Part shown: positions 1 through 64,000 of the stretch, piece by piece | Layout of the letters: each line of letters begins with the position of its first letter | Numbering within the stretch: position 1 is the stretch's first letter | Assembly: GCA_030147525.1 (NCBI GenBank) | Contig: JASBVF010000027.1 | Location: 1-64,000 of the forward strand | Direction: 5' to 3' | From: Bacteroidota bacterium | GTDB taxonomy: Bacteria > Bacteroidota > Bacteroidia > Chitinophagales > Saprospiraceae | DNA length: 64,000 nucleotides | The notes under the pieces: generated by a model | Seen by the model: the letters and a program-made list of their open reading frames with translations, nothing else | Told to the model about the DNA's origin: nothing | The model's database searches: none | Program-made: the position numbers and the translations under genes

Positions 1-1
1 G

Positions 2-91
2 TATTTCGATGGCTTGGGAATCACTCAAAGTCCTTCTTCCGGTAAAGGCGAAATCATGAACATTTTACTAATGGTTATTTATTTTTCTTGA
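2..91 (+). CDS. 3' end of an upstream gene (partial)
   Basis: One frame is open from the window edge to a TGA at 89-91 and encodes about 29 residues (beginning YFDGLGITQSPSSG). It stops 3 nt before the ATG of the next gene, spacing that would suit translational coupling. The piece is too short to assign to a family. Since the next gene looks restriction-endonuclease-like, a DNA methyltransferase tail is possible, but nothing in the residues proves it. It could also be chance open sequence. Confidence 0.3.
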   Translation, partial: YFDGLGITQSPSSGKGEIMNILLMVIYFS

Positions 92-94
92 AAA

Positions 95-1357
95 ATGCTT
101 CATTTCCAAACCCTTATCCGGCAATACAAGACCGACCCGGAATCGGTCTATAACACCTGGTTCGTCAACAACGAAGATAGGCTGAAAGCTTTCCGCAGCA
201 TCCGCAGGGGCGTGATGCAAGTGGTGAGCGACATCAAAGGCGGGCGCTTCGGAAACGACTTCAAAGGCTCCTCGCTCGAGTTCGTGCTGGGCTGCATCAC
301 CGAGCAAAAGCAGGTGTTCGAGGGAGCGGCGCACCCGTTTTACTGGAAACCCAAGCTGCGCATCCCCGACATATACGAGAACGAAGCGAACAAGCAGGCT
401 TTCGGGCAGTTTCTCGAAAATTGCCTGAACGCCAAGCACGAAAAGCACTTGCTCGACGAAATCCTTCGATTGGACAATTTGAAAATCAAGGGCCTGGGAC
501 CTGCTGTCGCCAGCATCCTGTATTTCCTGCACCCGACCCTCATCCCGCCGTTCAACACCGCCATTGTCAACGGTTTCAACACGCTTTTTAAGGACAAAAA
601 GAAACTCGGTTCCTGGCAGGAGTACCTCAAGCTGCGGGAGGTGCTGCTCGACACGAATCTGAAATACCGAGCCGACCTTTCCACCGACCTCGGCGCGCTC
701 GCCGGGCTGCTTTTCGAGGTAGGCTCGCAGAAAATGGCGGCGGGAATGGACGAGTACCTGTCGGAAGCGGAGCGGGATAAATTTGAAAAAGTCATCGAAA
801 AGCGGCGGCGGGAAGTTTTGAATGAGCGAGCGGAAGAAAGCTTGCACACCGAAATGCAGTACCACCTTGTAAAAATCGGCAACGCCCTCGGCTACGACGT
901 GTTCCCGGCGAGCAACGACCGCTCGAAAAGCTTCGCCGGGCAGAGCTTCTCGTTTCTTTGCCCCTGCGCTTTTCCCGACCTGCCTATCGAGCGGGAAACG
1001 CTCAACACCGTGAAACTCATTGACATTCTTTGGTTTGAAAAAGGTACCTCGAATGTGGTGGCGGCTTTCGAGGTGGAAAAAAGCACCTCGATTTACAGCG
1101 GCATCCTGCGCCTGACCGACCTCTCGTATTCGATTGCCGACGGCGACGAGACATTCTACATCGTCATTCCCGACAGCCGGGAGAAGGACGTGCTGTTGCA
1201 ACTCTCCCGACCCGCCATAAAAAACAACAGCGTCGAAATCCGCTACATCCTGTTCTCCGACCTGCGGACGCATTGCGACGCTCTGTGCAAGTTCGGCGAC
1301 AGCCACCACATCATGCAAAAAATCGCAAGGAAAGCGGGGCAGGCTTCTATAAATTGA
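95..1357 (+). CDS. Putative restriction-endonuclease-like protein with HhH-like segment
   Basis: A 420-residue protein with no signal peptide or membrane segment, so probably cytoplasmic. Around residues 130-165 a segment with 'KGLGPAVASILYFLHP' resembles a helix-hairpin-helix turn as in DNA glycosylases. The C-terminal third has HTEMQYHLVKIGNALGYDV, then IDILWF, then FEVEKSTSIYSGILRL. I recognise the last block as the signature of a family often annotated as type II restriction endonuclease, with D...E-x-E spacing compatible with a PD-(D/E)XK core. A partial gene ends just upstream, so this could be the nuclease half of a restriction-modification pair. The family assignment is from motif memory; cleavage activity is inference. 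Confidence 0.5.
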   Translation: MLHFQTLIRQYKTDPESVYNTWFVNNEDRLKAFRSIRRGVMQVVSDIKGGRFGNDFKGSSLEFVLGCITEQKQVFEGAAHPFYWKPKLRIPDIYENEANKQAFGQFLENCLNAKHEKHLLDEILRLDNLKIKGLGPAVASILYFLHPTLIPPFNTAIVNGFNTLFKDKKKLGSWQEYLKLREVLLDTNLKYRADLSTDLGALAGLLFEVGSQKMAAGMDEYLSEAERDKFEKVIEKRRREVLNERAEESLHTEMQYHLVKIGNALGYDVFPASNDRSKSFAGQSFSFLCPCAFPDLPIERETLNTVKLIDILWFEKGTSNVVAAFEVEKSTSIYSGILRLTDLSYSIADGDETFYIVIPDSREKDVLLQLSRPAIKNNSVEIRYILFSDLRTHCDALCKFGDSHHIMQKIARKAGQASIN

Positions 1358-1474
1358 AGTGAATGGACAATCGAGTTTGGGTAAAAAAAGATAATCCTGT
1401 GGTAACATTTCACTTTAAAAAGGAATCAAATAGCTTCCTTCGGAGCGTAATCTTTTTAACCTAAATATTTTACA

Positions 1475-3304
1475 ATGAAAGCAGAACAAACCTCGAAAGC
1501 AAAGCCCCACCAACAAAAGGAGCATTGCGAGCCAGTAGAAGCTGGTATCAGCCCAAGTATCCATCGAAGGATACTCACCTTCCTTAACAATGCCATTCGC
1601 CCGGAAGACCTTGCGTTTGAAAAAAACACCCTAACCCACGACGAGGGCAATCCCATCCATGAGGACAACCCGGAAGAATTGCACGGAAAGCGAAAAAAAC
1701 TCCTTGACCTCGGCATTGCCAAAGAAATCCTCGAATTTAGGGACAAGGAGTTTCCGTTCGGGTTTCGCAGCTTGAGGGATTTGGTGGAACTGAGGCAGTT
1801 TGACTTCAGCCGTATTGAAGTTCTTTTTTCCCATTTGTCGCCAGCAACATTTGGTCAATGGAGGACATTGCCTTACCCAATAACCACACAAAATCCCGGT
1901 GGTGGCGCTGAATTTCCCATCGAGGTGGTACATGCAGCCTTATTGCACACGGGAAAGGTAGTGTTCATCCCTGCCGACTTTGGGAATGCCAGGTGGAAGA
2001 CCCCGATTTGGGACCCCAACGATGAGGTAACCCCCCGGTTCGAGTACCCTGTCACCGACCCCGATTACTCTTTGCTGTGCAGCGGGCATTGCTTCCTGTC
2101 CGACGGCAAATTGCTGGTGGTCGGCGGCGGCGGCGACAGGGGAGTCACTCCTACTGCTTGGTGGGGATTCAAGTTAGACCCCGTAGCCAGGACGTGGACA
2201 AGGACAGCTGGCAGGATGGATGAATACAAATGGTATCCGACTGCCGTAGTCCTGCACGACAAGCGGGTGTTGGTTACCTGTGGGAATACTATCGGAGAGA
2301 TGGAAATCTACAATGAGGACACCGATATGTTCGAGCCAGTAACGGGCGACTCCCTGCGTTTTCCGAACCTGTACCCCGGACTGCACGTACTCCCCAATGG
2401 GGCAACGTTCTACTCCAGAACCGGATGGGGGAGTGCCACGAATGGGGCTCCGCCTTCCAACGACAACTCCGCCTATTTCGCCTTTGCCGCCTCCCCGGCT
2501 AACACGGGCGCATGGACGGGAATAACACCTTCAACGGTCAACCGCTGCAAGGGGATGTCGGTGATGATACTTCAAAATTCCTTTCCCACGACCAGGATAC
2601 TGGTAGTTGGCGGCAGCGATGCAAGTGGCAATGGCGTCAATTCAGCCGAAGTGATAGACCTGTCTATACTTTCAGCTGCCTCTTCCTGGACGCCCACCGG
2701 GGTATTGTCCGATTCGTTTCCCCGCAGACAATGCAATGCGGTGTTGTTGCCTGACAACACGGTGTTCGTGGCGGGTGGCGTCCTGTCGAACAATTCCCCC
2801 TGCATGTTGTACAACCCCGCCACCAACGCTTGGACGGCAATGGATGAATTGCCTTCGGTCAGGGCTTACCATTCCGTGATGCTTTTGCTGCCGAGCGGCA
2901 AGGTGATGATGGCAGGCGGGACAGCGGAAGCCGGAGGGATACCGGGAAGCCCAAACATTGAGGTTTTCAGTCCGCCTTACCTGTTCAGAGGGGCTCGTCC
3001 GGTGATTTCAAGTGCGCCCGCATTGGTTCATCACGGGCAGAATTTTGTCATCGAGTCGCCCGACGCCTCCACCGTCGTGAAAGTGGTTTTGGTCAGACCG
3101 ATGGCGGTGACTCATCAAACGGATGCCGAGCAGCGGGTGCTGGAAATGCCATACATCCACGACCACGCAAACCCAACGAGGCTGACCTTGACAGCGCCAC
3201 ACGGCGGGCATCCCCACGCCATTGCTCCAATGGGTTATTACATGATGTTTGCCATAAATAACAACGGAGTTCCTTCGGTTGCTTCGTGGGTTTACTTGCA
3301 TTGA
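1475..3304 (+). CDS. Galactose oxidase/glyoxal oxidase-like kelch protein
   Basis: A 609-residue copper-radical oxidase-like protein. After a helical N-terminus come kelch-type repeats (about 150-500) and a C-terminal early-set domain (DUF1929, about 505-609). The residues of the galactose oxidase copper site are all placeable: C202 (LCSGH) for the Cys-Tyr crosslink, Y254 (KWYP), Y465-H466 (RAYHS) and H547 (VTHQTD). Family members oxidise primary alcohols or aldehydes to make H2O2; the substrate here is unknown. No export signal is visible, unlike most family members. Residues 75-125 (LGIAKEILEFRDKEFPFG, SLRDL) look like a helix-hairpin-helix variant. A hairpin follows the gene. Confidence 0.75.
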   Translation: MKAEQTSKAKPHQQKEHCEPVEAGISPSIHRRILTFLNNAIRPEDLAFEKNTLTHDEGNPIHEDNPEELHGKRKKLLDLGIAKEILEFRDKEFPFGFRSLRDLVELRQFDFSRIEVLFSHLSPATFGQWRTLPYPITTQNPGGGAEFPIEVVHAALLHTGKVVFIPADFGNARWKTPIWDPNDEVTPRFEYPVTDPDYSLLCSGHCFLSDGKLLVVGGGGDRGVTPTAWWGFKLDPVARTWTRTAGRMDEYKWYPTAVVLHDKRVLVTCGNTIGEMEIYNEDTDMFEPVTGDSLRFPNLYPGLHVLPNGATFYSRTGWGSATNGAPPSNDNSAYFAFAASPANTGAWTGITPSTVNRCKGMSVMILQNSFPTTRILVVGGSDASGNGVNSAEVIDLSILSAASSWTPTGVLSDSFPRRQCNAVLLPDNTVFVAGGVLSNNSPCMLYNPATNAWTAMDELPSVRAYHSVMLLLPSGKVMMAGGTAEAGGIPGSPNIEVFSPPYLFRGARPVISSAPALVHHGQNFVIESPDASTVVKVVLVRPMAVTHQTDAEQRVLEMPYIHDHANPTRLTLTAPHGGHPHAIAPMGYYMMFAINNNGVPSVASWVYLH

Positions 3305-3364
3305 CAGGAAATAGCGTGATTGAAGCCGCCAAATTTGGTTGGTGGCTGTTGAATAAACTTTTGC

Positions 3365-3404
3365 AATGGCGTTGTGCTGCCCATAGCGGAAGCACAACGC
3401 CATT
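3365..3404 (+). terminator. Strong hairpin, probable terminator
   Basis: AATGGCGTTGTGCT (3365-3378) pairs perfectly with AGCACAACGCCATT (3391-3404) over a 12-nt loop, followed by CTTAATTTGT. It lies between the oxidase-like gene and the metalloprotease gene. The T-tract is weak, so this could instead be an mRNA-stabilising or processing stem. Confidence 0.6.
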
Positions 3405-3420
3405 CTTAATTTGTCAAAAC

Positions 3421-5507
3421 ATGAAAAAAGACACCACACACCGCCTGCCGACCCTTCTGCTTCTCGCCGCCGGGCTGTTTTTCCTGCCGGAAAACCTGCC
3501 CGCCCAGCAAGTTCCCTGCCTGTTCGACAGCCTGTACCCGCCCCAGCGGTTGGAGCGGGCGGAGAAGCGCATCTCGGCAAAATTGGCGGAAAACGCCTCC
3601 GGGCAAACGGCAAGGAGCAACGATGACAGCGTCCGCATCATCCCCGTCGTGGTTCATGTCATCCACAATGGCGGCACGGAAAACATCTCCTTTTCGCAGA
3701 TTGAAAGCCAAATCCGCATCCTCAACGAGGATTACGGCAAGCTGCCCGGCACTCCCGGCGATGGCTCCGGTGTGGACACGGGCGTTCGTTTTTGCCTCGC
3801 AAAAAAAGACCCGCAAGGCCGCTGTACCAACGGCGTCGTCCGCCTGCGGACGCCCCTGACCAACCACAAGCCTGTCGAGCGGGCCATGCTCAAGGAACTT
3901 TCATTTTGGGACAACACCCGCTACCTCAACATGTACGTCGTGAAAACCATCGAGGGCAACGTCGGCGGTTACGCTTCCTTCCCCTACACGCCGCCCGACG
4001 AGGACGGTATCGTGGTGAGAGCCAACCTGTTCGGCGACGAGGGCACGGCTGCCGCTTCGGGAGGGCGCACGACCACGCACGAACTGGGGCATTGGTTCGG
4101 GCTGTACCACACCTTCAACGGCGGCTGCGGGCTGGACATCTGCACAGACGGCGATTTTGTATGCGACACACCGCCCGTCGCCAACCCCAATTTCAACTGC
4201 AACCTGAACGCCAACTCCTGCTCCAACGATAACCCCAACCTGCCCGACCAGGTGCGCAACTACATGGATTACACGCCCGACGCCTGCAAAAACTTGTTCA
4301 CGCAAGGGCAAAAAGACCGTATCCAAGCCACGCTCGATACGGTTCGAACCCTCATCTGGTCGCCCGGCAACCTGCTCGCCACCGGCTGCGACTCGGCATA
4401 TCAGCCGCCCGCCGTTTGTCCCGTTGCGACGGATTTCGTGACCCTCACGCCGACCGTCTGCACGGGCAACAGTGCCTATTTCATTGACCGTTCGCTTAAC
4501 GGAGCGACTTCTTGGCAATGGCTTTTCCCTGGTGGAAACCCTTCGTCTTCCACCGCCCAAAACCCGACAGTCGCCTACGATACGGTGGGCGTGTACGACG
4601 TTACGCTTATCGCCGATAACGCCGAGGGCAGCGACACGCTCACGCTCGCTGGCTACCTCGAAGTCACCGAGCCGGGCATCGGCGACCCCTTGCCCTTCAT
4701 TCGGAATTTCGACGACGGGCAGTACCCGCCCGAAGGCATCACGGTCTATAATCCCGATGCCCAAATAGCTTGGGAACTCGACAGCCTTGCCGCTAAAAGC
4801 GCCCCGTACTCCATGCGCATCAACAACCTCGTCAACACGAACTACGGTACGCTGGACTGGCTCGAACTGCCTTTCCTCGACCTCAGCACCGCCCACCCCG
4901 ACTCCACGCTTCGCATGACTTTTTGTGGGCTTACGCCCGCAGCGACGCCAACTTCTCCGACGAACTCATCGTGCAACTGTCGAAGGATTGCGGCTTCACC
5001 TACGTACCCATTTTCAGCAAATCGGGCAACGCCCTCGCCACGGGACCTACTCAAACGACGCCTTTCATTCCCGACTCGACGCAATGGAAAAAGGCAGTCA
5101 TCAACCTGAACGCCTACCGGGATGAACGCTACGTGAAAATCCGTATCGTAAACGTGACCGATGGCGGCAACAACCTCTACGTGGACGACCTGAACATCGG
5201 CGACGGAAGCGACGGCAATCCGACCGCCGTGACACCGACGCCCGCTGGCGATTTGTTTCCGAACTTTCGCCTGACGCCCGACCGGGCAAGCGGGCTATTG
5301 CTGCTTTGGGCGAATGTCGCGAGGCAGTTGCCTTTCGAGGCAGTGTTGTACGATGCAGCGGGCAGGGCGGTTCGTGCCTGGCAAAACGAGGCGCTCGAAC
5401 CGGGCAGCCCTGCAGCCATTTTACCCGTGGGTGACTTGGCAGGAGGGATATATTTTTTGAAAATTGAAAATGAAGGTGGGGCGAAGGCGGTGAAGGTGGT
5501 GTGGTGA
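3421..5507 (+). CDS. M43 (pappalysin-like) metalloprotease with PKD and T9SS domains, frameshifted
   Basis: Secreted zinc metalloprotease. The start at 3421 gives a signal peptide (LLLLAAGLFFLPENLPAQQ). The zinc site is HELGHWFGLYHTF, followed by a Cys-rich stretch and the Met-turn region NYMDYTPDACKNLFTQGQ. A PKD domain follows (about 380-450), then a jelly-roll-like segment and a T9SS sorting domain (VGDLAGGIYFLKIEN). Reading is interrupted near 4918-4925: after MTF the frame runs on to a stop at 5109, while the conserved continuation (WAYARSDANFSDELIVQLSKD) lies in another frame up to 5507. One extra T in the five-T run would restore a protein of about 695 residues. It is either a true frameshift or a homopolymer sequencing error. 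Confidence 0.8.
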
Positions 5508-5567
5508 AAAGCAGGGAAGGGGGAACTACGGCATCTTGCATTTGAGGCAAAAAATAAGCGTCCAAAC

Positions 5568-5660
5568 ATGGCTCGAATGATACCCTCTCAACCGTTTGAA
5601 ACTCGTAGCCGAGGCGAACTTGACCTGTTCGATAGTTTTCGTCGCCGTTTTAAAGGATGA
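5568..5660 (+). pseudogene. N-terminal relic of a NERD-helicase gene
   Basis: Thirty codons (MARMIPSQPFETRSRGELDL, then FDSFRRRFKG and a stop) closely match the first 30 residues of the intact NERD-helicase at 9856 (MARMIPTQPIDTRSRGELDL). The similarity extends upstream through 'ggcaaaa' and 'aacATGGCTCGAATGATACC', and stops near codon 28. Differences at several codons suggest an old paralogous copy rather than a fresh duplication. The remaining helicase is missing and the AbiL-like pair begins 89 nt further on. Very unlikely to work on its own. Confidence 0.75.
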
Positions 5661-5691
5661 CCCAATCAAGGTGGTTTGAAATTTTTACTGT

Positions 5692-5727
5692 TTTGTTTTT
5701 AAAATTGAATGAACTCGCATAATTTTG
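5692..5727 (+). promoter_or_regulatory. Candidate Bacteroidota promoter for the AbiL-like pair
   Basis: TAATTTTG at 5720-5727 matches the Bacteroidota -7 consensus TAnnTTTG, 22 nt before the ATG at 5750. A TTTG at 5692-5695 could be the -33 element, but the 24-nt spacing is longer than the usual 19-21. Confidence 0.45.
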
Positions 5728-5749
5728 CAAAAAAAATGCAAAATAAGTT

Positions 5750-7111
5750 ATGTTGATAGAATTTAGAGTATCGAACTATCGGTCAATTGGAGATGAACAG
5801 GTACTTAGTTTTGTACCTGCACCCAAACAGCGGGATTACCCGTCCAACGTCATTTCCAAGGGCAAATACAAGGCATTGAATGCCATAGGAGTGTACGGCG
5901 CTAACGGTAGTGGGAAAAGCAACCTGCTACGCTCTATGAGCGTGTTTGATAAAATATTGCACTTGTCAGCCCGAACCTTGTCCACGACAAGGTTGCCCTA
6001 CGACCCGTTTTTGTTGCGTGAAGGATGGGAAAACAAGCCTGCCCGCTTTGAGGTGACATTTTTAGTGGGTGAGGACAAAAAGTACCGATACGGCTTCGAG
6101 TACAACCAAGATGAAATCGTCTCGGAATGGCTGTACCGCAAAATTGTGGGGAGGGAAGTTCCGCTTTTTCTAAGAGAAAAAGACATTATTGATGTTTCTT
6201 CCGCTTTCAATAAAGATGGCAAGGGCAGCCCCAAATTGTTCGATGCCGCCGTGGAAGCCACCCGTCCCAATGCCTTGTTCCTCTCTTTTTGCGACACGTT
6301 CAACATCGAAGAGGCGAAAGCCATTTTCCAATGGTTCAAGTATTTCTACATGATTGACGGGCTGAACACGGGAGTGGAAGGCTGGCAAACAGTGGACATC
6401 TGGAACAAGTCGGAGGAAGGCAAAGAACAGATAACAGCTTACCTCAAGCGCATAAAAGACCTCGGCATCGCTTTCGTGAATGTCACGAGCAAGGATTTCA
6501 TTGCCGCCGATTTGCCTGAGAATATGAACGACGAAATGAGGAATGCCCTCATTCGGGAATTGAGCGGTAAAAAGGGCTATTCCATTTTTTCAGGTCACCA
6601 GTTGTATTCCGCCAAAGGCGCTCCTACGGGGAAGCATATTTCATGGAAAATCGAGGAAAGGGAATCGGCTGGCACGAACAAAATATTCCACCTTATTGGA
6701 CCTATTCTCCGAATTTTGAGCCAGGGCGGTGTGCTGATTATTGACGAAATTGAAGCCAAGATGCATCCGCATTTGACGTTGGACATCATCAATTTGTTTT
6801 TGAATGCGGAAACGAACCCCAACCAGGCGCAACTGATATTCGCCACGCACGATACCAACCTGCTCACCTATTCCAGCCTTCGCCGGGACCAGATTTATTT
6901 TGCCGAAAAGAACGAGTGGGAATCAACGGAAGCTTACTCGCTTTCCGACTTTGTTTATTTGGGTGAAAACGGTGAGACTAAATCCGTCAAGGAGCGTCCG
7001 GACACCGATAAAGAGAAAAGGTACATCGAGGGTCGCTACGGTGCTGTTCCTGTGTTGGGCAACTTTCAATTTCATTTTCAAACAAAAGGCGTTAATGGCA
7101 AAGAGAGGTAA
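5750..7111 (+). CDS. AAA family ATPase, AbiLi/RloA-like
   Basis: A 453-residue ABC/OLD-type ATPase of the AAA_15 group. Walker A is GVYGANGSGKS (47-57), an ABC-signature-like block is ERESAGTNKIF, Walker B is GGVLIIDEIEAKMHPH, and the H-loop is FATHDTNLL. The C-terminal RYIEGRYGAVPVLGNF is typical of this family. Its 3' end overlaps the RloB-like gene by 17 nt. ATPase plus RloB is the composition of the AbiL abortive-infection system, so a role in phage defence with the ATPase acting as sensor or regulator is likely. Base composition looks more AT-rich than neighbouring secreted-protein genes, consistent with transfer. Confidence 0.8.
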   Translation: MLIEFRVSNYRSIGDEQVLSFVPAPKQRDYPSNVISKGKYKALNAIGVYGANGSGKSNLLRSMSVFDKILHLSARTLSTTRLPYDPFLLREGWENKPARFEVTFLVGEDKKYRYGFEYNQDEIVSEWLYRKIVGREVPLFLREKDIIDVSSAFNKDGKGSPKLFDAAVEATRPNALFLSFCDTFNIEEAKAIFQWFKYFYMIDGLNTGVEGWQTVDIWNKSEEGKEQITAYLKRIKDLGIAFVNVTSKDFIAADLPENMNDEMRNALIRELSGKKGYSIFSGHQLYSAKGAPTGKHISWKIEERESAGTNKIFHLIGPILRILSQGGVLIIDEIEAKMHPHLTLDIINLFLNAETNPNQAQLIFATHDTNLLTYSSLRRDQIYFAEKNEWESTEAYSLSDFVYLGENGETKSVKERPDTDKEKRYIEGRYGAVPVLGNFQFHFQTKGVNGKER

Positions 7112-7805
7112 GCTCGCAAAGTTCGCAACAGAGGCGTCAGAGCAAAGACCCATAAAGTTCAGGAGATACCAATATCTGTTCCTGATTGTCTGCGAAGACC
7201 AAAAGACGGAACGCGTCTATTTTGAGCGGTTTAAGTCGCAAATCCCGTCAGAGACTATCTACCTGGAAACAATCGGAACCGGACTTGATGCGAAGGGCGT
7301 AGTTGAAAAAACGCTGGAAGAAAGAACCTTGCTTGCCCAAAGGGCAAAACGGGAAGTTGACGTCACATGGTCGGTTTTTGACGTTGACGATGCGAACATC
7401 AACACAGGGAAAGCACAGCGTTTTCAGGATGCCTGCAAAATCGGGGAAGAAAGCAATATACAGCTTGCTTACAGCAACGAGGTATTCGAGTTATGGCTGT
7501 TGCTCCACCTAACTGCCGTTGACAGCCAAAAGCCTTTGCCGAGGGCAGAAGTTTACAGACTGCTGGAAGAGCAGGTGCGCAGGCGGGCAGGGCATGAAGC
7601 ATTTGAATACACCCACGGAGATACCCAAATTCTGGACAAAGTACATTCTGTTGGAAATCAGGAAATAGCCATAGAAAGGGCTGCCGATTTGCTAAAACAG
7701 CACGGCAAACGGGAACCGCTCAATGCCAATCCAAGCACGAAGGTGCATCTGTTGGTTCAGGATTTATTGAGGTGGATACGATACTACACCTACTCGCCTG
7801 AGTAG
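7095..7805 (+). CDS. RloB-like protein (AbiLii-like)
   Basis: A 236-residue protein starting at the ATG at 7095, inside the end of the ATPase gene. It has the RloB hallmarks: LIVCEDQKTERVYFERFK near the N-terminus, a central acidic VFDVDDAN, and SNEVFELWLLLH. RloB proteins are related to TOPRIM-type nucleases; the Glu and Asp of the first two motifs are the expected acidic positions. With the preceding ATPase it forms an AbiL-like toxin/effector pair. I infer that this protein is the effector. Longer in-frame starts upstream (from 6900) lie entirely inside the ATPase gene and are not used. Confidence 0.8.
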   Translation: MAKRGKLAKFATEASEQRPIKFRRYQYLFLIVCEDQKTERVYFERFKSQIPSETIYLETIGTGLDAKGVVEKTLEERTLLAQRAKREVDVTWSVFDVDDANINTGKAQRFQDACKIGEESNIQLAYSNEVFELWLLLHLTAVDSQKPLPRAEVYRLLEEQVRRRAGHEAFEYTHGDTQILDKVHSVGNQEIAIERAADLLKQHGKREPLNANPSTKVHLLVQDLLRWIRYYTYSPE

Positions 7806-7871
7806 CAAAAGCTGATTGCCAACCCTGGTCATACTCTTCCTTTCAAAAAATCAATCCTTTCCCGCCACGGC

Positions 7872-7902
7872 AGGCAACCATTTCCCGCACCTGGTTGAAT
7901 AG
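7872..7902 (+). promoter_or_regulatory. Shared promoter-like motif, copy 1 (upstream of multicopper oxidase)
   Basis: GGCAACC (7873-7879), 15 nt, then TTGAATAG (7895-7902). The same two boxes with the same 15-nt spacer occur at 14240 and 14824. The architecture resembles a -35/-10 pair for an alternative (ECF-type) sigma factor. It lies about 110 nt before the ATG of the multicopper oxidase. The rest of the 205-nt gap holds a weak GGGCGA/TCGCCC inverted repeat near 7950. Confidence 0.5.
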
Positions 7903-8010
7903 ACTTGTGATGCAGCATTCAATTACAACACCAGCGGTTATTAGGGCGACTGGCGGTCAATTCGCCCCCACCTCTCCTTTTTTATCAATATCTCAAAATC
8001 AATTCAACAC

Positions 8011-9708
8011 ATGAAATTCATTTTAAAACATATCCTTCTCTGCGGCTTCGCCGCAATCACCGTTTCGGCATTTGCCCAAACGCCCGTGCCCATCCCTCCC
8101 ACGCTGTCAGGCAGCACGATTGACCTGACTGTGCAAAATGGCGCCACCGAAATCTACCCCGGCTTCACCACCAACACCATTGGCTACAACGGCAGCTTCC
8201 TCGGTCCGACCATCCTGCTCGATGCGGGGCAGCAGGTCACGCTCAACGTCCACAACCAACTCGGCGACACCACGACGGTGCATTGGCACGGGTTGAACGT
8301 GTCGCCTGCCAACGATGGCAGCCCGCACGTCATGATTATGACGGACGAGACCTGGTCGCCGTCGTTTCCGGTGCTGGACAAAGCCGCCACCTACTGGTAC
8401 CACCCGCACCTGCACGGCAGGACGATGGAACAGGTGCTGCTCGGCGCTGCGGGCTTCATCATCGTGCGGGATGCGGAAGAGGCTGCCCTCGACCTTCCTC
8501 GCAGCTACGGCGTGGACGATGTGCCGTTGGTGTTCCAATTCAAGACCTTTGATGCACAAAAGCAAATTGTGATGGACGATGAAATGGACAATGCCTTTTT
8601 GGTCAACGGTGTGGTGGACGGCGTGCTGAACAGTCCGGCACAGGTGGTGCGCTACCGCCTGCTCAACGGCTCCAGCCACCGCTTTTTCAATTTCGGCTTC
8701 GCCAACAACAAGCAGTTCCACCAAATCGCCTCCGACGCCGGACTGCTCGATGCGCCCGTCGCACTCACCCGCCTCACCCTCGCACCCGGCGAGCGGGCAG
8801 AAATTCTCGTGGACTTGAGCAGCGAGCAGGGCAACACTTTGACGCTGAAATCCTTCGGCACGGAACTGCCGCAAGGCTTTCCCGGTGGCACAATGATGAT
8901 GGGCGGCATGGAAGGTCCGCTCGACAACACGGACTTCACGGTGCTGACCATCAACGTCGGTGCGCCGACCGCCAACCCGGTGACGACCGTTCCCACCGCT
9001 CTGACCATCAACGAGGTGCTGTCGCAAAACGGCGCAACAAGCCGTCAAATCGGCTTCACCGCCCAGCCAATGATGAGCATGACGAATTTTTTCATCAACA
9101 ATAAAAAGTTTGACATGGAGCAAGTGGAGTTCACCACCGAACAGGGTAGGGTAGAGGTCTGGAACATCACGAACCAAACGATGATGGCGCATCCGTTCCA
9201 TATCCACGGCAACCATTTCTACGTGTTGCAAGTGAACGGGACAACGCCACCGCCCGACCAACGGGGCAGGAAGGACGTGGTGACCGTGCCGCCGATGAAC
9301 GGCAGTGTGAAGCTCATCACCAAGTATGAAAATTACGGCGACCCGGTGCTGCCGTACATGTTCCACTGCCATATCCTGAGCCACGAGGACGGGGGCATGA
9401 TGGGGCAATTCATCGTGAACCCGGCGGTGAGTGGAACGGAGGAGTTGGGCAAACAAAACCCGCTGACCATTTCGCCGAATCCCGGAAAAGGGAGCTTCAT
9501 CATCGAGGTGGATTTGCCACAGGCAGGAGAAGCCGTGCTGACGCTGCATTCTTCGGACGGCAGGCTGCTGGAAACGAGGAAGCTGGAAGGGCTGACCCCG
9601 GGCGTTCAGCAAATCCCGGTGGATTTTACAGGGCTGGCTGCTGGCTGGTACTGGCTGACCGTTCGGAGCGGGGAGCGGGTGTTCTCGGGGAAGGTGGTGG
9701 TGGAGTGA
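8011..9708 (+). CDS. Multicopper oxidase with T9SS sorting domain
   Basis: A 565-residue secreted three-cupredoxin-domain oxidase of the CueO/SufI type. Signal peptide LLCGFAAITVSAFAQ at the N-terminus. Copper motifs in order: HWHGLNV, WYHPHLHG, HPFHIHGNHFYVL and FHCHILSHEDGGMMG, which supplies the type 1 Cys, His and Met ligand. Met-rich stretches (GGTMMMGGMEG) fit cuprous-copper oxidation. The last 85 or so residues form a T9SS type A domain (TISPNPGKGSF to the C-terminus), so the enzyme is probably surface-anchored or released. It may oxidise Cu(I) or phenolics. It sits between two defence-like cassettes and carries the shared promoter motif upstream. Confidence 0.88.
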   Translation: MKFILKHILLCGFAAITVSAFAQTPVPIPPTLSGSTIDLTVQNGATEIYPGFTTNTIGYNGSFLGPTILLDAGQQVTLNVHNQLGDTTTVHWHGLNVSPANDGSPHVMIMTDETWSPSFPVLDKAATYWYHPHLHGRTMEQVLLGAAGFIIVRDAEEAALDLPRSYGVDDVPLVFQFKTFDAQKQIVMDDEMDNAFLVNGVVDGVLNSPAQVVRYRLLNGSSHRFFNFGFANNKQFHQIASDAGLLDAPVALTRLTLAPGERAEILVDLSSEQGNTLTLKSFGTELPQGFPGGTMMMGGMEGPLDNTDFTVLTINVGAPTANPVTTVPTALTINEVLSQNGATSRQIGFTAQPMMSMTNFFINNKKFDMEQVEFTTEQGRVEVWNITNQTMMAHPFHIHGNHFYVLQVNGTTPPPDQRGRKDVVTVPPMNGSVKLITKYENYGDPVLPYMFHCHILSHEDGGMMGQFIVNPAVSGTEELGKQNPLTISPNPGKGSFIIEVDLPQAGEAVLTLHSSDGRLLETRKLEGLTPGVQQIPVDFTGLAAGWYWLTVRSGERVFSGKVVVE

Positions 9709-9803
9709 GTTTGCAGAATTCTATTTATCTATCTGAGGACCATTGGTAACAGTATATTAGTCGTTTCTCGAAAGTTTCGATATTTTGAGCCAATGGTTTT
9801 CGG

Positions 9804-9835
9804 ATTGTTATTAAAATTGTAGAAGGTTATCTTTG
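9804..9835 (+). promoter_or_regulatory. Bacteroidota-type promoter for the NERD-helicase operon
   Basis: TTG at 9805-9807, a 20-nt spacer, then TATCTTTG at 9828-9835, matching TTTG-n(19-21)-TAnnTTTG. It lies 20 nt before the ATG at 9856. The 3' half (CTTTGGGCAAAA) is partly conserved in front of the relic at 5568. Confidence 0.6.
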
Positions 9836-9855
9836 GGCAAAATTAAACGTTCAAC

Positions 9856-11538
9856 ATGGCTCGAATGATACCTACCCAACCAATAGACACTCGTAGTCGG
9901 GGCGAACTTGACCTTTTTTCCATTTTCCAACGTCAGTTACCAAACGACTATCATGTGTTGCATTCTTTGCGCTGGTTGGGTGGGAAGTCAAAAGTGGAGG
10001 GGGAGATTGATTTTGTAATTTTTCATCCAAAAAAGGGATTGCTTCTGCTCGAAGTTAAAAGCGGGAAAATTGAATATCGAAATCGCTTATTGCTTCAAAC
10101 CAATTCCAAGACTGGTGAAGTCGTAGAAATAGACCCAATCGGACAACTGCGAGCCAGCAAGCACAAATTGATTGACTTGCTGAAAAAAGTTCTGCATCGA
10201 GGTGCATTTTGTCCAATCGGATATGCAGTGTGGTTTCCTACTTTTTCGCTGAATGGGGAGCTTCCTCCAGATATGTCGCCTGATTTCACCGGAGACTTTT
10301 CCGACTTGACTAATTCGCTATCATTTTTAGAAAAAGCATATGGGTACTGGCTGAACGTAGTAGGCCAACCTGTTCTTTCCGACCAAAATTTCAACTCAGT
10401 GCTTCATGCACTGTGTGGGGAATTTTCCATTGCGCCGAGCCTGAAAGCGCAGTTTGATTTCCGGGAGCAACAGTTTGTTCGATTGACCAACGAGCAAGCC
10501 CGTATTCTTGAATTTTTGGAAGAACAGCCTCATGCTGTAATCTCCGGTGCCGCAGGTACGGGAAAGACACTGCTTGCTATGGAGAAGTGCCGCCGCCTTG
10601 CCGAGAACCGGGAGCCCACGCTTTATCTTTGCTTTAATCGGCAATTGCGTCAATTTCTTTCTTTGAAATTTCCTTCCAATTCCTGGCTGCAAGTTCATAC
10701 GTTCCATTCGTTGGCAGCGTCACTTCTTCCGCCCTGTCCAAATTTGGAAATGCTCGAATACCAATTCTCCGACCTTTTACTTGACGACCGGTTTGAGTTT
10801 CCTTTTCAACACGTTATTGTAGATGAAGGTCAAGATTTCCGGGAAGAATGGTTGGATTTAATGTATCTGAAAGAGCCGCAAACCTTTTACATTTTCTACG
10901 ACAAGCATCAAAGTCTTTTTCAATCTGACCTTTCCCGCATCATTGCCGAGGCTGATTGCAGATTAACACTGACCCGCAACTGTCGCAATACGCGGCAAAT
11001 CGGCAAAACAGCCACCAAAATGCTACAAATGCCTGCCGACCGTCTGCTCGCTGAAGCGGTGGAGGGTGAAAAACCCATATTGCTCGAAGTTGGCAGTGTG
11101 CGGGAAGGTTTTGAAAAAGTAAAACATCTCATAAAGCACCATGTCCGGGAAATTGGCGGCGACCTGCATGAAATAGCAATTCTTACCCTTTCGTCTTTGG
11201 AAAAATCGGCTTTCTCAGAATTGCCCAGGCAGCTTGGGTTCCCAGTGAGCGAGGAATTTGAACCGAACAAGATTACATTTACCACTACCCGTAAATTCAA
11301 AGGGCTGGAAGCCGCATTGGTGGTGCTACTCGACTTTGATTTGCCTGCGTTATGTGACCCTTTGCAGCGCAATTTGACTTATGTGGCGTGTTCGAGGGCA
11401 AAACACGCACTGTTCTGGGTGGTGGTCAGGCCTGAAGAAACAGATTATGCCAAAGCTCTTGCGAATGAGTTTGCAGGACGACGCAGGACAGCAAACAGAC
11501 AAGCATTTAAAAGTCATTTTTCCATTCAAATTCAATGA
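9856..11538 (+). CDS. NERD nuclease-related domain fused to a UvrD-type helicase
   Basis: A 560-residue protein. The N-terminal NERD domain has G-x-E50-x-D52 followed by E66-V-K68 (LLLLEVKSGKI), a nuclease-like acidic/lysine set. The helicase part has Walker A GAAGTGKT (231-238), a Walker-B-like VIVDEGQDF, NCRNTRQI and, near the end, TTTRKFKGLEA and YVACSRAKHALFW, as in superfamily 1 UvrD/Rep proteins. It could cleave and unwind nucleic acid. The next gene starts 3 nt after the stop and a RecQ-like gene follows, so the three probably work together. Composition is visibly AT-richer than the oxidase gene upstream. Defence function is inferred from context. Confidence 0.82.
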   Translation: MARMIPTQPIDTRSRGELDLFSIFQRQLPNDYHVLHSLRWLGGKSKVEGEIDFVIFHPKKGLLLLEVKSGKIEYRNRLLLQTNSKTGEVVEIDPIGQLRASKHKLIDLLKKVLHRGAFCPIGYAVWFPTFSLNGELPPDMSPDFTGDFSDLTNSLSFLEKAYGYWLNVVGQPVLSDQNFNSVLHALCGEFSIAPSLKAQFDFREQQFVRLTNEQARILEFLEEQPHAVISGAAGTGKTLLAMEKCRRLAENREPTLYLCFNRQLRQFLSLKFPSNSWLQVHTFHSLAASLLPPCPNLEMLEYQFSDLLLDDRFEFPFQHVIVDEGQDFREEWLDLMYLKEPQTFYIFYDKHQSLFQSDLSRIIAEADCRLTLTRNCRNTRQIGKTATKMLQMPADRLLAEAVEGEKPILLEVGSVREGFEKVKHLIKHHVREIGGDLHEIAILTLSSLEKSAFSELPRQLGFPVSEEFEPNKITFTTTRKFKGLEAALVVLLDFDLPALCDPLQRNLTYVACSRAKHALFWVVVRPEETDYAKALANEFAGRRRTANRQAFKSHFSIQIQ

Positions 11539-11541
11539 ATT

Positions 11542-12558
11542 ATGAAGCGTTCTCTGGTTCACCCTGAAGCAAAAAACGATTGGGCAAGTATCCGCCAACC
11601 GGAACACATCACGGCGGTTTTAGACGTGATGCTCATTAAACTGGATGATTATTTTGCCCGCTTTTGTGCTGCACCGCCCTCGACCGAAGCAGACTTGGTT
11701 GCTGTTTTGGGCAATCTCGGTGAGGTGCAGGCATCTTCGAAAAACAAGCAGTCTGATACCCGTTCTTGGCTATTGGAACGTTGGGCAAGCGGATTGAAAA
11801 AACATTATGACAAAGAAGAAAGAAAGTACAAGGCCATGTTCAGCGAACGGCGAATGGAGAAATTCCGGGACGGAAACCCTAAAAACTTTAAAGACAGGTT
11901 GAAAAAAGAGTGTCCCGTAATAATTAATGCAATGCGACCTACTGATGATGAAAATATGCAAAAATGGCAAGGAAGCTTTGCTCGCGCAAAACCGCAAGAA
12001 ATGTTCGACACTTTTGAGGAAGTGCTTGATTTTGCCCGTCCGCATGTTGAGGCATTCGAAAACGACCTGCCAGAAACTTCGCTGCTGCCTGATACCTTCG
12101 CTGAATTGGCTGCCTTTTCTGATGAGCCAAACCTGTCCCTTCCAGGCGTCATTGGTGCAGGCATCAAATCAACCGTGGTTTATTACCTTTTCCCAAGTCA
12201 TTTTCACCGTGCCGTCAGGCATTCGCTGTTCGGTTTTTATTTTCTAAGTGATATGCAAGCCTTTGGCTTACCAAGCGGCACAAATGAATTCATCATGATA
12301 AATGATACGGACAAACGTCGTGAACAACGTGGGAGTGAGTACAATTACAAAATAGACCAAAACTACTGGTATCCATACGACTTGTTTATGTTTTATTCCT
12401 ATTGGTTGTTCCATAAACTGGAATGTCGAAGTGAAAACTATGGGGTGCCCCTCGACCCAGACTTTCGTTTTGCCTACGTTTTTACTTTTCTCCATTTTGT
12501 ATGTGAATGCAATGACGGCTCGATGCAAGTTATGGCTGGTGGTTATGGGCACGAATAA
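11542..12558 (+). CDS. Unknown 338-residue protein between two helicases
   Basis: I do not recognise the family. It begins 3 nt after the NERD-helicase stop and ends 26 nt before the RecQ-like start, so it is almost certainly co-translated with both. The N-terminal half is charged and helical (GLKKHYDKEERKYKAMFSER). The C-terminal half is aromatic-rich: VIGAGIKSTVVYYLFPSHFH, HSLFGFYFLSD, NYWYPYDLFMFYSYWLFHKL. 'GIKSTVVYYLFP' recalls the helix-hairpin-helix-like 'GLGPAVASILYFLHP' of the protein at 95-1357, which hints at DNA binding. No signal peptide is seen, and no clear catalytic motif. It could be an adaptor, sensor or effector of the cassette. Confidence 0.75.
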   Translation: MKRSLVHPEAKNDWASIRQPEHITAVLDVMLIKLDDYFARFCAAPPSTEADLVAVLGNLGEVQASSKNKQSDTRSWLLERWASGLKKHYDKEERKYKAMFSERRMEKFRDGNPKNFKDRLKKECPVIINAMRPTDDENMQKWQGSFARAKPQEMFDTFEEVLDFARPHVEAFENDLPETSLLPDTFAELAAFSDEPNLSLPGVIGAGIKSTVVYYLFPSHFHRAVRHSLFGFYFLSDMQAFGLPSGTNEFIMINDTDKRREQRGSEYNYKIDQNYWYPYDLFMFYSYWLFHKLECRSENYGVPLDPDFRFAYVFTFLHFVCECNDGSMQVMAGGYGHE

Positions 12559-12584
12559 TAATTCAATTCTTGCTTTCATAGCTT

Positions 12585-14216
12585 ATGAACATTCGGGAAA
12601 TTCTACAAACGCATTTTGGTCATCACGATTTCCGTGATTTGCAAGAGCCTGCCATCCAACGATTGCTTTTGGGTGAAAACACGCTTTGCCTTATGCCGAC
12701 TGGCGTTGGTAAATCCATCATTTTTCAGGTTGCAGGTATTGCTTTGGAAAAAACGACACTGGTTATTTCACCGCTTCTTGCATTGATGAACCAACAAACG
12801 ATGCGGCTTGCAAACCAAAAATTGTCGGTACTCGCTTTCAACTCTGCCCTTGGCGATAGCCAGAAACAAAGTGCCGCACTAAAGGATTTTTTTAAAAACC
12901 AACCTAATCCCCGTTTCCTTTATGTGTCCCCGGAAAAACTAATGTCAGACGGTTTTCTGGATTTCGTTCTTCGTAAAAATCGTGATGAAATCGGGCTGGT
13001 AGTCGTAGATGAGGCGCATTGTGTTTCGCAATGGGGGCATGATTTTCGTCCAGCGTACAAATTTATTCCCCAGTGTTTGGATACTATTTTTGGTGCGGAG
13101 CCACGCCCTCCCATCCTCTGCCTTACCGCCACCCTTGCTCCACGAGACTTGGAGGAAGTCTGCCGGGATTTTGGTATTCCGAAGCAAGGCGTTTTGCGAA
13201 GCGAGGAAATTCTTCGCAGCAATATCGAATTAATCATCGAACCTGTGTTTGAAAATCACAAAGCCAAAGTAGCCCGTTTGCGTGAAATTCTGGAAAAACA
13301 TTGGGGTGAGAAGATTATCGTTTACACCCACATTAAGCGGTACAGTTACGGTACTCGTAAAATGGCAGAGCTATTCGCCACTGATTTTTCCTGTCAACCT
13401 TTCGATGCCGATTTGCCGGAAGATGAAAAACGAAATACACTTTCTGCATTTGAGCGCGGCGACTTGAAAATAGTCTTTGCCACCAGCGCCTTCGGTATGG
13501 GTATTGACATTCAAGATATTAGGGTCGTTGTACATTATTTGATGCCGGAGAGCATTGAGCAATATATCCAAGAAACTGGCAGAGCGGGACGTGATGACAT
13601 GCCTTCTTTTGCCTATTTACTTCATACACCTGCCAATGTCAAAGTCAGGGAAGATTTGATTAGGCAGGATTTCAGTGTGGAAGCGCTATCCGAACTTTTT
13701 TATGGACAATTATTTATGAAAAACTATCGGCAGGATAACCCTTCGAGGTATTTGATTTATGATTGGTCGGATGCGAAGGAAGAGGAAATGCTACCAAAGC
13801 TTTTTTTCCAAATGCAGCAATTTGGTCTCGCCACGCCACCTGTTCGGTGTTTTCAATTCGTGGATTGCTTTGAAGCGCGGATGGAAAACGCCGTTTTTAA
13901 GCAATATGCCAACCTCCCTGACATTTTTGCCCTCGATGATGTTGCCCGGCATGTCGGAGAGCCGCTCGCTGCCGTTGCCGAAAAAATTTACGAGGAATTT
14001 TACCACGACCGGTTGAAACTGAAAAGACAAATGAAAAACGTCCTATTTTTTCGGTTGACAAGAATCTTTGAAGCAAACGATTTTGAATTGCTCGCGGCTG
14101 CCATGAATGAGCGGGCAACCGTTCGATTAAACAACTTTCGACAGTTCTGTGATTTCATCGAATTGGATGCACCTGAACGTGAAGGACAGTTACGCCACTT
14201 TTGGTCTTCTACTTAA
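12585..14216 (+). CDS. RecQ-like superfamily 2 DNA helicase
   Basis: A 543-residue helicase. Motif 0 and I: FRDLQEPAIQRLL and PTGVGKS (38-44). Motif II: VVVDEAHCVSQWGHDFRP, the DEAH plus aromatic-rich loop typical of RecQ. Motif III is CLTATL. Motifs V and VI: FATSAFGMGIDIQDIRVVVH and QETGRAGRD. The C-terminal part (about 360-543) lacks the four-Cys zinc site of the RecQ-Ct region and has no HRDC domain that I can see, so it differs from housekeeping RecQ. As third gene of the NERD-helicase operon, a specialised role such as phage or plasmid DNA processing is more likely than general repair. Confidence 0.85.
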   Translation: MNIREILQTHFGHHDFRDLQEPAIQRLLLGENTLCLMPTGVGKSIIFQVAGIALEKTTLVISPLLALMNQQTMRLANQKLSVLAFNSALGDSQKQSAALKDFFKNQPNPRFLYVSPEKLMSDGFLDFVLRKNRDEIGLVVVDEAHCVSQWGHDFRPAYKFIPQCLDTIFGAEPRPPILCLTATLAPRDLEEVCRDFGIPKQGVLRSEEILRSNIELIIEPVFENHKAKVARLREILEKHWGEKIIVYTHIKRYSYGTRKMAELFATDFSCQPFDADLPEDEKRNTLSAFERGDLKIVFATSAFGMGIDIQDIRVVVHYLMPESIEQYIQETGRAGRDDMPSFAYLLHTPANVKVREDLIRQDFSVEALSELFYGQLFMKNYRQDNPSRYLIYDWSDAKEEEMLPKLFFQMQQFGLATPPVRCFQFVDCFEARMENAVFKQYANLPDIFALDDVARHVGEPLAAVAEKIYEEFYHDRLKLKRQMKNVLFFRLTRIFEANDFELLAAAMNERATVRLNNFRQFCDFIELDAPEREGQLRHFWSST

Positions 14217-14239
14217 CTACTCTGTTTTGCCTGTTAACC

Positions 14240-14269
14240 CGCAACTCTTTTATCTTCTCTACTGAATAG
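14240..14269 (+). promoter_or_regulatory. Shared promoter-like motif, copy 2 (upstream of MerT-like gene)
   Basis: CGCAACT (14240-14246), 15 nt, then CTGAATAG (14262-14269), 52 nt before the ATG at 14322. It matches copies at 7873 and 14825 in both boxes and in spacer length. The spacer sequence itself differs from the other two, so the boxes are what is conserved. Confidence 0.5.
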
Positions 14270-14321
14270 TCTGGTAAAGTCCAATAGAGTATGGGGACCA
14301 TTGTGTGAAACTCAGTTTATT

Positions 14322-14753
14322 ATGAAAAAACAACAATCCATGATTAGTGCTGCCCTCGGCATCGTGCTGGCAACGAGCTGTTGCTGGTTGCCTTGGCTGG
14401 CGCTGGCCTTGGGAGGCGCTGCGGGTCTTTCCGTTGTTTCCGAGGGCGTGGAAAAATACGGTGGCTGGCTCATTGTGTTGGGCATTGGGCTGGTTGGTTG
14501 GTCAGGTTGGAAGTTTTTTCAGAAAAGGAAGAAACCCCAATTGGGCAACATCGTCTTACAAAGCTTGCTCACCTGTCCGAACTGCGGTTTTCAAAGGACG
14601 GAAACCATGCCCAGCGACGCCTGCCAGTTTTTTTACGAGTGCGAAAATTGCCGGCAACTGCTGCGCCCGAAGCCCGGCGATTGTTGTGTGTTTTGCAGTT
14701 ATGGTTCGGTTAAATGCCCGCCCATCCAGCTCGGAAAAGATTGCTGCGTATGA
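14322..14753 (+). CDS. MerT-like membrane protein fused to a Cys-rich GDCCVFCSYG domain
   Basis: A 144-residue protein. The first membrane segment has the vicinal Cys pair of mercuric transport proteins (LATSCCWLPWLALALGGAAG). A second segment follows (GGWLIVLGIGLVGWSGW). The soluble part has CPNCGF, CENCRQ and then GDCCVFCSYGSVKCPPIQ, ending KDCCV: four clustered Cys motifs likely to bind Hg, Zn or Cu. The start at 14322 is chosen over an upstream TTG because MKKQQS opens a normal membrane leader. It lies at the border between the defence and metal islands and carries the shared promoter motif. Likely role: metal ion uptake or handover; the specific metal is unknown. Confidence 0.65.
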   Translation: MKKQQSMISAALGIVLATSCCWLPWLALALGGAAGLSVVSEGVEKYGGWLIVLGIGLVGWSGWKFFQKRKKPQLGNIVLQSLLTCPNCGFQRTETMPSDACQFFYECENCRQLLRPKPGDCCVFCSYGSVKCPPIQLGKDCCV

Positions 14754-14823
14754 CCAACGCCCGTTTTTATTCTGATAGCTATATTACCATTTCCGAAAGC
14801 TCCTGAATTTTTTTCCCTTCGCC

Positions 14824-14854
14824 AGGCAACCATTTCCCCTTCGCCATTGAATAG
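14824..14854 (+). promoter_or_regulatory. Shared promoter-like motif, copy 3 (upstream of lipoprotein)
   Basis: GGCAACC (14825-14831), 15 nt, then TTGAATAG (14847-14854). The stretch AGGCAACCATTTCCC is identical to copy 1 at 7872-7886. It ends 58 nt before the ATG at 14913. Nothing else is evident in this 159-nt intergenic stretch. Confidence 0.5.
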
Positions 14855-14912
14855 TATAGTAGCGCCTTGAAAGTCTGGTGCGCATCTCAATCCAATTCAA
14901 TTGCATTGCATC

Positions 14913-15326
14913 ATGAAAAACGTTTTTTATTTACTGTTCCTGACCTTTTCGCTGATGGCGGCAAGTTGTCAAAAAGAAGAACAACTGGGGCCTGCCGATG
15001 CCATTTACCTGAAGTTCATCAACAAAACCGGGGAAGGCATCGAGGGGTTGCTGGTCAGCCGGGCGGACATCGGCGATTTATCAAAAGGAAAATCAACGGA
15101 TTACCTGCGTTACGAGACCTTTGGGCAGCAGTTCAAGTACATGCTGACCGAAGCAGTCGGCACGATGGGTGGCAAAAGGCATTTCCAGTCGTCCGCTTGC
15201 AGCGGTGTTTGCGGAACGCCCTCGGCGCCTTATGGTGTCTGGTTGGAAAATGGCTATTACAAGGTGGTTATTACCAAGTCGGGCGAGTTGGGTGGCAATT
15301 ATCTTGATTTTCGGTTGGCTGAGTAA
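14913..15326 (+). CDS. Small lipoprotein of unknown function
   Basis: A 137-residue protein with a lipoprotein signal (FSLMAASCQKEE; Cys about residue 19). The mature part starts with a short acidic linker, then a probable beta-rich domain (DAIYLKFINKTGEGIEGLLV). It contains one CSGVCG motif that might form a disulfide or bind a metal. I do not recognise the family. Start at the ATG at 14913 rather than an upstream TTG, because it directly opens the signal peptide. It may belong to the metal island, given the shared promoter motif also found before the MerT-like gene and the multicopper oxidase. Confidence 0.6.
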   Translation: MKNVFYLLFLTFSLMAASCQKEEQLGPADAIYLKFINKTGEGIEGLLVSRADIGDLSKGKSTDYLRYETFGQQFKYMLTEAVGTMGGKRHFQSSACSGVCGTPSAPYGVWLENGYYKVVITKSGELGGNYLDFRLAE

Positions 15327-15420
15327 ATTCGCTACTGTTTTCAGTGACCGGGGCCTGTTTTGCCCCACATTTTGTAACTATACCCCATAATTTTATAAAG
15401 CATCACGGCATTAAAACCAT

Positions 15421-15428
15421 TAATTTTG
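15421..15428 (+). promoter_or_regulatory. Candidate -7 element before the HYC_CC_PP/cus genes
   Basis: TAATTTTG matches TAnnTTTG and lies 17 nt before the ATG at 15446. No convincing TTTG -33 element is found at the right distance, so an activator may be needed or the match may be chance. Confidence 0.3.
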
Positions 15429-15445
15429 CGGTGATTTTTGAATCA

Positions 15446-15874
15446 ATGGCAGCTAAGTTCCTACATATCATCCTCGCGTTGTCGGTTCTGTTCAGCACGA
15501 CCGGCTTCACCTTGAGCAAACACTTTTGCCAAAAAGAGTTGCAGGAGGTGAGCCTGTTTGCGAAAGCGGAAAACTGCCAACATGCCAAAACGCCTCCCTG
15601 CCAAAGCGCCAGCCATCATTGCGGTTCGCATTCCGATAAAGATGATAACGGTTGCTGCAACAACACTGCTAAATATTATAAGCTCGACCAGGAAAAACAG
15701 GCCCAATCGCTTGAGTTCAAACCGTTGAAAGCCCCGGTATTGCTTGCAGCCGTCCTGGTCATATTTAATATCGAACTGCCGGTTGACAAAACCCAATTTC
15801 TCACCTACCAAACCTACAAGCCACCCATTGTCTGCGACGATTTCCAGTCCATGTTGCAGACGTTCCGTTTATAA
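15446..15874 (+). CDS. HYC_CC_PP family protein
   Basis: A 142-residue exported protein. After a signal peptide (IILALSVLFSTTGFTLSKHF) it has Cys/His clusters (KHFCQ, CQHAKTPPCQ, HHCGSH, NGCCNN), a second hydrophobic segment (VLLAAVLVIF) and the closing YKPPIV. That order of a histidine/Cys pair, a CC pair and a PP pair is what gives the Bacteroidota HYC_CC_PP family its name. The function is not established. Its place directly before the CusA-type pump, and the many Cys and His residues, point to a periplasmic metal-binding accessory. The start at 15446 was chosen because it places the signal peptide at the N-terminus. Confidence 0.7.
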   Translation: MAAKFLHIILALSVLFSTTGFTLSKHFCQKELQEVSLFAKAENCQHAKTPPCQSASHHCGSHSDKDDNGCCNNTAKYYKLDQEKQAQSLEFKPLKAPVLLAAVLVIFNIELPVDKTQFLTYQTYKPPIVCDDFQSMLQTFRL

Positions 15875-15985
15875 ATAGCCATCAGTATGCACTTGCCGCT
15901 CGGTGAAACCCACCGCAGGGGCTAAAGTCGTTTGGTTTGCGCCGGCAACGGCGTGATTTTTTTCAACCAAAATTGATGGTACATC

Positions 15986-18900
15986 ATGCTTAACGGAATC
16001 ATTCGCTTTTTCCTTGAAAACAAATTCGTCACCCTGCTCCTGCTGGTGATATTTATTGGGTGGGGCATCGCCACCGCCCCTTTCGGCTGGAAGACCTTCC
16101 TGCCCTCCGACCCCGTGCCTGTGGATGCTATCCCCGACCTCGGCGAAAACCAGCAAATCGTTTTCACCAACTGGATGGGGCGCTCCCCGCAGGACATCGA
16201 AGACCAAATCACCTACCCGCTCACGACCTTCCTGCTCGGCATCCCCGGCGTGAAATCCATCCGGAGTTCCTCCATCTTCGGCTTGTCCAGCATCTACATC
16301 ATTTTTGATGAAAGCATCGAGTTTTACTGGTCACGCAGCCGGATTTTGGAAAAACTCAACTCCCTGCCCTCCAACCTGCTGCCAACCGGGGTGCAGCCGT
16401 CGTTGGGGCCGGATGCCACTGCCCTGGGGCAGGTGTTCTGGTACACCATAGAAGGGCGTGATTCCGCCGGGAACGCCACCGGCGGATGGGATTTGAACGA
16501 AATCAGGACGGTGCAGGATTTTTATGTAAAATATTCCCTCAATGCCGTCGAGGGCGTCTCCGAAGTCGCCTCCATTGGTGGCCACGTCAAAGAGTACCAG
16601 GTGGACGTGAACCCCGATGCCCTTAAAGCCTACAACATCCCCTTGACAAAGGTGATGGATGCCGTTAAAAAGTCGAACCGGGACGTCGGCGCAAAGACCA
16701 TCGAAATCAACAAGGCGGAATACTTTGTCCGAGGGCTGGGCTACATCAAAAAAGTGGAAGACCTCGAACTGGCGGTCGTGGCCGTGAACAACAACGTGCC
16801 CATCCGCATCAAGGACATTGGCGTCGTGAAATTGGGCCCGGCTACCAGGCGGGGCCTGCTCGACAAGGACGGCGCCGAGGTGGTCGGGGGCGTGGTGGTT
16901 GCCCGCTACGGCTCCAACCCGCTCGCCGTCATCAACGGCGTCAAAGAAAAAATCAAGGCGACCGCCTCTGGTCTGCCAAAAAAGACCCTGGCCAACGGGA
17001 CGGTGAGCCAATTGACTGTCGTGCCTTTTTACGACCGTTCCCAACTTATTCATGAAACCCTCGGCACGCTCGAACGGGCGCTCTCGCACGAAATCATCAT
17101 CAGCATCATCGTGGTCATCGTGCTGGTACTCAACCTGCGGGCATCGCTGCTCATCTCCAGCATGTTGCCGGTGGCGGTGCTGATGACTTTCGTCGTCATG
17201 CGCTATGCCGGGGTGGACGCCAACATCGTGGCACTGTCCGGCATCGCCATCGCCATCGGCGTGATGGTGGACGTGGGGATTGTTTTTGTGGAAAACATCA
17301 TCCGCCACCTCGAACTGCCGGAGAACCACGGGGTGCGGGGGCGGCGCCTGCTCGAAGTTATCTACGAGGCGACGGTCGAAGTCTCGTCCGCCATTACCAC
17401 GGCGCTGGCGACGACGGTGGTCAGTTTTCTGCCCGTGTTTGCGATGGAATCGGCGGAAGGCAAGCTGTTCAAGCCGCTGGCATTCACAAAAACCTTTGCG
17501 CTGGGCGCTTCTTTCGTGCTCGGTATCGTGGTACTGCCTGCGCTGGCGCACCTGGTGATGTCGTTGAATTTTGACAAAAAAAGGGTGCGGGGTATCTGGA
17601 ACGTTGCGCTCATTGCCGCAGGCATCCTGTTCGCCATCGTTTATAAAACCTGGCTGCCCGTATGGCTGGTAGTTATCGGTTTGAACAACCTGTTTGAAAG
17701 CAAATGGCCGGAACGCTGGAAATCGGCGCCCAATTTTATCAATGTCGCTGTTGTTGTGCTGGTCGCCACGTTTTTCCTGACTGAGGAGTGGGCGCCGCTG
17801 GGGCACCATAATTCGCTGTTTGTCAACTACCTTTTTGTGCTGATGCTACTCGGCATCATTCTCGGTGCGTTACTGTCCATTGTCCATTTTTACGAACCTG
17901 TTTTGAAATGGTGCCTCGTGAACAAAGGCAAGTTCATGCTCATCCCGTTGTTCACCATCCTCTTTGGGCTGGTCATCTGGTTGGGGTGGAACACGGCTTT
18001 CGGCTTCGTTGCCAAAGGCTTCGACAAGACCGGCTGGAACGTCCGCACGACCGGACTTTGGAGCACCATGACGCACAAATTCCCCGGCATGGGCAAGGAG
18101 TTCATGCCCTCGCTCAACGAGGGCAGTTTCCTGTTGATGCCCACTTCCATGCCGCACTCCGGGGTAGAGGAAAACCAGCGGGTGGTGGCACAGCTCGACA
18201 TGCTGCTGGCGAACATCCCCGAAGTGGAACTGGCCGTGGGCAAGGCCGGGCGTGCCGAAACCGCCCTCGACCCTGCCCCGATTTCGATGTACGAGAACGT
18301 CATCAATTACAAACCGGAGTTTTTAATCAATGAAGACGGAAAGCGGGAAACTTTCAAGGTGGATAAAAAAGAGCGCTTCATCCTTGTTTCGGGCGATTCG
18401 CTCACGAACGAGGAAGCCCTGGAACGGGGTGTGAAACCTACCGAACTTATCCCCGACCCGGACGGCCAATACTTCCGCAACTGGCGCCCGAAAATCAAAA
18501 AACCTGCCGACATCTGGGACGAAGTCGTGCGGGTGACCAAAATCCCCGGTGTCACCTCTGCCCCGAAATTGCAGCCCATCGAAACCCGCCTCGTCATGCT
18601 CCAGACCGGCATGAGGGCACCCATGGGCATCAAGGTCTATGGCCCCGATTTGAAGACCATCGAGGATTTCGGGCTGAAACTCGAAGCCATCCTGAAAGAA
18701 GTGCCCTCGGTAAAGTCAGAGGCCGTTTTTGCCGACCGCATCGTGGGCAAACCCTACCTCCACCTGAACATTGACAGGGTGGCTGCCGCCCGCTACGGGC
18801 TGAATATCGAGGACGTGCAGATGTTCATCGAAACCGCCATCGGCGGTATCGCTCTGACGAGCACGGTGGAGGGCAGGGAGCGTTTCCCTGTGCGGGTGCG

Positions 18901-19816
18901 CTACCCCCGTGAGCTTCGGGACAACCCCGAAAGCATCAAAGAAATGCTGGTACCGACCCCGGTCGGGGCGCAAGTGCCACTCGGCGAATTGCTGGAAATC
19001 GAATACGTGCGGGGGCCTCAGTTGATTAAAAGCGAGGACACATTCCTGACCGGCTACGTGCTGCTCGACAAAAAAGAGGGCTACGCAGAGGTGAATGTCG
19101 TGGAAGAAGCCACCCGTTTCATCCAGCAAAGGATTGACAATGGCGAACTGGCCGTGCCTGCCGGGGTGAGCTACAGGTTTTCCGGCAGCTACGAAAACCA
19201 GTTGCGGGCGATGAAACGGCTGTCCATCGTCATCCCCATCAGTCTCATCACCATCTTTTTGCTGTTGTTTTTTCAGTTCAAAACGGTCATCGCCTCGTCC
19301 ATCCACTTTTCGGGCGTGTTCGTGGCGTTCGCCGGCGGCTTCATCATGCTCTGGCTGTACGGGCAGGACTGGTTCCTGAATTTCTCCATCGCCGAAGTGA
19401 GCATGCGGGAGCTGTTCCAACTGCACCCCATCAACCTCAGTGTGGCGGTCTGGGTGGGCTTCATCGCCCTGTTCGGCATCGCCACCGACGACGGGGTCAT
19501 CATGGGTACATACATCCACCAGGTCTTCGAAGAAAGAAAACCGCAGACCGTGCCGGAAGTAAGGGAGGCTGTTTTGATAGCAGGTAAAAAACGGGTACGC
19601 CCCGCCATGATGACAGCAGCCGTTGCCATCATCGCCCTGCTGCCTGTGCTGACTTCGACTGGAAAAGGCGCCGACATCATGGTACCGATGGCGATTCCGA
19701 CATTCGGAGGGATGACAATCCAGTTGATGACGATGTTCGTGGTGCCGGTGTTGCAGGCGTATTGGCGGGAGACGGTGGTGAAAAGGCAGGCATCTTCAAC
19801 GGTTACGCCAAGCTGA
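15986..19816 (+). CDS. cusA: CusA/CzcA-type heavy-metal RND efflux pump
   Basis: Inner-membrane RND transporter, 1276 residues, longer than the roughly 1040 usual for Cus/Czc pumps. The N-terminus has FLENKFVTLLLLVIF and the family's 'GWKTFLPSDPVPVDAIPDLG'. Central features are TVVSFLPVFAMES, GKEFMPSLNEGSFLLMP and RAPMGIKVYGPD; the TM4-type acidic motif is seen in GIATDDGVIMG. Extra length lies in an added hydrophobic block (about 530-690, several membrane segments) and a charged periplasmic insertion (about 770-850). With the TolC and adaptor genes that follow it forms a tripartite exporter, most likely for Cu(I)/Ag(I) in view of the surrounding Met/His-rich proteins; zinc, cobalt or cadmium are not excluded. 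Confidence 0.92.
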   Translation: MLNGIIRFFLENKFVTLLLLVIFIGWGIATAPFGWKTFLPSDPVPVDAIPDLGENQQIVFTNWMGRSPQDIEDQITYPLTTFLLGIPGVKSIRSSSIFGLSSIYIIFDESIEFYWSRSRILEKLNSLPSNLLPTGVQPSLGPDATALGQVFWYTIEGRDSAGNATGGWDLNEIRTVQDFYVKYSLNAVEGVSEVASIGGHVKEYQVDVNPDALKAYNIPLTKVMDAVKKSNRDVGAKTIEINKAEYFVRGLGYIKKVEDLELAVVAVNNNVPIRIKDIGVVKLGPATRRGLLDKDGAEVVGGVVVARYGSNPLAVINGVKEKIKATASGLPKKTLANGTVSQLTVVPFYDRSQLIHETLGTLERALSHEIIISIIVVIVLVLNLRASLLISSMLPVAVLMTFVVMRYAGVDANIVALSGIAIAIGVMVDVGIVFVENIIRHLELPENHGVRGRRLLEVIYEATVEVSSAITTALATTVVSFLPVFAMESAEGKLFKPLAFTKTFALGASFVLGIVVLPALAHLVMSLNFDKKRVRGIWNVALIAAGILFAIVYKTWLPVWLVVIGLNNLFESKWPERWKSAPNFINVAVVVLVATFFLTEEWAPLGHHNSLFVNYLFVLMLLGIILGALLSIVHFYEPVLKWCLVNKGKFMLIPLFTILFGLVIWLGWNTAFGFVAKGFDKTGWNVRTTGLWSTMTHKFPGMGKEFMPSLNEGSFLLMPTSMPHSGVEENQRVVAQLDMLLANIPEVELAVGKAGRAETALDPAPISMYENVINYKPEFLINEDGKRETFKVDKKERFILVSGDSLTNEEALERGVKPTELIPDPDGQYFRNWRPKIKKPADIWDEVVRVTKIPGVTSAPKLQPIETRLVMLQTGMRAPMGIKVYGPDLKTIEDFGLKLEAILKEVPSVKSEAVFADRIVGKPYLHLNIDRVAAARYGLNIEDVQMFIETAIGGIALTSTVEGRERFPVRVRYPRELRDNPESIKEMLVPTPVGAQVPLGELLEIEYVRGPQLIKSEDTFLTGYVLLDKKEGYAEVNVVEEATRFIQQRIDNGELAVPAGVSYRFSGSYENQLRAMKRLSIVIPISLITIFLLLFFQFKTVIASSIHFSGVFVAFAGGFIMLWLYGQDWFLNFSIAEVSMRELFQLHPINLSVAVWVGFIALFGIATDDGVIMGTYIHQVFEERKPQTVPEVREAVLIAGKKRVRPAMMTAAVAIIALLPVLTSTGKGADIMVPMAIPTFGGMTIQLMTMFVVPVLQAYWRETVVKRQASSTVTPS

Positions 19817-19851
19817 CAGCAATCAAGTTTTTTAACAAAAAAGAAAAAATC

Positions 19852-21087
19852 ATGCGCAGTATAATCATCATTCTTTCCATCCTGGCGGCGGGCAGCCTTT
19901 CCGCCCAGACGCTGGAAGACTACCTGAAAATCGCTGCCGGAAACAACCCCGGCATCAAGGCGAAACAGACGGAGGTGCAAGCTGCCCTGCAAAAACTCCC
20001 GCAGGCGAAAGCGTTGCCCGACCCGACGGTAAACGCCTCGTTTTTCCTCAGCCCCATGATGCTGCCGATGGGCAACCAGTTGGGCAGCATCTCTGCGATG
20101 CAGATGTTCCCGTGGTTCGGGGCGCTCGACGCCATGGAAAACGAGGCGGCACGGATGGCCGAGGTGAAACTCCAGGCAGTGCAGGTGGCACAAAACGAAC
20201 TGTTTTTCAAGGTGAAAAACGGCTGGTATCCGCTGTTCGAGCTGGAGGAAAAAATCCGCATCCAGCAAGACCTTTTGCGCCTGCTCGAAACGGACAAGGA
20301 ACTCGCCACCGTCATGTTCCAGCAGGGCATGGCGCCCATGGTGGACCCCATCCGGGCGGACATCATGATTGATGAGGTGAAGACCGAAATCGCCCTGCTC
20401 CAACAAAAGCGCAAGCCGCTGGAAGTGGCCTTCAACCGCTTGCTCAACCGGGACGACAACCTTCCGGTGACCATCTCCGGTTTGTTGCCAGAACCCGTGT
20501 TCGGCGCCGCCGCCCGCCAGGACAGCCTCATCGCCAACAACCCCATGCTGGCGGTCTTCGACAAACAGATACAGGCTGCCATCGCTGAGGAAAAAGTAGC
20601 GGATTATATGCGGAAGCCGATGATTGGCGCCGGCTTGCAGTATATGCCCCAGGTGAAACGCAAAGGCGGCGACCTCGACCTGCCGCCCAACACCGGCAGG
20701 GACATGGTGATGCCCATGTTCTCCGTCACCGTGCCCATCTGGAAGAAAAAATACAACGCTGCCGTCGAGGAGCGGCGGCTGATGCAGGTCATGTACGCAG
20801 ACATGAAACAGGACATGCAAAACGACCTTGCCTCGATGTACGAAATGACTTTTTACGAACTGGAAAAAATGGCGCAAATGGTCGAACTGCTCAACCTTCA
20901 GACGGTGAAAACCCAGCAGGCGGTTGACCTCGTACTGGCTGCCTACAGCAATGCCGGGCAGGACTTTGAAGAAGTTTTGCGCTTGCAGCAGCAGTTGTTC
21001 CGTTACCGGACGGAAAAGGTTTCGGCGCAGACGGAGTACCAACTGATGTTGGTGAAACTGGATTATTTGACAGGGAAAATGAATTAA
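19852..21087 (+). CDS. TolC family outer membrane efflux protein
   Basis: A 411-residue outer-membrane factor. The ATG at 19852 opens a signal peptide (IIIILSILAAGSLSAQ). The mature protein is alpha-helical with the repeated TolC pattern (LEDYLKIAAGNNPGIKAKQ at the start and LVLAAYSNAGQDFEEVLRLQ late), plus short beta parts such as VNASFFLSPMM. Met-rich stretches (SPMMLPMGNQLGSISAMQM) suit a copper/silver exporter. It lies 35 nt after the CusA-type gene and 66 nt before the adaptor gene, so it is the outer-membrane channel of the same tripartite pump. Confidence 0.88.
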   Translation: MRSIIIILSILAAGSLSAQTLEDYLKIAAGNNPGIKAKQTEVQAALQKLPQAKALPDPTVNASFFLSPMMLPMGNQLGSISAMQMFPWFGALDAMENEAARMAEVKLQAVQVAQNELFFKVKNGWYPLFELEEKIRIQQDLLRLLETDKELATVMFQQGMAPMVDPIRADIMIDEVKTEIALLQQKRKPLEVAFNRLLNRDDNLPVTISGLLPEPVFGAAARQDSLIANNPMLAVFDKQIQAAIAEEKVADYMRKPMIGAGLQYMPQVKRKGGDLDLPPNTGRDMVMPMFSVTVPIWKKKYNAAVEERRLMQVMYADMKQDMQNDLASMYEMTFYELEKMAQMVELLNLQTVKTQQAVDLVLAAYSNAGQDFEEVLRLQQQLFRYRTEKVSAQTEYQLMLVKLDYLTGKMN

Positions 21088-21153
21088 CCAAATCATCCGA
21101 ATGGGCTTTGCAGCCGCTGGACGGGTGCAAAGCAGGGTTCAAAAATTTCAACA

Positions 21154-22935
21154 ATGAAAAAGATAAAAATCAATCGTTCCACACTCATTGCCGCCATCGT
21201 CATGCTGGCGGCCGGACTGCTCATTGGCTGGCTCGCCAAACCTTCGGCTCCGGGCGGCACAACGCACGAAGGGCATGAAATGGCAGGCACGGAATCTTCC
21301 AAAGCCACTACCTGGACTTGCTCCATGCACCCGCAAATACGCCAGCCTGAACCGGGTCAATGTCCCATCTGCGGAATGGATTTGATACCGCTGGACGACA
21401 ACATGTCATCGGAAGGCGACCCGATGGAAATCAAGATGTCGCCCACGGCGATGCAACTGGCCAACATTCAGACCGCCGTCGTGGGTTACGGTATGCCCAC
21501 CAGAGAGGTGCGCATGAACGGCAAGGTGCAGCCCGACGAGCGGCTGAAATATTCGCAGGTGACCCACCTTGACGGACGGGTGGAGCAGCTTGCCATCAAC
21601 TTCACGGGCGAACCGGTGAGGCGGGGGCAACGGATTGCGAGCGTGTATTCTCCCGAACTCGTCACGGCACAGCAGGAACTTTTTTCAGCTTTGAAAATAA
21701 AGGACATGCAACCAGCCCTTTTCAATTCCGCCAAGCAAAAACTCAAAAACTGGAAGCTCACCGACCAGCAAGTCGAGGAGATACTGGCCTCCGGCAAACC
21801 GCAGGAGCGCTTCCCCATCCACGCTGACGTGAGCGGGATTGTTTTGGAAAAAAAGGTCAACCTCGGCGATTACGTCATGCGGGGTATGCCGTTGTACGAG
21901 GTGGTGGATTTGTCGAGGGTTTGGGTGCTGTTCGACGTGTACGAGAGCGACATGAGTTGGGCGAAGGTGGGCAGTATGGTGGATTTCACCATCCAGTCAC
22001 TTCCGGGCGAAAAATTCAAAGGGAAAATCACTTTCATTGACCCCGTCATAGACCCTATGACACGGGTGGCGAAAGCCCGGGTGGAAGTTTCCAACCCCGG
22101 CGGCAAGCTCAAACCCGAAATGTTTGCCAGCGGCATCATCAAAACCCAATTGGCAGGCAAAAAAGACCAGCTCGTCGTCCCGAAATCCGCCGTCATGTGG
22201 ACGGGTGAGCGTTCGGTGGTGTATCTGAAACATACCACCGACGCCGGCACCAGCTTCCTGATGCGGGAAGTGGAGCTCGGCCCGTTAACGGGTGATGGGT
22301 ACGTGATAAAGTCAGGTTTAGAGGCAGGTGAGGAAATCGCCGTCAACGGCACCTTCTCCATTGATGCCGCCGCCCAATTGGCAGGCAAACCCAGCATGAT
22401 GAACCCCGAAGGTGGTACGGTGATGACCGGGCACAATCACGGTGGCAGTTCACCTTCGGCCGCTGCACCTGCGAAACCAATGGAAGTGAGCAAACAGGCG
22501 ACGGCGGCGGTCAAGCAATTATTCGACCTCTACTTTCCACTGAAAGATGCACTGGTGAAAGCCGATTTGGTGGTTGCCAAAAAGCAGGCCGGCGATTTGA
22601 AAAAAGCTTTTGATAAAACCAGCATGAGCCTGTTCACCGGCGAAGCCCACAACCACTGGATGAACCACAGTGCCGCCGCCATTGAGGCTTTGAACAAAAT
22701 AGCCGTTGCCAGGGACGTGGAGGAGGCGAGGAAATATTTCAAACCGCTCTCCGGTCAGATGGTGGCGCTGGCAAAAGCCTTCGGCCCCTTCGGCGAAACG
22801 GTGTACGTGCAGCACTGCCCGATGGCGGACAACAACACCGGCGCTGACTGGCTGAGCCTCGACGAACAAATCAAGAACCCCTATTTCGGCGATAAAATGC
22901 TGAAATGCGGGAAGGTGACGGCGACGATAAAGTGA
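21154..22935 (+). CDS. cusB: CusB-type periplasmic adaptor with metal-binding and DUF3347 domains
   Basis: A 593-residue membrane fusion protein. One N-terminal membrane segment (LIAAIVMLAAGLLIGWLA) is followed by a heavy-metal-binding domain with C56-x-MHP and C70-P-I-C-GMDL. The adaptor core (about 100-400) has the barrel-sandwich pattern (YSQVTHLDGRVEQLAINFTG, FPIHADVSGIVLEKKVNLGD) and beta-barrel (VWVLFDVYESDMSWAKVGS). The C-terminal part (about 450-593) is a DUF3347 domain ending with HCPMA and NPYFGDKMLKCGKV. It would link the CusA-type pump to TolC and pass metal to it. A free-standing DUF3347 lipoprotein lies at 29204. Confidence 0.9.
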   Translation: MKKIKINRSTLIAAIVMLAAGLLIGWLAKPSAPGGTTHEGHEMAGTESSKATTWTCSMHPQIRQPEPGQCPICGMDLIPLDDNMSSEGDPMEIKMSPTAMQLANIQTAVVGYGMPTREVRMNGKVQPDERLKYSQVTHLDGRVEQLAINFTGEPVRRGQRIASVYSPELVTAQQELFSALKIKDMQPALFNSAKQKLKNWKLTDQQVEEILASGKPQERFPIHADVSGIVLEKKVNLGDYVMRGMPLYEVVDLSRVWVLFDVYESDMSWAKVGSMVDFTIQSLPGEKFKGKITFIDPVIDPMTRVAKARVEVSNPGGKLKPEMFASGIIKTQLAGKKDQLVVPKSAVMWTGERSVVYLKHTTDAGTSFLMREVELGPLTGDGYVIKSGLEAGEEIAVNGTFSIDAAAQLAGKPSMMNPEGGTVMTGHNHGGSSPSAAAPAKPMEVSKQATAAVKQLFDLYFPLKDALVKADLVVAKKQAGDLKKAFDKTSMSLFTGEAHNHWMNHSAAAIEALNKIAVARDVEEARKYFKPLSGQMVALAKAFGPFGETVYVQHCPMADNNTGADWLSLDEQIKNPYFGDKMLKCGKVTATIK

Positions 22936-22954
22936 TAGCTAATCTTGTAACCAA

Positions 22955-22983
22955 GCCTGCCCAGCAGCCCGAAAGCGGCAGGC
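22955..22983. repeat. REP-like inverted repeat
   Basis: GCCTGCC (22955-22961) and GGCAGGC (22977-22983) form a 7-bp stem over a 15-nt loop. It is followed by AGGCATTAAA. A related element with the same downstream 'GCAGGCATTAAA' lies in the next intergenic gap (23299). It could attenuate transcription within the cus operon or stabilise mRNA ends. Confidence 0.45.
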
Positions 22984-23005
22984 AGGCATTAAAATCCTTT
23001 TGACA

Positions 23006-23275
23006 ATGAAGTCATTAAAAATCATGGCATTTCTCGTGTTTTTCGCTGCTGCTTCGGCAGTCGCCGTTTCGTGCGGCGGCAATCATCATTCGGAATCCTC
23101 CGAAGCCAAACAAGGCAAGGAATACACCTCCGCCTACGTCTGCCCGATGCACTGCGAGGGCAGCGGCAGTGAGGAACCGGGCAAGTGCCCTAAGTGTGGG
23201 ATGGAATACAAAAAGAATGAAAACCACCAACCTGATGGGCACGACCAAAGTAGCCATGAGGGACATAATCACTGA
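23006..23275 (+). CDS. Heavy-metal-binding lipoprotein
   Basis: An 89-residue lipoprotein: signal VFFAAASAVAVSCGGN with the lipid Cys at about residue 23. The mature domain has VCPMHCEGSGSEEPGKCPKCG, a variant of the CxMHP...CPxCGM heavy-metal-binding domain also present in the CusB-type adaptor. A His-rich tail follows (HQPDGHDQSSHEGHNH). The ATG at 23006 is preferred to a TTG two codons earlier. It probably binds copper or another soft metal in the periplasm and delivers it to the efflux pump. It is flanked by two REP-like repeats. Confidence 0.75.
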   Translation: MKSLKIMAFLVFFAAASAVAVSCGGNHHSESSEAKQGKEYTSAYVCPMHCEGSGSEEPGKCPKCGMEYKKNENHQPDGHDQSSHEGHNH

Positions 23276-23298
23276 TTTTTCAAACCAGTCTGCCGATT

Positions 23299-23314
23299 CC
23301 TGTCTGCCGACAGG
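23299..23314. repeat. REP-like inverted repeat
   Basis: CCTGTC (23299-23304) pairs with GACAGG (23309-23314) over TGCC; more TGCC/GGCA units surround it. About 25 nt downstream the sequence GCAGGCATTAAA repeats what follows the element at 22955. This suggests that both gaps hold copies of one intergenic element. Confidence 0.45.
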
Positions 23315-23360
23315 CAGGTATCTCCCGGAGGGATGACAGCAGGCATTAAACATTTCGAAC

Positions 23361-23765
23361 ATGAAGTATTTAAGTCAAATCCTGAGTCTCGGATTTTTTC
23401 TATTCCTGGCCATCCAGGTACAGGCACAACATGACCACGGCAGTCATGGCCACAAGGCGGAACCCGCCAAAACCGAAGCAATGCCCGCTGGCGGCGTAAC
23501 GGATATTTTCATGGTTTACGGCAACTGCGGCATGTGCGAGCGGCGGATTGAAGGAGCGCTCTCCAAGGTGAAAGGCGTCCATTCTGCTGATTGGGACGTG
23601 GACACGAAAGTGCTGACTGTCAAGTACGACGATACCGCCATCTCGCTCGACGACATCAAGAAAAAAGTGGCGGAAGCGGGGCACGACACGGACAAGTTCC
23701 GGGCGAAAGACGAAGTGTACGGCAATCTTCCGGGTTGCTGCCAGTACGAGCGGCCGAAAAGTTAG
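23361..23765 (+). CDS. Exported HMA-domain metal chaperone
   Basis: A 134-residue protein with a signal peptide (LGFFLFLAIQVQAQ), a short His-rich stretch (HDHGSHGHK) and one heavy-metal-associated domain. The metal site is GNC56GMC59 (the family's CxxC), followed by the usual RRIEGALSKVKGVHSADWDV fold. The C-terminus adds GCCQYERPKS. It is the periplasmic counterpart of CopZ-type chaperones and probably shuttles Cu(I). Its neighbours are the heavy-metal lipoprotein and a small membrane protein. Confidence 0.8.
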   Translation: MKYLSQILSLGFFLFLAIQVQAQHDHGSHGHKAEPAKTEAMPAGGVTDIFMVYGNCGMCERRIEGALSKVKGVHSADWDVDTKVLTVKYDDTAISLDDIKKKVAEAGHDTDKFRAKDEVYGNLPGCCQYERPKS

Positions 23766-23857
23766 AAGGGTATTAATTCTTTATACAGAGAAGGCGCTGC
23801 AGGTGGGGAATATGAAAATATTGTTTGCCTGCCGCCTTCCTCTAAAAAACAGCCGAT

Positions 23858-23986
23858 ATGAAACCATGCTGCAAAGAAGCATTTGAGGATAAACCGAAAT
23901 CCCTGTTCCGGCGGGTTTTCAACTGGCTCGTGCTTGGGATTTTGCTCATTTTGATTATCGGGATATTGATACAAATGATTGCTTAA
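23858..23986 (+). CDS. Small Cys-containing membrane protein (42 residues)
   Basis: A short frame with an ATG at 23858 and a TAA at 23984-23986. It encodes MKPCCKEAFEDKPKSLFRRV followed by one membrane segment (WLVLGILLILIIGILIQMIA). The vicinal Cys pair at residues 4-5 and the location between a metal chaperone and a universal stress protein suggest a small metal-island membrane peptide. Support comes from the clear topology (charged N-terminus, one helix) and its fit in the 231-nt gap. The family is unknown to me. Confidence 0.5.
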   Translation: MKPCCKEAFEDKPKSLFRRVFNWLVLGILLILIIGILIQMIA

Positions 23987-23996
23987 AACATTTGCT

Positions 23997-24830
23997 ATGA
24001 AAAAAATACTCGTTCCAACCGACTTCTCCCCCTGCGCCAACAACGCAGCTGAAACAGCATTGCAAATTGCCCAAAAAGCAAATGCGGGCATTGATTTCCT
24101 GCACATCCTGGTCACGCCCATTGATTGGGTGGCTTTGGACATCAGGAAAGAAAGCCAATACCCGGAGGTGAAAAAACAAATTGGCCATGCCAAAACAGAA
24201 CTCAGCAAATGGGTGAAACGGGCAAAAGGGTTGGGGCTGCAAAGTGGAAAGGCGCTATCCTTCACCCAGGGCAACGAAGAAATAGTGAACCATGCCGAAA
24301 GCCACGGCCACGATTTAATCGTGATGGGTTCGCACGGGGCAAGTGGGTTAAAAGAATTGGTGATGGGTTCCAATGCGCAAAATGTGGTGCATAAGGCAAA
24401 GACCCCGGTGCTCATCATCAAAGAGCAGTTGAAAAACTTGAAAGTTGAAAACATGGTTTTCGCCTCCACTTTCCTGGAGGATGTACACCGGCCATTTCAC
24501 CAGATTATTGATTTCGCAGACTTGATGGGGGCATATAACAACCTGCTTTATGTCAATGTGCCTGAGCAGTTTGAGGGGAGCCACGAGAGCGAATCGAGGA
24601 TGAAAAGCTTTCTGACAAGGTGCCCGAGGGGAACATGCAGCATCAATGTATTCAATGCTGAAACCTCCGAAAAGGGCATCCTCCAATTTGCCGAAGACAG
24701 GGGGATGGATGTCATCGCCATCGTGACGCACGGACGGAAAGGCATCAAAGGCTTGTTTGCTTCTTCTTTGACGGAAAAACTGGTCAACCATTCTGTTTTA
24801 CCCGTATTGAGCGTCAACATGCAGGCTTAA
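23997..24830 (+). CDS. Universal stress protein, two UspA domains
   Basis: A 277-residue tandem UspA protein. Domain 1 (1-140) begins MKKILVPTDFSPCANNAAET and ends with the nucleotide-binding GSHGASGLKELVMGSNAQNV, matching G-2x-G-9x-G-(S/T). Domain 2 (about 150-277) ends THGRKGIKGLFASSLTEKLV. Such proteins are cytoplasmic and bind ATP or AMP during stress and growth arrest. The ATG at 23997 is used; an in-frame TTG-type start lies slightly upstream. The gene sits in the metal island together with a regulator and small periplasmic proteins, as often seen where metal and energy stress are linked. Confidence 0.85.
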   Translation: MKKILVPTDFSPCANNAAETALQIAQKANAGIDFLHILVTPIDWVALDIRKESQYPEVKKQIGHAKTELSKWVKRAKGLGLQSGKALSFTQGNEEIVNHAESHGHDLIVMGSHGASGLKELVMGSNAQNVVHKAKTPVLIIKEQLKNLKVENMVFASTFLEDVHRPFHQIIDFADLMGAYNNLLYVNVPEQFEGSHESESRMKSFLTRCPRGTCSINVFNAETSEKGILQFAEDRGMDVIAIVTHGRKGIKGLFASSLTEKLVNHSVLPVLSVNMQA

Positions 24831-24905
24831 ATGAAAGTATTGAAAACGACCTGTAAAATCGAAGCCATGGCAAATGGAAGACGCTTAAAGTAAAAAGCAG
24901 CAATC

Positions 24906-25214
24906 ATGAAAAATTATCAAAATATAGTTGAGGCGCTGGAAGACCTGAAATCAAGGGGGTTTACCTACGATTTCAACCTGAAACCTTTTTGCCTGGAATG
25001 CGCCAGCCTCCTCTTGCAACTTCATCCGGAGGATTTTGAAATAAAGGAAATTTATCGCTTTGAAGGGATGAGCAATCCCGATGACAGCTCGGTGGTATAT
25101 GCCATCGAATCAACCAGCGGCGTTAAGGGCGTAATGGTAGATGCTTACGGCGCCTATGCGGAAGCGCTCACGCCGGAAATGGCAGCCAAACTTGGAAGCA
25201 CAAATGCTGCGTAG
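24906..25214 (+). CDS. Conserved small protein (often mis-annotated PRPP synthetase-like)
   Basis: A 102-residue acidic protein without signal peptide. It has a CLECASLLLQLHPEDFEIKE block and later SSVVYAIESTSGVKGVMVDA. I recall similar small Bacteroidota proteins labelled 'phosphoribosylpyrophosphate synthetase', but nothing here resembles the PRPP-binding loop, so the label should not be transferred. It lies between the universal stress protein and the metal-responsive AraC-type regulator. Function unknown; possibly a metal-stress accessory. Confidence 0.6.
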   Translation: MKNYQNIVEALEDLKSRGFTYDFNLKPFCLECASLLLQLHPEDFEIKEIYRFEGMSNPDDSSVVYAIESTSGVKGVMVDAYGAYAEALTPEMAAKLGSTNAA

Positions 25215-25251
25215 TAAGCCACCCACATTTTCACATCTAAAATCAATTAAA

Positions 25252-25833
25252 ATGGAAACTTATGAAATCAAGGATTTGGCCATCAAAAACATGATTTGCA
25301 GCAGGTGCCTGAAGGTCATCCGGCAAGACCTCGAATCCATCGGGGTGGAGTTGCTGGAACTGCGGTTGGGGAAAATAAGAATCAAATACCCAAAAGACAA
25401 AGTGACGATGGAGCAAATCGAAGAATTTCTGGAACTGGACGAGTTCGAATTGGTAAAAGACCGGAGCGAGATGATTTCGGAAGAAGTAAAGCTCGTTTTG
25501 ATAGAAATGGTGAATAACCTGCCCATTGACCGCACGCAAAAACTGTCCGATTTTCTTTCAGAAAAACTGCACAGGGACTACTGGACATTGAGCAAGACTT
25601 TTTCTAAAACGGAAGGGACGACCATCGAGCGCTATCTCATCCTGCTCCGGGTGGAAAAAGCCAAGGAACTGATTGAATACGATGAAATGAATTTTTCCGA
25701 AATAGCATATGAACTGGGCTACAACAACATCAACCACCTGTCGGGGCAGTTCAAGCAGGTGACGGGCATGAGCATGAGCGAGTACAAACAGCTAAAAGAC
25801 AAATCCCGCTCGCCATTAGACAAGATTCTGTAA
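25252..25833 (+). CDS. AraC-family regulator with N-terminal HMA-like metal-sensing domain
   Basis: A 193-residue regulator. The N-terminal 75 residues resemble a heavy-metal-associated fold with MICSRC in the place of MxCxxC (residues 14-19) and a beta-alpha-beta pattern (GVELLELRLGKIRIKYP). The C-terminal half is an AraC DNA-binding domain: two helix-turn-helix units, the second with FSEIAYELGYNNINHLSGQF. This gives a plausible one-component metal sensor, with Cys pair occupancy altering DNA binding. The gap downstream (25834-26069) contains palindromes that may be its target. It likely controls the surrounding copper genes. Confidence 0.78.
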   Translation: METYEIKDLAIKNMICSRCLKVIRQDLESIGVELLELRLGKIRIKYPKDKVTMEQIEEFLELDEFELVKDRSEMISEEVKLVLIEMVNNLPIDRTQKLSDFLSEKLHRDYWTLSKTFSKTEGTTIERYLILLRVEKAKELIEYDEMNFSEIAYELGYNNINHLSGQFKQVTGMSMSEYKQLKDKSRSPLDKIL

Positions 25834-25967
25834 ACATTACCCAAAAGAGGATAAACCCCAATCATGAATAAGTCGTAAATTTATGATTGTTAGATAATTA
25901 GGGTAAAAACCATGATTTTCCAATTCCATTTCACACCTGCACTTCTCACGGATTTTTAGAATGATAA

Positions 25968-25998
25968 AAAACAAGGTTTAAAACCTGTTTTAAAACAG
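25968..25998. promoter_or_regulatory. Palindromic operator candidate
   Basis: Two overlapping inverted repeats lie in the 236-nt gap after the AraC-type regulator. One is imperfect (AAAACAAGGTTTAAAACC, continuing to TGTTTT; 25968-25991). The other is a perfect 14-bp palindrome, CTGTTTTAAAACAG (25985-25998). The half-site AAACAAGGTTT recurs at about 26055-26065, directly before the ATG at 26070. Without a loop and T-tract this is more like a protein-binding site than a terminator. A TTATTTTG box near 26040 could be a -7 element. The rest of the gap is AT-rich without clear features. Confidence 0.4.
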
Positions 25999-26069
25999 CG
26001 TATTAAGCCAACTTGATTCAATTGACCTCGGTTGAAAGGTTATTTTGTTGACTAAAAACAAGGTTTTAC

Positions 26070-26303
26070 ATGAAAAACAAACGCTTGATTTGGATGCTCA
26101 TTGGCTGCGTTTTGCCGCTGCTGCTCATATTCTTTGCCCCGGCCTTGGGTCTGAGCGGGAACATGAGCCTGTTGATTTTCATCGTGGCCATGTTCGCCTG
26201 CCACCTGTTCATGCCGCACGGTCACGGAGGGCATGGAGAGCACGGGCAGCATGACCATTCACCTAACCAAAAAGAAGAACGCCATGAGCAACATTCACAT
26301 TAG
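26070..26303 (+). CDS. DUF2933-like small membrane protein with His-rich tail
   Basis: A 77-residue protein with two hydrophobic segments (WMLIGCVLPLLLIFFAPALG and MSLLIFIVAMFACHLFM) and a tail rich in His (HGHGGHGEHGQHDH). This matches the DUF2933 pattern found near copper and silver resistance genes. The tail could bind metal at the membrane surface. The 3' end overlaps the next gene by 20 nt, so they are co-translated. A repeat half-site of the upstream palindromes lies just before the start codon. Confidence 0.65.
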   Translation: MKNKRLIWMLIGCVLPLLLIFFAPALGLSGNMSLLIFIVAMFACHLFMPHGHGGHGEHGQHDHSPNQKEERHEQHSH

Positions 26304-26559
26304 GAAATTCGGACTGGCCGTGGGGCTGACCTGGGCACTGCTCTACCTCGGTTGTGCCATCGTCATGCTAACCGTCGGCAAGGAAGGCACGGTGCTTTTC
26401 TTCAACAGTTTGCTGCATGGATTGGACACCGCACCCATCATCCGCATGGGGGTGCCGTTTTATGAATTCTGCATTGGGCTGGTCGAGTCCTTTATCCTTG
26501 GCTGGCTGGTGGGGGCTTGCATTGCTGGCATTTACAACTTCAGTATGGCCAAAAAATGA
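26284..26559 (+). CDS. DUF5676-like membrane protein
   Basis: A 91-residue protein with two membrane helices (LAVGLTWALLYLGCAIVML and FCIGLVESFILGWLVGACIA) and a short linker (HGLDTAPI). It resembles the DUF5676 family, which is frequently encoded beside copper P-type ATPases and DUF2933 proteins. The start at 26284 overlaps the previous gene by 20 nt. An in-frame start further upstream lies in the His-rich coding region of that gene and is less likely. Function unknown. Confidence 0.65.
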   Translation: MSNIHIRKFGLAVGLTWALLYLGCAIVMLTVGKEGTVLFFNSLLHGLDTAPIIRMGVPFYEFCIGLVESFILGWLVGACIAGIYNFSMAKK

Positions 26560-26588
26560 ATTTTATAACCAGTAAAACAACAAAAATC

Positions 26589-26933
26589 ATGATTAACAAA
26601 AAGTATCAAAAGGACAACGCTTGCTGCGAAGTGACTTTCAGCTTGCCGCTGGAAGCTGCGCCCGATGCCCGGGAAGTCCGGGTGGTCGGCGATTTCAACC
26701 ATTGGAACTGGGAAGAGGGTGTGCCGATGAAAGCCACCAAAAAAGAGTACCGGGCTACCGTGGAACTCGAACCGGGGCAGCGTTACGAATTCCGCTACCA
26801 AATGGACAATGGGGAATGGGAAAACGATTGGGAGGCCGATGATTATGTCCCTTCTCCATTTGAAGGTGTCCATAACTGTGTGGTATCGCTGGAGGCAGAG
26901 GTTTCTGCACCCGTCGAAAATGCCGCCACCTAA
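26589..26933 (+). CDS. CBM48/AMPK-like early-set domain protein
   Basis: A 114-residue soluble protein consisting of one isoamylase N-terminal-like domain: VTFSLPLEAAPDAREVRVVG, then DFNHWNW and YEFRYQMDNGEWENDWEADD. The family binds glycogen-type glucans or acts as a fold module in amylases and AMPK-beta. Standing alone, it may be a carbohydrate-sensing or structural protein. The ATG at 26589 is used because homologous early-set proteins start close to this point. Its presence in a metal island is not explained. Confidence 0.7.
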   Translation: MINKKYQKDNACCEVTFSLPLEAAPDAREVRVVGDFNHWNWEEGVPMKATKKEYRATVELEPGQRYEFRYQMDNGEWENDWEADDYVPSPFEGVHNCVVSLEAEVSAPVENAAT

Positions 26934-26945
26934 AGCAAGTATTCA

Positions 26946-27656
26946 ATGGAATACGCTTGGTTCATCTGGTCGCTAATCGCATTGGTTTTTTGGGGTTATA
27001 CATACTGGAGGAGACCCAGTTTCCGAAAAGAGATGGGTCAAATAAGCTGGCTGACAATGCTGTTCGGGTTGACCGAGCCATTGTTCGTTCCGGAATACTG
27101 GGCTCCTCCTTCTTTGTTCAATCTGGCCGAAAAAACCGGATTTGACATTGAAAGCTTCTTGTTCTCATTTGCCATTGGGGGTATTGGCGTGGTGCTGTAC
27201 CGATTGGTTTTCCCAGCTGAATTGAGTGCCTTGAGCGAGCATGAAAAATACCACAAGCGCCACCAGTTGCACCGGGTTATCCTCTTTTTGCCAGTGGCAA
27301 TTTTTCTGGTACTGGCTGTTTTTACGAGCCTTAACCATATATACTGCGGCGTGATTGCATTATTTCTGGGAGGGGTGGCGACGCTATATTGCCGCCCCGA
27401 CCTGAAAGCCAAAATCTGGGTGGGGGGCTTGCTTTTTCTGGGGTTTTATGTGGTGTACTTCGGCAGCCTGTTGCTTGTTTTTCCGCAGTTCGTTGACGCC
27501 CATTGGAACCTGGCTGCCCTCACCGGCATCAAAATTTTAGGAATCCCATTAGAAGAACTGCTCTTTGCCTTCACCTTTGGAATGTACTGGTCCGGCTTAT
27601 ACGAACACCTTTTTTGGTACCAATTAAAACCTGACAACACTTTGACCCATGTTTAA
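26946..27656 (+). CDS. Lycopene cyclase domain-containing membrane protein
   Basis: A 236-residue integral membrane protein with six to seven hydrophobic segments. It carries two copies of the pattern of heterodimeric lycopene cyclases (CrtYc/CrtYd): LTEPLFVPEYWAPPSLFNL in the first half and GIPLEELLFAFTFGMYWSG in the second, including the PxEE motif. True cyclases form beta-ionone rings of carotenoids; this Bacteroidota-type relative may do so or act on another lipid. No phytoene synthase or desaturase is nearby. It overlaps the NDH-2 gene by 8 nt, so a membrane-redox connection is possible. Confidence 0.65.
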   Translation: MEYAWFIWSLIALVFWGYTYWRRPSFRKEMGQISWLTMLFGLTEPLFVPEYWAPPSLFNLAEKTGFDIESFLFSFAIGGIGVVLYRLVFPAELSALSEHEKYHKRHQLHRVILFLPVAIFLVLAVFTSLNHIYCGVIALFLGGVATLYCRPDLKAKIWVGGLLFLGFYVVYFGSLLLVFPQFVDAHWNLAALTGIKILGIPLEELLFAFTFGMYWSGLYEHLFWYQLKPDNTLTHV

Positions 27657-29028
27657 TCAATGCCCACATAGCACTGTTTGCCTGCCAGCCACCGGCCTGC
27701 CAAGGGCCGTGGTCATCGGGGCAGGGTTCGCAGGCATCCATTTGATAAAAAAACTGCGCAACCAGCCCGTGCAAATTGTCCTGCTGGACAAAAACAATTT
27801 CCACCAGTTCCAGCCGCTGCTGTACCAGGTCGCCATTGCCGGGTTGGAGCCCGATTCCATCGTCTCGCCTATCCGCAAACTGTTCCAGGGCTATGAAAAC
27901 CTGATATACCGCATGGCGGAGGTGGAACGGATAGAGCCGGAAACGCAGCGGGTATTCACCAGCATCGGCTGGGTGAGCTACGACTACCTCGTGATAGCGA
28001 CAGGCAGTTCCACCAACTATTACGGCTTGCAGCAGGTGGAGCAAAACAGCGTGGGTTTGAAAGACATCCGTGATGCCCTCGACATCCGAAGCTGGGTGCT
28101 GCAAAACCTGGAAGCAGCCGCCATTACCTGCGACCAGCAGGAAAAAGATGCGCTAACCAATTTTGTCATAGTCGGAGGAGGGCCTGCCGGTGTCGAGCTG
28201 GCAGGCGCCCTCGCCGAGTTCAAGCGCTACCTGCTGCACAAGGACTATCCTGAAATTACTGCGGACTGGATGAAAATCTACTTGGTGGAAGCGGTTGGCC
28301 GCTTGCTGCCGATGATGTCAGACGGGGCTTCGGCGCATGCGCAGAAGGTTTTGAAAAAACTGTCGGTGGAAGTACTGCTGAACACAGCGGTGAAGGGCTA
28401 CGACGGGACGACTGTCACCCTCGGCAATGGGGAAAAGTTACAGGCAAAAATGCTGGTCTGGACGGCAGGCGTACAGGGCGAAGCGCCGGGAGGTTTGCAG
28501 AAAGAAGTTATCGTCAAAGGAAACCGCCTGAAAGTGGACGGCTACAACCGGGTGGCAGGCCACGGCAACATCTTCGCCATCGGCGACGTGGCAGCGATGG
28601 TCACGGAAGAAACGCCAAAGGGGCACCCGATGCTGGCGCCGGTCGCCATTCAGCAAGGGCAACTGCTGGCGGAGAACCTGCTGCACCATATCAGGCACGG
28701 CGCGTTTGAAAAAACTTTCCGCTACCGCGATAAAGGCAGCATGGCCACCATCGGCAAGCGGAACGCCGTCGCCGAAATCGGCAAATCCAAATGGAAAGGC
28801 TGGTTCGCCTGGCTGCTGTGGTCAACGGTACACCTGTTTTCCATTACCGGGTTCAGGAACAAACTGATGGTGGGCATCAACTGGATAACGCGCTACCTGA
28901 CGTATGAAAAAGCGAATAGGTTGATAATTCGAAAATTCAAACCGGGAGGCGGCTCAAAAGACGATGCTGGTAAAAATAATTTGCCTTATGAAATGGCTAC
29001 TGAGCCTCGGACGCATATCGGGCATTGA
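27649..29028 (+). CDS. ndh: Type II NADH dehydrogenase (NDH-2)
   Basis: A 459-residue flavoprotein. It has two dinucleotide-binding motifs: VVIGAGFAGIHLIKKL near residues 20-35 for FAD, and FVIVGGGPAGVELAGALAEF for NADH. FAIGDVAAM is the C-terminal FAD motif, and LLDKNNFHQFQPLLYQVAIA is typical of NDH-2. The amphipathic C-terminal region would dock on the membrane. It passes electrons from NADH to quinone without pumping protons. The last 13 codons overlap the start of a broken site-2 protease. Its place next to cytochromes and copper proteins suggests a respiratory role under metal stress. Confidence 0.85.
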   Translation: MFNQCPHSTVCLPATGLPRAVVIGAGFAGIHLIKKLRNQPVQIVLLDKNNFHQFQPLLYQVAIAGLEPDSIVSPIRKLFQGYENLIYRMAEVERIEPETQRVFTSIGWVSYDYLVIATGSSTNYYGLQQVEQNSVGLKDIRDALDIRSWVLQNLEAAAITCDQQEKDALTNFVIVGGGPAGVELAGALAEFKRYLLHKDYPEITADWMKIYLVEAVGRLLPMMSDGASAHAQKVLKKLSVEVLLNTAVKGYDGTTVTLGNGEKLQAKMLVWTAGVQGEAPGGLQKEVIVKGNRLKVDGYNRVAGHGNIFAIGDVAAMVTEETPKGHPMLAPVAIQQGQLLAENLLHHIRHGAFEKTFRYRDKGSMATIGKRNAVAEIGKSKWKGWFAWLLWSTVHLFSITGFRNKLMVGINWITRYLTYEKANRLIIRKFKPGGGSKDDAGKNNLPYEMATEPRTHIGH

Positions 29029-29186
29029 GGTTTTTGTCCATTGGACATTCCTTATCCTTATTGCCTGGATATTATTCAGCCATATCAATATGGGGGCACG
29101 GCTGGGAGCAAAGCCTTATGGGCGTACTCGATACAGAAAATATCACGGAAATGATGATGGTGGACAAAGCCATTGCACAATCTTGA
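28988..29186 (+). pseudogene. Site-2 protease (M50) relic with an internal deletion
   Basis: From 28988 the frame reads MKWLLSLGRISGIEVFVHWT and FLILIAWILFSHINMG, the typical N-terminal membrane segment of rhomboid-like/site-2 M50 proteases. From about 29100 a different frame reads WEQSLMGVLDTENITEMMMV, then DKAIAQS and a stop at 29184, which looks like the typical C-terminus of the same family. The HExxH and the other membrane parts, roughly 900 nt, are missing, and the two pieces differ by one in reading frame. It can no longer encode a protease. An in-frame fusion to the next lipoprotein exists but is an artefact. Confidence 0.65.
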
Positions 29187-29203
29187 ATCAAAACCGAAAC
29201 AAC

Positions 29204-29833
29204 ATGAAAGCGACATATTGGAGCATATTCCTGGTGGCCAGCCTCTTTTTGGCAGCTTGCGGGAACCAGCCCGCACCTGGCACTTCTCCTGAAACGGAGG
29301 AGGAAAAGATGCACCGGGAGCATACCAACCTCGCCGATAACCTGGAGCACAAAGGCATCATCATCCTGGAAGAGCAAATCGAAGTCCCCAGGGAATTCGG
29401 GCAGCAAGTCTATACCTTTTTCACCAGCTATTTGAGCTTGGAAGAAGCCTTGGTCAAAAGCGATACGGTGGCCGCCAACAATGCTGCCAGGGAAATGAAA
29501 TTCCTCCTCGACCTGATACCGAAGCCTGCGTCCGGTGACAAAGCGGCCAAAGCCTGGGCAAACCATAAAGAAGGCTACCGGAAAAACCTGACGGAATTCC
29601 TGCACGTGCAAGACCTGGAAGAAAAGCGCTCCCATTTCAGCCACATCACTGAATTCCTCTATTGCACCTTCAAAAGTTTCGACATGGAAGCCGGCGACAT
29701 CCATGTGGCCTATTGCCCGATGGCTTTTGACAACAAAGGCGCTTACTGGCTGACGGACGACCATAAAATCAGGAACCCCTACTTCGGCGACAAGATGCTG
29801 AAGTGCGGAGAAATCACCGAAATAATCCCTTGA
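29204..29833 (+). CDS. DUF3347 lipoprotein
   Basis: A 209-residue lipoprotein: signal FLVASLFLAACGNQ with lipid Cys at about residue 19. The mature part is a DUF3347 domain, a helical bundle (VYTFFTSYLSLEEALVKSDT), ending AYCPMAFDNKGAYWLTDDHK and NPYFGDKMLKCGE. This is the same domain as the C-terminus of the CusB-type adaptor at 21154, including the paired CPMA and KMLKCG motifs that could bind copper. The ATG at 29204 was chosen because it opens the signal peptide. Likely a periplasmic metal-binding partner of the efflux system. Confidence 0.78.
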   Translation: MKATYWSIFLVASLFLAACGNQPAPGTSPETEEEKMHREHTNLADNLEHKGIIILEEQIEVPREFGQQVYTFFTSYLSLEEALVKSDTVAANNAAREMKFLLDLIPKPASGDKAAKAWANHKEGYRKNLTEFLHVQDLEEKRSHFSHITEFLYCTFKSFDMEAGDIHVAYCPMAFDNKGAYWLTDDHKIRNPYFGDKMLKCGEITEIIP

Positions 29834-29869
29834 CCTAAACCAATATCATTCACCATAAAAATAACAACC

Positions 29870-30370
29870 ATGAAAAAGTCAATTCTTATTTCCCTCGCTG
29901 TGATAACCTTCCTTTGGATGGGTTGCGGCCAACAAGCTGACGTCAACTCGATGCTGAAAAATGCAGAAACAAAAGACAAAGTATTCGCTGCCATTGTGGA
30001 AGACCACGAACTGATGACCGAATTCATGACCAAAATGATGGCGAACGAACATGCCATGATGATGATGAAAGGCAACCACGACATGATGGGCAACATGATG
30101 GGCAACATGATGGGCGATGGCAACATGATGAACATGATGAAGGACAATCCGGACATGATGCACAACATGATGAGCGGCATGATGAAAGACGGCAACATGA
30201 TGGGCCACATGATGCAGATGATGAATCAGGAAGGCATGATGAGCGACGAGTGTATGCAGTCCTGTACGAAAATGATGAAAGACAAAGGCATGTCAATGGA
30301 CATGGGCATGATGGGTGATAAGGGCGGCAGTACGGAAAAGGAAGGGGACAAACACGATTCTCATCACTAA
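29870..30370 (+). CDS. Met-rich lipoprotein, probable copper/silver binder
   Basis: A 166-residue lipoprotein: signal ISLAVITFLWMGCGQQ, Cys about 19. A short helical region is followed by dense methionine clusters (MMGNMMGNMMGDGNMMNMM and similar), nearly every third residue between about 60 and 150. One CMQSC motif and a His-rich end (KHDSHH) add more soft-metal ligands. Such MxxM arrays bind Cu(I) or Ag(I). The upstream neighbour is the DUF3347 lipoprotein and a SHOCT gene pair follows. Repeats in the array can slip in replication, so length may vary between strains. Confidence 0.75.
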   Translation: MKKSILISLAVITFLWMGCGQQADVNSMLKNAETKDKVFAAIVEDHELMTEFMTKMMANEHAMMMMKGNHDMMGNMMGNMMGDGNMMNMMKDNPDMMHNMMSGMMKDGNMMGHMMQMMNQEGMMSDECMQSCTKMMKDKGMSMDMGMMGDKGGSTEKEGDKHDSHH

Positions 30371-30383
30371 AAATCAATTTGCC

Positions 30384-30598
30384 ATGATGTACTTCTGGAT
30401 AATACTGGCGGCAATCGCCATTGCAGTAGTGTGGTATTTCAACAAAAACAATGGAAATGCCCGTTCATAAGCCCCAAAAAGGAAGACCCTCTGGACATCC
30501 TCAAGCGCCGTTTTGCCAATGGGGAAATAGACGAGGAAGAGTATGAAGAGCGCAAAGCGGTGCTTGAGGAAGATGAATACCTAAAGTACAAACCGTAG
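30384..30598 (+). pseudogene. Frameshifted SHOCT-domain membrane protein
   Basis: The ATG at 30384 opens a membrane helix (MYFWIILAAIAIAVVWYF) but a TAA stops it at 30468-30470. In another frame the continuation reads PKKEDPLDILKRRFANGEID, then EEEYEERKAVLEED, ending at the TAG at 30596-30598: a SHOCT domain. The next gene (30638) has the same layout, helix then SHOCT. One missing base near CCCG (30460-30465) would join the two parts into a protein of about 71 residues. It is either a recent frameshift or a sequencing error. Confidence 0.65.
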
Positions 30599-30637
30599 GG
30601 ATGGACTAACCTTCATCCCTGCACAAAACCAATCACT

Positions 30638-30865
30638 ATGCATTTCTACGAAGGTTATCATTTCTGGGGCATGCACCTATTCTGGTGGATTATCTGGATA
30701 GTGCTACTCATCTGGGTTTTCGCAACGCCCTGGCCTATCCCTGGCGACCGGAGAAAAAGAGAACGCCCCCTGGACATTCTGCAGCGGAGGTATGCCGCCG
30801 GAGAAATTTCTACTAAAGAATACGAAGAACGGAAAGCTATCCTGGAAAGGGATGAGGTTAAATAA
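30638..30865 (+). CDS. SHOCT-domain membrane protein
   Basis: A 75-residue protein with one membrane segment (FWWIIWIVLLIWVFATPWPI) and a C-terminal SHOCT domain (PLDILQRRYAAGEISTKEYE). SHOCT domains are short helical modules at protein ends, thought to mediate oligomerisation or nucleic-acid contact. The broken gene just upstream is a paralogue, so a tandem duplication has occurred. It lies 18 nt before the DUF302 gene. Confidence 0.75.
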   Translation: MHFYEGYHFWGMHLFWWIIWIVLLIWVFATPWPIPGDRRKRERPLDILQRRYAAGEISTKEYEERKAILERDEVK

Positions 30866-30883
30866 CATTTTAAAACAAGCGTA

Positions 30884-31270
30884 ATGAAATACTACTTCAG
30901 CAAAACCATCAACGAAAGTTTTGAAGGTGCAATTGAAAAAGTGACCGAGGCCTTGAAAGCTGAGGGCTTCGGCATCCTGACGGAAATAGACGTTCAGGCA
31001 ACCCTCAAAAAGAAGCTGGATGTTGATTTCCGGCCTTACATAATATTGGGGGCCTGCAACCCGCCATTTGCCCATAAAGCATTGTTGGCAGAAGACAAAA
31101 TAGGCACCATGCTGCCCTGCAACGTGATAGTACAGGACAAGGGCAACGGGGCTGTGGAAGTGGCTGCCATTGACCCAATGGCTTCCATGCAAGCCGTTGA
31201 AAATGAAACGTTGGGCGAGGTGGCAGAGGCGATTAGGGGGAAGTTGAAAAAGGTGGTTGAAAGCCTTTGA
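30884..31270 (+). CDS. DUF302 family protein
   Basis: A 128-residue protein. The pattern ESFEGAIEKVTEALKAEGFG, TEIDVQATLKKKLDVDFRPY and ILGACNPPFAHKAL is the DUF302 signature. MLPCNVIVQDKGNGAVEVAA follows. No signal peptide is visible. The family is common beside cytochromes and copper genes; its function is not settled, but some members are suggested to bind small ligands or metals through the conserved Cys residues. Co-orientated and closely spaced with the SHOCT gene upstream and the cytochrome downstream. Confidence 0.85.
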   Translation: MKYYFSKTINESFEGAIEKVTEALKAEGFGILTEIDVQATLKKKLDVDFRPYIILGACNPPFAHKALLAEDKIGTMLPCNVIVQDKGNGAVEVAAIDPMASMQAVENETLGEVAEAIRGKLKKVVESL

Positions 31271-31305
31271 TGGCAGTTTGTTGAATTTCCTAACTACATA
31301 AAATT

Positions 31306-31743
31306 ATGACAATGGAAGATTTTAAAAATAACAGGCGCTTCAAATTTATTGCTGCTCCTATGCTTTTTCTAATGGTTTTGCTTTTTGCAACGACGTCGAA
31401 TGATGCCTTTGGACAAACCGCATGGGTAGCACCATCCAGTTCCAACAGCTTAAAAAACCCTTACGTCGGCAATACCAACGCTACAGCTGCCGGGAAAAAT
31501 CTATACAAACAGTTTTGCGCTATTTGCCACGGTGATAAAGGCAAAGGCGACGGGCTGGCGGGCATGACCCTGAAACCACGTCCCGCCAACTTTGCAAAAA
31601 GCGATATCCAATCACAGACGGACGGGGCTATCTACTGGAAGATAACAGAAGGCAGAGCGCCCATGGCGTCTTACAAAACTGCATTGACGGAGCAGCAACG
31701 CTGGCAATTGGTGAACTACATCCGGCAATTGGGGGGCAAATAG
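31306..31743 (+). CDS. Class I c-type cytochrome
   Basis: A 145-residue exported monoheme cytochrome. A signal/anchor (AAPMLFLMVLLFATTSNDAFG) is followed by GKNLYKQFCAICHGDKGKGDG, with heme attachment C71-x-x-C74-H75. The axial Met is probably in RAPMASYKTALTEQQRW. Likely carries electrons in the periplasm. An alternative start two codons later (31312) gives practically the same protein. Neighbours are a DUF302 protein and a predicted porin, and another small cytochrome follows, so these may form a small redox unit. Confidence 0.82.
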   Translation: MTMEDFKNNRRFKFIAAPMLFLMVLLFATTSNDAFGQTAWVAPSSSNSLKNPYVGNTNATAAGKNLYKQFCAICHGDKGKGDGLAGMTLKPRPANFAKSDIQSQTDGAIYWKITEGRAPMASYKTALTEQQRWQLVNYIRQLGGK

Positions 31744-31784
31744 CCTTACGGTCGCCAATCATCTAAAACTTAAAATATGCAATC

Positions 31785-33002
31785 ATGAAAAATCGTATCA
31801 AACAAGTTGCACTGTTGGTACTTGTGGGGTTCAGTACCCTCGCAATTGCCCAGCAAGACACCGCCATTCAGGTCAAGTCCACGCTGGACATGCAAGTGGC
31901 ACAATTGCCCCCGGCGGTGGTGAATGACTGGAAGCCAGGGAAAAGTCGTTTCCTGTTGCGGGGCTATTCCCACTCTGGGCTGGAAATCACCGAGGAGGAA
32001 ATCTCCTTCGTCGGCGGGTCTTTTAACCCCCTGCTTCTTTTCCGCCAATCCGACCGCTTGCTTTTTGAAGGTGAACTGGAAATGGAACTGGAAGGCGGGG
32101 AAACCCACATCGGCCTGGAATATGCCAACATGTCATACCTGCTCACGGATGCACTGACCCTCCGGGCAGGGAAATTCCTGGTACCGTTCGGCACATTTGT
32201 CCCGAACCTGCATCCGGCTTGGATAAACAAGTTCCCCTCCCGCCCATTGGGCGCCGGCCATGATGGCATCATGCCTGGCTCCGATATAGGGATTGAACTA
32301 CGGGGGGCGGCTTATCTCGGACCGGTCAAGACCAACTACTCCGTTTATGCCATCAACGGCCCTCAACTCAACAGTGGTGATATTGAAGCTGAGGAAGGAG
32401 GTGTACTGCACTATGCACTGGTTCCCGACAACAACAAGGACAAGACAATCGGGGGGCGTATCGGCTTTTTCCCCATGAGCAATTCTGCCCTTGAAATCGG
32501 CATTTCAGGTCTTTACGGAAAAGTAGGGGACAAGGACTCCAAATACGAAGATGTAGCGGCTATGCTGTATGCCGTGGACATGTCCTACGTGCGAAACCTT
32601 CCGGGTATCAGCAGTGTGCTGGACATCAAAGCACAATACACAGCCGTGAAGGTTGAAGATGCCGAGTACCCCGAACCGGATGAACCGGGTGAAACGCACA
32701 CCTTTGACAACAGCAGCACCACCTGGTTTGCCCAGCTTTCCCTCCGCCCTGCATTTGTCGAAAACAAGTTTTTCCAAAACCTGGAAGTAGCTGGTCGCTA
32801 TTCCAAGTTGACCACGCCGGAAGGCGCACCTTGGGAAGTTGACCAAGACCAATGGGAAATCGGGCTGAACTACTGGCTGGACTGGCGGACGCTGTTCAAA
32901 TTTTCTTACCGCACCATCAGCGGCGAGGCAGGTGGGCATGGCGGAGAAGAAGCCGAAGGAGGGGGTGATGCCTTCTTCATCCATTGGGCCATCGGGTTCT
33001 AA
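31785..33002 (+). CDS. Predicted outer-membrane beta-barrel protein
   Basis: A 405-residue protein with a signal peptide (QVALLVLVGFSTLAIAQQ). The body is a run of amphipathic strands (LEMELEGGETHIGLEYANMS, LTLRAGKFLVPFGTF), ending with an aromatic residue (HWAIGF), as outer-membrane barrels do. It resembles OprO/OprP-like porins, but I cannot name a substrate. An acidic/His loop (GEAGGHGGEEAEGGG) lies near the C-terminus. Sandwiched between two cytochrome genes, it could supply substrate or metal to an envelope redox unit. Confidence 0.65.
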   Translation: MKNRIKQVALLVLVGFSTLAIAQQDTAIQVKSTLDMQVAQLPPAVVNDWKPGKSRFLLRGYSHSGLEITEEEISFVGGSFNPLLLFRQSDRLLFEGELEMELEGGETHIGLEYANMSYLLTDALTLRAGKFLVPFGTFVPNLHPAWINKFPSRPLGAGHDGIMPGSDIGIELRGAAYLGPVKTNYSVYAINGPQLNSGDIEAEEGGVLHYALVPDNNKDKTIGGRIGFFPMSNSALEIGISGLYGKVGDKDSKYEDVAAMLYAVDMSYVRNLPGISSVLDIKAQYTAVKVEDAEYPEPDEPGETHTFDNSSTTWFAQLSLRPAFVENKFFQNLEVAGRYSKLTTPEGAPWEVDQDQWEIGLNYWLDWRTLFKFSYRTISGEAGGHGGEEAEGGGDAFFIHWAIGF

Positions 33003-33026
33003 TCTTTCACTTTAAAAAAAATCGAC

Positions 33027-33296
33027 ATGAAAAAGATACCAATCATTATCGGACTGTTCGCCGTCATTGCTGCCATCGTCATCAGCAGCAGTTGCGCCAC
33101 TACCAGCGACATTGCTTCGGCCAAGTCAGGAGCCCAGCTGTGGGGCGAGAACTGTCTGCGCTGCCATAACACCCCATCACCGGAAACCTTTAGCGACACG
33201 GAATGGGATGTAGCGGTGATGCACATGCGGGTGCGGGCGAATTTGACGGAAAACGAGGCGACTAAAATTGCGGAGTTTTTGAAAACGGCTAACTAA
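33027..33296 (+). CDS. Small c-type cytochrome lipoprotein
   Basis: An 89-residue lipoprotein: signal IGLFAVIAAIVISSSCATTS with the lipid Cys at 23. Heme motif C43-L-R-C46-H47 and a probable distal Met in WDVAVMHMRVRA. Half the size of ordinary class I cytochromes, like the small cytochrome lipoproteins common in Bacteroidota. Likely an electron carrier tethered to a membrane. It ends 12 nt before the 2-hydroxyacid dehydrogenase gene. Confidence 0.78.
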   Translation: MKKIPIIIGLFAVIAAIVISSSCATTSDIASAKSGAQLWGENCLRCHNTPSPETFSDTEWDVAVMHMRVRANLTENEATKIAEFLKTAN

Positions 33297-33308
33297 AAAA
33301 GGATTGCC

Positions 33309-34301
33309 ATGACCACTACCATATTCAGCGCACACGGATTTGAAGAGGAGCATCTACGGGAAGCCAATGCGGGCAGGCATGACCTCCGTTTGCTTAATAT
33401 CAAATTAGATAACCATACAGCGGCCCTTGCCAAAGGCTGCGAAGCTGTCAGCCTTTTCGTCTCCGATAATGCATCGCCGGATGTATTGAAAGTACTCCAT
33501 GAAAATGGGGTCAAATACCTGGCTTTGCGCTCCGCAGGTTTCAACCATGTGGATTTGGCGGCGGCAAAGGAATTGGGATTCCGGGTGGCAAGAGTGCCTG
33601 CCTATTCTCCCTATGCCGTCGCCGAACATACCGTTGCCCTGATGCTGGCGCTCAACCGCAAGCTCATCCGGGCGCACAACCGGGTAAGGGAACTGAACTT
33701 TTCACTGGATGGGCTGACTGGTTTCGATATGCACGGCAAAACCGCCGGGGTAATCGGCACGGGCAAAATCGGCAGCGCCGTCGTTCGTATCCTGCACGGT
33801 TTCGGTTGCCGTATCCTGGCACACGACCAATATGAAAATGAGGTATTGAAAACCTTGAGCGGGGTCACATACACCGATTGCTCCACGCTTTGCAAAACGT
33901 CGGACATCATTACCCTGCACGTGCCGCTAACCCCCCACACCCGCTATTTGATTGACCGGCATTCCATCAACTCCATGAAGCCCGGCGTGATGCTCATCAA
34001 CACCAGTCGAGGCGGATTGGTGGATACCAAGGCGGTGATTGACGCCCTGAAAACCCGGCATGTCGGCTACTTCGGAATGGATGTCTATGAGGAAGAAGAA
34101 GGCTTGTTTTTCGAAGACCACTCCGGGGATGTACTCCAAGACGACGTGATAGCCCGGCTGATGACTTTCAACAATGTACTGATTACCAGCCATCAGGCTT
34201 TCCTGACAGATACGGCACTGAAAAACATTGCCGATACGACGATTTACAACTTGGATTGCTTTGAAAAAGGAGCGGAAAATGAAAACGAATTATTCATCTA
34301 A
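33309..34301 (+). CDS. D-2-hydroxyacid dehydrogenase (D-lactate dehydrogenase-like)
   Basis: A 330-residue NAD-dependent enzyme. The Rossmann motif is GVIGTGKIGSAVVRI. The catalytic Arg is in INTSRGGLVDT, the Glu is in the DVYEEEEGLFFEDHSGD segment, and the His is in TSHQAFLT: the order R-E-H is complete. The insertion with SGDVLQDDVIARLMTFNN is typical of D-lactate dehydrogenases of the LdhA type. It would reduce pyruvate to D-lactate to regenerate NAD during fermentation. As first gene of a metabolic module with GAPDH and aldolase, it suggests that the module works when respiration is limited. Confidence 0.85.
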   Translation: MTTTIFSAHGFEEEHLREANAGRHDLRLLNIKLDNHTAALAKGCEAVSLFVSDNASPDVLKVLHENGVKYLALRSAGFNHVDLAAAKELGFRVARVPAYSPYAVAEHTVALMLALNRKLIRAHNRVRELNFSLDGLTGFDMHGKTAGVIGTGKIGSAVVRILHGFGCRILAHDQYENEVLKTLSGVTYTDCSTLCKTSDIITLHVPLTPHTRYLIDRHSINSMKPGVMLINTSRGGLVDTKAVIDALKTRHVGYFGMDVYEEEEGLFFEDHSGDVLQDDVIARLMTFNNVLITSHQAFLTDTALKNIADTTIYNLDCFEKGAENENELFI

Positions 34302-34313
34302 AAAAATAAAACC

Positions 34314-34982
34314 ATGCACGGAGTAGATTACGGCGGTTACGCCTACGGCTTTTGGACGACGGTACTGTTTGTCTTCCTGATATTTATGTTTATCGTGTTT
34401 AGTTATGTCAGGCCAAAGGAAAAATTCGAGTGGCGCTCGATGGGTGTTTTCATCGGGTTTTTGGCGGCGCTCTTTACTGAGATGTACGGCTTCCCACTGA
34501 CCATTTACTTACTGACAAGTTGGTTTGGCAGCAACTATCCAGTGCTCGACCCATTCTCGCATTCGAGTGGTCATTTGGTGTTGGTTTTTCTGGGTTTGTC
34601 CCATTCTGCGACAGCCATGTCCATCCTCCATATCATCACGAACGGCATCATATTTTTTGGAATTTACATCATTTACCTGGGCTGGAAAAAAATATACAAG
34701 GCTACCGGGGAGGAACTCGTCACAGATGGAATATATGCCCAAATCCGGCATCCACAATATGTGGGCATGATGCTCATCACCATAGGCTTTTTAATCCAAT
34801 GGCCTACGGTCATCACCCTGGCCATGTGGCCCATACTGCTGGTGCTTTACTACCGCCTGTCGAAATATGAAGAGAAAAAACTGGCGGCAAAATTCGGACA
34901 GGATTTTTATGACTATCAGCAACGGGTGCCTGCTGTCATCCCCCGCTTCGGTGGAGGGAAAACGGCAGGGCACGCTGCCTGA
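34314..34982 (+). CDS. Isoprenylcysteine carboxyl methyltransferase-like membrane protein
   Basis: A 222-residue membrane protein with about five hydrophobic segments. The C-terminal part has the conserved block LVTDGIYAQIRHPQYVGMML and YRLSKYEEKKLAAKFGQDFY, the SAM-binding signature of the ICMT/phospholipid-methyltransferase group. Bacterial members methylate lipids or unknown membrane substrates, and often accompany stress or metal genes. It follows the dehydrogenase by 12 nt and precedes a small unknown protein by 16 nt. Confidence 0.78.
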   Translation: MHGVDYGGYAYGFWTTVLFVFLIFMFIVFSYVRPKEKFEWRSMGVFIGFLAALFTEMYGFPLTIYLLTSWFGSNYPVLDPFSHSSGHLVLVFLGLSHSATAMSILHIITNGIIFFGIYIIYLGWKKIYKATGEELVTDGIYAQIRHPQYVGMMLITIGFLIQWPTVITLAMWPILLVLYYRLSKYEEKKLAAKFGQDFYDYQQRVPAVIPRFGGGKTAGHAA

Positions 34983-34998
34983 ACAAAAATTTTCAACC

Positions 34999-35253
34999 AT
35001 GGCATCAACAGCCCAAAAAGCACTGACCCCGGCGGAAAAAGAAAGGTTTTTCCAGGCTTTGGAAAACGACCAACGCCTTTTCAAGGAAACCCTCGAAGTG
35101 GTGCTGAACCTCGTGGTTTCAGACCCGAAACTGACTTTCGATGTGGCAGATTTGATAGAAAGCGACTTTCGGAACCTGTACCTCGTCATCATGAAAAAAG
35201 TGGCGGTGGAAAGGAGCAACGATAGTACGCTGGGGTGTTGCAGGGATATTTAA
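34999..35253 (+). CDS. Unknown small helical protein
   Basis: An 84-residue, mostly helical, cytoplasmic protein (LTPAEKERFFQALENDQRLF). It ends with GCCRDI. I do not recognise the family. The ATG at 34999 fits the gap of 16 nt after the methyltransferase gene; an in-frame start further upstream lies inside that gene. It sits before the GAPDH gene, with 27 nt between them. Confidence 0.55.
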   Translation: MASTAQKALTPAEKERFFQALENDQRLFKETLEVVLNLVVSDPKLTFDVADLIESDFRNLYLVIMKKVAVERSNDSTLGCCRDI

Positions 35254-35280
35254 GCGACCATTCAATTAAAAATCACAACC

Positions 35281-36330
35281 ATGAAAAAGATAAAAGTAGC
35301 AGTCAACGGATATGGCGTCATCGGCAAAAGGGTGGCGGAAGCAGTCATGCTCCAGCCCGACATGGAACTGATGGGCGTCAGCGATGTAGCGTCGGACTGG
35401 CGGATAAAAATCGCCAATGTCAAGGGAATTCCGGTATATGCTTACGGCTATGAGGCGGCTGATAAGATGTCGCAGGCAGGCATTGACATAGCAGGGGTTT
35501 TTGACGACCTGCTAAAACAGGTGGATGTGGTGGTGGATTGTGCCCCCAAGAAATTCGGGGCGCAAAACGCTGAACGGTACCGGAAAGCAGGCGTGAAATT
35601 CATCGTGCAGGGCGGGGAAAAGCATGAAACGACCGGGCACTCCTTTGTGGCGGAAGCCAATTATGAATCGGCACTCGGCAGGGATGCCACCCGTGTGGTT
35701 TCCTGCAACACCACCTCCATCGTCAGAACGCTAACGGCGCTCAAAAGGGCGGCTCTTTTGAAAAATGCGAGGGGCACCCTCCTGCGCCGGGCCACCGACC
35801 CCTGGGAGAGCCACCTCAACGGCATCATGAACACCCTCGTACCGGAAAAAGAAATCCCCAGCCACCAGGGGCCGGATGCCAAAAGCGTTGACCCGGAACT
35901 GGATGTTGTGACTGCTGCTGTGAAGGTTCCCGAAACACTCAGCCACTTACATTATTGGAACATCCGCCTGACCCGTGAGGCTTCCAAAGAAGAAGTGCTT
36001 GCCGCTTTTCGGACTTCCACCCGGATTGCTTTTATCCAATACGAAGACGGGCTTTCCGCCAACAATGCCGTGAAAGAGCTGATGCTCGACCTCGGCAGGC
36101 CGCACGGCGATATGTACGAAGTGGCCATCTGGGAGGACATGCTGAAAGTGGAGGGCGATGAACTCTACTACGCCTACCTCGTGGACAATCAGGCCATTGT
36201 GATACCCGAAAACATAGACGCCATCAGGGCTTTGATGGGTATGGAGCCAAACGCTGAAAATTCTATCAGGACTACCAACAAAGTCCTTTTCATTCACCCT
36301 GAGTTTTTTTTACAACCCTATTTGGTTTGA
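35281..36330 (+). CDS. Type II (archaeal-type) glyceraldehyde-3-phosphate dehydrogenase
   Basis: A 349-residue protein. The N-terminus has the dinucleotide fold (IKVAVNGYGVIGKRVAEAV), the catalytic Cys is C142 in RVVSCNTTSIVRT, and DPWESHLNGIMNTLVPEKEI follows. These features match the archaeal phosphorylating GAPDH and not the normal bacterial GapA (no SCTTNCLAP motif). It would convert glyceraldehyde-3-phosphate and phosphate to 1,3-bisphosphoglycerate with NAD(P). In Bacteria this form is unusual. The stop codon overlaps the TTG start of the P-II-like gene, so the two are coupled. Confidence 0.85.
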   Translation: MKKIKVAVNGYGVIGKRVAEAVMLQPDMELMGVSDVASDWRIKIANVKGIPVYAYGYEAADKMSQAGIDIAGVFDDLLKQVDVVVDCAPKKFGAQNAERYRKAGVKFIVQGGEKHETTGHSFVAEANYESALGRDATRVVSCNTTSIVRTLTALKRAALLKNARGTLLRRATDPWESHLNGIMNTLVPEKEIPSHQGPDAKSVDPELDVVTAAVKVPETLSHLHYWNIRLTREASKEEVLAAFRTSTRIAFIQYEDGLSANNAVKELMLDLGRPHGDMYEVAIWEDMLKVEGDELYYAYLVDNQAIVIPENIDAIRALMGMEPNAENSIRTTNKVLFIHPEFFLQPYLV

Positions 36331-36668
36331 AAGAGATAAAAGCATTTATCCGGCTTATGAAAGCCATGGATGTTCACAAGTCATTGTATGCCCATGGTTT
36401 TTGTTGCATGACTTTGACCGAATGTGAAGGCACCGGCATGTACACCGACCCGGACAAAGATTTCCCTTCGCTCAAGTTTCCATTCCTGCACAGCAAGCGG
36501 GTGAAAATCGAGATTGTATGCACGGAAGAGGAGGTGGAGCCAATCGTTGAAATCATCAGGGAACATGGCCGGACAGGGCGCTCTGGCGATGGCATCATCT
36601 ACGTTTCCGAGGTAGGGGAGGTTTACCGGGTGAAAAACAACACGAAAGGTTTGGAAGCAATCAAATAA
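36327..36668 (+). CDS. P-II family (GlnB/GlnK-like) protein, TTG start
   Basis: A 113-residue P-II-like regulator. The start is TTG at 36327, overlapping the GAPDH stop by 4 nt. The encoded KEIKAFIRLMKAMDVHKSLY aligns with the start of classical P-II proteins, which supports it. The C-terminal region GRTGRSGDGIIYVSEVGEVY fits the B-loop and RxG[D/S]G motif that binds ATP/ADP. The T-loop is short and lacks the tyrosine used for uridylylation. It therefore may sense nucleotides or carbon instead of nitrogen, possibly controlling the coupled GAPDH. Confidence 0.75.
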   Translation: MKEIKAFIRLMKAMDVHKSLYAHGFCCMTLTECEGTGMYTDPDKDFPSLKFPFLHSKRVKIEIVCTEEEVEPIVEIIREHGRTGRSGDGIIYVSEVGEVYRVKNNTKGLEAIK

Positions 36669-36697
36669 ATCCGATGAGTTTTGAAAACTTTTAAAAG

Positions 36698-37966
36698 ATG
36701 AAAAGAAGAGATTTTATTGTTACAGGAGCAGCATCCGCCGCAGGTTTGACCCTGTTCCCCGGTGATTTATTCGCCAAAAAAACAAAACAGTTGAACCTGG
36801 CAAATTTCCCCCAGCCCCTTCCTTACGCAATGGATGGAGATTGGAAGGAATTTGAATTATACGTCGACATCGCCACCCACGAACCGGCACCGGGCATGAA
36901 GTACCATACCCTTGCTTTCAACGGTACCATTCCAGGCCCGGAGATACGGGTAAACGTGGGAGACAAAGTCCGGGTTCGGTTTAAAAACAAAACCGAGCTT
37001 AACCATACCATCCATTGGCACGGCCTTCACGTACCCTGGCGGATGGACGGCGTGCCAATGGTCACTCAGCTTCCGGTGATGCCGGACAACGAATTTGTCT
37101 ATGAGTTTGTGGCTGAACCACAGGGCACCCACTTCTACCATTGCCATTGGGGCACTTTGCTGCACATGCAGGCAGGCATGTTCGGTACTTTCATCATCGA
37201 AAACCCGGACGACCCGATTAAAAAACAATTCCCTTATGAGTGGGAATACACCCTCGTCTATTCGGCGCATGACGTTAATTTCATCCGCAACGAAATGAAC
37301 GGCATGCTGGAGCGGATGAAGGAGCGCCGCTACCTGATGCAAAACGGGCGCTTCGACCCGCAGCGTTGGTCGGTCTTTGACAACAAGCAACAATTGGAGG
37401 ATGCCATGCGCAATGGCTACATCCCTCCGTACCTGACCAACCGGCGGGCGCCGGACGAGTTGCCCCAGCCTCAATGGTTTACGGTCAATGGCAAATCGTA
37501 TCCGAGTACGCCCTATCTTTTTATAAAAGAAAATGAAAATATCCGGGTGCGTCTTATTAACGCCGGCACTGAAAATCACCACCTCCACCTGCACGGGCAC
37601 GACTTCTGGATGGTGGCGGACGATGGCTTGCCTATCGAGCATCCCTGGCAACGAAATACAGTACCGCTAAGCCCGGGGAAAACCTACGACATCATTATCG
37701 AAGGGAAAAACAGGGGCATCTGGACTTTCCACGACCATGACACCCGCCGTGTCACCAACAACGGACTTTACCCCGGCGGCAACCTGCTCGCACTGGTGTA
37801 CGAAGACTTGCCGGAAGATGAAAAACTCATCATGAAATATTCCGGCAACACCATGTTCAAAAAAATGGACGGGATGGAAGGCATGGCAATGAAGGAAGAG
37901 AAAATGGACATGAAAAAGATGATGTTCGGCGGGGAAAAACTGCCCAAGATTGCGCTGGACGAATAA
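36698..37966 (+). CDS. Two-domain multicopper oxidase with type 1 site in domain 1
   Basis: A 422-residue oxidase with a Tat-type signal (MKRRDFIVTGAASAAG). Domain 1 has H106-W-H108 (IHWHGLH) and H148-C149-H150-x5-H156-x4-M161 (HCHWGTLLHMQAGM), so the type 1 copper ligands are here. Domain 2 has HHLHLHGHDFW and ends with TFHDHDTRR, where Asp replaces the type 1 Cys. This is the two-domain layout in which the type 1 site is in domain 1, and the trinuclear site would form between subunits. The C-terminus is Met/Lys rich (MDGMEGMAMKEEKMDMKKMM), a likely copper binder. Probably a periplasmic copper oxidase. Confidence 0.85.
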   Translation: MKRRDFIVTGAASAAGLTLFPGDLFAKKTKQLNLANFPQPLPYAMDGDWKEFELYVDIATHEPAPGMKYHTLAFNGTIPGPEIRVNVGDKVRVRFKNKTELNHTIHWHGLHVPWRMDGVPMVTQLPVMPDNEFVYEFVAEPQGTHFYHCHWGTLLHMQAGMFGTFIIENPDDPIKKQFPYEWEYTLVYSAHDVNFIRNEMNGMLERMKERRYLMQNGRFDPQRWSVFDNKQQLEDAMRNGYIPPYLTNRRAPDELPQPQWFTVNGKSYPSTPYLFIKENENIRVRLINAGTENHHLHLHGHDFWMVADDGLPIEHPWQRNTVPLSPGKTYDIIIEGKNRGIWTFHDHDTRRVTNNGLYPGGNLLALVYEDLPEDEKLIMKYSGNTMFKKMDGMEGMAMKEEKMDMKKMMFGGEKLPKIALDE

Positions 37967-38018
37967 CCGCCTGGCTTAAGAAATGAAATAATTAAACCAT
38001 TTAAAATAAAAATAGACC

Positions 38019-38444
38019 ATGTTTAAATCCAAAGTTTTATTCATAGCGATAGCAACCGCTTCCTTCCTTTTTTCATGTTCTTCCGAACCGGAAAAAAGTG
38101 CCGCCAACACACCGCCACATGCGATGGCACAAGGTGCGGCACAGCAAGCTTCCACCAATCAAAAATTCGAAATAGTGCCCAACGAAAAGGTCTGTATGGT
38201 GAACGACCGTTTTATGGGCATAAAACAAATCCCGATTGAGGTGGAGGGGATAACCTATTTCGGGTGCTGCCCGGATTGCGTCAAAAAATTACAGGAAAAC
38301 CTCAATGGGGTGAGGTACTCCAATGACCCTGTTTCTGGTGAAAAAGTAGATAAGGCGAGCGCCGTGATTATCAAGAACAATGAAGACGGCATGGTGCAAT
38401 ATTTCGGGTCGGAGGCTTCCGCCAATCAATTTTTAAAACAGTAA
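38019..38444 (+). CDS. Metal-binding lipoprotein with YHS/TRASH-like motif
   Basis: A 141-residue lipoprotein: signal ATASFLFSCSSEP, Cys about 20. The mature part has KVCMVNDRFMGIKQIPIEVE and ITYFGCCPDCVKKLQENLNG, a C...CC-x2-C arrangement as in TRASH/YHS or MlpB-like domains that bind copper. NDPVSGEKVDKASAVIIKNN follows. It probably works as a periplasmic copper carrier together with the oxidase encoded upstream (52 nt apart). Confidence 0.72.
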   Translation: MFKSKVLFIAIATASFLFSCSSEPEKSAANTPPHAMAQGAAQQASTNQKFEIVPNEKVCMVNDRFMGIKQIPIEVEGITYFGCCPDCVKKLQENLNGVRYSNDPVSGEKVDKASAVIIKNNEDGMVQYFGSEASANQFLKQ

Positions 38445-38475
38445 ATCTTTGATTTTGATATCCCTTGATTTTCAA

Positions 38476-38919
38476 ATGGAATCAGTAATGACTTCAGAGC
38501 CCAAAATGCATAACCAGAGGAGTTTCTCTCCGCATTCCGAAATGCTGTCAGCCATACGGGACACCGTGATGGAGTGGCAATCGGAGATGTATTTTTTGCA
38601 AAAAAAATCTTCATTGTTAAAAAGAATTGTGGGGTTTAGCTATTTCTCAAAAAGGTGCATCGGCGCAGATGGAAATGATTTTCAAAAAGAGTTTTCACTG
38701 TTGACAACCCAAGGTTTCTCTTCTTTTTACAAGAAGTTGGATACATATTCAGAAGAATTAGAATCAACCGATTTTTTTCCGAAAAGCGCTTTGGAATCAA
38801 GCATTATTTACTACAGGGAAATACACGAGGATTGGCAAAACCTGAAAAAGCATTACCGGCAGCTTGAAATGCAAATACTGGATGGGGTGATAAAAAATTA
38901 CCCGGCCACTATTTTTTAA
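38476..38919 (+). CDS. Unknown helical protein
   Basis: A 147-residue protein from the ATG at 38476 (another in-frame ATG at 38488, and a TTG at 38449). It is helix-rich, with heptad-like stretches (MLSAIRDTVMEWQSEMYFLQ and WQNLKKHYRQLEMQILDGVI), and has no signal peptide. I do not recognise the family. It precedes an outer-membrane protein gene by 11 nt. It could be a regulator or a structural protein. Confidence 0.5.
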   Translation: MESVMTSEPKMHNQRSFSPHSEMLSAIRDTVMEWQSEMYFLQKKSSLLKRIVGFSYFSKRCIGADGNDFQKEFSLLTTQGFSSFYKKLDTYSEELESTDFFPKSALESSIIYYREIHEDWQNLKKHYRQLEMQILDGVIKNYPATIF

Positions 38920-38930
38920 ACGTAACTAAA

Positions 38931-40157
38931 ATGAGCCACCAATTTTTAATCAAAATACAGCGTGTAATATCTATCCTGCTTTTTTTATCTGGGCAAGTAT
39001 CCGTATTTGCCCAGTTAGGGGAAGACAACCTGATGCCCGAAATCGAAATCGGGTTTAAGACCATTGCCACGGGCAATTTTTACAGCAATAAGGGGGCGGC
39101 ATCTATAGACCTGCCGGTCCTCAATGAAGGCGAGCAGGTCATCAGCGATTTTTCGGACTCTTATTTCCTCATCGGCGCTCGGCAAAAACTGTATGGGGGC
39201 TGGCGTGGACAAATGGTGCTTGGAATTTCGTTTCCCGACGCCAACTCTGGTTTGGGGCAGGTTTTTTACAACCAGGTTTTTCTACAGGTCGAAAACCAGA
39301 AGAATATCTTCAAAGTGGGGCGCTCTACTTCCCAAACGACACTGCTGGAGTTTCCTACACTCAGGGACGACGATGCGCTGCAATACAATTATGTCCTCAA
39401 CCCCTTTTCCAACGGGCTGAACACGGAAGACAACCAATACGCCAACGTGCTCGAATACACCCGCATTTTCGGTCAGCGCTGGTATGCGACAGCTCACGGT
39501 GAAAATTACCAGGATTTCGAAAATCCCAACGATTTTTCCCTGAATGGCATCGGTGGCTCTTTGGTGTACCGGATGCCGGCGGCGCAAATCTGGAACCGTG
39601 GTTTTTTACAGGAAGCGGGCGTGAGCTATAATAATTACCTCACTGACCGGCAGGAAGACAACGTAGATGAAGTATTGACCAACATCATTGGTTCGGTGGC
39701 TTTAAACCTGAAGCCTGACCCTGTCCATTTTATTGATTTCAAAGCACAAGCGATTCAAAATTTTGGTTTTGACGACATTCAGGAAATTGTTTCTTACGGC
39801 GATTATACCCGAACTAAAAGCACTGGCATTTATGGTTCGCTCCGATATGTATATCGCAAATTGGAACGTCCTGCCTTGATGACCTCCCTGGGCTTCGGCT
39901 TTAAGGATTTCTCCAACCTTGGGAACAACACCAATCAATGGATGGGCATTGCCAGCTTTTTCTACCGCATCGGCAACAACTTCGACCTCGTTGCCCAATA
40001 CCGTTACAGCCAGAACAATGGCGATTTGATACCGCTTTTGGGTGAAAATCAGCACCGTTTTCAAGTGGGCCTGGCTTACATCTTCAATAAAGTGTTCAAC
40101 AGCCAGTTCGACGACCGGAACTCTATTTTGAACCTGGAACACGGATACCTCAAATAA
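38931..40157 (+). CDS. Predicted outer-membrane porin-like protein
   Basis: A 408-residue protein with signal peptide (ISILLFLSGQVSVFAQ). The body alternates amphipathic strands and short turns (GWRGQMVLGISFPDANSGLG, RFQVGLAYIFNKVFN) and resembles a bacterial porin barrel. Residues 30-60 (LMPEIEIGFKTIATGNFYSN) may be the plug or first strand. The substrate is not predictable. It is 9 nt before the ATP-cone/nuclease-like gene and probably part of the same transcript. Confidence 0.65.
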   Translation: MSHQFLIKIQRVISILLFLSGQVSVFAQLGEDNLMPEIEIGFKTIATGNFYSNKGAASIDLPVLNEGEQVISDFSDSYFLIGARQKLYGGWRGQMVLGISFPDANSGLGQVFYNQVFLQVENQKNIFKVGRSTSQTTLLEFPTLRDDDALQYNYVLNPFSNGLNTEDNQYANVLEYTRIFGQRWYATAHGENYQDFENPNDFSLNGIGGSLVYRMPAAQIWNRGFLQEAGVSYNNYLTDRQEDNVDEVLTNIIGSVALNLKPDPVHFIDFKAQAIQNFGFDDIQEIVSYGDYTRTKSTGIYGSLRYVYRKLERPALMTSLGFGFKDFSNLGNNTNQWMGIASFFYRIGNNFDLVAQYRYSQNNGDLIPLLGENQHRFQVGLAYIFNKVFNSQFDDRNSILNLEHGYLK

Positions 40158-40166
40158 TGAATCCAC

Positions 40167-41021
40167 ATGAGTAAAAACATTTTCATCACCAAAGCCTCCG
40201 GCGAAACCGTACCGTTTTCAGCGGAAAAACTCCGCCGTTCCCTCCGTCGTACTGGGGCAGGGGAGGAGGTGATGGATAGCATTGAAAAAGAAATAGGGCA
40301 AAGGCTCTATCCAGGGATAACCACGAAGGAAATATACCGACAGGCATTTTCCATGCTCAGGAAGGCCTCGGCCCACTTAGCTGCCAAATATAAGTTGAAG
40401 AAAGCTCTTCAAGAGCTGGGGCCTTCCGGTTATCCCTTTGAGAAATATGTTGGTGAAATATTGAAGCACGAAGGCTATAAAACCAGGGTCGGCCAAATCG
40501 TGCAGGGGAATTGTGTGCAACATGAGGTGGACGTTATTGCCTCCAAGGACGACCAACATTTTATGATTGAGTGCAAATTCCACAGCGACCAAGGGCGGAA
40601 GTGCGATGTCAAAATCCCCCTTTACATCCACTCCCGCTTCCTGGACGTGGAAAAAGCCTGGCAGGAGAAGCCGGGGCATAGGCATAAATTCCATCAGGGC
40701 TGGGTGGTGACCAATACCCGCTTCACCACCGATGCCATCCAATACGGGACTTGCGCGGGGCTGAACCTCGTCTCTTGGGATTTCCCCAAAAAAAGCAGCT
40801 TAAGGGAACGCATTGATGGCTCCGGCCTGCACCCGGTTACCTGCCTGACCACCTTGACCAAAAAGGAGAAACAACAGCTGTTGGACAAGGGCATCGTGCT
40901 CTGTCAGGAGCTTTGTCAAAATGAGAAGCTGTTGAAAGAAATTGGCGTACAGCCAACACGGGAAAAGAAAGTGATGGAGGAAGCAAGGCTTATTTGTGAA
41001 ACAAAAATTCAATTAAAATGA
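40167..41021 (+). CDS. ATP-cone domain fused to an Mrr-like endonuclease domain
   Basis: A 284-residue protein. Residues 1-88 form an ATP-cone (FITKASGETVPFSAEKLRRS ... YKLKKALQELGP), known as nucleotide-sensing lid of ribonucleotide reductases and NrdR. Residues about 89-200 are a restriction-endonuclease-like fold: YPFEKYVGEILKHEGYKTRV, then E120-V-D122 (HEVDVIAS) and E135-C-K137 (MIECKFH), the PD-(D/E)XK catalytic triad in order. The design suggests a nuclease gated by ATP or dATP level. Its stop overlaps the MBL-fold RNase by 4 nt, so both are made together. Confidence 0.82.
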   Translation: MSKNIFITKASGETVPFSAEKLRRSLRRTGAGEEVMDSIEKEIGQRLYPGITTKEIYRQAFSMLRKASAHLAAKYKLKKALQELGPSGYPFEKYVGEILKHEGYKTRVGQIVQGNCVQHEVDVIASKDDQHFMIECKFHSDQGRKCDVKIPLYIHSRFLDVEKAWQEKPGHRHKFHQGWVVTNTRFTTDAIQYGTCAGLNLVSWDFPKKSSLRERIDGSGLHPVTCLTTLTKKEKQQLLDKGIVLCQELCQNEKLLKEIGVQPTREKKVMEEARLICETKIQLK

Positions 41022-42427
41022 ACGAAAATATCCAAATCCACTTCCTCGGTGCTGCCGACACTGTCACGGGTTCCAAATACCTCATCGAGGTTTTGGGCAA
41101 AAAAATCATGGTGGACTGCGGCTTGTTCCAGGGTCTAAAAAAGTTGAGGAACCTGAACTGGGATTCTCTCCCGGTGGACGTGGCAGCGATTGACGCCGTG
41201 CTGCTCACCCATGCCCACCTCGACCATACTGGCTACCTGCCGAGGTTGGTCAAATCCGGTTTCAAAGGCAAAATATACGGCACTGCCCCGACGCTCGACA
41301 TTGCCGAAATCATCCTGCGGGACAGTGCGAAAATACAAGAGGAAGAAGCCGCGCAGGCCAACGAGAAAGGGTACTCAAAACACAGTCCGGCCAAACCGCT
41401 TTATGACCTGAAAGATGTGGACAAAACGCTCCTGCGCTTTGAAGAAACCCCGCTCGACCAATGGCTGCCGCTTTTTGACGGCATTAAAGTCAGGTATCAA
41501 TACAATGGCCATATCCTCGGCGCTACTTTCATCGAAATAGACGCCGCTGGAAAGCGGTTGGTCTTTTCCGGCGACATCGGACGGGAGGAGGACTATTTGC
41601 TTTTCCCATACAAAAAACCCGAACGAGCTGACCTCCTGTTCATCGAAAGCACCTACGGCGACCGCCTCCACCAGGCGGGGAATATCGAAGAGGAATTGCT
41701 CCAACATGTCAAGGAAACCTATCAGGAGGGAGGGACGCTCATCATCCCCAGCTTTGCCGTCGAGCGCACCCAAACGCTCATGTACCTGCTCTGGCAACTG
41801 CGGCAAAAAGGGCTGATGCCCAACATGCCCGTTTACATGGACAGCCCGATGGGTGCCAATGTTTTGCGTGTGTTTCACCGCTCCGCAAAGTGGCACAAAC
41901 TCCCAAAAGAAGATTGCGATAAAATGTGCGACTACATCCAGACGGTTACGAGTTTCAAGGAAACCTGGGAAATTATTGACAACAAAAGCCCAAAAATCGT
42001 CATCGCTGGCAGTGGCATGGTGACTGGCGGGCGGGTGCTTACCTACCTCACCAAATATCTCGAAAAACCGGAAACCCGGGTGCTGCTGGTGGGCTATCAG
42101 GCAGAAGGTACCCGTGGCAGGCAGTTGCAGGAAGGAGCGCACGAGGTGAAAATCTATGGAAAATACTACCCCGTGAAAGCAAAAATTATCCTACTGCAAG
42201 GGCTCTCCGCCCATGCCGATCAGCGGGAATTATTGAACTGGCTCGGCGACATAAAAAACACGCCCGAAAAGGTTTTCATCGTACATGGCGAGGCACATGC
42301 AGCGGATGTGCTGCGGGTGAAAATCAAGGATGAATATGGCTGGGAATGTGTCGTTCCGGAGTTGTATTCGATTGAAACATTTGAAGGGGGAAAACCAAAA
42401 ATCTTGGCAAGCAATCCATCAAAATAA
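41018..42427 (+). CDS. MBL-fold/beta-CASP ribonuclease
   Basis: A 469-residue protein with metal motif H65-x-H67-x-D69-H70 (LLTHAHLDHTGYLPRL), HNGH-type signature GHILGATF, GDIGREED and FIESTYGDR. The beta-CASP part has PSFAVERTQTLMYLLW and IAGSGMVTGGR. The RMMBL end is LSAHADQRELLNWL and VFIVHGEA. The family includes RNase and DNA nucleases (YSH1-like, exonuclease). Translation is coupled to the ATP-cone protein (4-nt overlap). Likely RNA turnover or processing under energy stress. Confidence 0.85.
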   Translation: MNENIQIHFLGAADTVTGSKYLIEVLGKKIMVDCGLFQGLKKLRNLNWDSLPVDVAAIDAVLLTHAHLDHTGYLPRLVKSGFKGKIYGTAPTLDIAEIILRDSAKIQEEEAAQANEKGYSKHSPAKPLYDLKDVDKTLLRFEETPLDQWLPLFDGIKVRYQYNGHILGATFIEIDAAGKRLVFSGDIGREEDYLLFPYKKPERADLLFIESTYGDRLHQAGNIEEELLQHVKETYQEGGTLIIPSFAVERTQTLMYLLWQLRQKGLMPNMPVYMDSPMGANVLRVFHRSAKWHKLPKEDCDKMCDYIQTVTSFKETWEIIDNKSPKIVIAGSGMVTGGRVLTYLTKYLEKPETRVLLVGYQAEGTRGRQLQEGAHEVKIYGKYYPVKAKIILLQGLSAHADQRELLNWLGDIKNTPEKVFIVHGEAHAADVLRVKIKDEYGWECVVPELYSIETFEGGKPKILASNPSK

Positions 42428-42436
42428 ATCTTACTC

Positions 42437-43081
42437 ATGCACCATCTGATAATCCAATTGCTTAAACCCTTCATCAACGCCTCGGCGAAAAAAACATTGA
42501 TGCAGCATTTTGATAAAAATGCAGTCCGAGCCATACTCAAAAATGCCTGGGTGGAATATGCCATTTTAAAAAAGGAAGTATCCCCTGAGCAAAACTTTGG
42601 AGCAAGAATCATGGTCGGGCTGGCAATTGTCTCAGAGGCTTTTTACCAACAACTTTTACAAAAAGCAGGAGAGCAGAGAGCATATCAGCTTTTTAATGAA
42701 ATAGCCTGGGATATTTATTCAAAAATGGGTGGGTTGGCTTACCGGCTTACAAGCTTGACTTCGAAAAACAAGTACGACCATCTTTTGAAAGCTACCCGGC
42801 TGTTCCGGGCATTTCCCTTTTCAAGCCCCTCGTACAGGTGGAAGGATTTGCCTTCAGAGCCCGGCGTGGTTGCCTTCAATTGCGAGCGATGTCCGGTGGC
42901 AAATTATTTTAAAAATAGGGGCAATGCCCAACTGGGTTTTAACACCTGGTGCCAATTGGATTTTCGCTTAGCGAAGCTGTGGGGAGGCACTCTTTCACTG
43001 ACCAACACCATCGCTGGCGGGGCGGAGGTTTGTGATTTCAGATGGAAGGTAGATGAACGTAATAGTAAAAACGAACCATAG
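42437..43081 (+). CDS. L-2-amino-thiazoline-4-carboxylic acid hydrolase-like protein
   Basis: A 214-residue protein. The C-terminal half has VAFNCERCPVANYFKNRGNA, NTWCQLDFRLAKLW, LTNTIAGGAEVCDFRW. These Cys-containing blocks, and the last in particular, match the ATC hydrolase family (PF14196). Activity on thiazoline carboxylate (a step to L-cysteine) is known for the founding enzyme; here the real substrate is unknown. It has no signal peptide and lies between the MBL ribonuclease and an alpha/beta hydrolase. Confidence 0.72.
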   Translation: MHHLIIQLLKPFINASAKKTLMQHFDKNAVRAILKNAWVEYAILKKEVSPEQNFGARIMVGLAIVSEAFYQQLLQKAGEQRAYQLFNEIAWDIYSKMGGLAYRLTSLTSKNKYDHLLKATRLFRAFPFSSPSYRWKDLPSEPGVVAFNCERCPVANYFKNRGNAQLGFNTWCQLDFRLAKLWGGTLSLTNTIAGGAEVCDFRWKVDERNSKNEP

Positions 43082-43146
43082 TCGGTACAGGGGCCTTCAA
43101 GTACGAAGCCGTGTCATCCAACAGAAAACACTGAAAGTTGAAAAAG

Positions 43147-44049
43147 ATGTTAACCATAACGTTTATTGCCATCATAGTTGCCTTTGTTGGGGTTGGGCTG
43201 CATGGCTATCTACACGGGGTCATGGCGCCACCCTACGACCCTGAAAATATGACGCTCAACTACGAGCGGATTGGCAATGGCCAGAAAAAGTTAGTGCTGC
43301 TGCATGGCCTGACAGGTTCCTTGAAATATTGGAAAACAGGGCTGGGTGATTTGCCCGATTCCTGTTCCATACTGCTCATTGACCTTCTGGGCTTTGGGGA
43401 CTCGCCCAAGCCCAACAGCAAATACGACCTTGAAGAGCATTTGGGAGCAATAGAAAAAGTGGTAAAAAAAGAAGGTTTTGATTCCGGTGATGTAATCGTG
43501 GTGGGGCACTCGCTCGGTGCCATTTTGACCATCGGGCTGGTTGGAAAACACCCGGACTGGTTTCAAAGCCTGGCCGTCATCGGGCTTCCCAATTATAGCG
43601 GAAAAGAAGCCATCAAAACCAAGTTCGGCAAGGCTTCCCTATGGGATGGTGTGAGCGTGGATTCCAGGTACAAGTTCGTTTGCTTTTTCCACCCGCTTTA
43701 CATGACGGAGTGGTTTCGGCCCAAAAACATCCCGAAGGATGTTTTCAAAGACGCCGGCAAACATACTTGGGTCAGTTATTACCGCACCCTTGATGAGGTC
43801 ATTATCAATACTGACCTCCTACAATTGGCTTCCCAAATCAAGGACAAAAGGATACTGCTCATACATGGCAGTAACGATGCTGCGGCGGCGATAGAAAATG
43901 TGGAATTGCTTCTCCCCATTTTTACCAATGCAAAATTTATAAGGTTTCTCGGAGCTGACCACCACCTCTATTTGGAAGATCCATCGGGCGTCTGGGCATT
44001 GATAGAGCCACTTTTTTCCACCGACAAAAAATTAAAACTCGTCAAATGA
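43147..44049 (+). CDS. Alpha/beta hydrolase
   Basis: A 300-residue alpha/beta hydrolase. After an N-terminal membrane anchor ([20 protein letters not shown]) come [15 protein letters not shown] (oxyanion region), the nucleophile elbow VVGHSLGAI with Ser, then an acid in the [11 protein letters not shown] region and His in [13 protein letters not shown]. The ATG at 43147 is preferred to a TTG three codons earlier. Substrate unknown: ester or lipid-like. The 3' end overlaps the aldolase gene by 4 nt (ATGA), which implies coupling. Confidence 0.78.
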
Positions 44050-45107
44050 ATACCACTCAAAAAGTAACCGACTTGCTCGGCTCAGATGCTTCATGGCTGC
44101 TTGGGCATGAATGCACCTTGATTCCAAAAGAATCAATAGAACTACCTGCCCCTGATTTTTTGGAAAAAGTATTTGTCAACAGCAACCGCAGCCCACAGGT
44201 GCTCCGCAGCCTGGCGCAGCTTTTCGGGCATGGTAATCTGGGTGGCATCGGCTACCTGAGCATACTGCCCGTTGACCAGGGGATTGAGCACACCGCTGCC
44301 TTCTCCTTTTATAAAAACCCCGACTATTTCAAACCGGAAAACATTGTCCGCCTGGCCATCGAAGCGGGCTGCAATGGCGTGGCTTCCACCTTTGGCGTGC
44401 TTGCGCTCAACGCCAGAAAGTACGCCCACAAAATCCCTTTCATCGTAAAAATCAACCACAACGAATTGCTGACCCACCCGAACAAATACGACCAAGTGCT
44501 TTTCGGCAATGTTCGGGAAGCGTGGAACTTGGGGGCAGTAGCGGTCGGGGCCACCATTTATTTTGGCTCAAAAGAAAGCAACCGGCAGCTTCAGGAAATT
44601 GCCGAAGCTTTTGCCCAAGCCCATGAGTTGGGCATGGCCACCATCCTTTGGTGCTACACCCGCAATGAAGCCTTTAAAAAGGAAGAGAAGGATTACCACG
44701 CCGCTGCCGATTTAACGGGACAGGCCAACCATCTTGGCGTGACCATTCAGGCGGATATCATCAAACAGAAACTACCCACTACCAATTTTGGATTCCGGGA
44801 TATACAGTTCGGAAAATACGGTGAGGAAATGTACGAAGCCCTTTCCTCTGACCATCCGGTTGACCTCTGCCGCTTGCAGGTTGCCAATTGCTACATGGGG
44901 CAGATTGGGCTGATAAATTCCGGTGGCGGTTCAAAGGGCGGTTCTGATTTGGCGGAAGCCGTGAGGACTGCTGTCATCAACAAACGGGCAGGTGGCATGG
45001 GCCTCATCCTCGGCAGGAAGGCGTTCCAGCGGCCGATGAAGGAAGGGGTGGAAATCATCAATAGCGTCCAGCAAGTATATCTGGAAAAGGAAATTACCAT
45101 TGCCTGA
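44046..45107 (+). CDS. Class I fructose-bisphosphate aldolase (DhnA/FbaB type)
   Basis: A 353-residue aldolase of the archaeal/DhnA-like class I type. It has [15 protein letters not shown], the strand [33 protein letters not shown], and the phosphate-binding [20 protein letters not shown] followed by [15 protein letters not shown]. The Schiff-base Lys is probably in the latter region or in PFIVKINH; I cannot decide from sequence alone. It makes or cleaves fructose-1,6-bisphosphate or a related sugar phosphate. It starts 4 nt before the end of the hydrolase gene and 13 nt separate it from the AMP/thymidine phosphorylase gene, so it belongs to the same operon. Confidence 0.82.
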
Positions 45108-45120
45108 TTGCAAAAAGAAA

Positions 45121-46653
45121 ATGAACCACGATTCAAACATATTGAAGCTCAAGCGCCTCGGCATCGACACCCAGCGGGAGTACTTCGTCTATATGCGTGC
45201 TGATTGCCACATCTGCATTTCCGAAGGCTTCGAGGCATTGACCCGCATCGAGGTGACGGTGAAAGGAAAAACCATCATCGCCACTTTGAATGTGCTACAC
45301 AGCGAACTGCTACAGGACGGCGAAGCCAGTCTGTCGGAAAGTGCCTGGAACGCCCTGCGGGCGGAGGAGGGCGATACCATTGCTTTCAGCCATTTGCAGC
45401 CCGTAGGTTCCATGAGCCATGTCAGGTCGAAGATGTACGGAAACAAGCTGGGTGACGAAGCTTTCCATTCCATCATTGCCGATGTGGCGGAAGGGAAGTA
45501 TTCCAACATCGAACTGGCTGCTTTTATCACCGCTTGCGCCGGGGACAACCTCGACGCCGAAGAAATCGCAGGCTTGACCAAAGCAATGGTGGCGGTGGGT
45601 GAAAAACTGGATTGGGGACAGGGCATCGTGGTGGACAAACACTGCGTCGGCGGCCTGCCCGGCAACCGCACCACACCCATCGTGGTGGCCATCATCGCCG
45701 CAGCCGGGCTGACCATTCCCAAAACCTCTTCCCGTGCCATTACCTCCCCGGCTGGCACAGCGGATACGATGGAAACTATGACATCCGTCAACCTGTCGCT
45801 CGATGAAATCAGGAACGTGGTGAAACGGGAGGGCGGTTGTATCGCCTGGGGCGGGGCAGTGAAGCTCAGTCCTGCCGATGATGTGCTCATCAAGATAGAA
45901 AAGGCGCTCGACGTGGACAGCGAGGGGCAAATGATTGCTTCCGTTTTGTCCAAAAAAGCGGCGGCTGGCTCCACCCATGTCGTCATTGACATCCCGGTGG
46001 GCAAAACGGCGAAAGTCCGCTCTCAGGTTGATGCCCAAAAACTGGAATTCTACTTCCGGCGGGTGGGGTTGGAAATCGGACTGGAAATCAAAATACTGAT
46101 GACGGACGGCTCGCAGCCAGTGGGCAGGGGCATCGGCCCGGCTTTGGAGGCACTGGATGTCCTGGCTGTTTTAAAACAAAAAAATAACCGCCCAAAAGAT
46201 TTGGAAGAAAGGGCCACACTCATAGCAGGCGTCCTGTTGGAAATGGGAGGTAAAGCCTTGCCCGGCAACGGTCAATCCATCGCACTGGACTTGTTGCGGG
46301 GCGGTGCTGCCTGGAAAAAATTCAGGGCGATTTGCGAAGCACAGGGAAGCTTTCGGGAGCCGGAGCCGGGAAAGCTGAAGCATGAGGTACGAGCCGTCAA
46401 AAGCGGTCGAGTGGAGGAAATTGACAACCGCCGGCTGGCCAAAGTCGCCAAGTTGTCGGGAGCGCCTTCCCGCCCGGGTGCAGGCGTGGTGCTGCATTGC
46501 AAAACCGGGCAAAAGTTGGTGGCGGGCGAACCGATGTTCACGCTTTACGCCGAGACTTCGGGAGAATTGAGCTATGCGAAAATGTACCTGGAAAGGGAAT
46601 TTGGGAACATCATTCGATTGGAGCCTTCGGCTTCGGCTGAAGGCTCGGAATGA
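45121..46653 (+). CDS. AMP phosphorylase / thymidine phosphorylase family protein
   Basis: A 510-residue protein. It has an N-terminal extra domain of about 90 residues (as in archaeal AMP phosphorylase), then the nucleoside-phosphorylase core: VVDKHCVGGLPGNRTTPIVV (phosphate-binding), KTSSRAITSPAGTADTMETM and a C-terminal domain with GPALEALDVLAVL. Archaeal relatives split AMP into adenine and ribose-1,5-bisphosphate; bacterial relatives are often named 'putative thymidine phosphorylase'. No R15P isomerase or RuBisCO is in this window, so the archaeal nucleotide salvage route is not complete here. The gene is followed by a strong terminator. Confidence 0.8.
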   Translation: MNHDSNILKLKRLGIDTQREYFVYMRADCHICISEGFEALTRIEVTVKGKTIIATLNVLHSELLQDGEASLSESAWNALRAEEGDTIAFSHLQPVGSMSHVRSKMYGNKLGDEAFHSIIADVAEGKYSNIELAAFITACAGDNLDAEEIAGLTKAMVAVGEKLDWGQGIVVDKHCVGGLPGNRTTPIVVAIIAAAGLTIPKTSSRAITSPAGTADTMETMTSVNLSLDEIRNVVKREGGCIAWGGAVKLSPADDVLIKIEKALDVDSEGQMIASVLSKKAAAGSTHVVIDIPVGKTAKVRSQVDAQKLEFYFRRVGLEIGLEIKILMTDGSQPVGRGIGPALEALDVLAVLKQKNNRPKDLEERATLIAGVLLEMGGKALPGNGQSIALDLLRGGAAWKKFRAICEAQGSFREPEPGKLKHEVRAVKSGRVEEIDNRRLAKVAKLSGAPSRPGAGVVLHCKTGQKLVAGEPMFTLYAETSGELSYAKMYLEREFGNIIRLEPSASAEGSE

Positions 46654-46693
46654 TTGCCCTACATGGGAAGAATCATTTGGTTTTTTGGGGTTA

Positions 46694-46744
46694 CCCTGCT
46701 ACTGAGGGGGAGATTAAGTTTTCCTCCTCGTAGCGGGGGTTTTT
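46694..46744 (+). terminator. Rho-independent terminator
   Basis: CCCTGCTACTGAGG (46694-46707) pairs with CCTCGTAGCGGGG (46726-46738) with one bulge and one G-U pair, and is followed by GTTTTTG. This ends the transcript carrying the aldolase and the phosphorylase and isolates the next gene. Confidence 0.7.
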
Positions 46745-46761
46745 GAAAAAAACAAGAGCGC

Positions 46762-47202
46762 ATGGAAGCAAGTAAAAATGGTAAAAAAATGAACAATGGC
46801 AAAGCCCCATCACCAATGGATGCTGACTATTCCAACATTTTGACGGGATGGCAAGCGCTTGAGGAAAGGCTCGACCTACTGGAAAGAAACCCTTTATTCA
46901 GGATAAAGAAAACCCTGATTGAAATACAAAACCAACAGCTTTTCCAATCGGCATCGAGCCTGGGGGCGGGCATCCTGGGTTTGGGGCTGGGCATCCTGCT
47001 CAGCCGCTGGATGGGCGCATGGACGTCTTTCCTCATAGCTGGCGGGCTGTTCATCCACGGCTGGGGCATGTACAAACTGCATTACAGCGGCAACGCTTCC
47101 TGGTCAAAACTCCCTGCCTGGCTGAAGATTTCCGTGGGGGTGTGCTGGTTGGTTCTGGCAGGCTTGCTTGGCTGGCTGCTGGTGAGAATTTTTGGAAATT
47201 AA
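46762..47202 (+). CDS. Unknown membrane protein
   Basis: A 146-residue protein: a soluble helical N-terminus (SNILTGWQALEERLDLLERN) and three hydrophobic segments (LGAGILGLGLGILLSRWM, WTSFLIAGGLFIHGWGMY, VGVCWLVLAGLLGWLLVRIF). I do not recognise the family. It follows the terminator at 46694 and lies 11 nt before the PRPP synthetase gene, and could be the first gene of that transcript. Confidence 0.6.
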   Translation: MEASKNGKKMNNGKAPSPMDADYSNILTGWQALEERLDLLERNPLFRIKKTLIEIQNQQLFQSASSLGAGILGLGLGILLSRWMGAWTSFLIAGGLFIHGWGMYKLHYSGNASWSKLPAWLKISVGVCWLVLAGLLGWLLVRIFGN

Positions 47203-47213
47203 AATTCAAGAAA

Positions 47214-48110
47214 ATGAAAATCATACTGTTCGCTCTGCCGGGAAATGAAGAATTGGCGAAGGTTTTAGCAGACAAACTGAAAGCTGAAATGGGTGAAGCC
47301 ACCATCCGCCGTTTCCCCGATGGGGAATCCTACGTCCGCATCCTGTCCGATGTGAAAGACAAGAAAGTGGTGTTGGTTTGTTCGCTGCACCAGCCCGACG
47401 AAAAGCTGCTTCCGCTCTACTTTTTGTCGAATGTAGCCAAAGATTTGGGGGCAAAATGCACCTGTCTCGTAGCGCCGTATCTGGCCTACATGCGGCAGGA
47501 TAAAATATTTCACGAAGGGGAAGGGGTGACCTCAAAATACTTTGCCCGGCTGGTTTCGGGCTTTGCCGACAGCCTGGTGACTGTTGACCCGCACTTGCAC
47601 CGCATCAGCAGTTTGGGTGAGGTTTACAGCATCCCGACCGAAGTGGTTCATGCGGCCGGTGCCATTTCCGAATGGATAAAAAAACACATCGAAAACCCGG
47701 TGCTGGTAGGCCCCGATAGCGAGAGCGAGCAATGGGTCTCGGAGGTGGCAAAGCATGCAGGAGCGCCATTTCTGGTTTTGGAAAAAACCCGGCATGGCGA
47801 CCGGGACGTGGAGGTCTCCGTGCCGCAAGTGGAGGCTTTTAAAAACCACACGCCTGTGCTGGTGGACGATATAATTTCGACAGCAAGAACGATGATAGAA
47901 ACGGTGGGACATTTGAAAAAAGCCAGCATGAAAGCCCCCGTCTGCATCGGCGTCCATGCGGTATTCTCAGGAGAGGCTTTTTGGGATTTGTTGAACTCCG
48001 GGGTGGAAAAAGTGGTGACCTGCAACACGATTCCACATGGAAGCAACGCCATTGATTTGAGTGGCCTGTATGTGGATTTTATCCAAAATTTTGAAAAACC
48101 AATTATTTAA
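47214..48110 (+). CDS. prs: Ribose-phosphate pyrophosphokinase (PRPP synthetase)
   Basis: A 298-residue protein starting at 47214 (MKIILFALPGN). It has FPDGESYVRI, the ATP/metal site VAPYLAYMRQDK, the flexible loop KTRHGDRDVEV and the PRPP-binding VLVDDIISTARTM. It makes 5-phosphoribosyl-1-pyrophosphate from ribose-5-phosphate and ATP. Its variant loop differs from the usual housekeeping PrsA, and I associate this type with clusters of phosphorylase and stress genes. It could feed nucleotide salvage with the phosphorylase encoded upstream. Confidence 0.85.
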   Translation: MKIILFALPGNEELAKVLADKLKAEMGEATIRRFPDGESYVRILSDVKDKKVVLVCSLHQPDEKLLPLYFLSNVAKDLGAKCTCLVAPYLAYMRQDKIFHEGEGVTSKYFARLVSGFADSLVTVDPHLHRISSLGEVYSIPTEVVHAAGAISEWIKKHIENPVLVGPDSESEQWVSEVAKHAGAPFLVLEKTRHGDRDVEVSVPQVEAFKNHTPVLVDDIISTARTMIETVGHLKKASMKAPVCIGVHAVFSGEAFWDLLNSGVEKVVTCNTIPHGSNAIDLSGLYVDFIQNFEKPII

Positions 48111-48114
48111 AAAT

Positions 48115-48795
48115 ATGAGGAGTTGCATGTCCATATTGACCTGTTTCCTGTTCCTTCTCCCCTTGTTGGGTTTCGCCCAGAGCGAAGAGGGCATGTTGAT
48201 TTACCAGATTGACGGCAACCGGTATTGCCGAAAAAATTACGACGGAAACAATAAGCTGACAAGCTACCAGTCCATCGAAGTCGGCAGCCTGAAAACAAGC
48301 GCTGAAAAGGTGGAAGCCAAATTGACTGTGATTACCTACGATGAAAAAGACAACATGAAAGGCGCTTCCCAAACCGTCATCACCTGCGACCCGAAGGCGA
48401 GCGAAGTGATGATGGGGATTTTCCCATTTGCGGGAGGCGCAACCAATAAATCCCTGAAAATAGAACTGCCAAAAAATGGAACGTTGTACCCGAAGGGCTG
48501 GAGGGAAAAAACTGCCTTGGAGGACTACACTTTCCAACTCAACTTTGAAGGGGGTGCGGCGGGCTTTTTCGGGACGGAAAGCAGCGTGTCGTTCACCGGG
48601 CGAAAAGTCAGCCAACCAAAGGAAGGGGTGTTTCGGATAGCCGGGAAGATGACGCTGAAGGCTTATATTTTGGGGATAAAAATTTCAACCATCAAATACG
48701 ATTACTCCGAAGATTTTGAAAAAAACACTGGCATTGTGCGCCAAAAATTCACGGAGGGCAACGGGAATTATTTCACGGTTGAAATCAAAAAATAG
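48115..48795 (+). CDS. Exported DUF3108-like protein
   Basis: A 226-residue protein with a signal peptide (TCFLFLLPLLGFAQSE). The mature domain is beta-rich (GMLIYQIDGNRYCRKNYDGN and YSEDFEKNTGIVRQKFTEGN), reminiscent of DUF3108-type periplasmic proteins. The ATG at 48115 starts just after the PRPP synthetase stop and opens the signal peptide. Function unknown. It is 2 nt before the PPK2 gene. Confidence 0.55.
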   Translation: MRSCMSILTCFLFLLPLLGFAQSEEGMLIYQIDGNRYCRKNYDGNNKLTSYQSIEVGSLKTSAEKVEAKLTVITYDEKDNMKGASQTVITCDPKASEVMMGIFPFAGGATNKSLKIELPKNGTLYPKGWREKTALEDYTFQLNFEGGAAGFFGTESSVSFTGRKVSQPKEGVFRIAGKMTLKAYILGIKISTIKYDYSEDFEKNTGIVRQKFTEGNGNYFTVEIKK

Positions 48796-48797
48796 CA

Positions 48798-49529
48798 ATG
48801 ATTGAGCTTGATAAAATAAATACCAGCGCACCGGACGGTGCAAAGAAAAAAGCAATGAACCGGGAACTGACTGCCTTGCACAAGCGGCTGTTTTCCCTGC
48901 AAAATGTGCTGTATGCAGAGGGCAGGCACCCCATTTTAATCATCCTGCAGGGCATGGACACCGCTGGAAAAGACGGCGCCATCCGCCATGTTTTTTCCTG
49001 TGTGAACCCGATGGGCTGTAACGTCAAATCCTTCAAGGCACCGACGGAGGAAGAGCAAAACCACGATTTCCTCTGGCGCATTTATCCGTACCTGCCGGCA
49101 AAAGGGATGATGCAGATATTCAACCGCTCCCACTATGAGGACATCCTGGTGCCTTCCATTCATGGCACGTTGTCCACGGCGGCCATCGAAGAACGCTACC
49201 ATTTTATCAACTGCTTTGAAAAGCAAATACATGCAAGCGGCTCGGTGATTTTGAAATTTTTCCTGCACATTTCAAAAAAGGAACAGGCAAAACGAATCGA
49301 AGCACGAAAGCAAGACCCGCACAAAAAATGGAAGTACGACCAATCTGACGAGCGGGAAGCAAAAAGCTGGGAAACCTATTCACGGGTTTACGAAAGCATC
49401 CTCCAGCGGTGCAGCCCCGAAATCCCGTGGCACATCGTGCCTGCCGACCAGAAATGGTACCGGAATTACTACATCGCCAACCGCATTGTCGAACAGTTGG
49501 AAAAACTGAACTTAAAATACCCTTCATAA
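48798..49529 (+). CDS. ppk2: Polyphosphate kinase 2 (PPK2)
   Basis: A 243-residue protein. Walker A is ILQGMDTAGKDGAIRHVF (residues about 47-64), followed by EQNHDFLWRIYPYLPAKG and IFNRSHYEDILVPS (lid and Walker B region). PADQKWYRNYYIANRI is the C-terminal part. PPK2 enzymes use polyphosphate to phosphorylate nucleoside mono- or diphosphates. Single-domain length fits class I or III. It links polyphosphate to the AMP/PRPP enzymes nearby and is likely cytoplasmic. Confidence 0.88.
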   Translation: MIELDKINTSAPDGAKKKAMNRELTALHKRLFSLQNVLYAEGRHPILIILQGMDTAGKDGAIRHVFSCVNPMGCNVKSFKAPTEEEQNHDFLWRIYPYLPAKGMMQIFNRSHYEDILVPSIHGTLSTAAIEERYHFINCFEKQIHASGSVILKFFLHISKKEQAKRIEARKQDPHKKWKYDQSDEREAKSWETYSRVYESILQRCSPEIPWHIVPADQKWYRNYYIANRIVEQLEKLNLKYPS

Positions 49530-49542
49530 AAAATACATCATC

Positions 49543-50085
49543 ATGCAAAAAGCACTGCTGATACTGACCATTTCACTGACCGCCTGGAGCGCTGCCTTTG
49601 CCCAAGACGTCTATTACACCAAAAGCGCCACGCTCAAGCTCAACGGCGAACTCGACGGCCATGCCCTCCAACTCGATACCCGGCAACTGGGCGTCATGCT
49701 GGACTACGAGACTACGGAAATCATCATCCGGTTTCCGTTGAACTCCTTTAAAAGCGGCGTGGATTCTTTGGACAGGCTCCTCAAAAACAGTGCCCTGGAA
49801 GTGGTTTTCGACGGAACGCTGAGTTTGGAGTACATCAATACCGAAAACCACCCGCCGCTGAAATTCACGGCAGAAGGCTGGCTGACGGTTGGCCCTTCCA
49901 AAACCCTGATAACAGGGGAAGGGGAGCTTCACCACATTGACGATACAGGTCAAATTGCCTGTATGATGGGCATGACGATGCACCTCAACCTGAAAGACCT
50001 GAACCTGCAAAACCCACTGCCGGGCTTGAAGGATGATTTTGAAGCGGTCATCACGCAGGCTGTCTTGAAGAAGGATAAAAACTGA
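49543..50085 (+). CDS. YceI-like exported lipid-binding protein
   Basis: A 180-residue protein with signal peptide (TISLTAWSAAFAQ). The beta-barrel repeats (LKLNGELDGHALQLDTRQLG, VDSLDRLLKNSALEVVFDGT, LTVGPSKTLITGEGELHHID) resemble YceI lipocalin-like proteins that bind isoprenoid quinones. The order of strands is right but sequence identity looks low. Probable periplasmic carrier or sensor. Located 13 nt after PPK2. Confidence 0.62.
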   Translation: MQKALLILTISLTAWSAAFAQDVYYTKSATLKLNGELDGHALQLDTRQLGVMLDYETTEIIIRFPLNSFKSGVDSLDRLLKNSALEVVFDGTLSLEYINTENHPPLKFTAEGWLTVGPSKTLITGEGELHHIDDTGQIACMMGMTMHLNLKDLNLQNPLPGLKDDFEAVITQAVLKKDKN

Positions 50086-50135
50086 CAGACATTATATTTT
50101 CACCCATACACCTTTCACCATCAAATTTTTCATTC

Positions 50136-50828
50136 ATGAAAAAACTCATCAGCGCCCTGTTTATGGCAGTTATACTGTTTTTCATCAGCCAATCCGCTTT
50201 TGCCCACGACCCGCAAAAGCACGAAAAGGCAGAGCAGCCCGAAACAACTGCTGACACGACTGCCCAACCGAAAGATTCAATGATGGCAACTATGGCCACC
50301 GGGCATGAGCACGACGAACACCAGGAGATGAACTCCACCATCGTAGAAGCCAGGTTGAGCGATTTTCCGTCCCTGCACCCGCTGTTGGTTCACTTTCCGA
50401 TAGCCCTCCTGCTGCTGGCGTTTTTGACGCAACTTTTGGCGCTGATTGTCTGGAAAAAAGAGCTGAGCCTCATCACGGGAATTTTGCTGCTCGGCGGATT
50501 TGCCGGGGCTTACCTCGTCAGTACCCTTTTCCATCCGCACACCGGGGAACTGAGCGAAACCGCCCAGCAAGTGCTTGACCTGCACGACCGGTATGCCAGT
50601 TACACCGTCTGGGCAAGCGGGATTGCCCTGTTGCTGAAAGTGGCGAGCCATTTTTTGCTCAAAAGGAAATTATGGGTGGAAGTATTGGTTGCCGCTGCCA
50701 TTGCAGGGGCTGGTTGGTCGGTCAGTCATGCCGGGCATTACGGCGCTACGTTGGTACACATACATGGTGTTGGCCCGCAGGGCAAATACCTGGAAACCCA
50801 TGAAGACGGCGGCGAACATGAGCATTAA
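50136..50828 (+). CDS. DUF2231-like membrane protein
   Basis: A 230-residue protein. An N-terminal signal (LFMAVILFFISQSAFAHDPQ) is followed by a His/Asp-rich segment (MATGHEHDEHQEM) and four membrane helices (FPIALLLLAFLTQLLALIVW, LITGILLLGGFAGAYLVSTL and others), with conserved SLHPLLVHFPIAL at the first. That is the DUF2231 pattern. The short His-rich ends may bind metal. The 3' end overlaps the methyltransferase by 11 nt. Confidence 0.75.
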   Translation: MKKLISALFMAVILFFISQSAFAHDPQKHEKAEQPETTADTTAQPKDSMMATMATGHEHDEHQEMNSTIVEARLSDFPSLHPLLVHFPIALLLLAFLTQLLALIVWKKELSLITGILLLGGFAGAYLVSTLFHPHTGELSETAQQVLDLHDRYASYTVWASGIALLLKVASHFLLKRKLWVEVLVAAAIAGAGWSVSHAGHYGATLVHIHGVGPQGKYLETHEDGGEHEH

Positions 50829-51477
50829 GCAAGAAACATACATCCCTGCCCTCGGCTACGACCGCCTGAGCAATTTCTACGACCGCACCATCCGTTGGAC
50901 AATGCCGGAGGAGAAATTCCGCAAGAGGCTCGTTGAGCAGGCTGATTTACAGACAGGCGAGAAGGTGCTTGAATTCGGTTTTGGTACTGCCAGTCAGACC
51001 ATTTTGCTGAAAAAGCAAACACCCGGAGCGAACATTACCGGCGTGGACGTTGACCTAAAAATCAGGGAACTGGCTTTGGAGAAAGTCCTAAAAGCCGGGA
51101 TAGAGATACAATTGGATTTGTACCATGGAAAAACCTTGCCCTATCCCAATGCTACTTTTGACAAAGTGGTGAGTTCGTTGGTATTTCATCAATTGGACAG
51201 AACGCAGAAGGCTTCGGCTCTCGGTGAAATCCACCGGGTGTTGAAGCCGGGCGGGGAACTGCACATCGGCGATTGGGGGAAAGCCCGTCATATTGGGATG
51301 CGGCTGGCATTTTTGCTGGTGCAATTGCTGGATGGCTTTAAAACGACGAACGATAACGTAAAAGGGCTGCTGCCCGGATTCATTGAAAATGCAGGGTTTC
51401 AGGAAGTTGGTGAAGCAGGGTTTATCAATACGGGCATCGGGACTTTTTCATTTTATCATGGAAAAAAGTCGAAATGA
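50818..51477 (+). CDS. Class I SAM-dependent methyltransferase
   Basis: A 219-residue enzyme. SAM motif I is VLEFGFGTASQTILLKK, motif II region is ITGVDVDLKIRELALEKVLK, then VVSSLVFHQLDRTQKASALG and LKPGGELHIGDWGKA. It resembles ubiquinone/menaquinone-type or small-molecule methyltransferases (UbiE-like). The ATG at 50818 overlaps the DUF2231 gene by 11 nt; longer in-frame starts would lie inside it. Substrate unknown, possibly a quinone or an arsenic or sulfur compound. Confidence 0.78.
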   Translation: MSIKQETYIPALGYDRLSNFYDRTIRWTMPEEKFRKRLVEQADLQTGEKVLEFGFGTASQTILLKKQTPGANITGVDVDLKIRELALEKVLKAGIEIQLDLYHGKTLPYPNATFDKVVSSLVFHQLDRTQKASALGEIHRVLKPGGELHIGDWGKARHIGMRLAFLLVQLLDGFKTTNDNVKGLLPGFIENAGFQEVGEAGFINTGIGTFSFYHGKKSK

Positions 51478-51519
51478 TAAATGTAACAAAAGCAATCAAT
51501 ACCAATGACCATTTTTGTC

Positions 51520-51546
51520 TTGACATACATAAGGAGCAGCTATTTT
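51520..51546 (+). promoter_or_regulatory. Weak promoter candidate before T9SS beta-helix gene
   Basis: TTGACA (51520-51525), 15 nt, TATTTT (51541-51546), followed by GGGC. TTGAC/TAnnTTTG-like boxes are not perfectly spaced for either sigma-70 or the Bacteroidota sigma factor. The gap 51478-51712 holds nothing else I recognise. Confidence 0.25.
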
Positions 51547-51712
51547 GGGCATACGGTCCGAGGACTTTACTGTTCAACCAAATTATAAAAACAAGAAAAA
51601 TAATCATAAATGAGACACCCCAGACATGGAATCAATTTTATCTCATAACCATGGGTTGCCATTTCTTGACGATATTTGCCGGGAGTATGGCAGCTCACAA
51701 ATTCAAACAGCC

Positions 51713-54700
51713 ATGAAAAAAATTTCATCGCTTATCCTCCGACGTGCCCTAACCAAGGCGCTTTTTTTCAAACGAACACCTATCTCAAGACTTTTGCTTT
51801 TCTTTCAGTTGACCGTCCCTTTGGGGCTTTGGGCACAGCCGGGCCTGCAATGGACATCATCCATCAATGTCGGCAGCGGTTCACCGCCCCAAGAATGGGC
51901 CGACTGGATGTACGATGTCATCGTAACAAGTTCCGGTAACTATCTTGGAGTTGGTTTCGCGAGGGAGGCTGAATCGGGGCCTCCAAGCCCACCACAACCT
52001 TCTTACGTACTTGTGACGCCCGGCGGCAGGCTACTCAGGGACGAGGTTCTTGGGCCTGAGCAGGGCGACCTTTGGAACGTTGCCGAATCCAGCAGTGGCT
52101 ATTTTGCCGTCGGAAGGAGGGGCTGGGCTGGTACACAAAAAGGCATGCTGGTAAAAATCAACAAGACTACGCTTGATGCCACGACCTTTGAGACACATCC
52201 TGCCGGGTATGGGCGTTCAAGGCTCTACGAAATCATCAATGTCCAGTCGAACGGCCAGGACCAGTACCTGCTTGTCTCCGGGTTTGCACAAGGCGTCCTT
52301 GGGGATGACGAATCGTTCAAGTGGATGGCGGCAGTTGACTACAACGGCAACATCCTGCACGACCATGTTTTCCCCAACAATAGCCTCGGCGAGGAAATCA
52401 ACGCATTTCAATACGAAATCCTCCCAAACGGGAATGTCCGTATTTATTCTGCCGCAAGGGTTGCCGCAACATTGGACGGCGGTTTCAACCAGCACCGCAG
52501 GCACGACTTTGACATCAGGATAGGGGTAGTGGAGTACAGCCCTTCAACGGGCACGTTCACGGAGACAGCCAACGCCTCTTTCAACTCCATACACCAGGGG
52601 TCACGTGACTTGATTGCGAATGCTGGACTGGACAATACCGACATATTCAAGCTGTTCCCCCCGAATGAGATTATTGACGAGTATCCCTACGGGCCAATGT
52701 ATAAGAATCTACCGCTCCTTGAGCGAGATTATCTCAACTGTAGCGAGGGCGGCCCCGTCAACGGTTTCTATATTGAGGACTGGTCAGACGGCTCAGAAGA
52801 CCAGCCATACAGCATGGAACTCACCAACGACTACATCGTGGTATCGGCCATGCTCAACCGCCTCATCATGTGGCCGGGCACGAACGACGCCCTTGGCGGC
52901 GACACTTCGCCCGGGCTCGACTGCCAGGAAGAGGACACCGGCTTGCCCTGTACCGACTACCATTCCGATGCTTACCTATGGGGAGAGGCTTACCTGTTGC
53001 TCATACGAAAATCCGACCTCGGCCTTCAAAAGGCCACCCACCTCGGCACCATGTCGGGCGGCGACTTCCAACCGAGGATGGTCAGGACTTCCGACGGCGG
53101 TTTTGCCGTGGTTGGTACAACGAGCGGTTGCCCGGACGGACTGCCTCCGGTCGGTGAATCAGAACACATTCTCGTGATTAAGCTCAATGCTGATGGCGAT
53201 ATTGAGTGGCGAAAGCAGTTCAACGGGCCTGGCGAAGGCGCCTGTGGATTCGGTATAGCTGAGGCACCAGGCGGCACTTTAGTGGTCGTAGGCAATACTG
53301 AAGACGAAGAATCTGGCGAAGGGGACAACTACCTCTTTGCTTCGGTGGGCAGCAGTTGCGATTATTCCGGGGCCGACGTGGTTCCAAATTCCGGCAATGA
53401 TTATATCGTGCAACAGGGCGAGTTTTGGAACACGGACAGACGGGTTCGGGCAAGGGTGGTAATACCAGCAGGTGTCACACTCAACATCGAAGGACAACAG
53501 GGGGCGCCCATCACCGTCCAGTTTGCCGACAGTAGGGAGGTCTTCGACTTCAATAACCGCTACCCTGTTGGCATTGCCATTGAAAAGGGCGGAAGGCTCA
53601 TTGTCCGTTACGCCACGCTGACAGGTTGGGGATGTTCGACAGAGAAAATGTGGGACGGCATCGCCGTTTCGGGCGATGCTTCGCTGCCACAGACAATGGC
53701 AAACCAAGGCTATTGCGACCTGCTGGCAGGGGCCGTGGTTTTGAATGCCCGGCTCGGCGTGACGGCTTGTCCACAATGGGTTTCACCATCGCCGCCATTG
53801 GTCAATACTTATGCAGGCACCGGCACCCAGTCCAGCGTTCTGACTTCCACGCTCACCTATGGCGGGACGGGCGGGGCCAGGATAAGGGGCACGCTGGCGA
53901 CCTTCCGCAACAATTACCGGGACGTGATTTTCATGAAATACGACCACAACCTCGACCAGAGCAGGTTCTGGTTCGCCAACTTCCTCAGCGACGGCCCGCT
54001 TGCCGACCCAGGCGAGATACGCAACCTCGAACCCACCAGCTACGACTACACCGAGCCGAGGGGCACCTTTATCCACGCATCGGCATGGCACACGAGGGTG
54101 GAATTCAGAAACTGCACGTTCACGGGCAGCAGCGGCATCGTCTCTGAACTGAGGCCCATCGGCATCATCAGCTACGAAGGGAAAATCATCCAATCAAGCG
54201 GCAGCATGACGGGGCTGAAAATCGGTACCGAGATGAACGGCCCCCTCGGCAGCCTGCTGACCAACCTTGACGCCAGCAACGTGACCTTCGACAACTGTGT
54301 GCAGGGCATCAACCTGCGCAATTCGGTGGCGGACAAGGTGCAGTCCTGTTCATTCGTCAGCATACCCGCCACCAACACTTATCTCGGCCTCACCCCGCAC
54401 GGCATCTTCGCCCAGCACAGCAAGGCCACCCTCCTCAAGCTGAATACTTTCAGCGGTGTGGGAGGGGCATCCAGCCCCTCGTGGGGCCTCGTGGTACACA
54501 ACAGCAGTCAGAACGGCACGGACGTGTTGGAGAATACCTTCAACGGTACCCTCATCGGCAACCAGTTTGAGGGGGACAACAGCAAGCTTGCCTCCCGCTG
54601 CAATGACTACCAAGAACAGATTGGCGACCGGGCTTGGGAAGTGCTGAAATCTGGGAATCTTGGCATTCTGGGAGACCAGGGTGGGTCAGGCATTGGTTCT

Positions 54701-55663
54701 CAAAAAGCCGACAACGAGTTTTTCGCCCTTTGCGATAACGACAACGAGCGGCACCTCCATTCAGACTTCGCCTTCAACTACTACGACAAGACAGGTAACC
54801 TGCACCCGGCTAATCCGAATTGTGTGAGCGATATTGTGAATTTAGTCGCAGACAATGACCCCAGTCCATTAGGCTGCCTCACCTTTGACCCACCTTGCGA
54901 CGAGCCGGACTGCTATGCCGAATGGGCCGGTTCGCCCCAATTGCTCCCCGACCGCAACCGTGCCCTGCGGGGACTCCTTCACCCCGGCTTCGACGCCAAC
55001 GACGACATGAAGCCTGCCAACTATACGGACGCCATGGCCGTGCTCGCCGACCGTGGACAGCCGGAAGACATAATGCTTCGCATCGGCACGTTGGCAGGGC
55101 AAGGGAACCATGCCCAGGCCGTTTCCGAATTGAACCAGTTGACCGGGACTTCCGATGAGATTGTCGCCTTCAAAGGCTACATGAACGCCGTGCTTGCCAG
55201 CGGCAGCGACCTGCTGAACATGCCCGATGCGGACTACGCAGCCGCAACGGGCTACGTGGACGAGCTGAACACCTCTGCGCTCGCCATGTCGCAGGGGCTT
55301 GCAGACCTCCGAGAGGGAATCTACTACCCGCTCATTCCGATTTTGCAAGGTCACGGCGGTGAAAGGTCAAGCGAAAACTTGCTGGAGACCCCAAAGGATG
55401 AAGGCAAGCAGGGCGTGTCAGTCTCTCCGAACCCGTTCACAAATTCGGTATCGTTCGACGTCCGGGAAATTGCTGAGGGGGGGATTTATGGCATTGAAGT
55501 TACCGACCTTTCAGGGCGGCAGGTTTGGAAGTCCGAGGTTTCCGTTGACGGTACTGTATTTTGGAATGCACCGGGCTTGCCCGCTGGGGTTTATTTCTAC
55601 CGCATCCGCTCCAGCCTCGGGGAGGAAGTTGCGAACGGAAAGATTGTGAAAGTGATTAATTAA
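51713..55663 (+). CDS. Large T9SS surface protein with beta-helix region
   Basis: A 1316-residue secreted protein. The ATG at 51713 opens a long signal peptide (KRTPISRLLLFFQLTVPLGL). Residues about 30-570 look like repeated beta-propeller-like units (TSDGGFAVVGTTSGCPDGLP, GGTLVVVGNTEDEE). Residues about 580-980 have the short-strand repeats of a right-handed parallel beta-helix (LLKLNTFSGVGG, VTFDNCVQGINLRNSVADKV). The last 90 residues form a T9SS sorting domain (SVSPNPFTNSVSF, GVYFYRIRSS). It is probably a surface adhesin or polysaccharide-binding protein; catalytic residues are not evident. A perfect terminator hairpin follows. Confidence 0.82.
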   Translation: MKKISSLILRRALTKALFFKRTPISRLLLFFQLTVPLGLWAQPGLQWTSSINVGSGSPPQEWADWMYDVIVTSSGNYLGVGFAREAESGPPSPPQPSYVLVTPGGRLLRDEVLGPEQGDLWNVAESSSGYFAVGRRGWAGTQKGMLVKINKTTLDATTFETHPAGYGRSRLYEIINVQSNGQDQYLLVSGFAQGVLGDDESFKWMAAVDYNGNILHDHVFPNNSLGEEINAFQYEILPNGNVRIYSAARVAATLDGGFNQHRRHDFDIRIGVVEYSPSTGTFTETANASFNSIHQGSRDLIANAGLDNTDIFKLFPPNEIIDEYPYGPMYKNLPLLERDYLNCSEGGPVNGFYIEDWSDGSEDQPYSMELTNDYIVVSAMLNRLIMWPGTNDALGGDTSPGLDCQEEDTGLPCTDYHSDAYLWGEAYLLLIRKSDLGLQKATHLGTMSGGDFQPRMVRTSDGGFAVVGTTSGCPDGLPPVGESEHILVIKLNADGDIEWRKQFNGPGEGACGFGIAEAPGGTLVVVGNTEDEESGEGDNYLFASVGSSCDYSGADVVPNSGNDYIVQQGEFWNTDRRVRARVVIPAGVTLNIEGQQGAPITVQFADSREVFDFNNRYPVGIAIEKGGRLIVRYATLTGWGCSTEKMWDGIAVSGDASLPQTMANQGYCDLLAGAVVLNARLGVTACPQWVSPSPPLVNTYAGTGTQSSVLTSTLTYGGTGGARIRGTLATFRNNYRDVIFMKYDHNLDQSRFWFANFLSDGPLADPGEIRNLEPTSYDYTEPRGTFIHASAWHTRVEFRNCTFTGSSGIVSELRPIGIISYEGKIIQSSGSMTGLKIGTEMNGPLGSLLTNLDASNVTFDNCVQGINLRNSVADKVQSCSFVSIPATNTYLGLTPHGIFAQHSKATLLKLNTFSGVGGASSPSWGLVVHNSSQNGTDVLENTFNGTLIGNQFEGDNSKLASRCNDYQEQIGDRAWEVLKSGNLGILGDQGGSGIGSQKADNEFFALCDNDNERHLHSDFAFNYYDKTGNLHPANPNCVSDIVNLVADNDPSPLGCLTFDPPCDEPDCYAEWAGSPQLLPDRNRALRGLLHPGFDANDDMKPANYTDAMAVLADRGQPEDIMLRIGTLAGQGNHAQAVSELNQLTGTSDEIVAFKGYMNAVLASGSDLLNMPDADYAAATGYVDELNTSALAMSQGLADLREGIYYPLIPILQGHGGERSSENLLETPKDEGKQGVSVSPNPFTNSVSFDVREIAEGGIYGIEVTDLSGRQVWKSEVSVDGTVFWNAPGLPAGVYFYRIRSSLGEEVANGKIVKVIN

Positions 55664-55673
55664 CCCAATCCAC

Positions 55674-55712
55674 ACAGGGCTGCCGACAATTCGGCAGCCC
55701 TGTAATTTTTTT
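55674..55712 (+). terminator. Strong rho-independent terminator
   Basis: ACAGGGCTGCCGA (55674-55686) pairs perfectly with TCGGCAGCCCTGT (55691-55703) over a 4-nt loop, followed by AATTTTTTT. It ends the transcript of the large T9SS protein. The next ATG is 5 nt downstream, so the terminator occupies the whole 53-nt gap. Confidence 0.9.
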
Positions 55713-55716
55713 ATCC

Positions 55717-57231
55717 ATGAGAAAGACAATCTTTTTGTTTCTGCTATGCTCTGGAATAGCCCGTACCCAAACAACGTACTTCAACATACAGTTTGATTAT
55801 GACAGCATTTGGAACACGGTTTTTGGAATAGTGGAAACGGATAGCCTGTATTTGGCAACGGGTGTTTTTGTTTCACCCTCAACTTACGACACCGGATATG
55901 TCCTGAAACTCACCAAAAGTGGGGAGTTCGCAGGTCTTCGGAAGATTGATTTTTATCCGGGCAACAAACTGAGGGACATAACACCCAGCCCCACAGGCGA
56001 TGCAGTGGACATATATGGCATCCATCACAATGGTATTGACGACATAGAAAATGTGGATTTGTTCCTGTGCAGGATGGATAACCACAGCCTTGACACTTTG
56101 CGTGTTCAATCGTTTGGTATCCCAAATTTTGGGGATTATGCGAATACCGCTTTAATAAGGCGAACATCTGACAATGGCATCGTGCTGACAGGCTACCGTT
56201 TCGCACCCGGGCAAAAAGGGAAACTACTTTTGCTCAAAACCGACAGCCTCTTGAACCAGGTATTCATGAAGACCTTTTCCAAAAGCAACCAGGATAACCA
56301 TACCGGTTTTAACGTGATAGAAACTTCTGACAAAGGCTTTATCATGGTTGGCTCCCGCTCGTTCAATACTTATGACCTTCAAGGTTCTTACCTAAAGGTG
56401 GACTCACTCGGCAACCTGCTGTGGTGGAAGGACATCGTACCACAAGGAGATGAGGAGTTTGTGATACTTTACAACATAGCAAAAAAAGAAAACGGTAATT
56501 ACCTCGTAACCGGCGAAATTAAAAAGGACGAACCCAGCGTATTGTTTTATGAAAAGTACCTCGTTTTGGAGATAAACGAAGATGGGGAAGTATTGTGGAG
56601 AAAGGAATATGGTGATGTAACTTATGATGATGTTTATTGGCGAGGGCTTACGCTGTGTGCCGATGGCAATTACCTGACATGTGGCCTAAGACGAGAAAAT
56701 ATTGATATACCTGACCGAAAAGAATACGGCACTGTTGTCAAACTCACTCCCGGAGGAGAAATTCTGTGGGAAAGGAAATATACCGTATCCACAGAAGGGA
56801 AGCTGTACGATGTTTTCCATAAGGTCATCCCCACCTCCGACGGTGGCATCATCGCCTGTGGCAGCACCTGGGGCGACAGCCTCACCAGGGAGAACAGTTG
56901 GATAGTGAAAATGGACAGTTTGGGTTGCTTAGAGCCAGGCTGCGACAGCATCAGCACCGGGGTCATCGAACTGCCGGTGGGAGAAAACAGCCCCATCAAA
57001 ATCTACCCCAACCCCACCAGCGGCCACCTGACAGTCGAGGCACAGAAGGGCAAGGTAATGGAGGCAGTGAAAATCTACGACCTACAGGGGAGGCGATTAG
57101 TGAACGAAGAATATGGTTTGGGAAAAGCAAGCCTTTCGTTCGATTTGAGCGACCAGCCACCCGGGGGGTATTTCTGCTCGGCGCTGGTGGGCGGGGTTTG
57201 GGTGACGAGACAATTCATTCTGAAAAATTAG
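55717..57231 (+). CDS. T9SS secreted protein with propeller-like repeats
   Basis: A 504-residue secreted protein with a signal peptide (TIFLFLLCSGIARTQTTYFN). The body repeats a 50-60 residue motif of the type TSDNGIVLTGYR, TSDKGFIMVGSRSF, TSDGGIIACGSTW, as in WD/propeller-like T9SS cargo. C-terminal sorting domain: GENSPIKIYPNPTSGHLTVE to the end. Similar repeats occur in the large protein before it, so both may act at the surface. Function is unknown. Its ATG comes right after the strong terminator, so it must have its own promoter, possibly within that hairpin region. Confidence 0.78.
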   Translation: MRKTIFLFLLCSGIARTQTTYFNIQFDYDSIWNTVFGIVETDSLYLATGVFVSPSTYDTGYVLKLTKSGEFAGLRKIDFYPGNKLRDITPSPTGDAVDIYGIHHNGIDDIENVDLFLCRMDNHSLDTLRVQSFGIPNFGDYANTALIRRTSDNGIVLTGYRFAPGQKGKLLLLKTDSLLNQVFMKTFSKSNQDNHTGFNVIETSDKGFIMVGSRSFNTYDLQGSYLKVDSLGNLLWWKDIVPQGDEEFVILYNIAKKENGNYLVTGEIKKDEPSVLFYEKYLVLEINEDGEVLWRKEYGDVTYDDVYWRGLTLCADGNYLTCGLRRENIDIPDRKEYGTVVKLTPGGEILWERKYTVSTEGKLYDVFHKVIPTSDGGIIACGSTWGDSLTRENSWIVKMDSLGCLEPGCDSISTGVIELPVGENSPIKIYPNPTSGHLTVEAQKGKVMEAVKIYDLQGRRLVNEEYGLGKASLSFDLSDQPPGGYFCSALVGGVWVTRQFILKN

Positions 57232-57236
57232 GCACG

Positions 57237-58085
57237 ATGTATAGTGAAAAGCCCCTTAAATCGAATATTGAGGATTACAAAAGCTTTTTCCAGAAAAACG
57301 GATATGTTGTAATTCCTGGCGTTTTTTCCAAGGAAGCAATTTCCCATGCGAGGGAAATTTTTGACAAAGCCTTTCAAAGCGGGCTTTGGCAGAATTCACC
57401 CTACGATTCGGAGGAAATAATCAACGATATATACCGGCATTTCCCTGAATTGGCGGGGCTTGTGTTCAATCCTGGCTATTTCCATGCTATCCGATTGGTG
57501 GCAGGCAACGATGTTGTATGGTTACCCGAATGCGCCGTACACCGCAACCGTTATGTTCCTTGGCACAAAGACACGACCGTTCAGGAACTCAACGGGGTGA
57601 GCAGTCATTATGACAATGAATGTGTTATGGTGCAGGTGGCAACTTATTTTCAGGACAATTCGGCTTCGTCTGGCGGAGGGGTGACCGTGTTGCCGGGTTC
57701 TCACCTCCAAAAAGACCAATTCATGGGTATGTACAGGATGACCATTTTATCAAGGCTTTGGAGGAAATCGCAAAAAACCCTTGGACTTTCAGTTTTTCAC
57801 AGGTTAGAGCGCTGCAAACAGTACATAGATGTTCAAAGCCGGGAAGGTGATTTGGTAATTTTTGATTTGCGGATAGACCACCGTTCGACTTTCCCCAAAA
57901 CAAAAGTTATGGCAGATAAGTATGCCGTTTTCAACACGTTTGGAAATCCAACGAAGGCCCTGCGTGATTACCTCGAATATATGAAGGCCCGGAAAGAGCC
58001 GTACTACCAGTTCCTAAAGCAATCCAAAATCCCGGGTGCAATCGAAACGATAGCCGGGAATCAGCAAATTACGATTTGGCAATAA
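57237..58085 (+). CDS. Phytanoyl-CoA dioxygenase (PhyH)-like protein
   Basis: A 282-residue non-heme Fe(II)/2-oxoglutarate oxygenase-like protein. It starts with the family-like YKSFFQKNGYVVIPGVFSKE. The iron motif is HKD (VPWHKDTTVQEL), the second His is in FDLRIDHRSTFP, and GGGVTVLPGSHLQ is the usual core between. The ATG at 57237 comes 5 nt after the previous stop. Members hydroxylate lipids or natural products; the substrate is not evident. Being near T9SS genes, it may modify a surface or signalling molecule. Confidence 0.72.
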   Translation: MYSEKPLKSNIEDYKSFFQKNGYVVIPGVFSKEAISHAREIFDKAFQSGLWQNSPYDSEEIINDIYRHFPELAGLVFNPGYFHAIRLVAGNDVVWLPECAVHRNRYVPWHKDTTVQELNGVSSHYDNECVMVQVATYFQDNSASSGGGVTVLPGSHLQKDQFMGMYRMTILSRLWRKSQKTLGLSVFHRLERCKQYIDVQSREGDLVIFDLRIDHRSTFPKTKVMADKYAVFNTFGNPTKALRDYLEYMKARKEPYYQFLKQSKIPGAIETIAGNQQITIWQ

Positions 58086-58159
58086 CCTGCTTGTTCCATG
58101 ATTTCACGGAAATATAAAGACTCATTGCCTAAACTTTCTTCTTATCAAAATATAAAACA

Positions 58160-60556
58160 ATGACACATACCTATCAAATCGCAGGCATGACCTGCGACCA
58201 TTGCGTCCAAACAGTCAAAAAAGCACTCGAAAGCATCGAGGGCATTCAATCTGCCGAAGTCACACTGGAACCTCCGGTTGCAACGGTGACGATGCACCAC
58301 CATATTTCCGAAGAGGCGATGAACAAGGCGCTGGCGGCTGCCGGGAATTACAGCCTCAAAATGGCAATGGGGGGTGACCCCGACAAGCAGGAAGCCCATT
58401 CCGGCAAGCATGACCACGCCGGAAAAGAGACCGCCGCCCCGGACGAAAAAATGCACCACGACCACGGTGGCCACTCCGGTCACACCGGGCATCAGCAACC
58501 GCCTCCGCAAAAGGCCACGCCAGCCAAAGCAGAAAAAATGCAAGGAGACCACAGTGGCCACGGCGGACATGGTGGCGGGGACAATCCAGCCCACGGACAA
58601 ATGGGGCACGACCACCACCGGATGATGATTGCCGATTTCAGGAAACGCTTCTGGGTATCCCTTGTCCTGACCGTTCCCATTCTGTTGCTGGCGCCCATGA
58701 TTCAGAAATGGCTGGGCGTCGAGTGGCGGTTTCCGGGAGACAGCTACCTGTTGTTCGCACTGTCCAGCATCGTCTATTTCTATGGCGGCTGGCCATTTAT
58801 CAAAGGCTTTTTTAAGGAAATAAAAGACCGGGCACCGGGCATGATGACGCTGATTGCCATGGCGATTTCAGTGGCGTATTTCTACTCCGCAGCCACCACC
58901 TTCGGGTTGCAGGGGGAGAGTTTCTACTGGGAACTCGCCACGCTGATTGTCATCATGTTGCTGGGGCACTGGATTGAAATGAAATCCGTGCTCGGCGCAT
59001 CGAAAGCGTTGGAACTACTGGTGAGCATGATGCCCTCCGAAGCCCACAAAATGGAAGGTGAAAAAGTGGTTGATATAAAACTGGAAGACTTGCTGGGCGG
59101 CGATATTATTTTGATAAAACCCGGCGAGAAAGTCCCTGCCGACGGTATCGTCATCGAGGGCGAAAGCTACCTCAACGAATCCATGCTCACCGGCGAATCA
59201 AAGCCCGTAAAAAAAGGCCTTGACGAAAAGGTCATCGGCGGCAGCATCAATGGCAACGGTTCGTTGAAAGTAAAGGTGGAACACACAGGAAAAGATAGCT
59301 ACCTGAACAAGGTCATCACCATGGTGCAGGAGGCGCAAAAGACCAAATCGAAGATGCAAAACCTCTCCGACCGGGCAGCGAAATGGCTGACCTACATCGC
59401 ACTTTCCGTAGGGTTTGGCACTTTGGTTTTATGGCTGGCGCTCGGACAGGATTTTGTTTTTGCACTGGAAAGGATGGTGACAGTCATGGTCATTTCCTGC
59501 CCGCACGCACTGGGCCTGGCGGTGCCGCTGGTGGTGGCGATTTCCACGGCCATTTCCGCCCAAAACGGCCTGCTCATCCGCAACCGCACTGCTTTCGAGG
59601 AGTCCCGCAAAATCACCGCTTTGCTTTTTGATAAAACAGGAACACTGACCATCGGCAAGTTTGGCGTCACCCGTTACGAGGCTGTCGCCAGCGGGCTGGA
59701 CAAAAACGAAATGCTGCGGCTGGCTGGCGCTTTGGAACAAAGCTCCGAACATCCCATCGCCGTGGGCATCGTGCAAAAAATCAAGGCAATGGGCATTGAA
59801 ATCCCCAAGCCTGAAAACTTCCAGGCCATTACCGGGAAAGGGGTGCAGGCAACAGTCGAAGGGAAGGAACTGAAAGTGGTCAGTCCCGGCTATCTGAAGG
59901 ATGAAAAAATAGACATCCCCGAAGGTGCTTTCGGCAGCGCCGCCGAGACGGTGGTTTTTGTTTTGGTTGATAAAAAATTGGCAGGCTTCATCGCCCTTGC
60001 CGATGAAATCCGCCCAGAATCCGCTGCCGCCATCAAAACCTTCAAAGCCAACAACATCAAGGTTTACATGGCGACTGGTGACAACGACGTGGTCGGGAAA
60101 GCAGTCAGCGAGGAATTGGGCCTGGACGGCTACTTCGCCGAGGTGCTGCCCCATCAAAAAGTGGAAATCATCAAGGATTTTCAAGCCAAAGGCGAGTTCG
60201 TCGCCATGACGGGAGACGGCGTGAATGACGCCCCGGCACTGGCACAGGCAGACGTGGGCATCGCCGTCGGCAGCGGCACCGACGTAGCTGCCGAAACGGC
60301 GGACATCATCCTCGTGAACAGCAACCCGAAAGACATCGCCAACCTCATTCTTTTTGGAAAAGCTACTTATCAGAAAATGATACAAAACCTCGCCTGGGCA
60401 ACGGGTTATAACGCTATTGCCATTCCGCTGGCGGTGGGCGTTTTGTATCCTTGGGGATTTCTGCTCAGCCCGGCAGTAGGGGCGGTTTTTATGAGTTTGA
60501 GCACCATCATCGTGGCGATTAATGCCCAGTTGTTGAAAAAGAAAATAGGGAACTGA
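58160..60556 (+). CDS. copB: Copper-exporting P-type ATPase, CPH type (CopB-like)
   Basis: A 798-residue P1B-type ATPase. It has an N-terminal HMA domain with GMTCDHC (residues 9-15), then a His-rich linker (about 75-155; [15 protein letters not shown]). Membrane motif is SCPHALGLA (C447-P448-H449), with the phosphorylation site D491-KTGT, TGES in the actuator domain, and SEHPIA and [12 protein letters not shown] in the nucleotide-binding part. CPH with a His-rich N-terminus is typical of CopB-type Cu(I)/Cu(II)/Ag pumps. It expels copper from the cytoplasm, complementing the CusA-type envelope pump. Confidence 0.93.
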
Positions 60557-60589
60557 AGGATATTGAAACCTATAAAAAAACGCAACCTT

Positions 60590-60949
60590 ATGGCACAAAA
60601 CACAGATTCACGTATTTTTCAATCTGACCTTGACACCTTTTTGCAAACAGCCAACCAAAGAAGTGTGAGGCTATTTATCAGGGAAGCGACGGGGACGCAT
60701 TATTCCAGCCTCTACGTAATGCTGTCCGTTCAGGAAGAATCGGCTGAATCAACCTGGATTTATGAGGGGTTTTCAAATTTCAGTTCGGACAGTAACGGCA
60801 GGAAAGAAAGCATGGACACTGCACACGAAGACTTGATGAAAGTCAGGTCAGAATTGCAATTGAACGGCTTTGAAGTACAGCATGGGGAATGCTTGGGCTG
60901 CGACAATTGGAGCCCAAGTCAAATCCATCGAACCTCGCATTATTTTTAG
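60590..60949 (+). CDS. Unknown small protein
   Basis: A 119-residue soluble protein (RIFQSDLDTFLQTANQRSVR at the start; GECLGCDNWSPSQIHRTSHY near the end). It contains one C-x2-C pair and no signal peptide. I do not recognise a family. It lies between the copper ATPase and an MFS transporter gene (5 nt before the latter), so it is probably co-transcribed with one or both. Confidence 0.5.
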   Translation: MAQNTDSRIFQSDLDTFLQTANQRSVRLFIREATGTHYSSLYVMLSVQEESAESTWIYEGFSNFSSDSNGRKESMDTAHEDLMKVRSELQLNGFEVQHGECLGCDNWSPSQIHRTSHYF

Positions 60950-60954
60950 CACTT

Positions 60955-62199
60955 ATGAACGAACTCAGTTTTGTTGACAAAAGGCTGATGATGCTTTTCA
61001 TCACCCTTTTTACAGTGGCGCTTGGATTCGGGGTGATTTTGCCAGTCCTGCCTTTTTACACGGAGCGGCTGGCATTGGGCGGAGGTGCATCACCAGACAG
61101 CGTCACTTTCCATATCGGTTTTTTGACCAGCGCCTTTCCTTTCTTTCAAATGTTTTTTGCCCCCCTTTGGGGGCGATGGTCTGACAAATTGGGCAGGAGG
61201 CCGCTTATCATTGCCGGGCTTTTGGGTTATGTCGTGATGCAGTTTTTGATAGGTATTTCGACCTCCCTCTGGATGCTTTACCTGGCCCGGATAATCGGGG
61301 GCATCTTCACCTCTGCCATTATTCCTGCTGGCCTGGCCTTGGTCACCGACCTGACCTCAAAAGAAAACCGGGCCCTTGGCTTTGCATTGGCTGGCACATC
61401 TTACAGTATAGGGGTTATCGCAGGCCCGTTCATTGGTGGGCTGTTGAGCCAAACGGATTTGCACTTGTATTTGGAATTTGGGCATTTTTTGATAAATGAT
61501 TATTCCGTTCCTTTTTTCTTTCTTGCCATAGCAGGCTTGGCGCTCCTGCCCATTGCGATAAAATGGCTAAAGGGCGCCGGTGCCATTGCTGAAAAAAAGC
61601 CAACCATTGCAAGGGCGTCAAAATGGCAACAGATAGTACGGGATTTATTTCCTTTTTTATTGCTGTCGTTCATTTATCAGGTTGTCCTCACTTTGTTCGA
61701 AGCTGTATTCTCCATCTATTCCAAAAATGAATTACAGTATGATGCCGTTACCATCGGATATGGTTTTATGGTCTGTGCTCTGGTGATGGGTTTGTTGCAG
61801 CCCATCGTGGTTTCACGAAGAATCAAGAAAATAATTGCCGACCATAACCAAGTTGCTTTGGGGTACGGAATTTTTGGCATTTCCATTTTACTCCTCGTAA
61901 CTGCCGACCAATTGTTTTTTGTATTGCTGCTCATCGGGGTGTTGGCAGCGGGCGGGGCATTCATTACGCCGAACATCACGGCCCTTATTTCCCTGAAGGG
62001 GGGACAGGAGGCAGGCGAAGCACTTGGGATTCAAAAATCTACCGACAGCCTCGGACAAGTGATAGGCCCAATCGTGGGGAGTTGGCTGATGACGGTGAAC
62101 GATTCCTTGCCTTATTTGCTGACTGGGGCAATGGTAATTGTGGTTGCCGTGTTCCTTTTCAACAGCAAAAAATTTGTCACTGTTTATGGAAGTAGTTAA
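60955..62199 (+). CDS. MFS transporter (tetracycline/multidrug-like)
   Basis: A 414-residue MFS transporter with 12 predicted membrane segments. Motif A-like GRWSDKLGRRPLIIAG sits after the second segment, and FALAGTSYSIGVIAGPFIGG is the typical motif C region of DHA1 antiporters. The closest overall type is TetA/multidrug H+ antiporters, but the substrate cannot be stated. The ATG at 60955 begins a short cytoplasmic N-terminus; the 3' end overlaps the next gene by 14 nt. Probably exports a drug or metal-stress metabolite. Confidence 0.8.
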   Translation: MNELSFVDKRLMMLFITLFTVALGFGVILPVLPFYTERLALGGGASPDSVTFHIGFLTSAFPFFQMFFAPLWGRWSDKLGRRPLIIAGLLGYVVMQFLIGISTSLWMLYLARIIGGIFTSAIIPAGLALVTDLTSKENRALGFALAGTSYSIGVIAGPFIGGLLSQTDLHLYLEFGHFLINDYSVPFFFLAIAGLALLPIAIKWLKGAGAIAEKKPTIARASKWQQIVRDLFPFLLLSFIYQVVLTLFEAVFSIYSKNELQYDAVTIGYGFMVCALVMGLLQPIVVSRRIKKIIADHNQVALGYGIFGISILLLVTADQLFFVLLLIGVLAAGGAFITPNITALISLKGGQEAGEALGIQKSTDSLGQVIGPIVGSWLMTVNDSLPYLLTGAMVIVVAVFLFNSKKFVTVYGSS

Positions 62200-63001
62200 G
62201 TCAAGAAAAAGCATTGGTGAGAGATATATCATCGTGGTTCATCTGTTGGTTGGCGTTGCCGTATTTTATTTTCTCATACACCCGCTCACGATGGTCATTT
62301 ACTGGTTTGAAATGAACGGGATGCCCTTCACGTTAAATCAGTTTTTTGCGATAGCGCCCGACAGGATATTGGATTCCTTTTCTTTTCACATGACAGGGAT
62401 GGCGTTTGCCTTCACCCTGATGGGGGCTTTCGTAGGACTGGGTTCCGGGTTGTATTACAGGAATATTTTGCAGAAAACAAAAATGCTGCGAAGGCAGGGC
62501 GAACAGCTTAAAAAAAATATCCTCTCCGTCATCCAGGATGGTGAAAGCGACAGGGTAGAGTTCAAATCCTCCCTGCGGTACGATTACCGTCAGGAATCCA
62601 TTAACAAAGACCTGGAGGAAGTAATCGTGAAAACCATAGCCGGTTTTATGAACACAAACGGTGGCGAGCTATTGATTGGCGTGGACGACAAAGGAAATGT
62701 CCTTGGCCTGGAACAGGACTACCAATCCCTCAAAAAGAAAAACCGGGACGGCTTCGAATTGAGGATTTACCAAATGATTACCAATGATATTGGCATTGAG
62801 TTTTGTTCGTTGGTTCAAACAGATTTTTATGATTTGGATGGTAAAGACGTTTGTGTCCTGAGAATTGAGGCGGCCAAATCACCTGCTTACGTGCATGGCA
62901 ACAGTAAAACAGCTTTTTATATCCGGGCAGGCAATTCGACCAAACCGTTGACGATTCGGGAAGCCGTGAAATATATTAATTTGCGCCGGGGCAAAAGTTA
63001 A
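62186..63001 (+). CDS. Membrane-anchored AlbA_2 (Schlafen-type) protein
   Basis: A 271-residue protein. Two N-terminal membrane segments (VVHLLVGVAVFYFLIHPLTM and MTGMAFAFTLMGAFVGLGSG) are followed by an AlbA_2 domain (DRVEFKSSLRYDYRQESI, TIAGFMNTNGGELLIGVDDK, FYIRAGNSTKPL). AlbA_2 is the ATP-binding/nucleic-acid-linked domain of Schlafen proteins and transcriptional regulators. Attachment to the membrane is uncommon and suggests a signalling or defence-related role. The ATG at 62186 overlaps the end of the MFS gene by 14 nt, so they are co-expressed. Confidence 0.72.
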   Translation: MEVVKSRKSIGERYIIVVHLLVGVAVFYFLIHPLTMVIYWFEMNGMPFTLNQFFAIAPDRILDSFSFHMTGMAFAFTLMGAFVGLGSGLYYRNILQKTKMLRRQGEQLKKNILSVIQDGESDRVEFKSSLRYDYRQESINKDLEEVIVKTIAGFMNTNGGELLIGVDDKGNVLGLEQDYQSLKKKNRDGFELRIYQMITNDIGIEFCSLVQTDFYDLDGKDVCVLRIEAAKSPAYVHGNSKTAFYIRAGNSTKPLTIREAVKYINLRRGKS

Positions 63002-63039
63002 GCGGGCTGATATTTACTAACCTCTCACAAATATCTTTT

Positions 63040-64000
<961 letters not shown>

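Follow-up and report, generated by a model that had tools for sequence, protein, structure and literature searches.

The window, a stretch of 64,000 nucleotides from a member of the Saprospiraceae (positions 1 to 64,000, forward strand, of contig JASBVF010000027.1, GenBank assembly GCA_030147525.1), carries on its plus strand a gene for a 193-aa regulator (ATG at 25252, stop codon at 25833). It sits in a copper-efflux locus. The genes ahead of it, on the same strand, encode a HYC_CC_PP family protein (15446–15874; NCBIfam NF047658, 66.6 bits against a cut-off of 28); a CusA/CzcA family heavy-metal efflux RND transporter (15986–19816; TIGR00914, 772.6 bits against 701); an outer membrane efflux protein (19846–21087; Pfam OEP); a CusB-like periplasmic adaptor with HMBD and DUF3347 (21154–22935); a heavy-metal-binding-domain (HMBD) protein (23006–23275; Pfam PF19335); an HMA-domain protein (23361–23765; Pfam PF00403); a universal stress protein (23997–24830; Pfam PF00582); and, directly before the regulator, a 102-aa protein with no Pfam match (24906–25214), a conserved partner that is 79% identical in locus L019 and 69% in L020. 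Behind the regulator, after a gap of 236 bp (32% GC), follow a 77-aa His-rich membrane-type protein (26070–26303, plus strand), found in the same place in L051, and a DUF5676 membrane protein (26287–26559, plus strand; Pfam PF18926).

Both halves of the regulator, an HMA–AraC fusion, are recognised by sequence and by fold. The C-terminal half (residues 102–180; 25555–25791) is a double helix-turn-helix DNA-binding domain of the AraC type, scoring 62.1 bits with HTH_18 and 39.6 bits with HTH_AraC, both above cut-off, and the two models matched all 32 family members tested. The N-terminal head has no match to Pfam HMA (PF00403) at E ≤ 0.1 and thus lies below the Pfam cut-off, while 13 of 32 relatives matched that model directly, if weakly. 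On its own, the N-terminal half of the window protein matched the CopZ structure 1k0v (E = 0.00096), and a family profile of the head led to CopZ structures and the metal-binding domains of copper ATPases. An AlphaFold model, for which the window protein and three relatives served as input (pLDDT 86.9, pTM 0.74), matched both AraC-type DNA-binding domains and CopZ in Foldseek, the latter with a target-normalised TM score of 0.83–0.87 and a probability of 1.00, so that the modelled head has a ferredoxin-like fold. Pfam and NCBIfam searches returned neither a MerR nor a CsoR domain. The head carries a predicted metal-binding motif, MICSRC (residues 14–19; 25291–25308), of which M14 is kept in 107 of 108 relatives, C19 in all 108, and both cysteines (CxxC) in 96; in the remaining 12, the first cysteine is replaced by serine. 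An earlier note on this DNA had described an HMA-like head with MICSRC joined to an AraC domain in the gene starting at 25252, and the open reading frame, the motif and the HTH_18 domain were all located there; its reading of the protein as a one-component metal sensor is well supported by sequence, structural model and gene context.

The same note had called this arrangement uncommon, a description that does not survive a wider survey. Relatives (E ≤ 1e−20), most of them aligning from about residue 9 to 192 and therefore over both domains, were present in 178 of 395 sampled Bacteroidota genomes and, within the same family, in 69 of 199, and the source genome alone has four copies. A further 31 plasmid records matched, annotated almost exclusively as AraC or helix-turn-helix proteins, the genera of which we take to be Bacteroidota throughout. 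At most of the loci inspected, copper or heavy-metal efflux genes adjoin the regulator. Searches of the open full-text literature brought up no paper describing a protein of this kind.

Comparison of the DNA after the regulator stop codon across 108 regulator loci revealed a recurring pair of boxes, namely a direct repeat of AAATTnTRTAA with an exact spacing of 21 bp. Pairs of T[AG]TAA separated by exactly 21 bp occurred in 27 of the 108 loci, against 0.3 expected. The site was captured in a weight matrix of 62 positions, which runs through cnAAATtnTATAA, CCAnAATtnTGTAA, a stretch of about 21 bases and taAnnTTT. In leave-one-out scoring, 60 of 108 loci reached at least 8, against none of 2160 shuffled sequences; when the whole site-finding procedure was applied to 20 shuffled sets, it returned no sites. 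At a matrix score of 12, all sequence examined gave 113 matches, compared with 2 in a control consisting of the same sequence reversed without complementing. A site is adjacent to the regulator at 78 loci (just downstream in 68 of the 108, just upstream in 11, with one locus having both), and 26 loci have no site in the DNA examined, some stretches of which were short. Across 395 genomes, the exact double-box pattern had no match when its spacing was altered by 2 bp, which acts as a control for the spacing. The unaltered pattern was present in 83 of the 178 genomes that have the regulator and in 20 of the 217 that lack it; since the reversed control of this pattern leans the same way (25 genomes with the regulator, 5 without), co-occurrence alone proves little. 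We found no earlier description of this operator, which is conserved across the phylum.

A conserved C-terminal peptide of the regulator, PLDKIL, was considered as the sole cause of the first box. We reject it on three grounds: the majority of sites fall outside coding sequence, at one locus the box is retained at a distance from the regulator, and a second site is present in the window 10 kb from the first. In L051 and L022, other genes stand between the regulator and the gene for the 77-aa protein, and CAAGATTCTGTAAACAATACCCAAATACTTGTAA is found at the promoter of the latter. A DUF302 gene is part of the intervening DNA in L051, where a remnant of the 3′ end of the regulator, with its operator box, persists at the target promoter.

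Two sites in the window score above 7. Operator A (25821–25882; score 33.9, leave-one-out 30.0) consists of a distal box CAAGATTCTGTAAAC (25821–25835), which overlaps the last codons and the stop codon of the regulator, a proximal box CCAAAAGAGGATAAAC (25841–25856) at a spacing of 21 bp and a −7 box TAAATTTA (25876–25883), all on the plus strand. It faces the operon beginning at 26070, the first gene of which encodes the 77-aa protein, and its predicted transcription start is near 25888. The stop codon falls inside the distal box in the same register in 14 of 68 loci, so that coding and regulatory DNA overlap (besides the window, in L019–L021, L023, L025–L028, L035, L117, L130, L132 and L137). 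Operator B (15365–15426; score 32.9), likewise on the plus strand, comprises a distal box CCACATTTTGTAACT (15365–15379), a proximal box CCATAATTTTATAAAG (15385–15400) and a −7 box TAATTTTG that matches the consensus perfectly (15421–15428); it lies 17 nt ahead of the HYC_CC_PP gene, with a predicted start near 15433. The gene order that begins here ends with the regulator, and the gaps between the genes measure 29–111 nt, except for 231 nt between the HMA gene and the stress protein gene. Such short gaps make it plausible that the operator B genes through the regulator form one predicted transcript.

The predicted regulon in the source genome, drawn from pattern and family matches, extends beyond the window. 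Sites stand ahead of genes of the copper-ATPase type beside paralogous regulators (L058, score 40.1; L060, 25.0), and also on a contig from which all four regulators are absent (L007, 34.0; L008, 20.8).

The arrangement of these sites relative to the promoter suggests how they may work. In flavobacterial sigma-A promoters, a −7 consensus TAnnTTTG is documented at −12 to −5 (PMC9723704). The double box lies about 21 nt upstream of such a −7 box; of 75 box sites, 25 have the exact consensus at offsets 55–57 and none has a TTTG near −33. Taken together, the offset of the −7 box and the lack of TTTG near −33 place the proximal box where the −33 element would be expected, a position that suits an activator contacting polymerase.

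Domain make-up, fold, conservation and the operator, with its spacing, position and specificity, were all obtained computationally, and we infer from there the identity of the metal, direct contact of the regulator with DNA, activation and the extent of the operons. On this basis, we consider it probable that the protein is a one-component, Cu(I)/Ag(I)-responsive activator from a family common in Bacteroidota, acting through 21-bp-spaced double boxes. The CopZ-like head would bind cytosolic metal via MxCxxC, and the AraC-type C-terminal domain would bind the pair of AAATTnTRTAA boxes 21 bp apart. With the proximal box replacing the −33 element, the regulator would bring RNA polymerase to the TAnnTTTG −7 box some 21 nt further on. 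Two operons would be switched on in this way: one from 15365, comprising HYC_CC_PP–CusA–TolC–CusB and the genes that follow, probably ending with the regulator itself, which would result in positive autoregulation; and one from 25821, comprising the small-protein and DUF5676 genes.

A site overlapping the −33 position could block polymerase, and the regulator might then bind the 21-bp repeat as a repressor released by metal. We regard this as unlikely, as the absence of a −33 element beneath all 75 sites makes the promoters look activator-dependent, and AraC relatives with direct repeats at a −33-type position are usually activators. The activator mechanism might, alternatively, respond to a soft or borderline metal other than copper or silver (Zn, Cd, Pb or Hg), given the range of metals covered by the CusA/CzcA and P-type ATPase families. 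However, the head is closest to CopZ and copper-ATPase domains, and of four ATPase targets inspected, three match models of copper ATPases with good scores (two of the four being truncated), which renders a different inducer quite improbable. It is from the likeness to CopZ and from the target genes that copper is deduced as the inducer of the proposed activator, with Cu(I)/Ag(I) the most likely form of the signal. That the 21-bp repeat belongs to a different regulator controlling the same loci is suggested by the many extra copies in genomes of genus g127, which hold few family members, but we consider this very unlikely: 78 of 108 loci, drawn from many families, have the site beside an HMA–AraC gene, and the source genome has some 30 AraC-like matches, yet its strong sites cluster at copper genes.

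The earlier note had proposed instead, as regulator targets, a palindrome CTGTTTTAAAACAG (25985–25998) and a repeated half-site AAACAAGGTTT within 25960–26070. These words are indeed present, the copies of AAACAAGGTTT lying at 25969 and 26056, with the second ending 3 bases before the ATG at 26070. They exceed chance only marginally, as dinucleotide shuffles of the 236-bp gap gave a perfect palindrome of at least 14 bp in 3.5% of cases and an exact 11-mer repeat in 3.7%. Neither word occurred in any other regulator locus examined, including the close orthologues L019 (79% identical), L020 (70%) and L022/L051 (65%), so the proposal fails on the absence of the palindrome beside orthologous regulators that the note itself had named as its refutation; we judge the palindrome not to be part of the system and reject both words as operators. 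Binding of the regulator to these words, one of which sits just before the next start codon, is most improbable in view of their absence from all other loci, a chance of roughly 3.5% for each in the shuffles, and a position downstream of the predicted transcription start (about 100 nt in the case of the palindrome and operator A). The double box, rather than the palindrome, is the likely DNA target of the regulator, judging from its sequence conservation.

Within the same gap, upstream of the gene for the 77-aa protein, there is an inverted repeat, TTGACCT..AGGTTA (26019–26045). The arms differ yet still pair in L019 (TTGACTT/AAGTCAA) and L051 (AACCCT/AGGGTT), and the element is a possible leader hairpin or second site. 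As an operator, TTGACCTCGGTTGAAA at 26022 was rejected, being a single copy in the window with no wider support; related inverted repeats are found in L019 and L051.

In some relatives the metal ligands are replaced or lost, with the head otherwise retained along with the AraC domain. They include regulators of the MVSxRC type (L045, L048, L083, L088, L090, L105, L107, L109, L110, L113 and L114), with MACESC (L232, L233 and L235), and with FDINTIC and hence no CxxC (L236–L241), the last being a paralogue present in several g127 genomes. In L114, the MVSxRC-type regulator is followed by a site (score 15.1) and then by a GroEL-like gene. Genomes of genus g127 carry up to 20 exact copies of the double box each, far above the number of HMA–AraC genes, and the double-box promoters L190–L205 and L242–L255, mostly from this genus, stand ahead of stress- or envelope-like genes. 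This surplus of boxes over regulators implies that metal genes are not alone in carrying the box, and the number of copies per genome that it is probably common to relatives of the regulator. By association only, the g127 promoters are possibly the regulon of CxxC-less paralogues. As a broader proposal, which we put forward tentatively as a real possibility, HMA–AraC proteins could be a main copper sensor of Bacteroidota, working through one phylum-wide operator that ligand-altered paralogues (MVSxRC, MACESC and FDINTIC) reuse for large non-metal stress regulons, as in g127.

With a defined pairing of regulator and operator, copper regulons can be predicted throughout the phylum and tested directly, and a metal-inducible promoter for Bacteroidota genetics might be derived from it. 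The pairing also presents a type of protein in which an AraC domain is predicted to be driven by a metallochaperone fold, in nearly half of the sampled Bacteroidota genomes.

Among the closest known proteins are those on plasmids of Hymenobacter, Spirosoma, Pontibacter and others that databases call 'AraC family transcriptional regulator', which belong to the same two-domain family (30–45% identical over nearly the full length); their annotation covers the DNA-binding half only, leaving function and operator unassigned. With the AraC/XylS regulators (AraC, MarA/SoxS, GadX, AdpA) the window protein shares the C-terminal HTH_18 domain and, in its predicted operator, paired direct-repeat sites about two helical turns apart that reach the upstream promoter element. 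It differs from them in having a head with the HMA/CopZ fold instead of a cupin or other ligand pocket, and in its predicted use of the Bacteroidota −7 promoter. The fold, the MxCxxC motif and the sequence similarity seen to 1k0v and 2qif link it to CopZ-type chaperones and HMA domains (PF00403), whereas the window head has diverged below the Pfam cut-off and is fused to a DNA-binding domain. With CueR, CsoR and CopY, finally, it would share the predicted role of cytosolic Cu(I)/Ag(I) control over copper ATPases and efflux, but it would do so with an unrelated DNA-binding domain and a different layout of sites.
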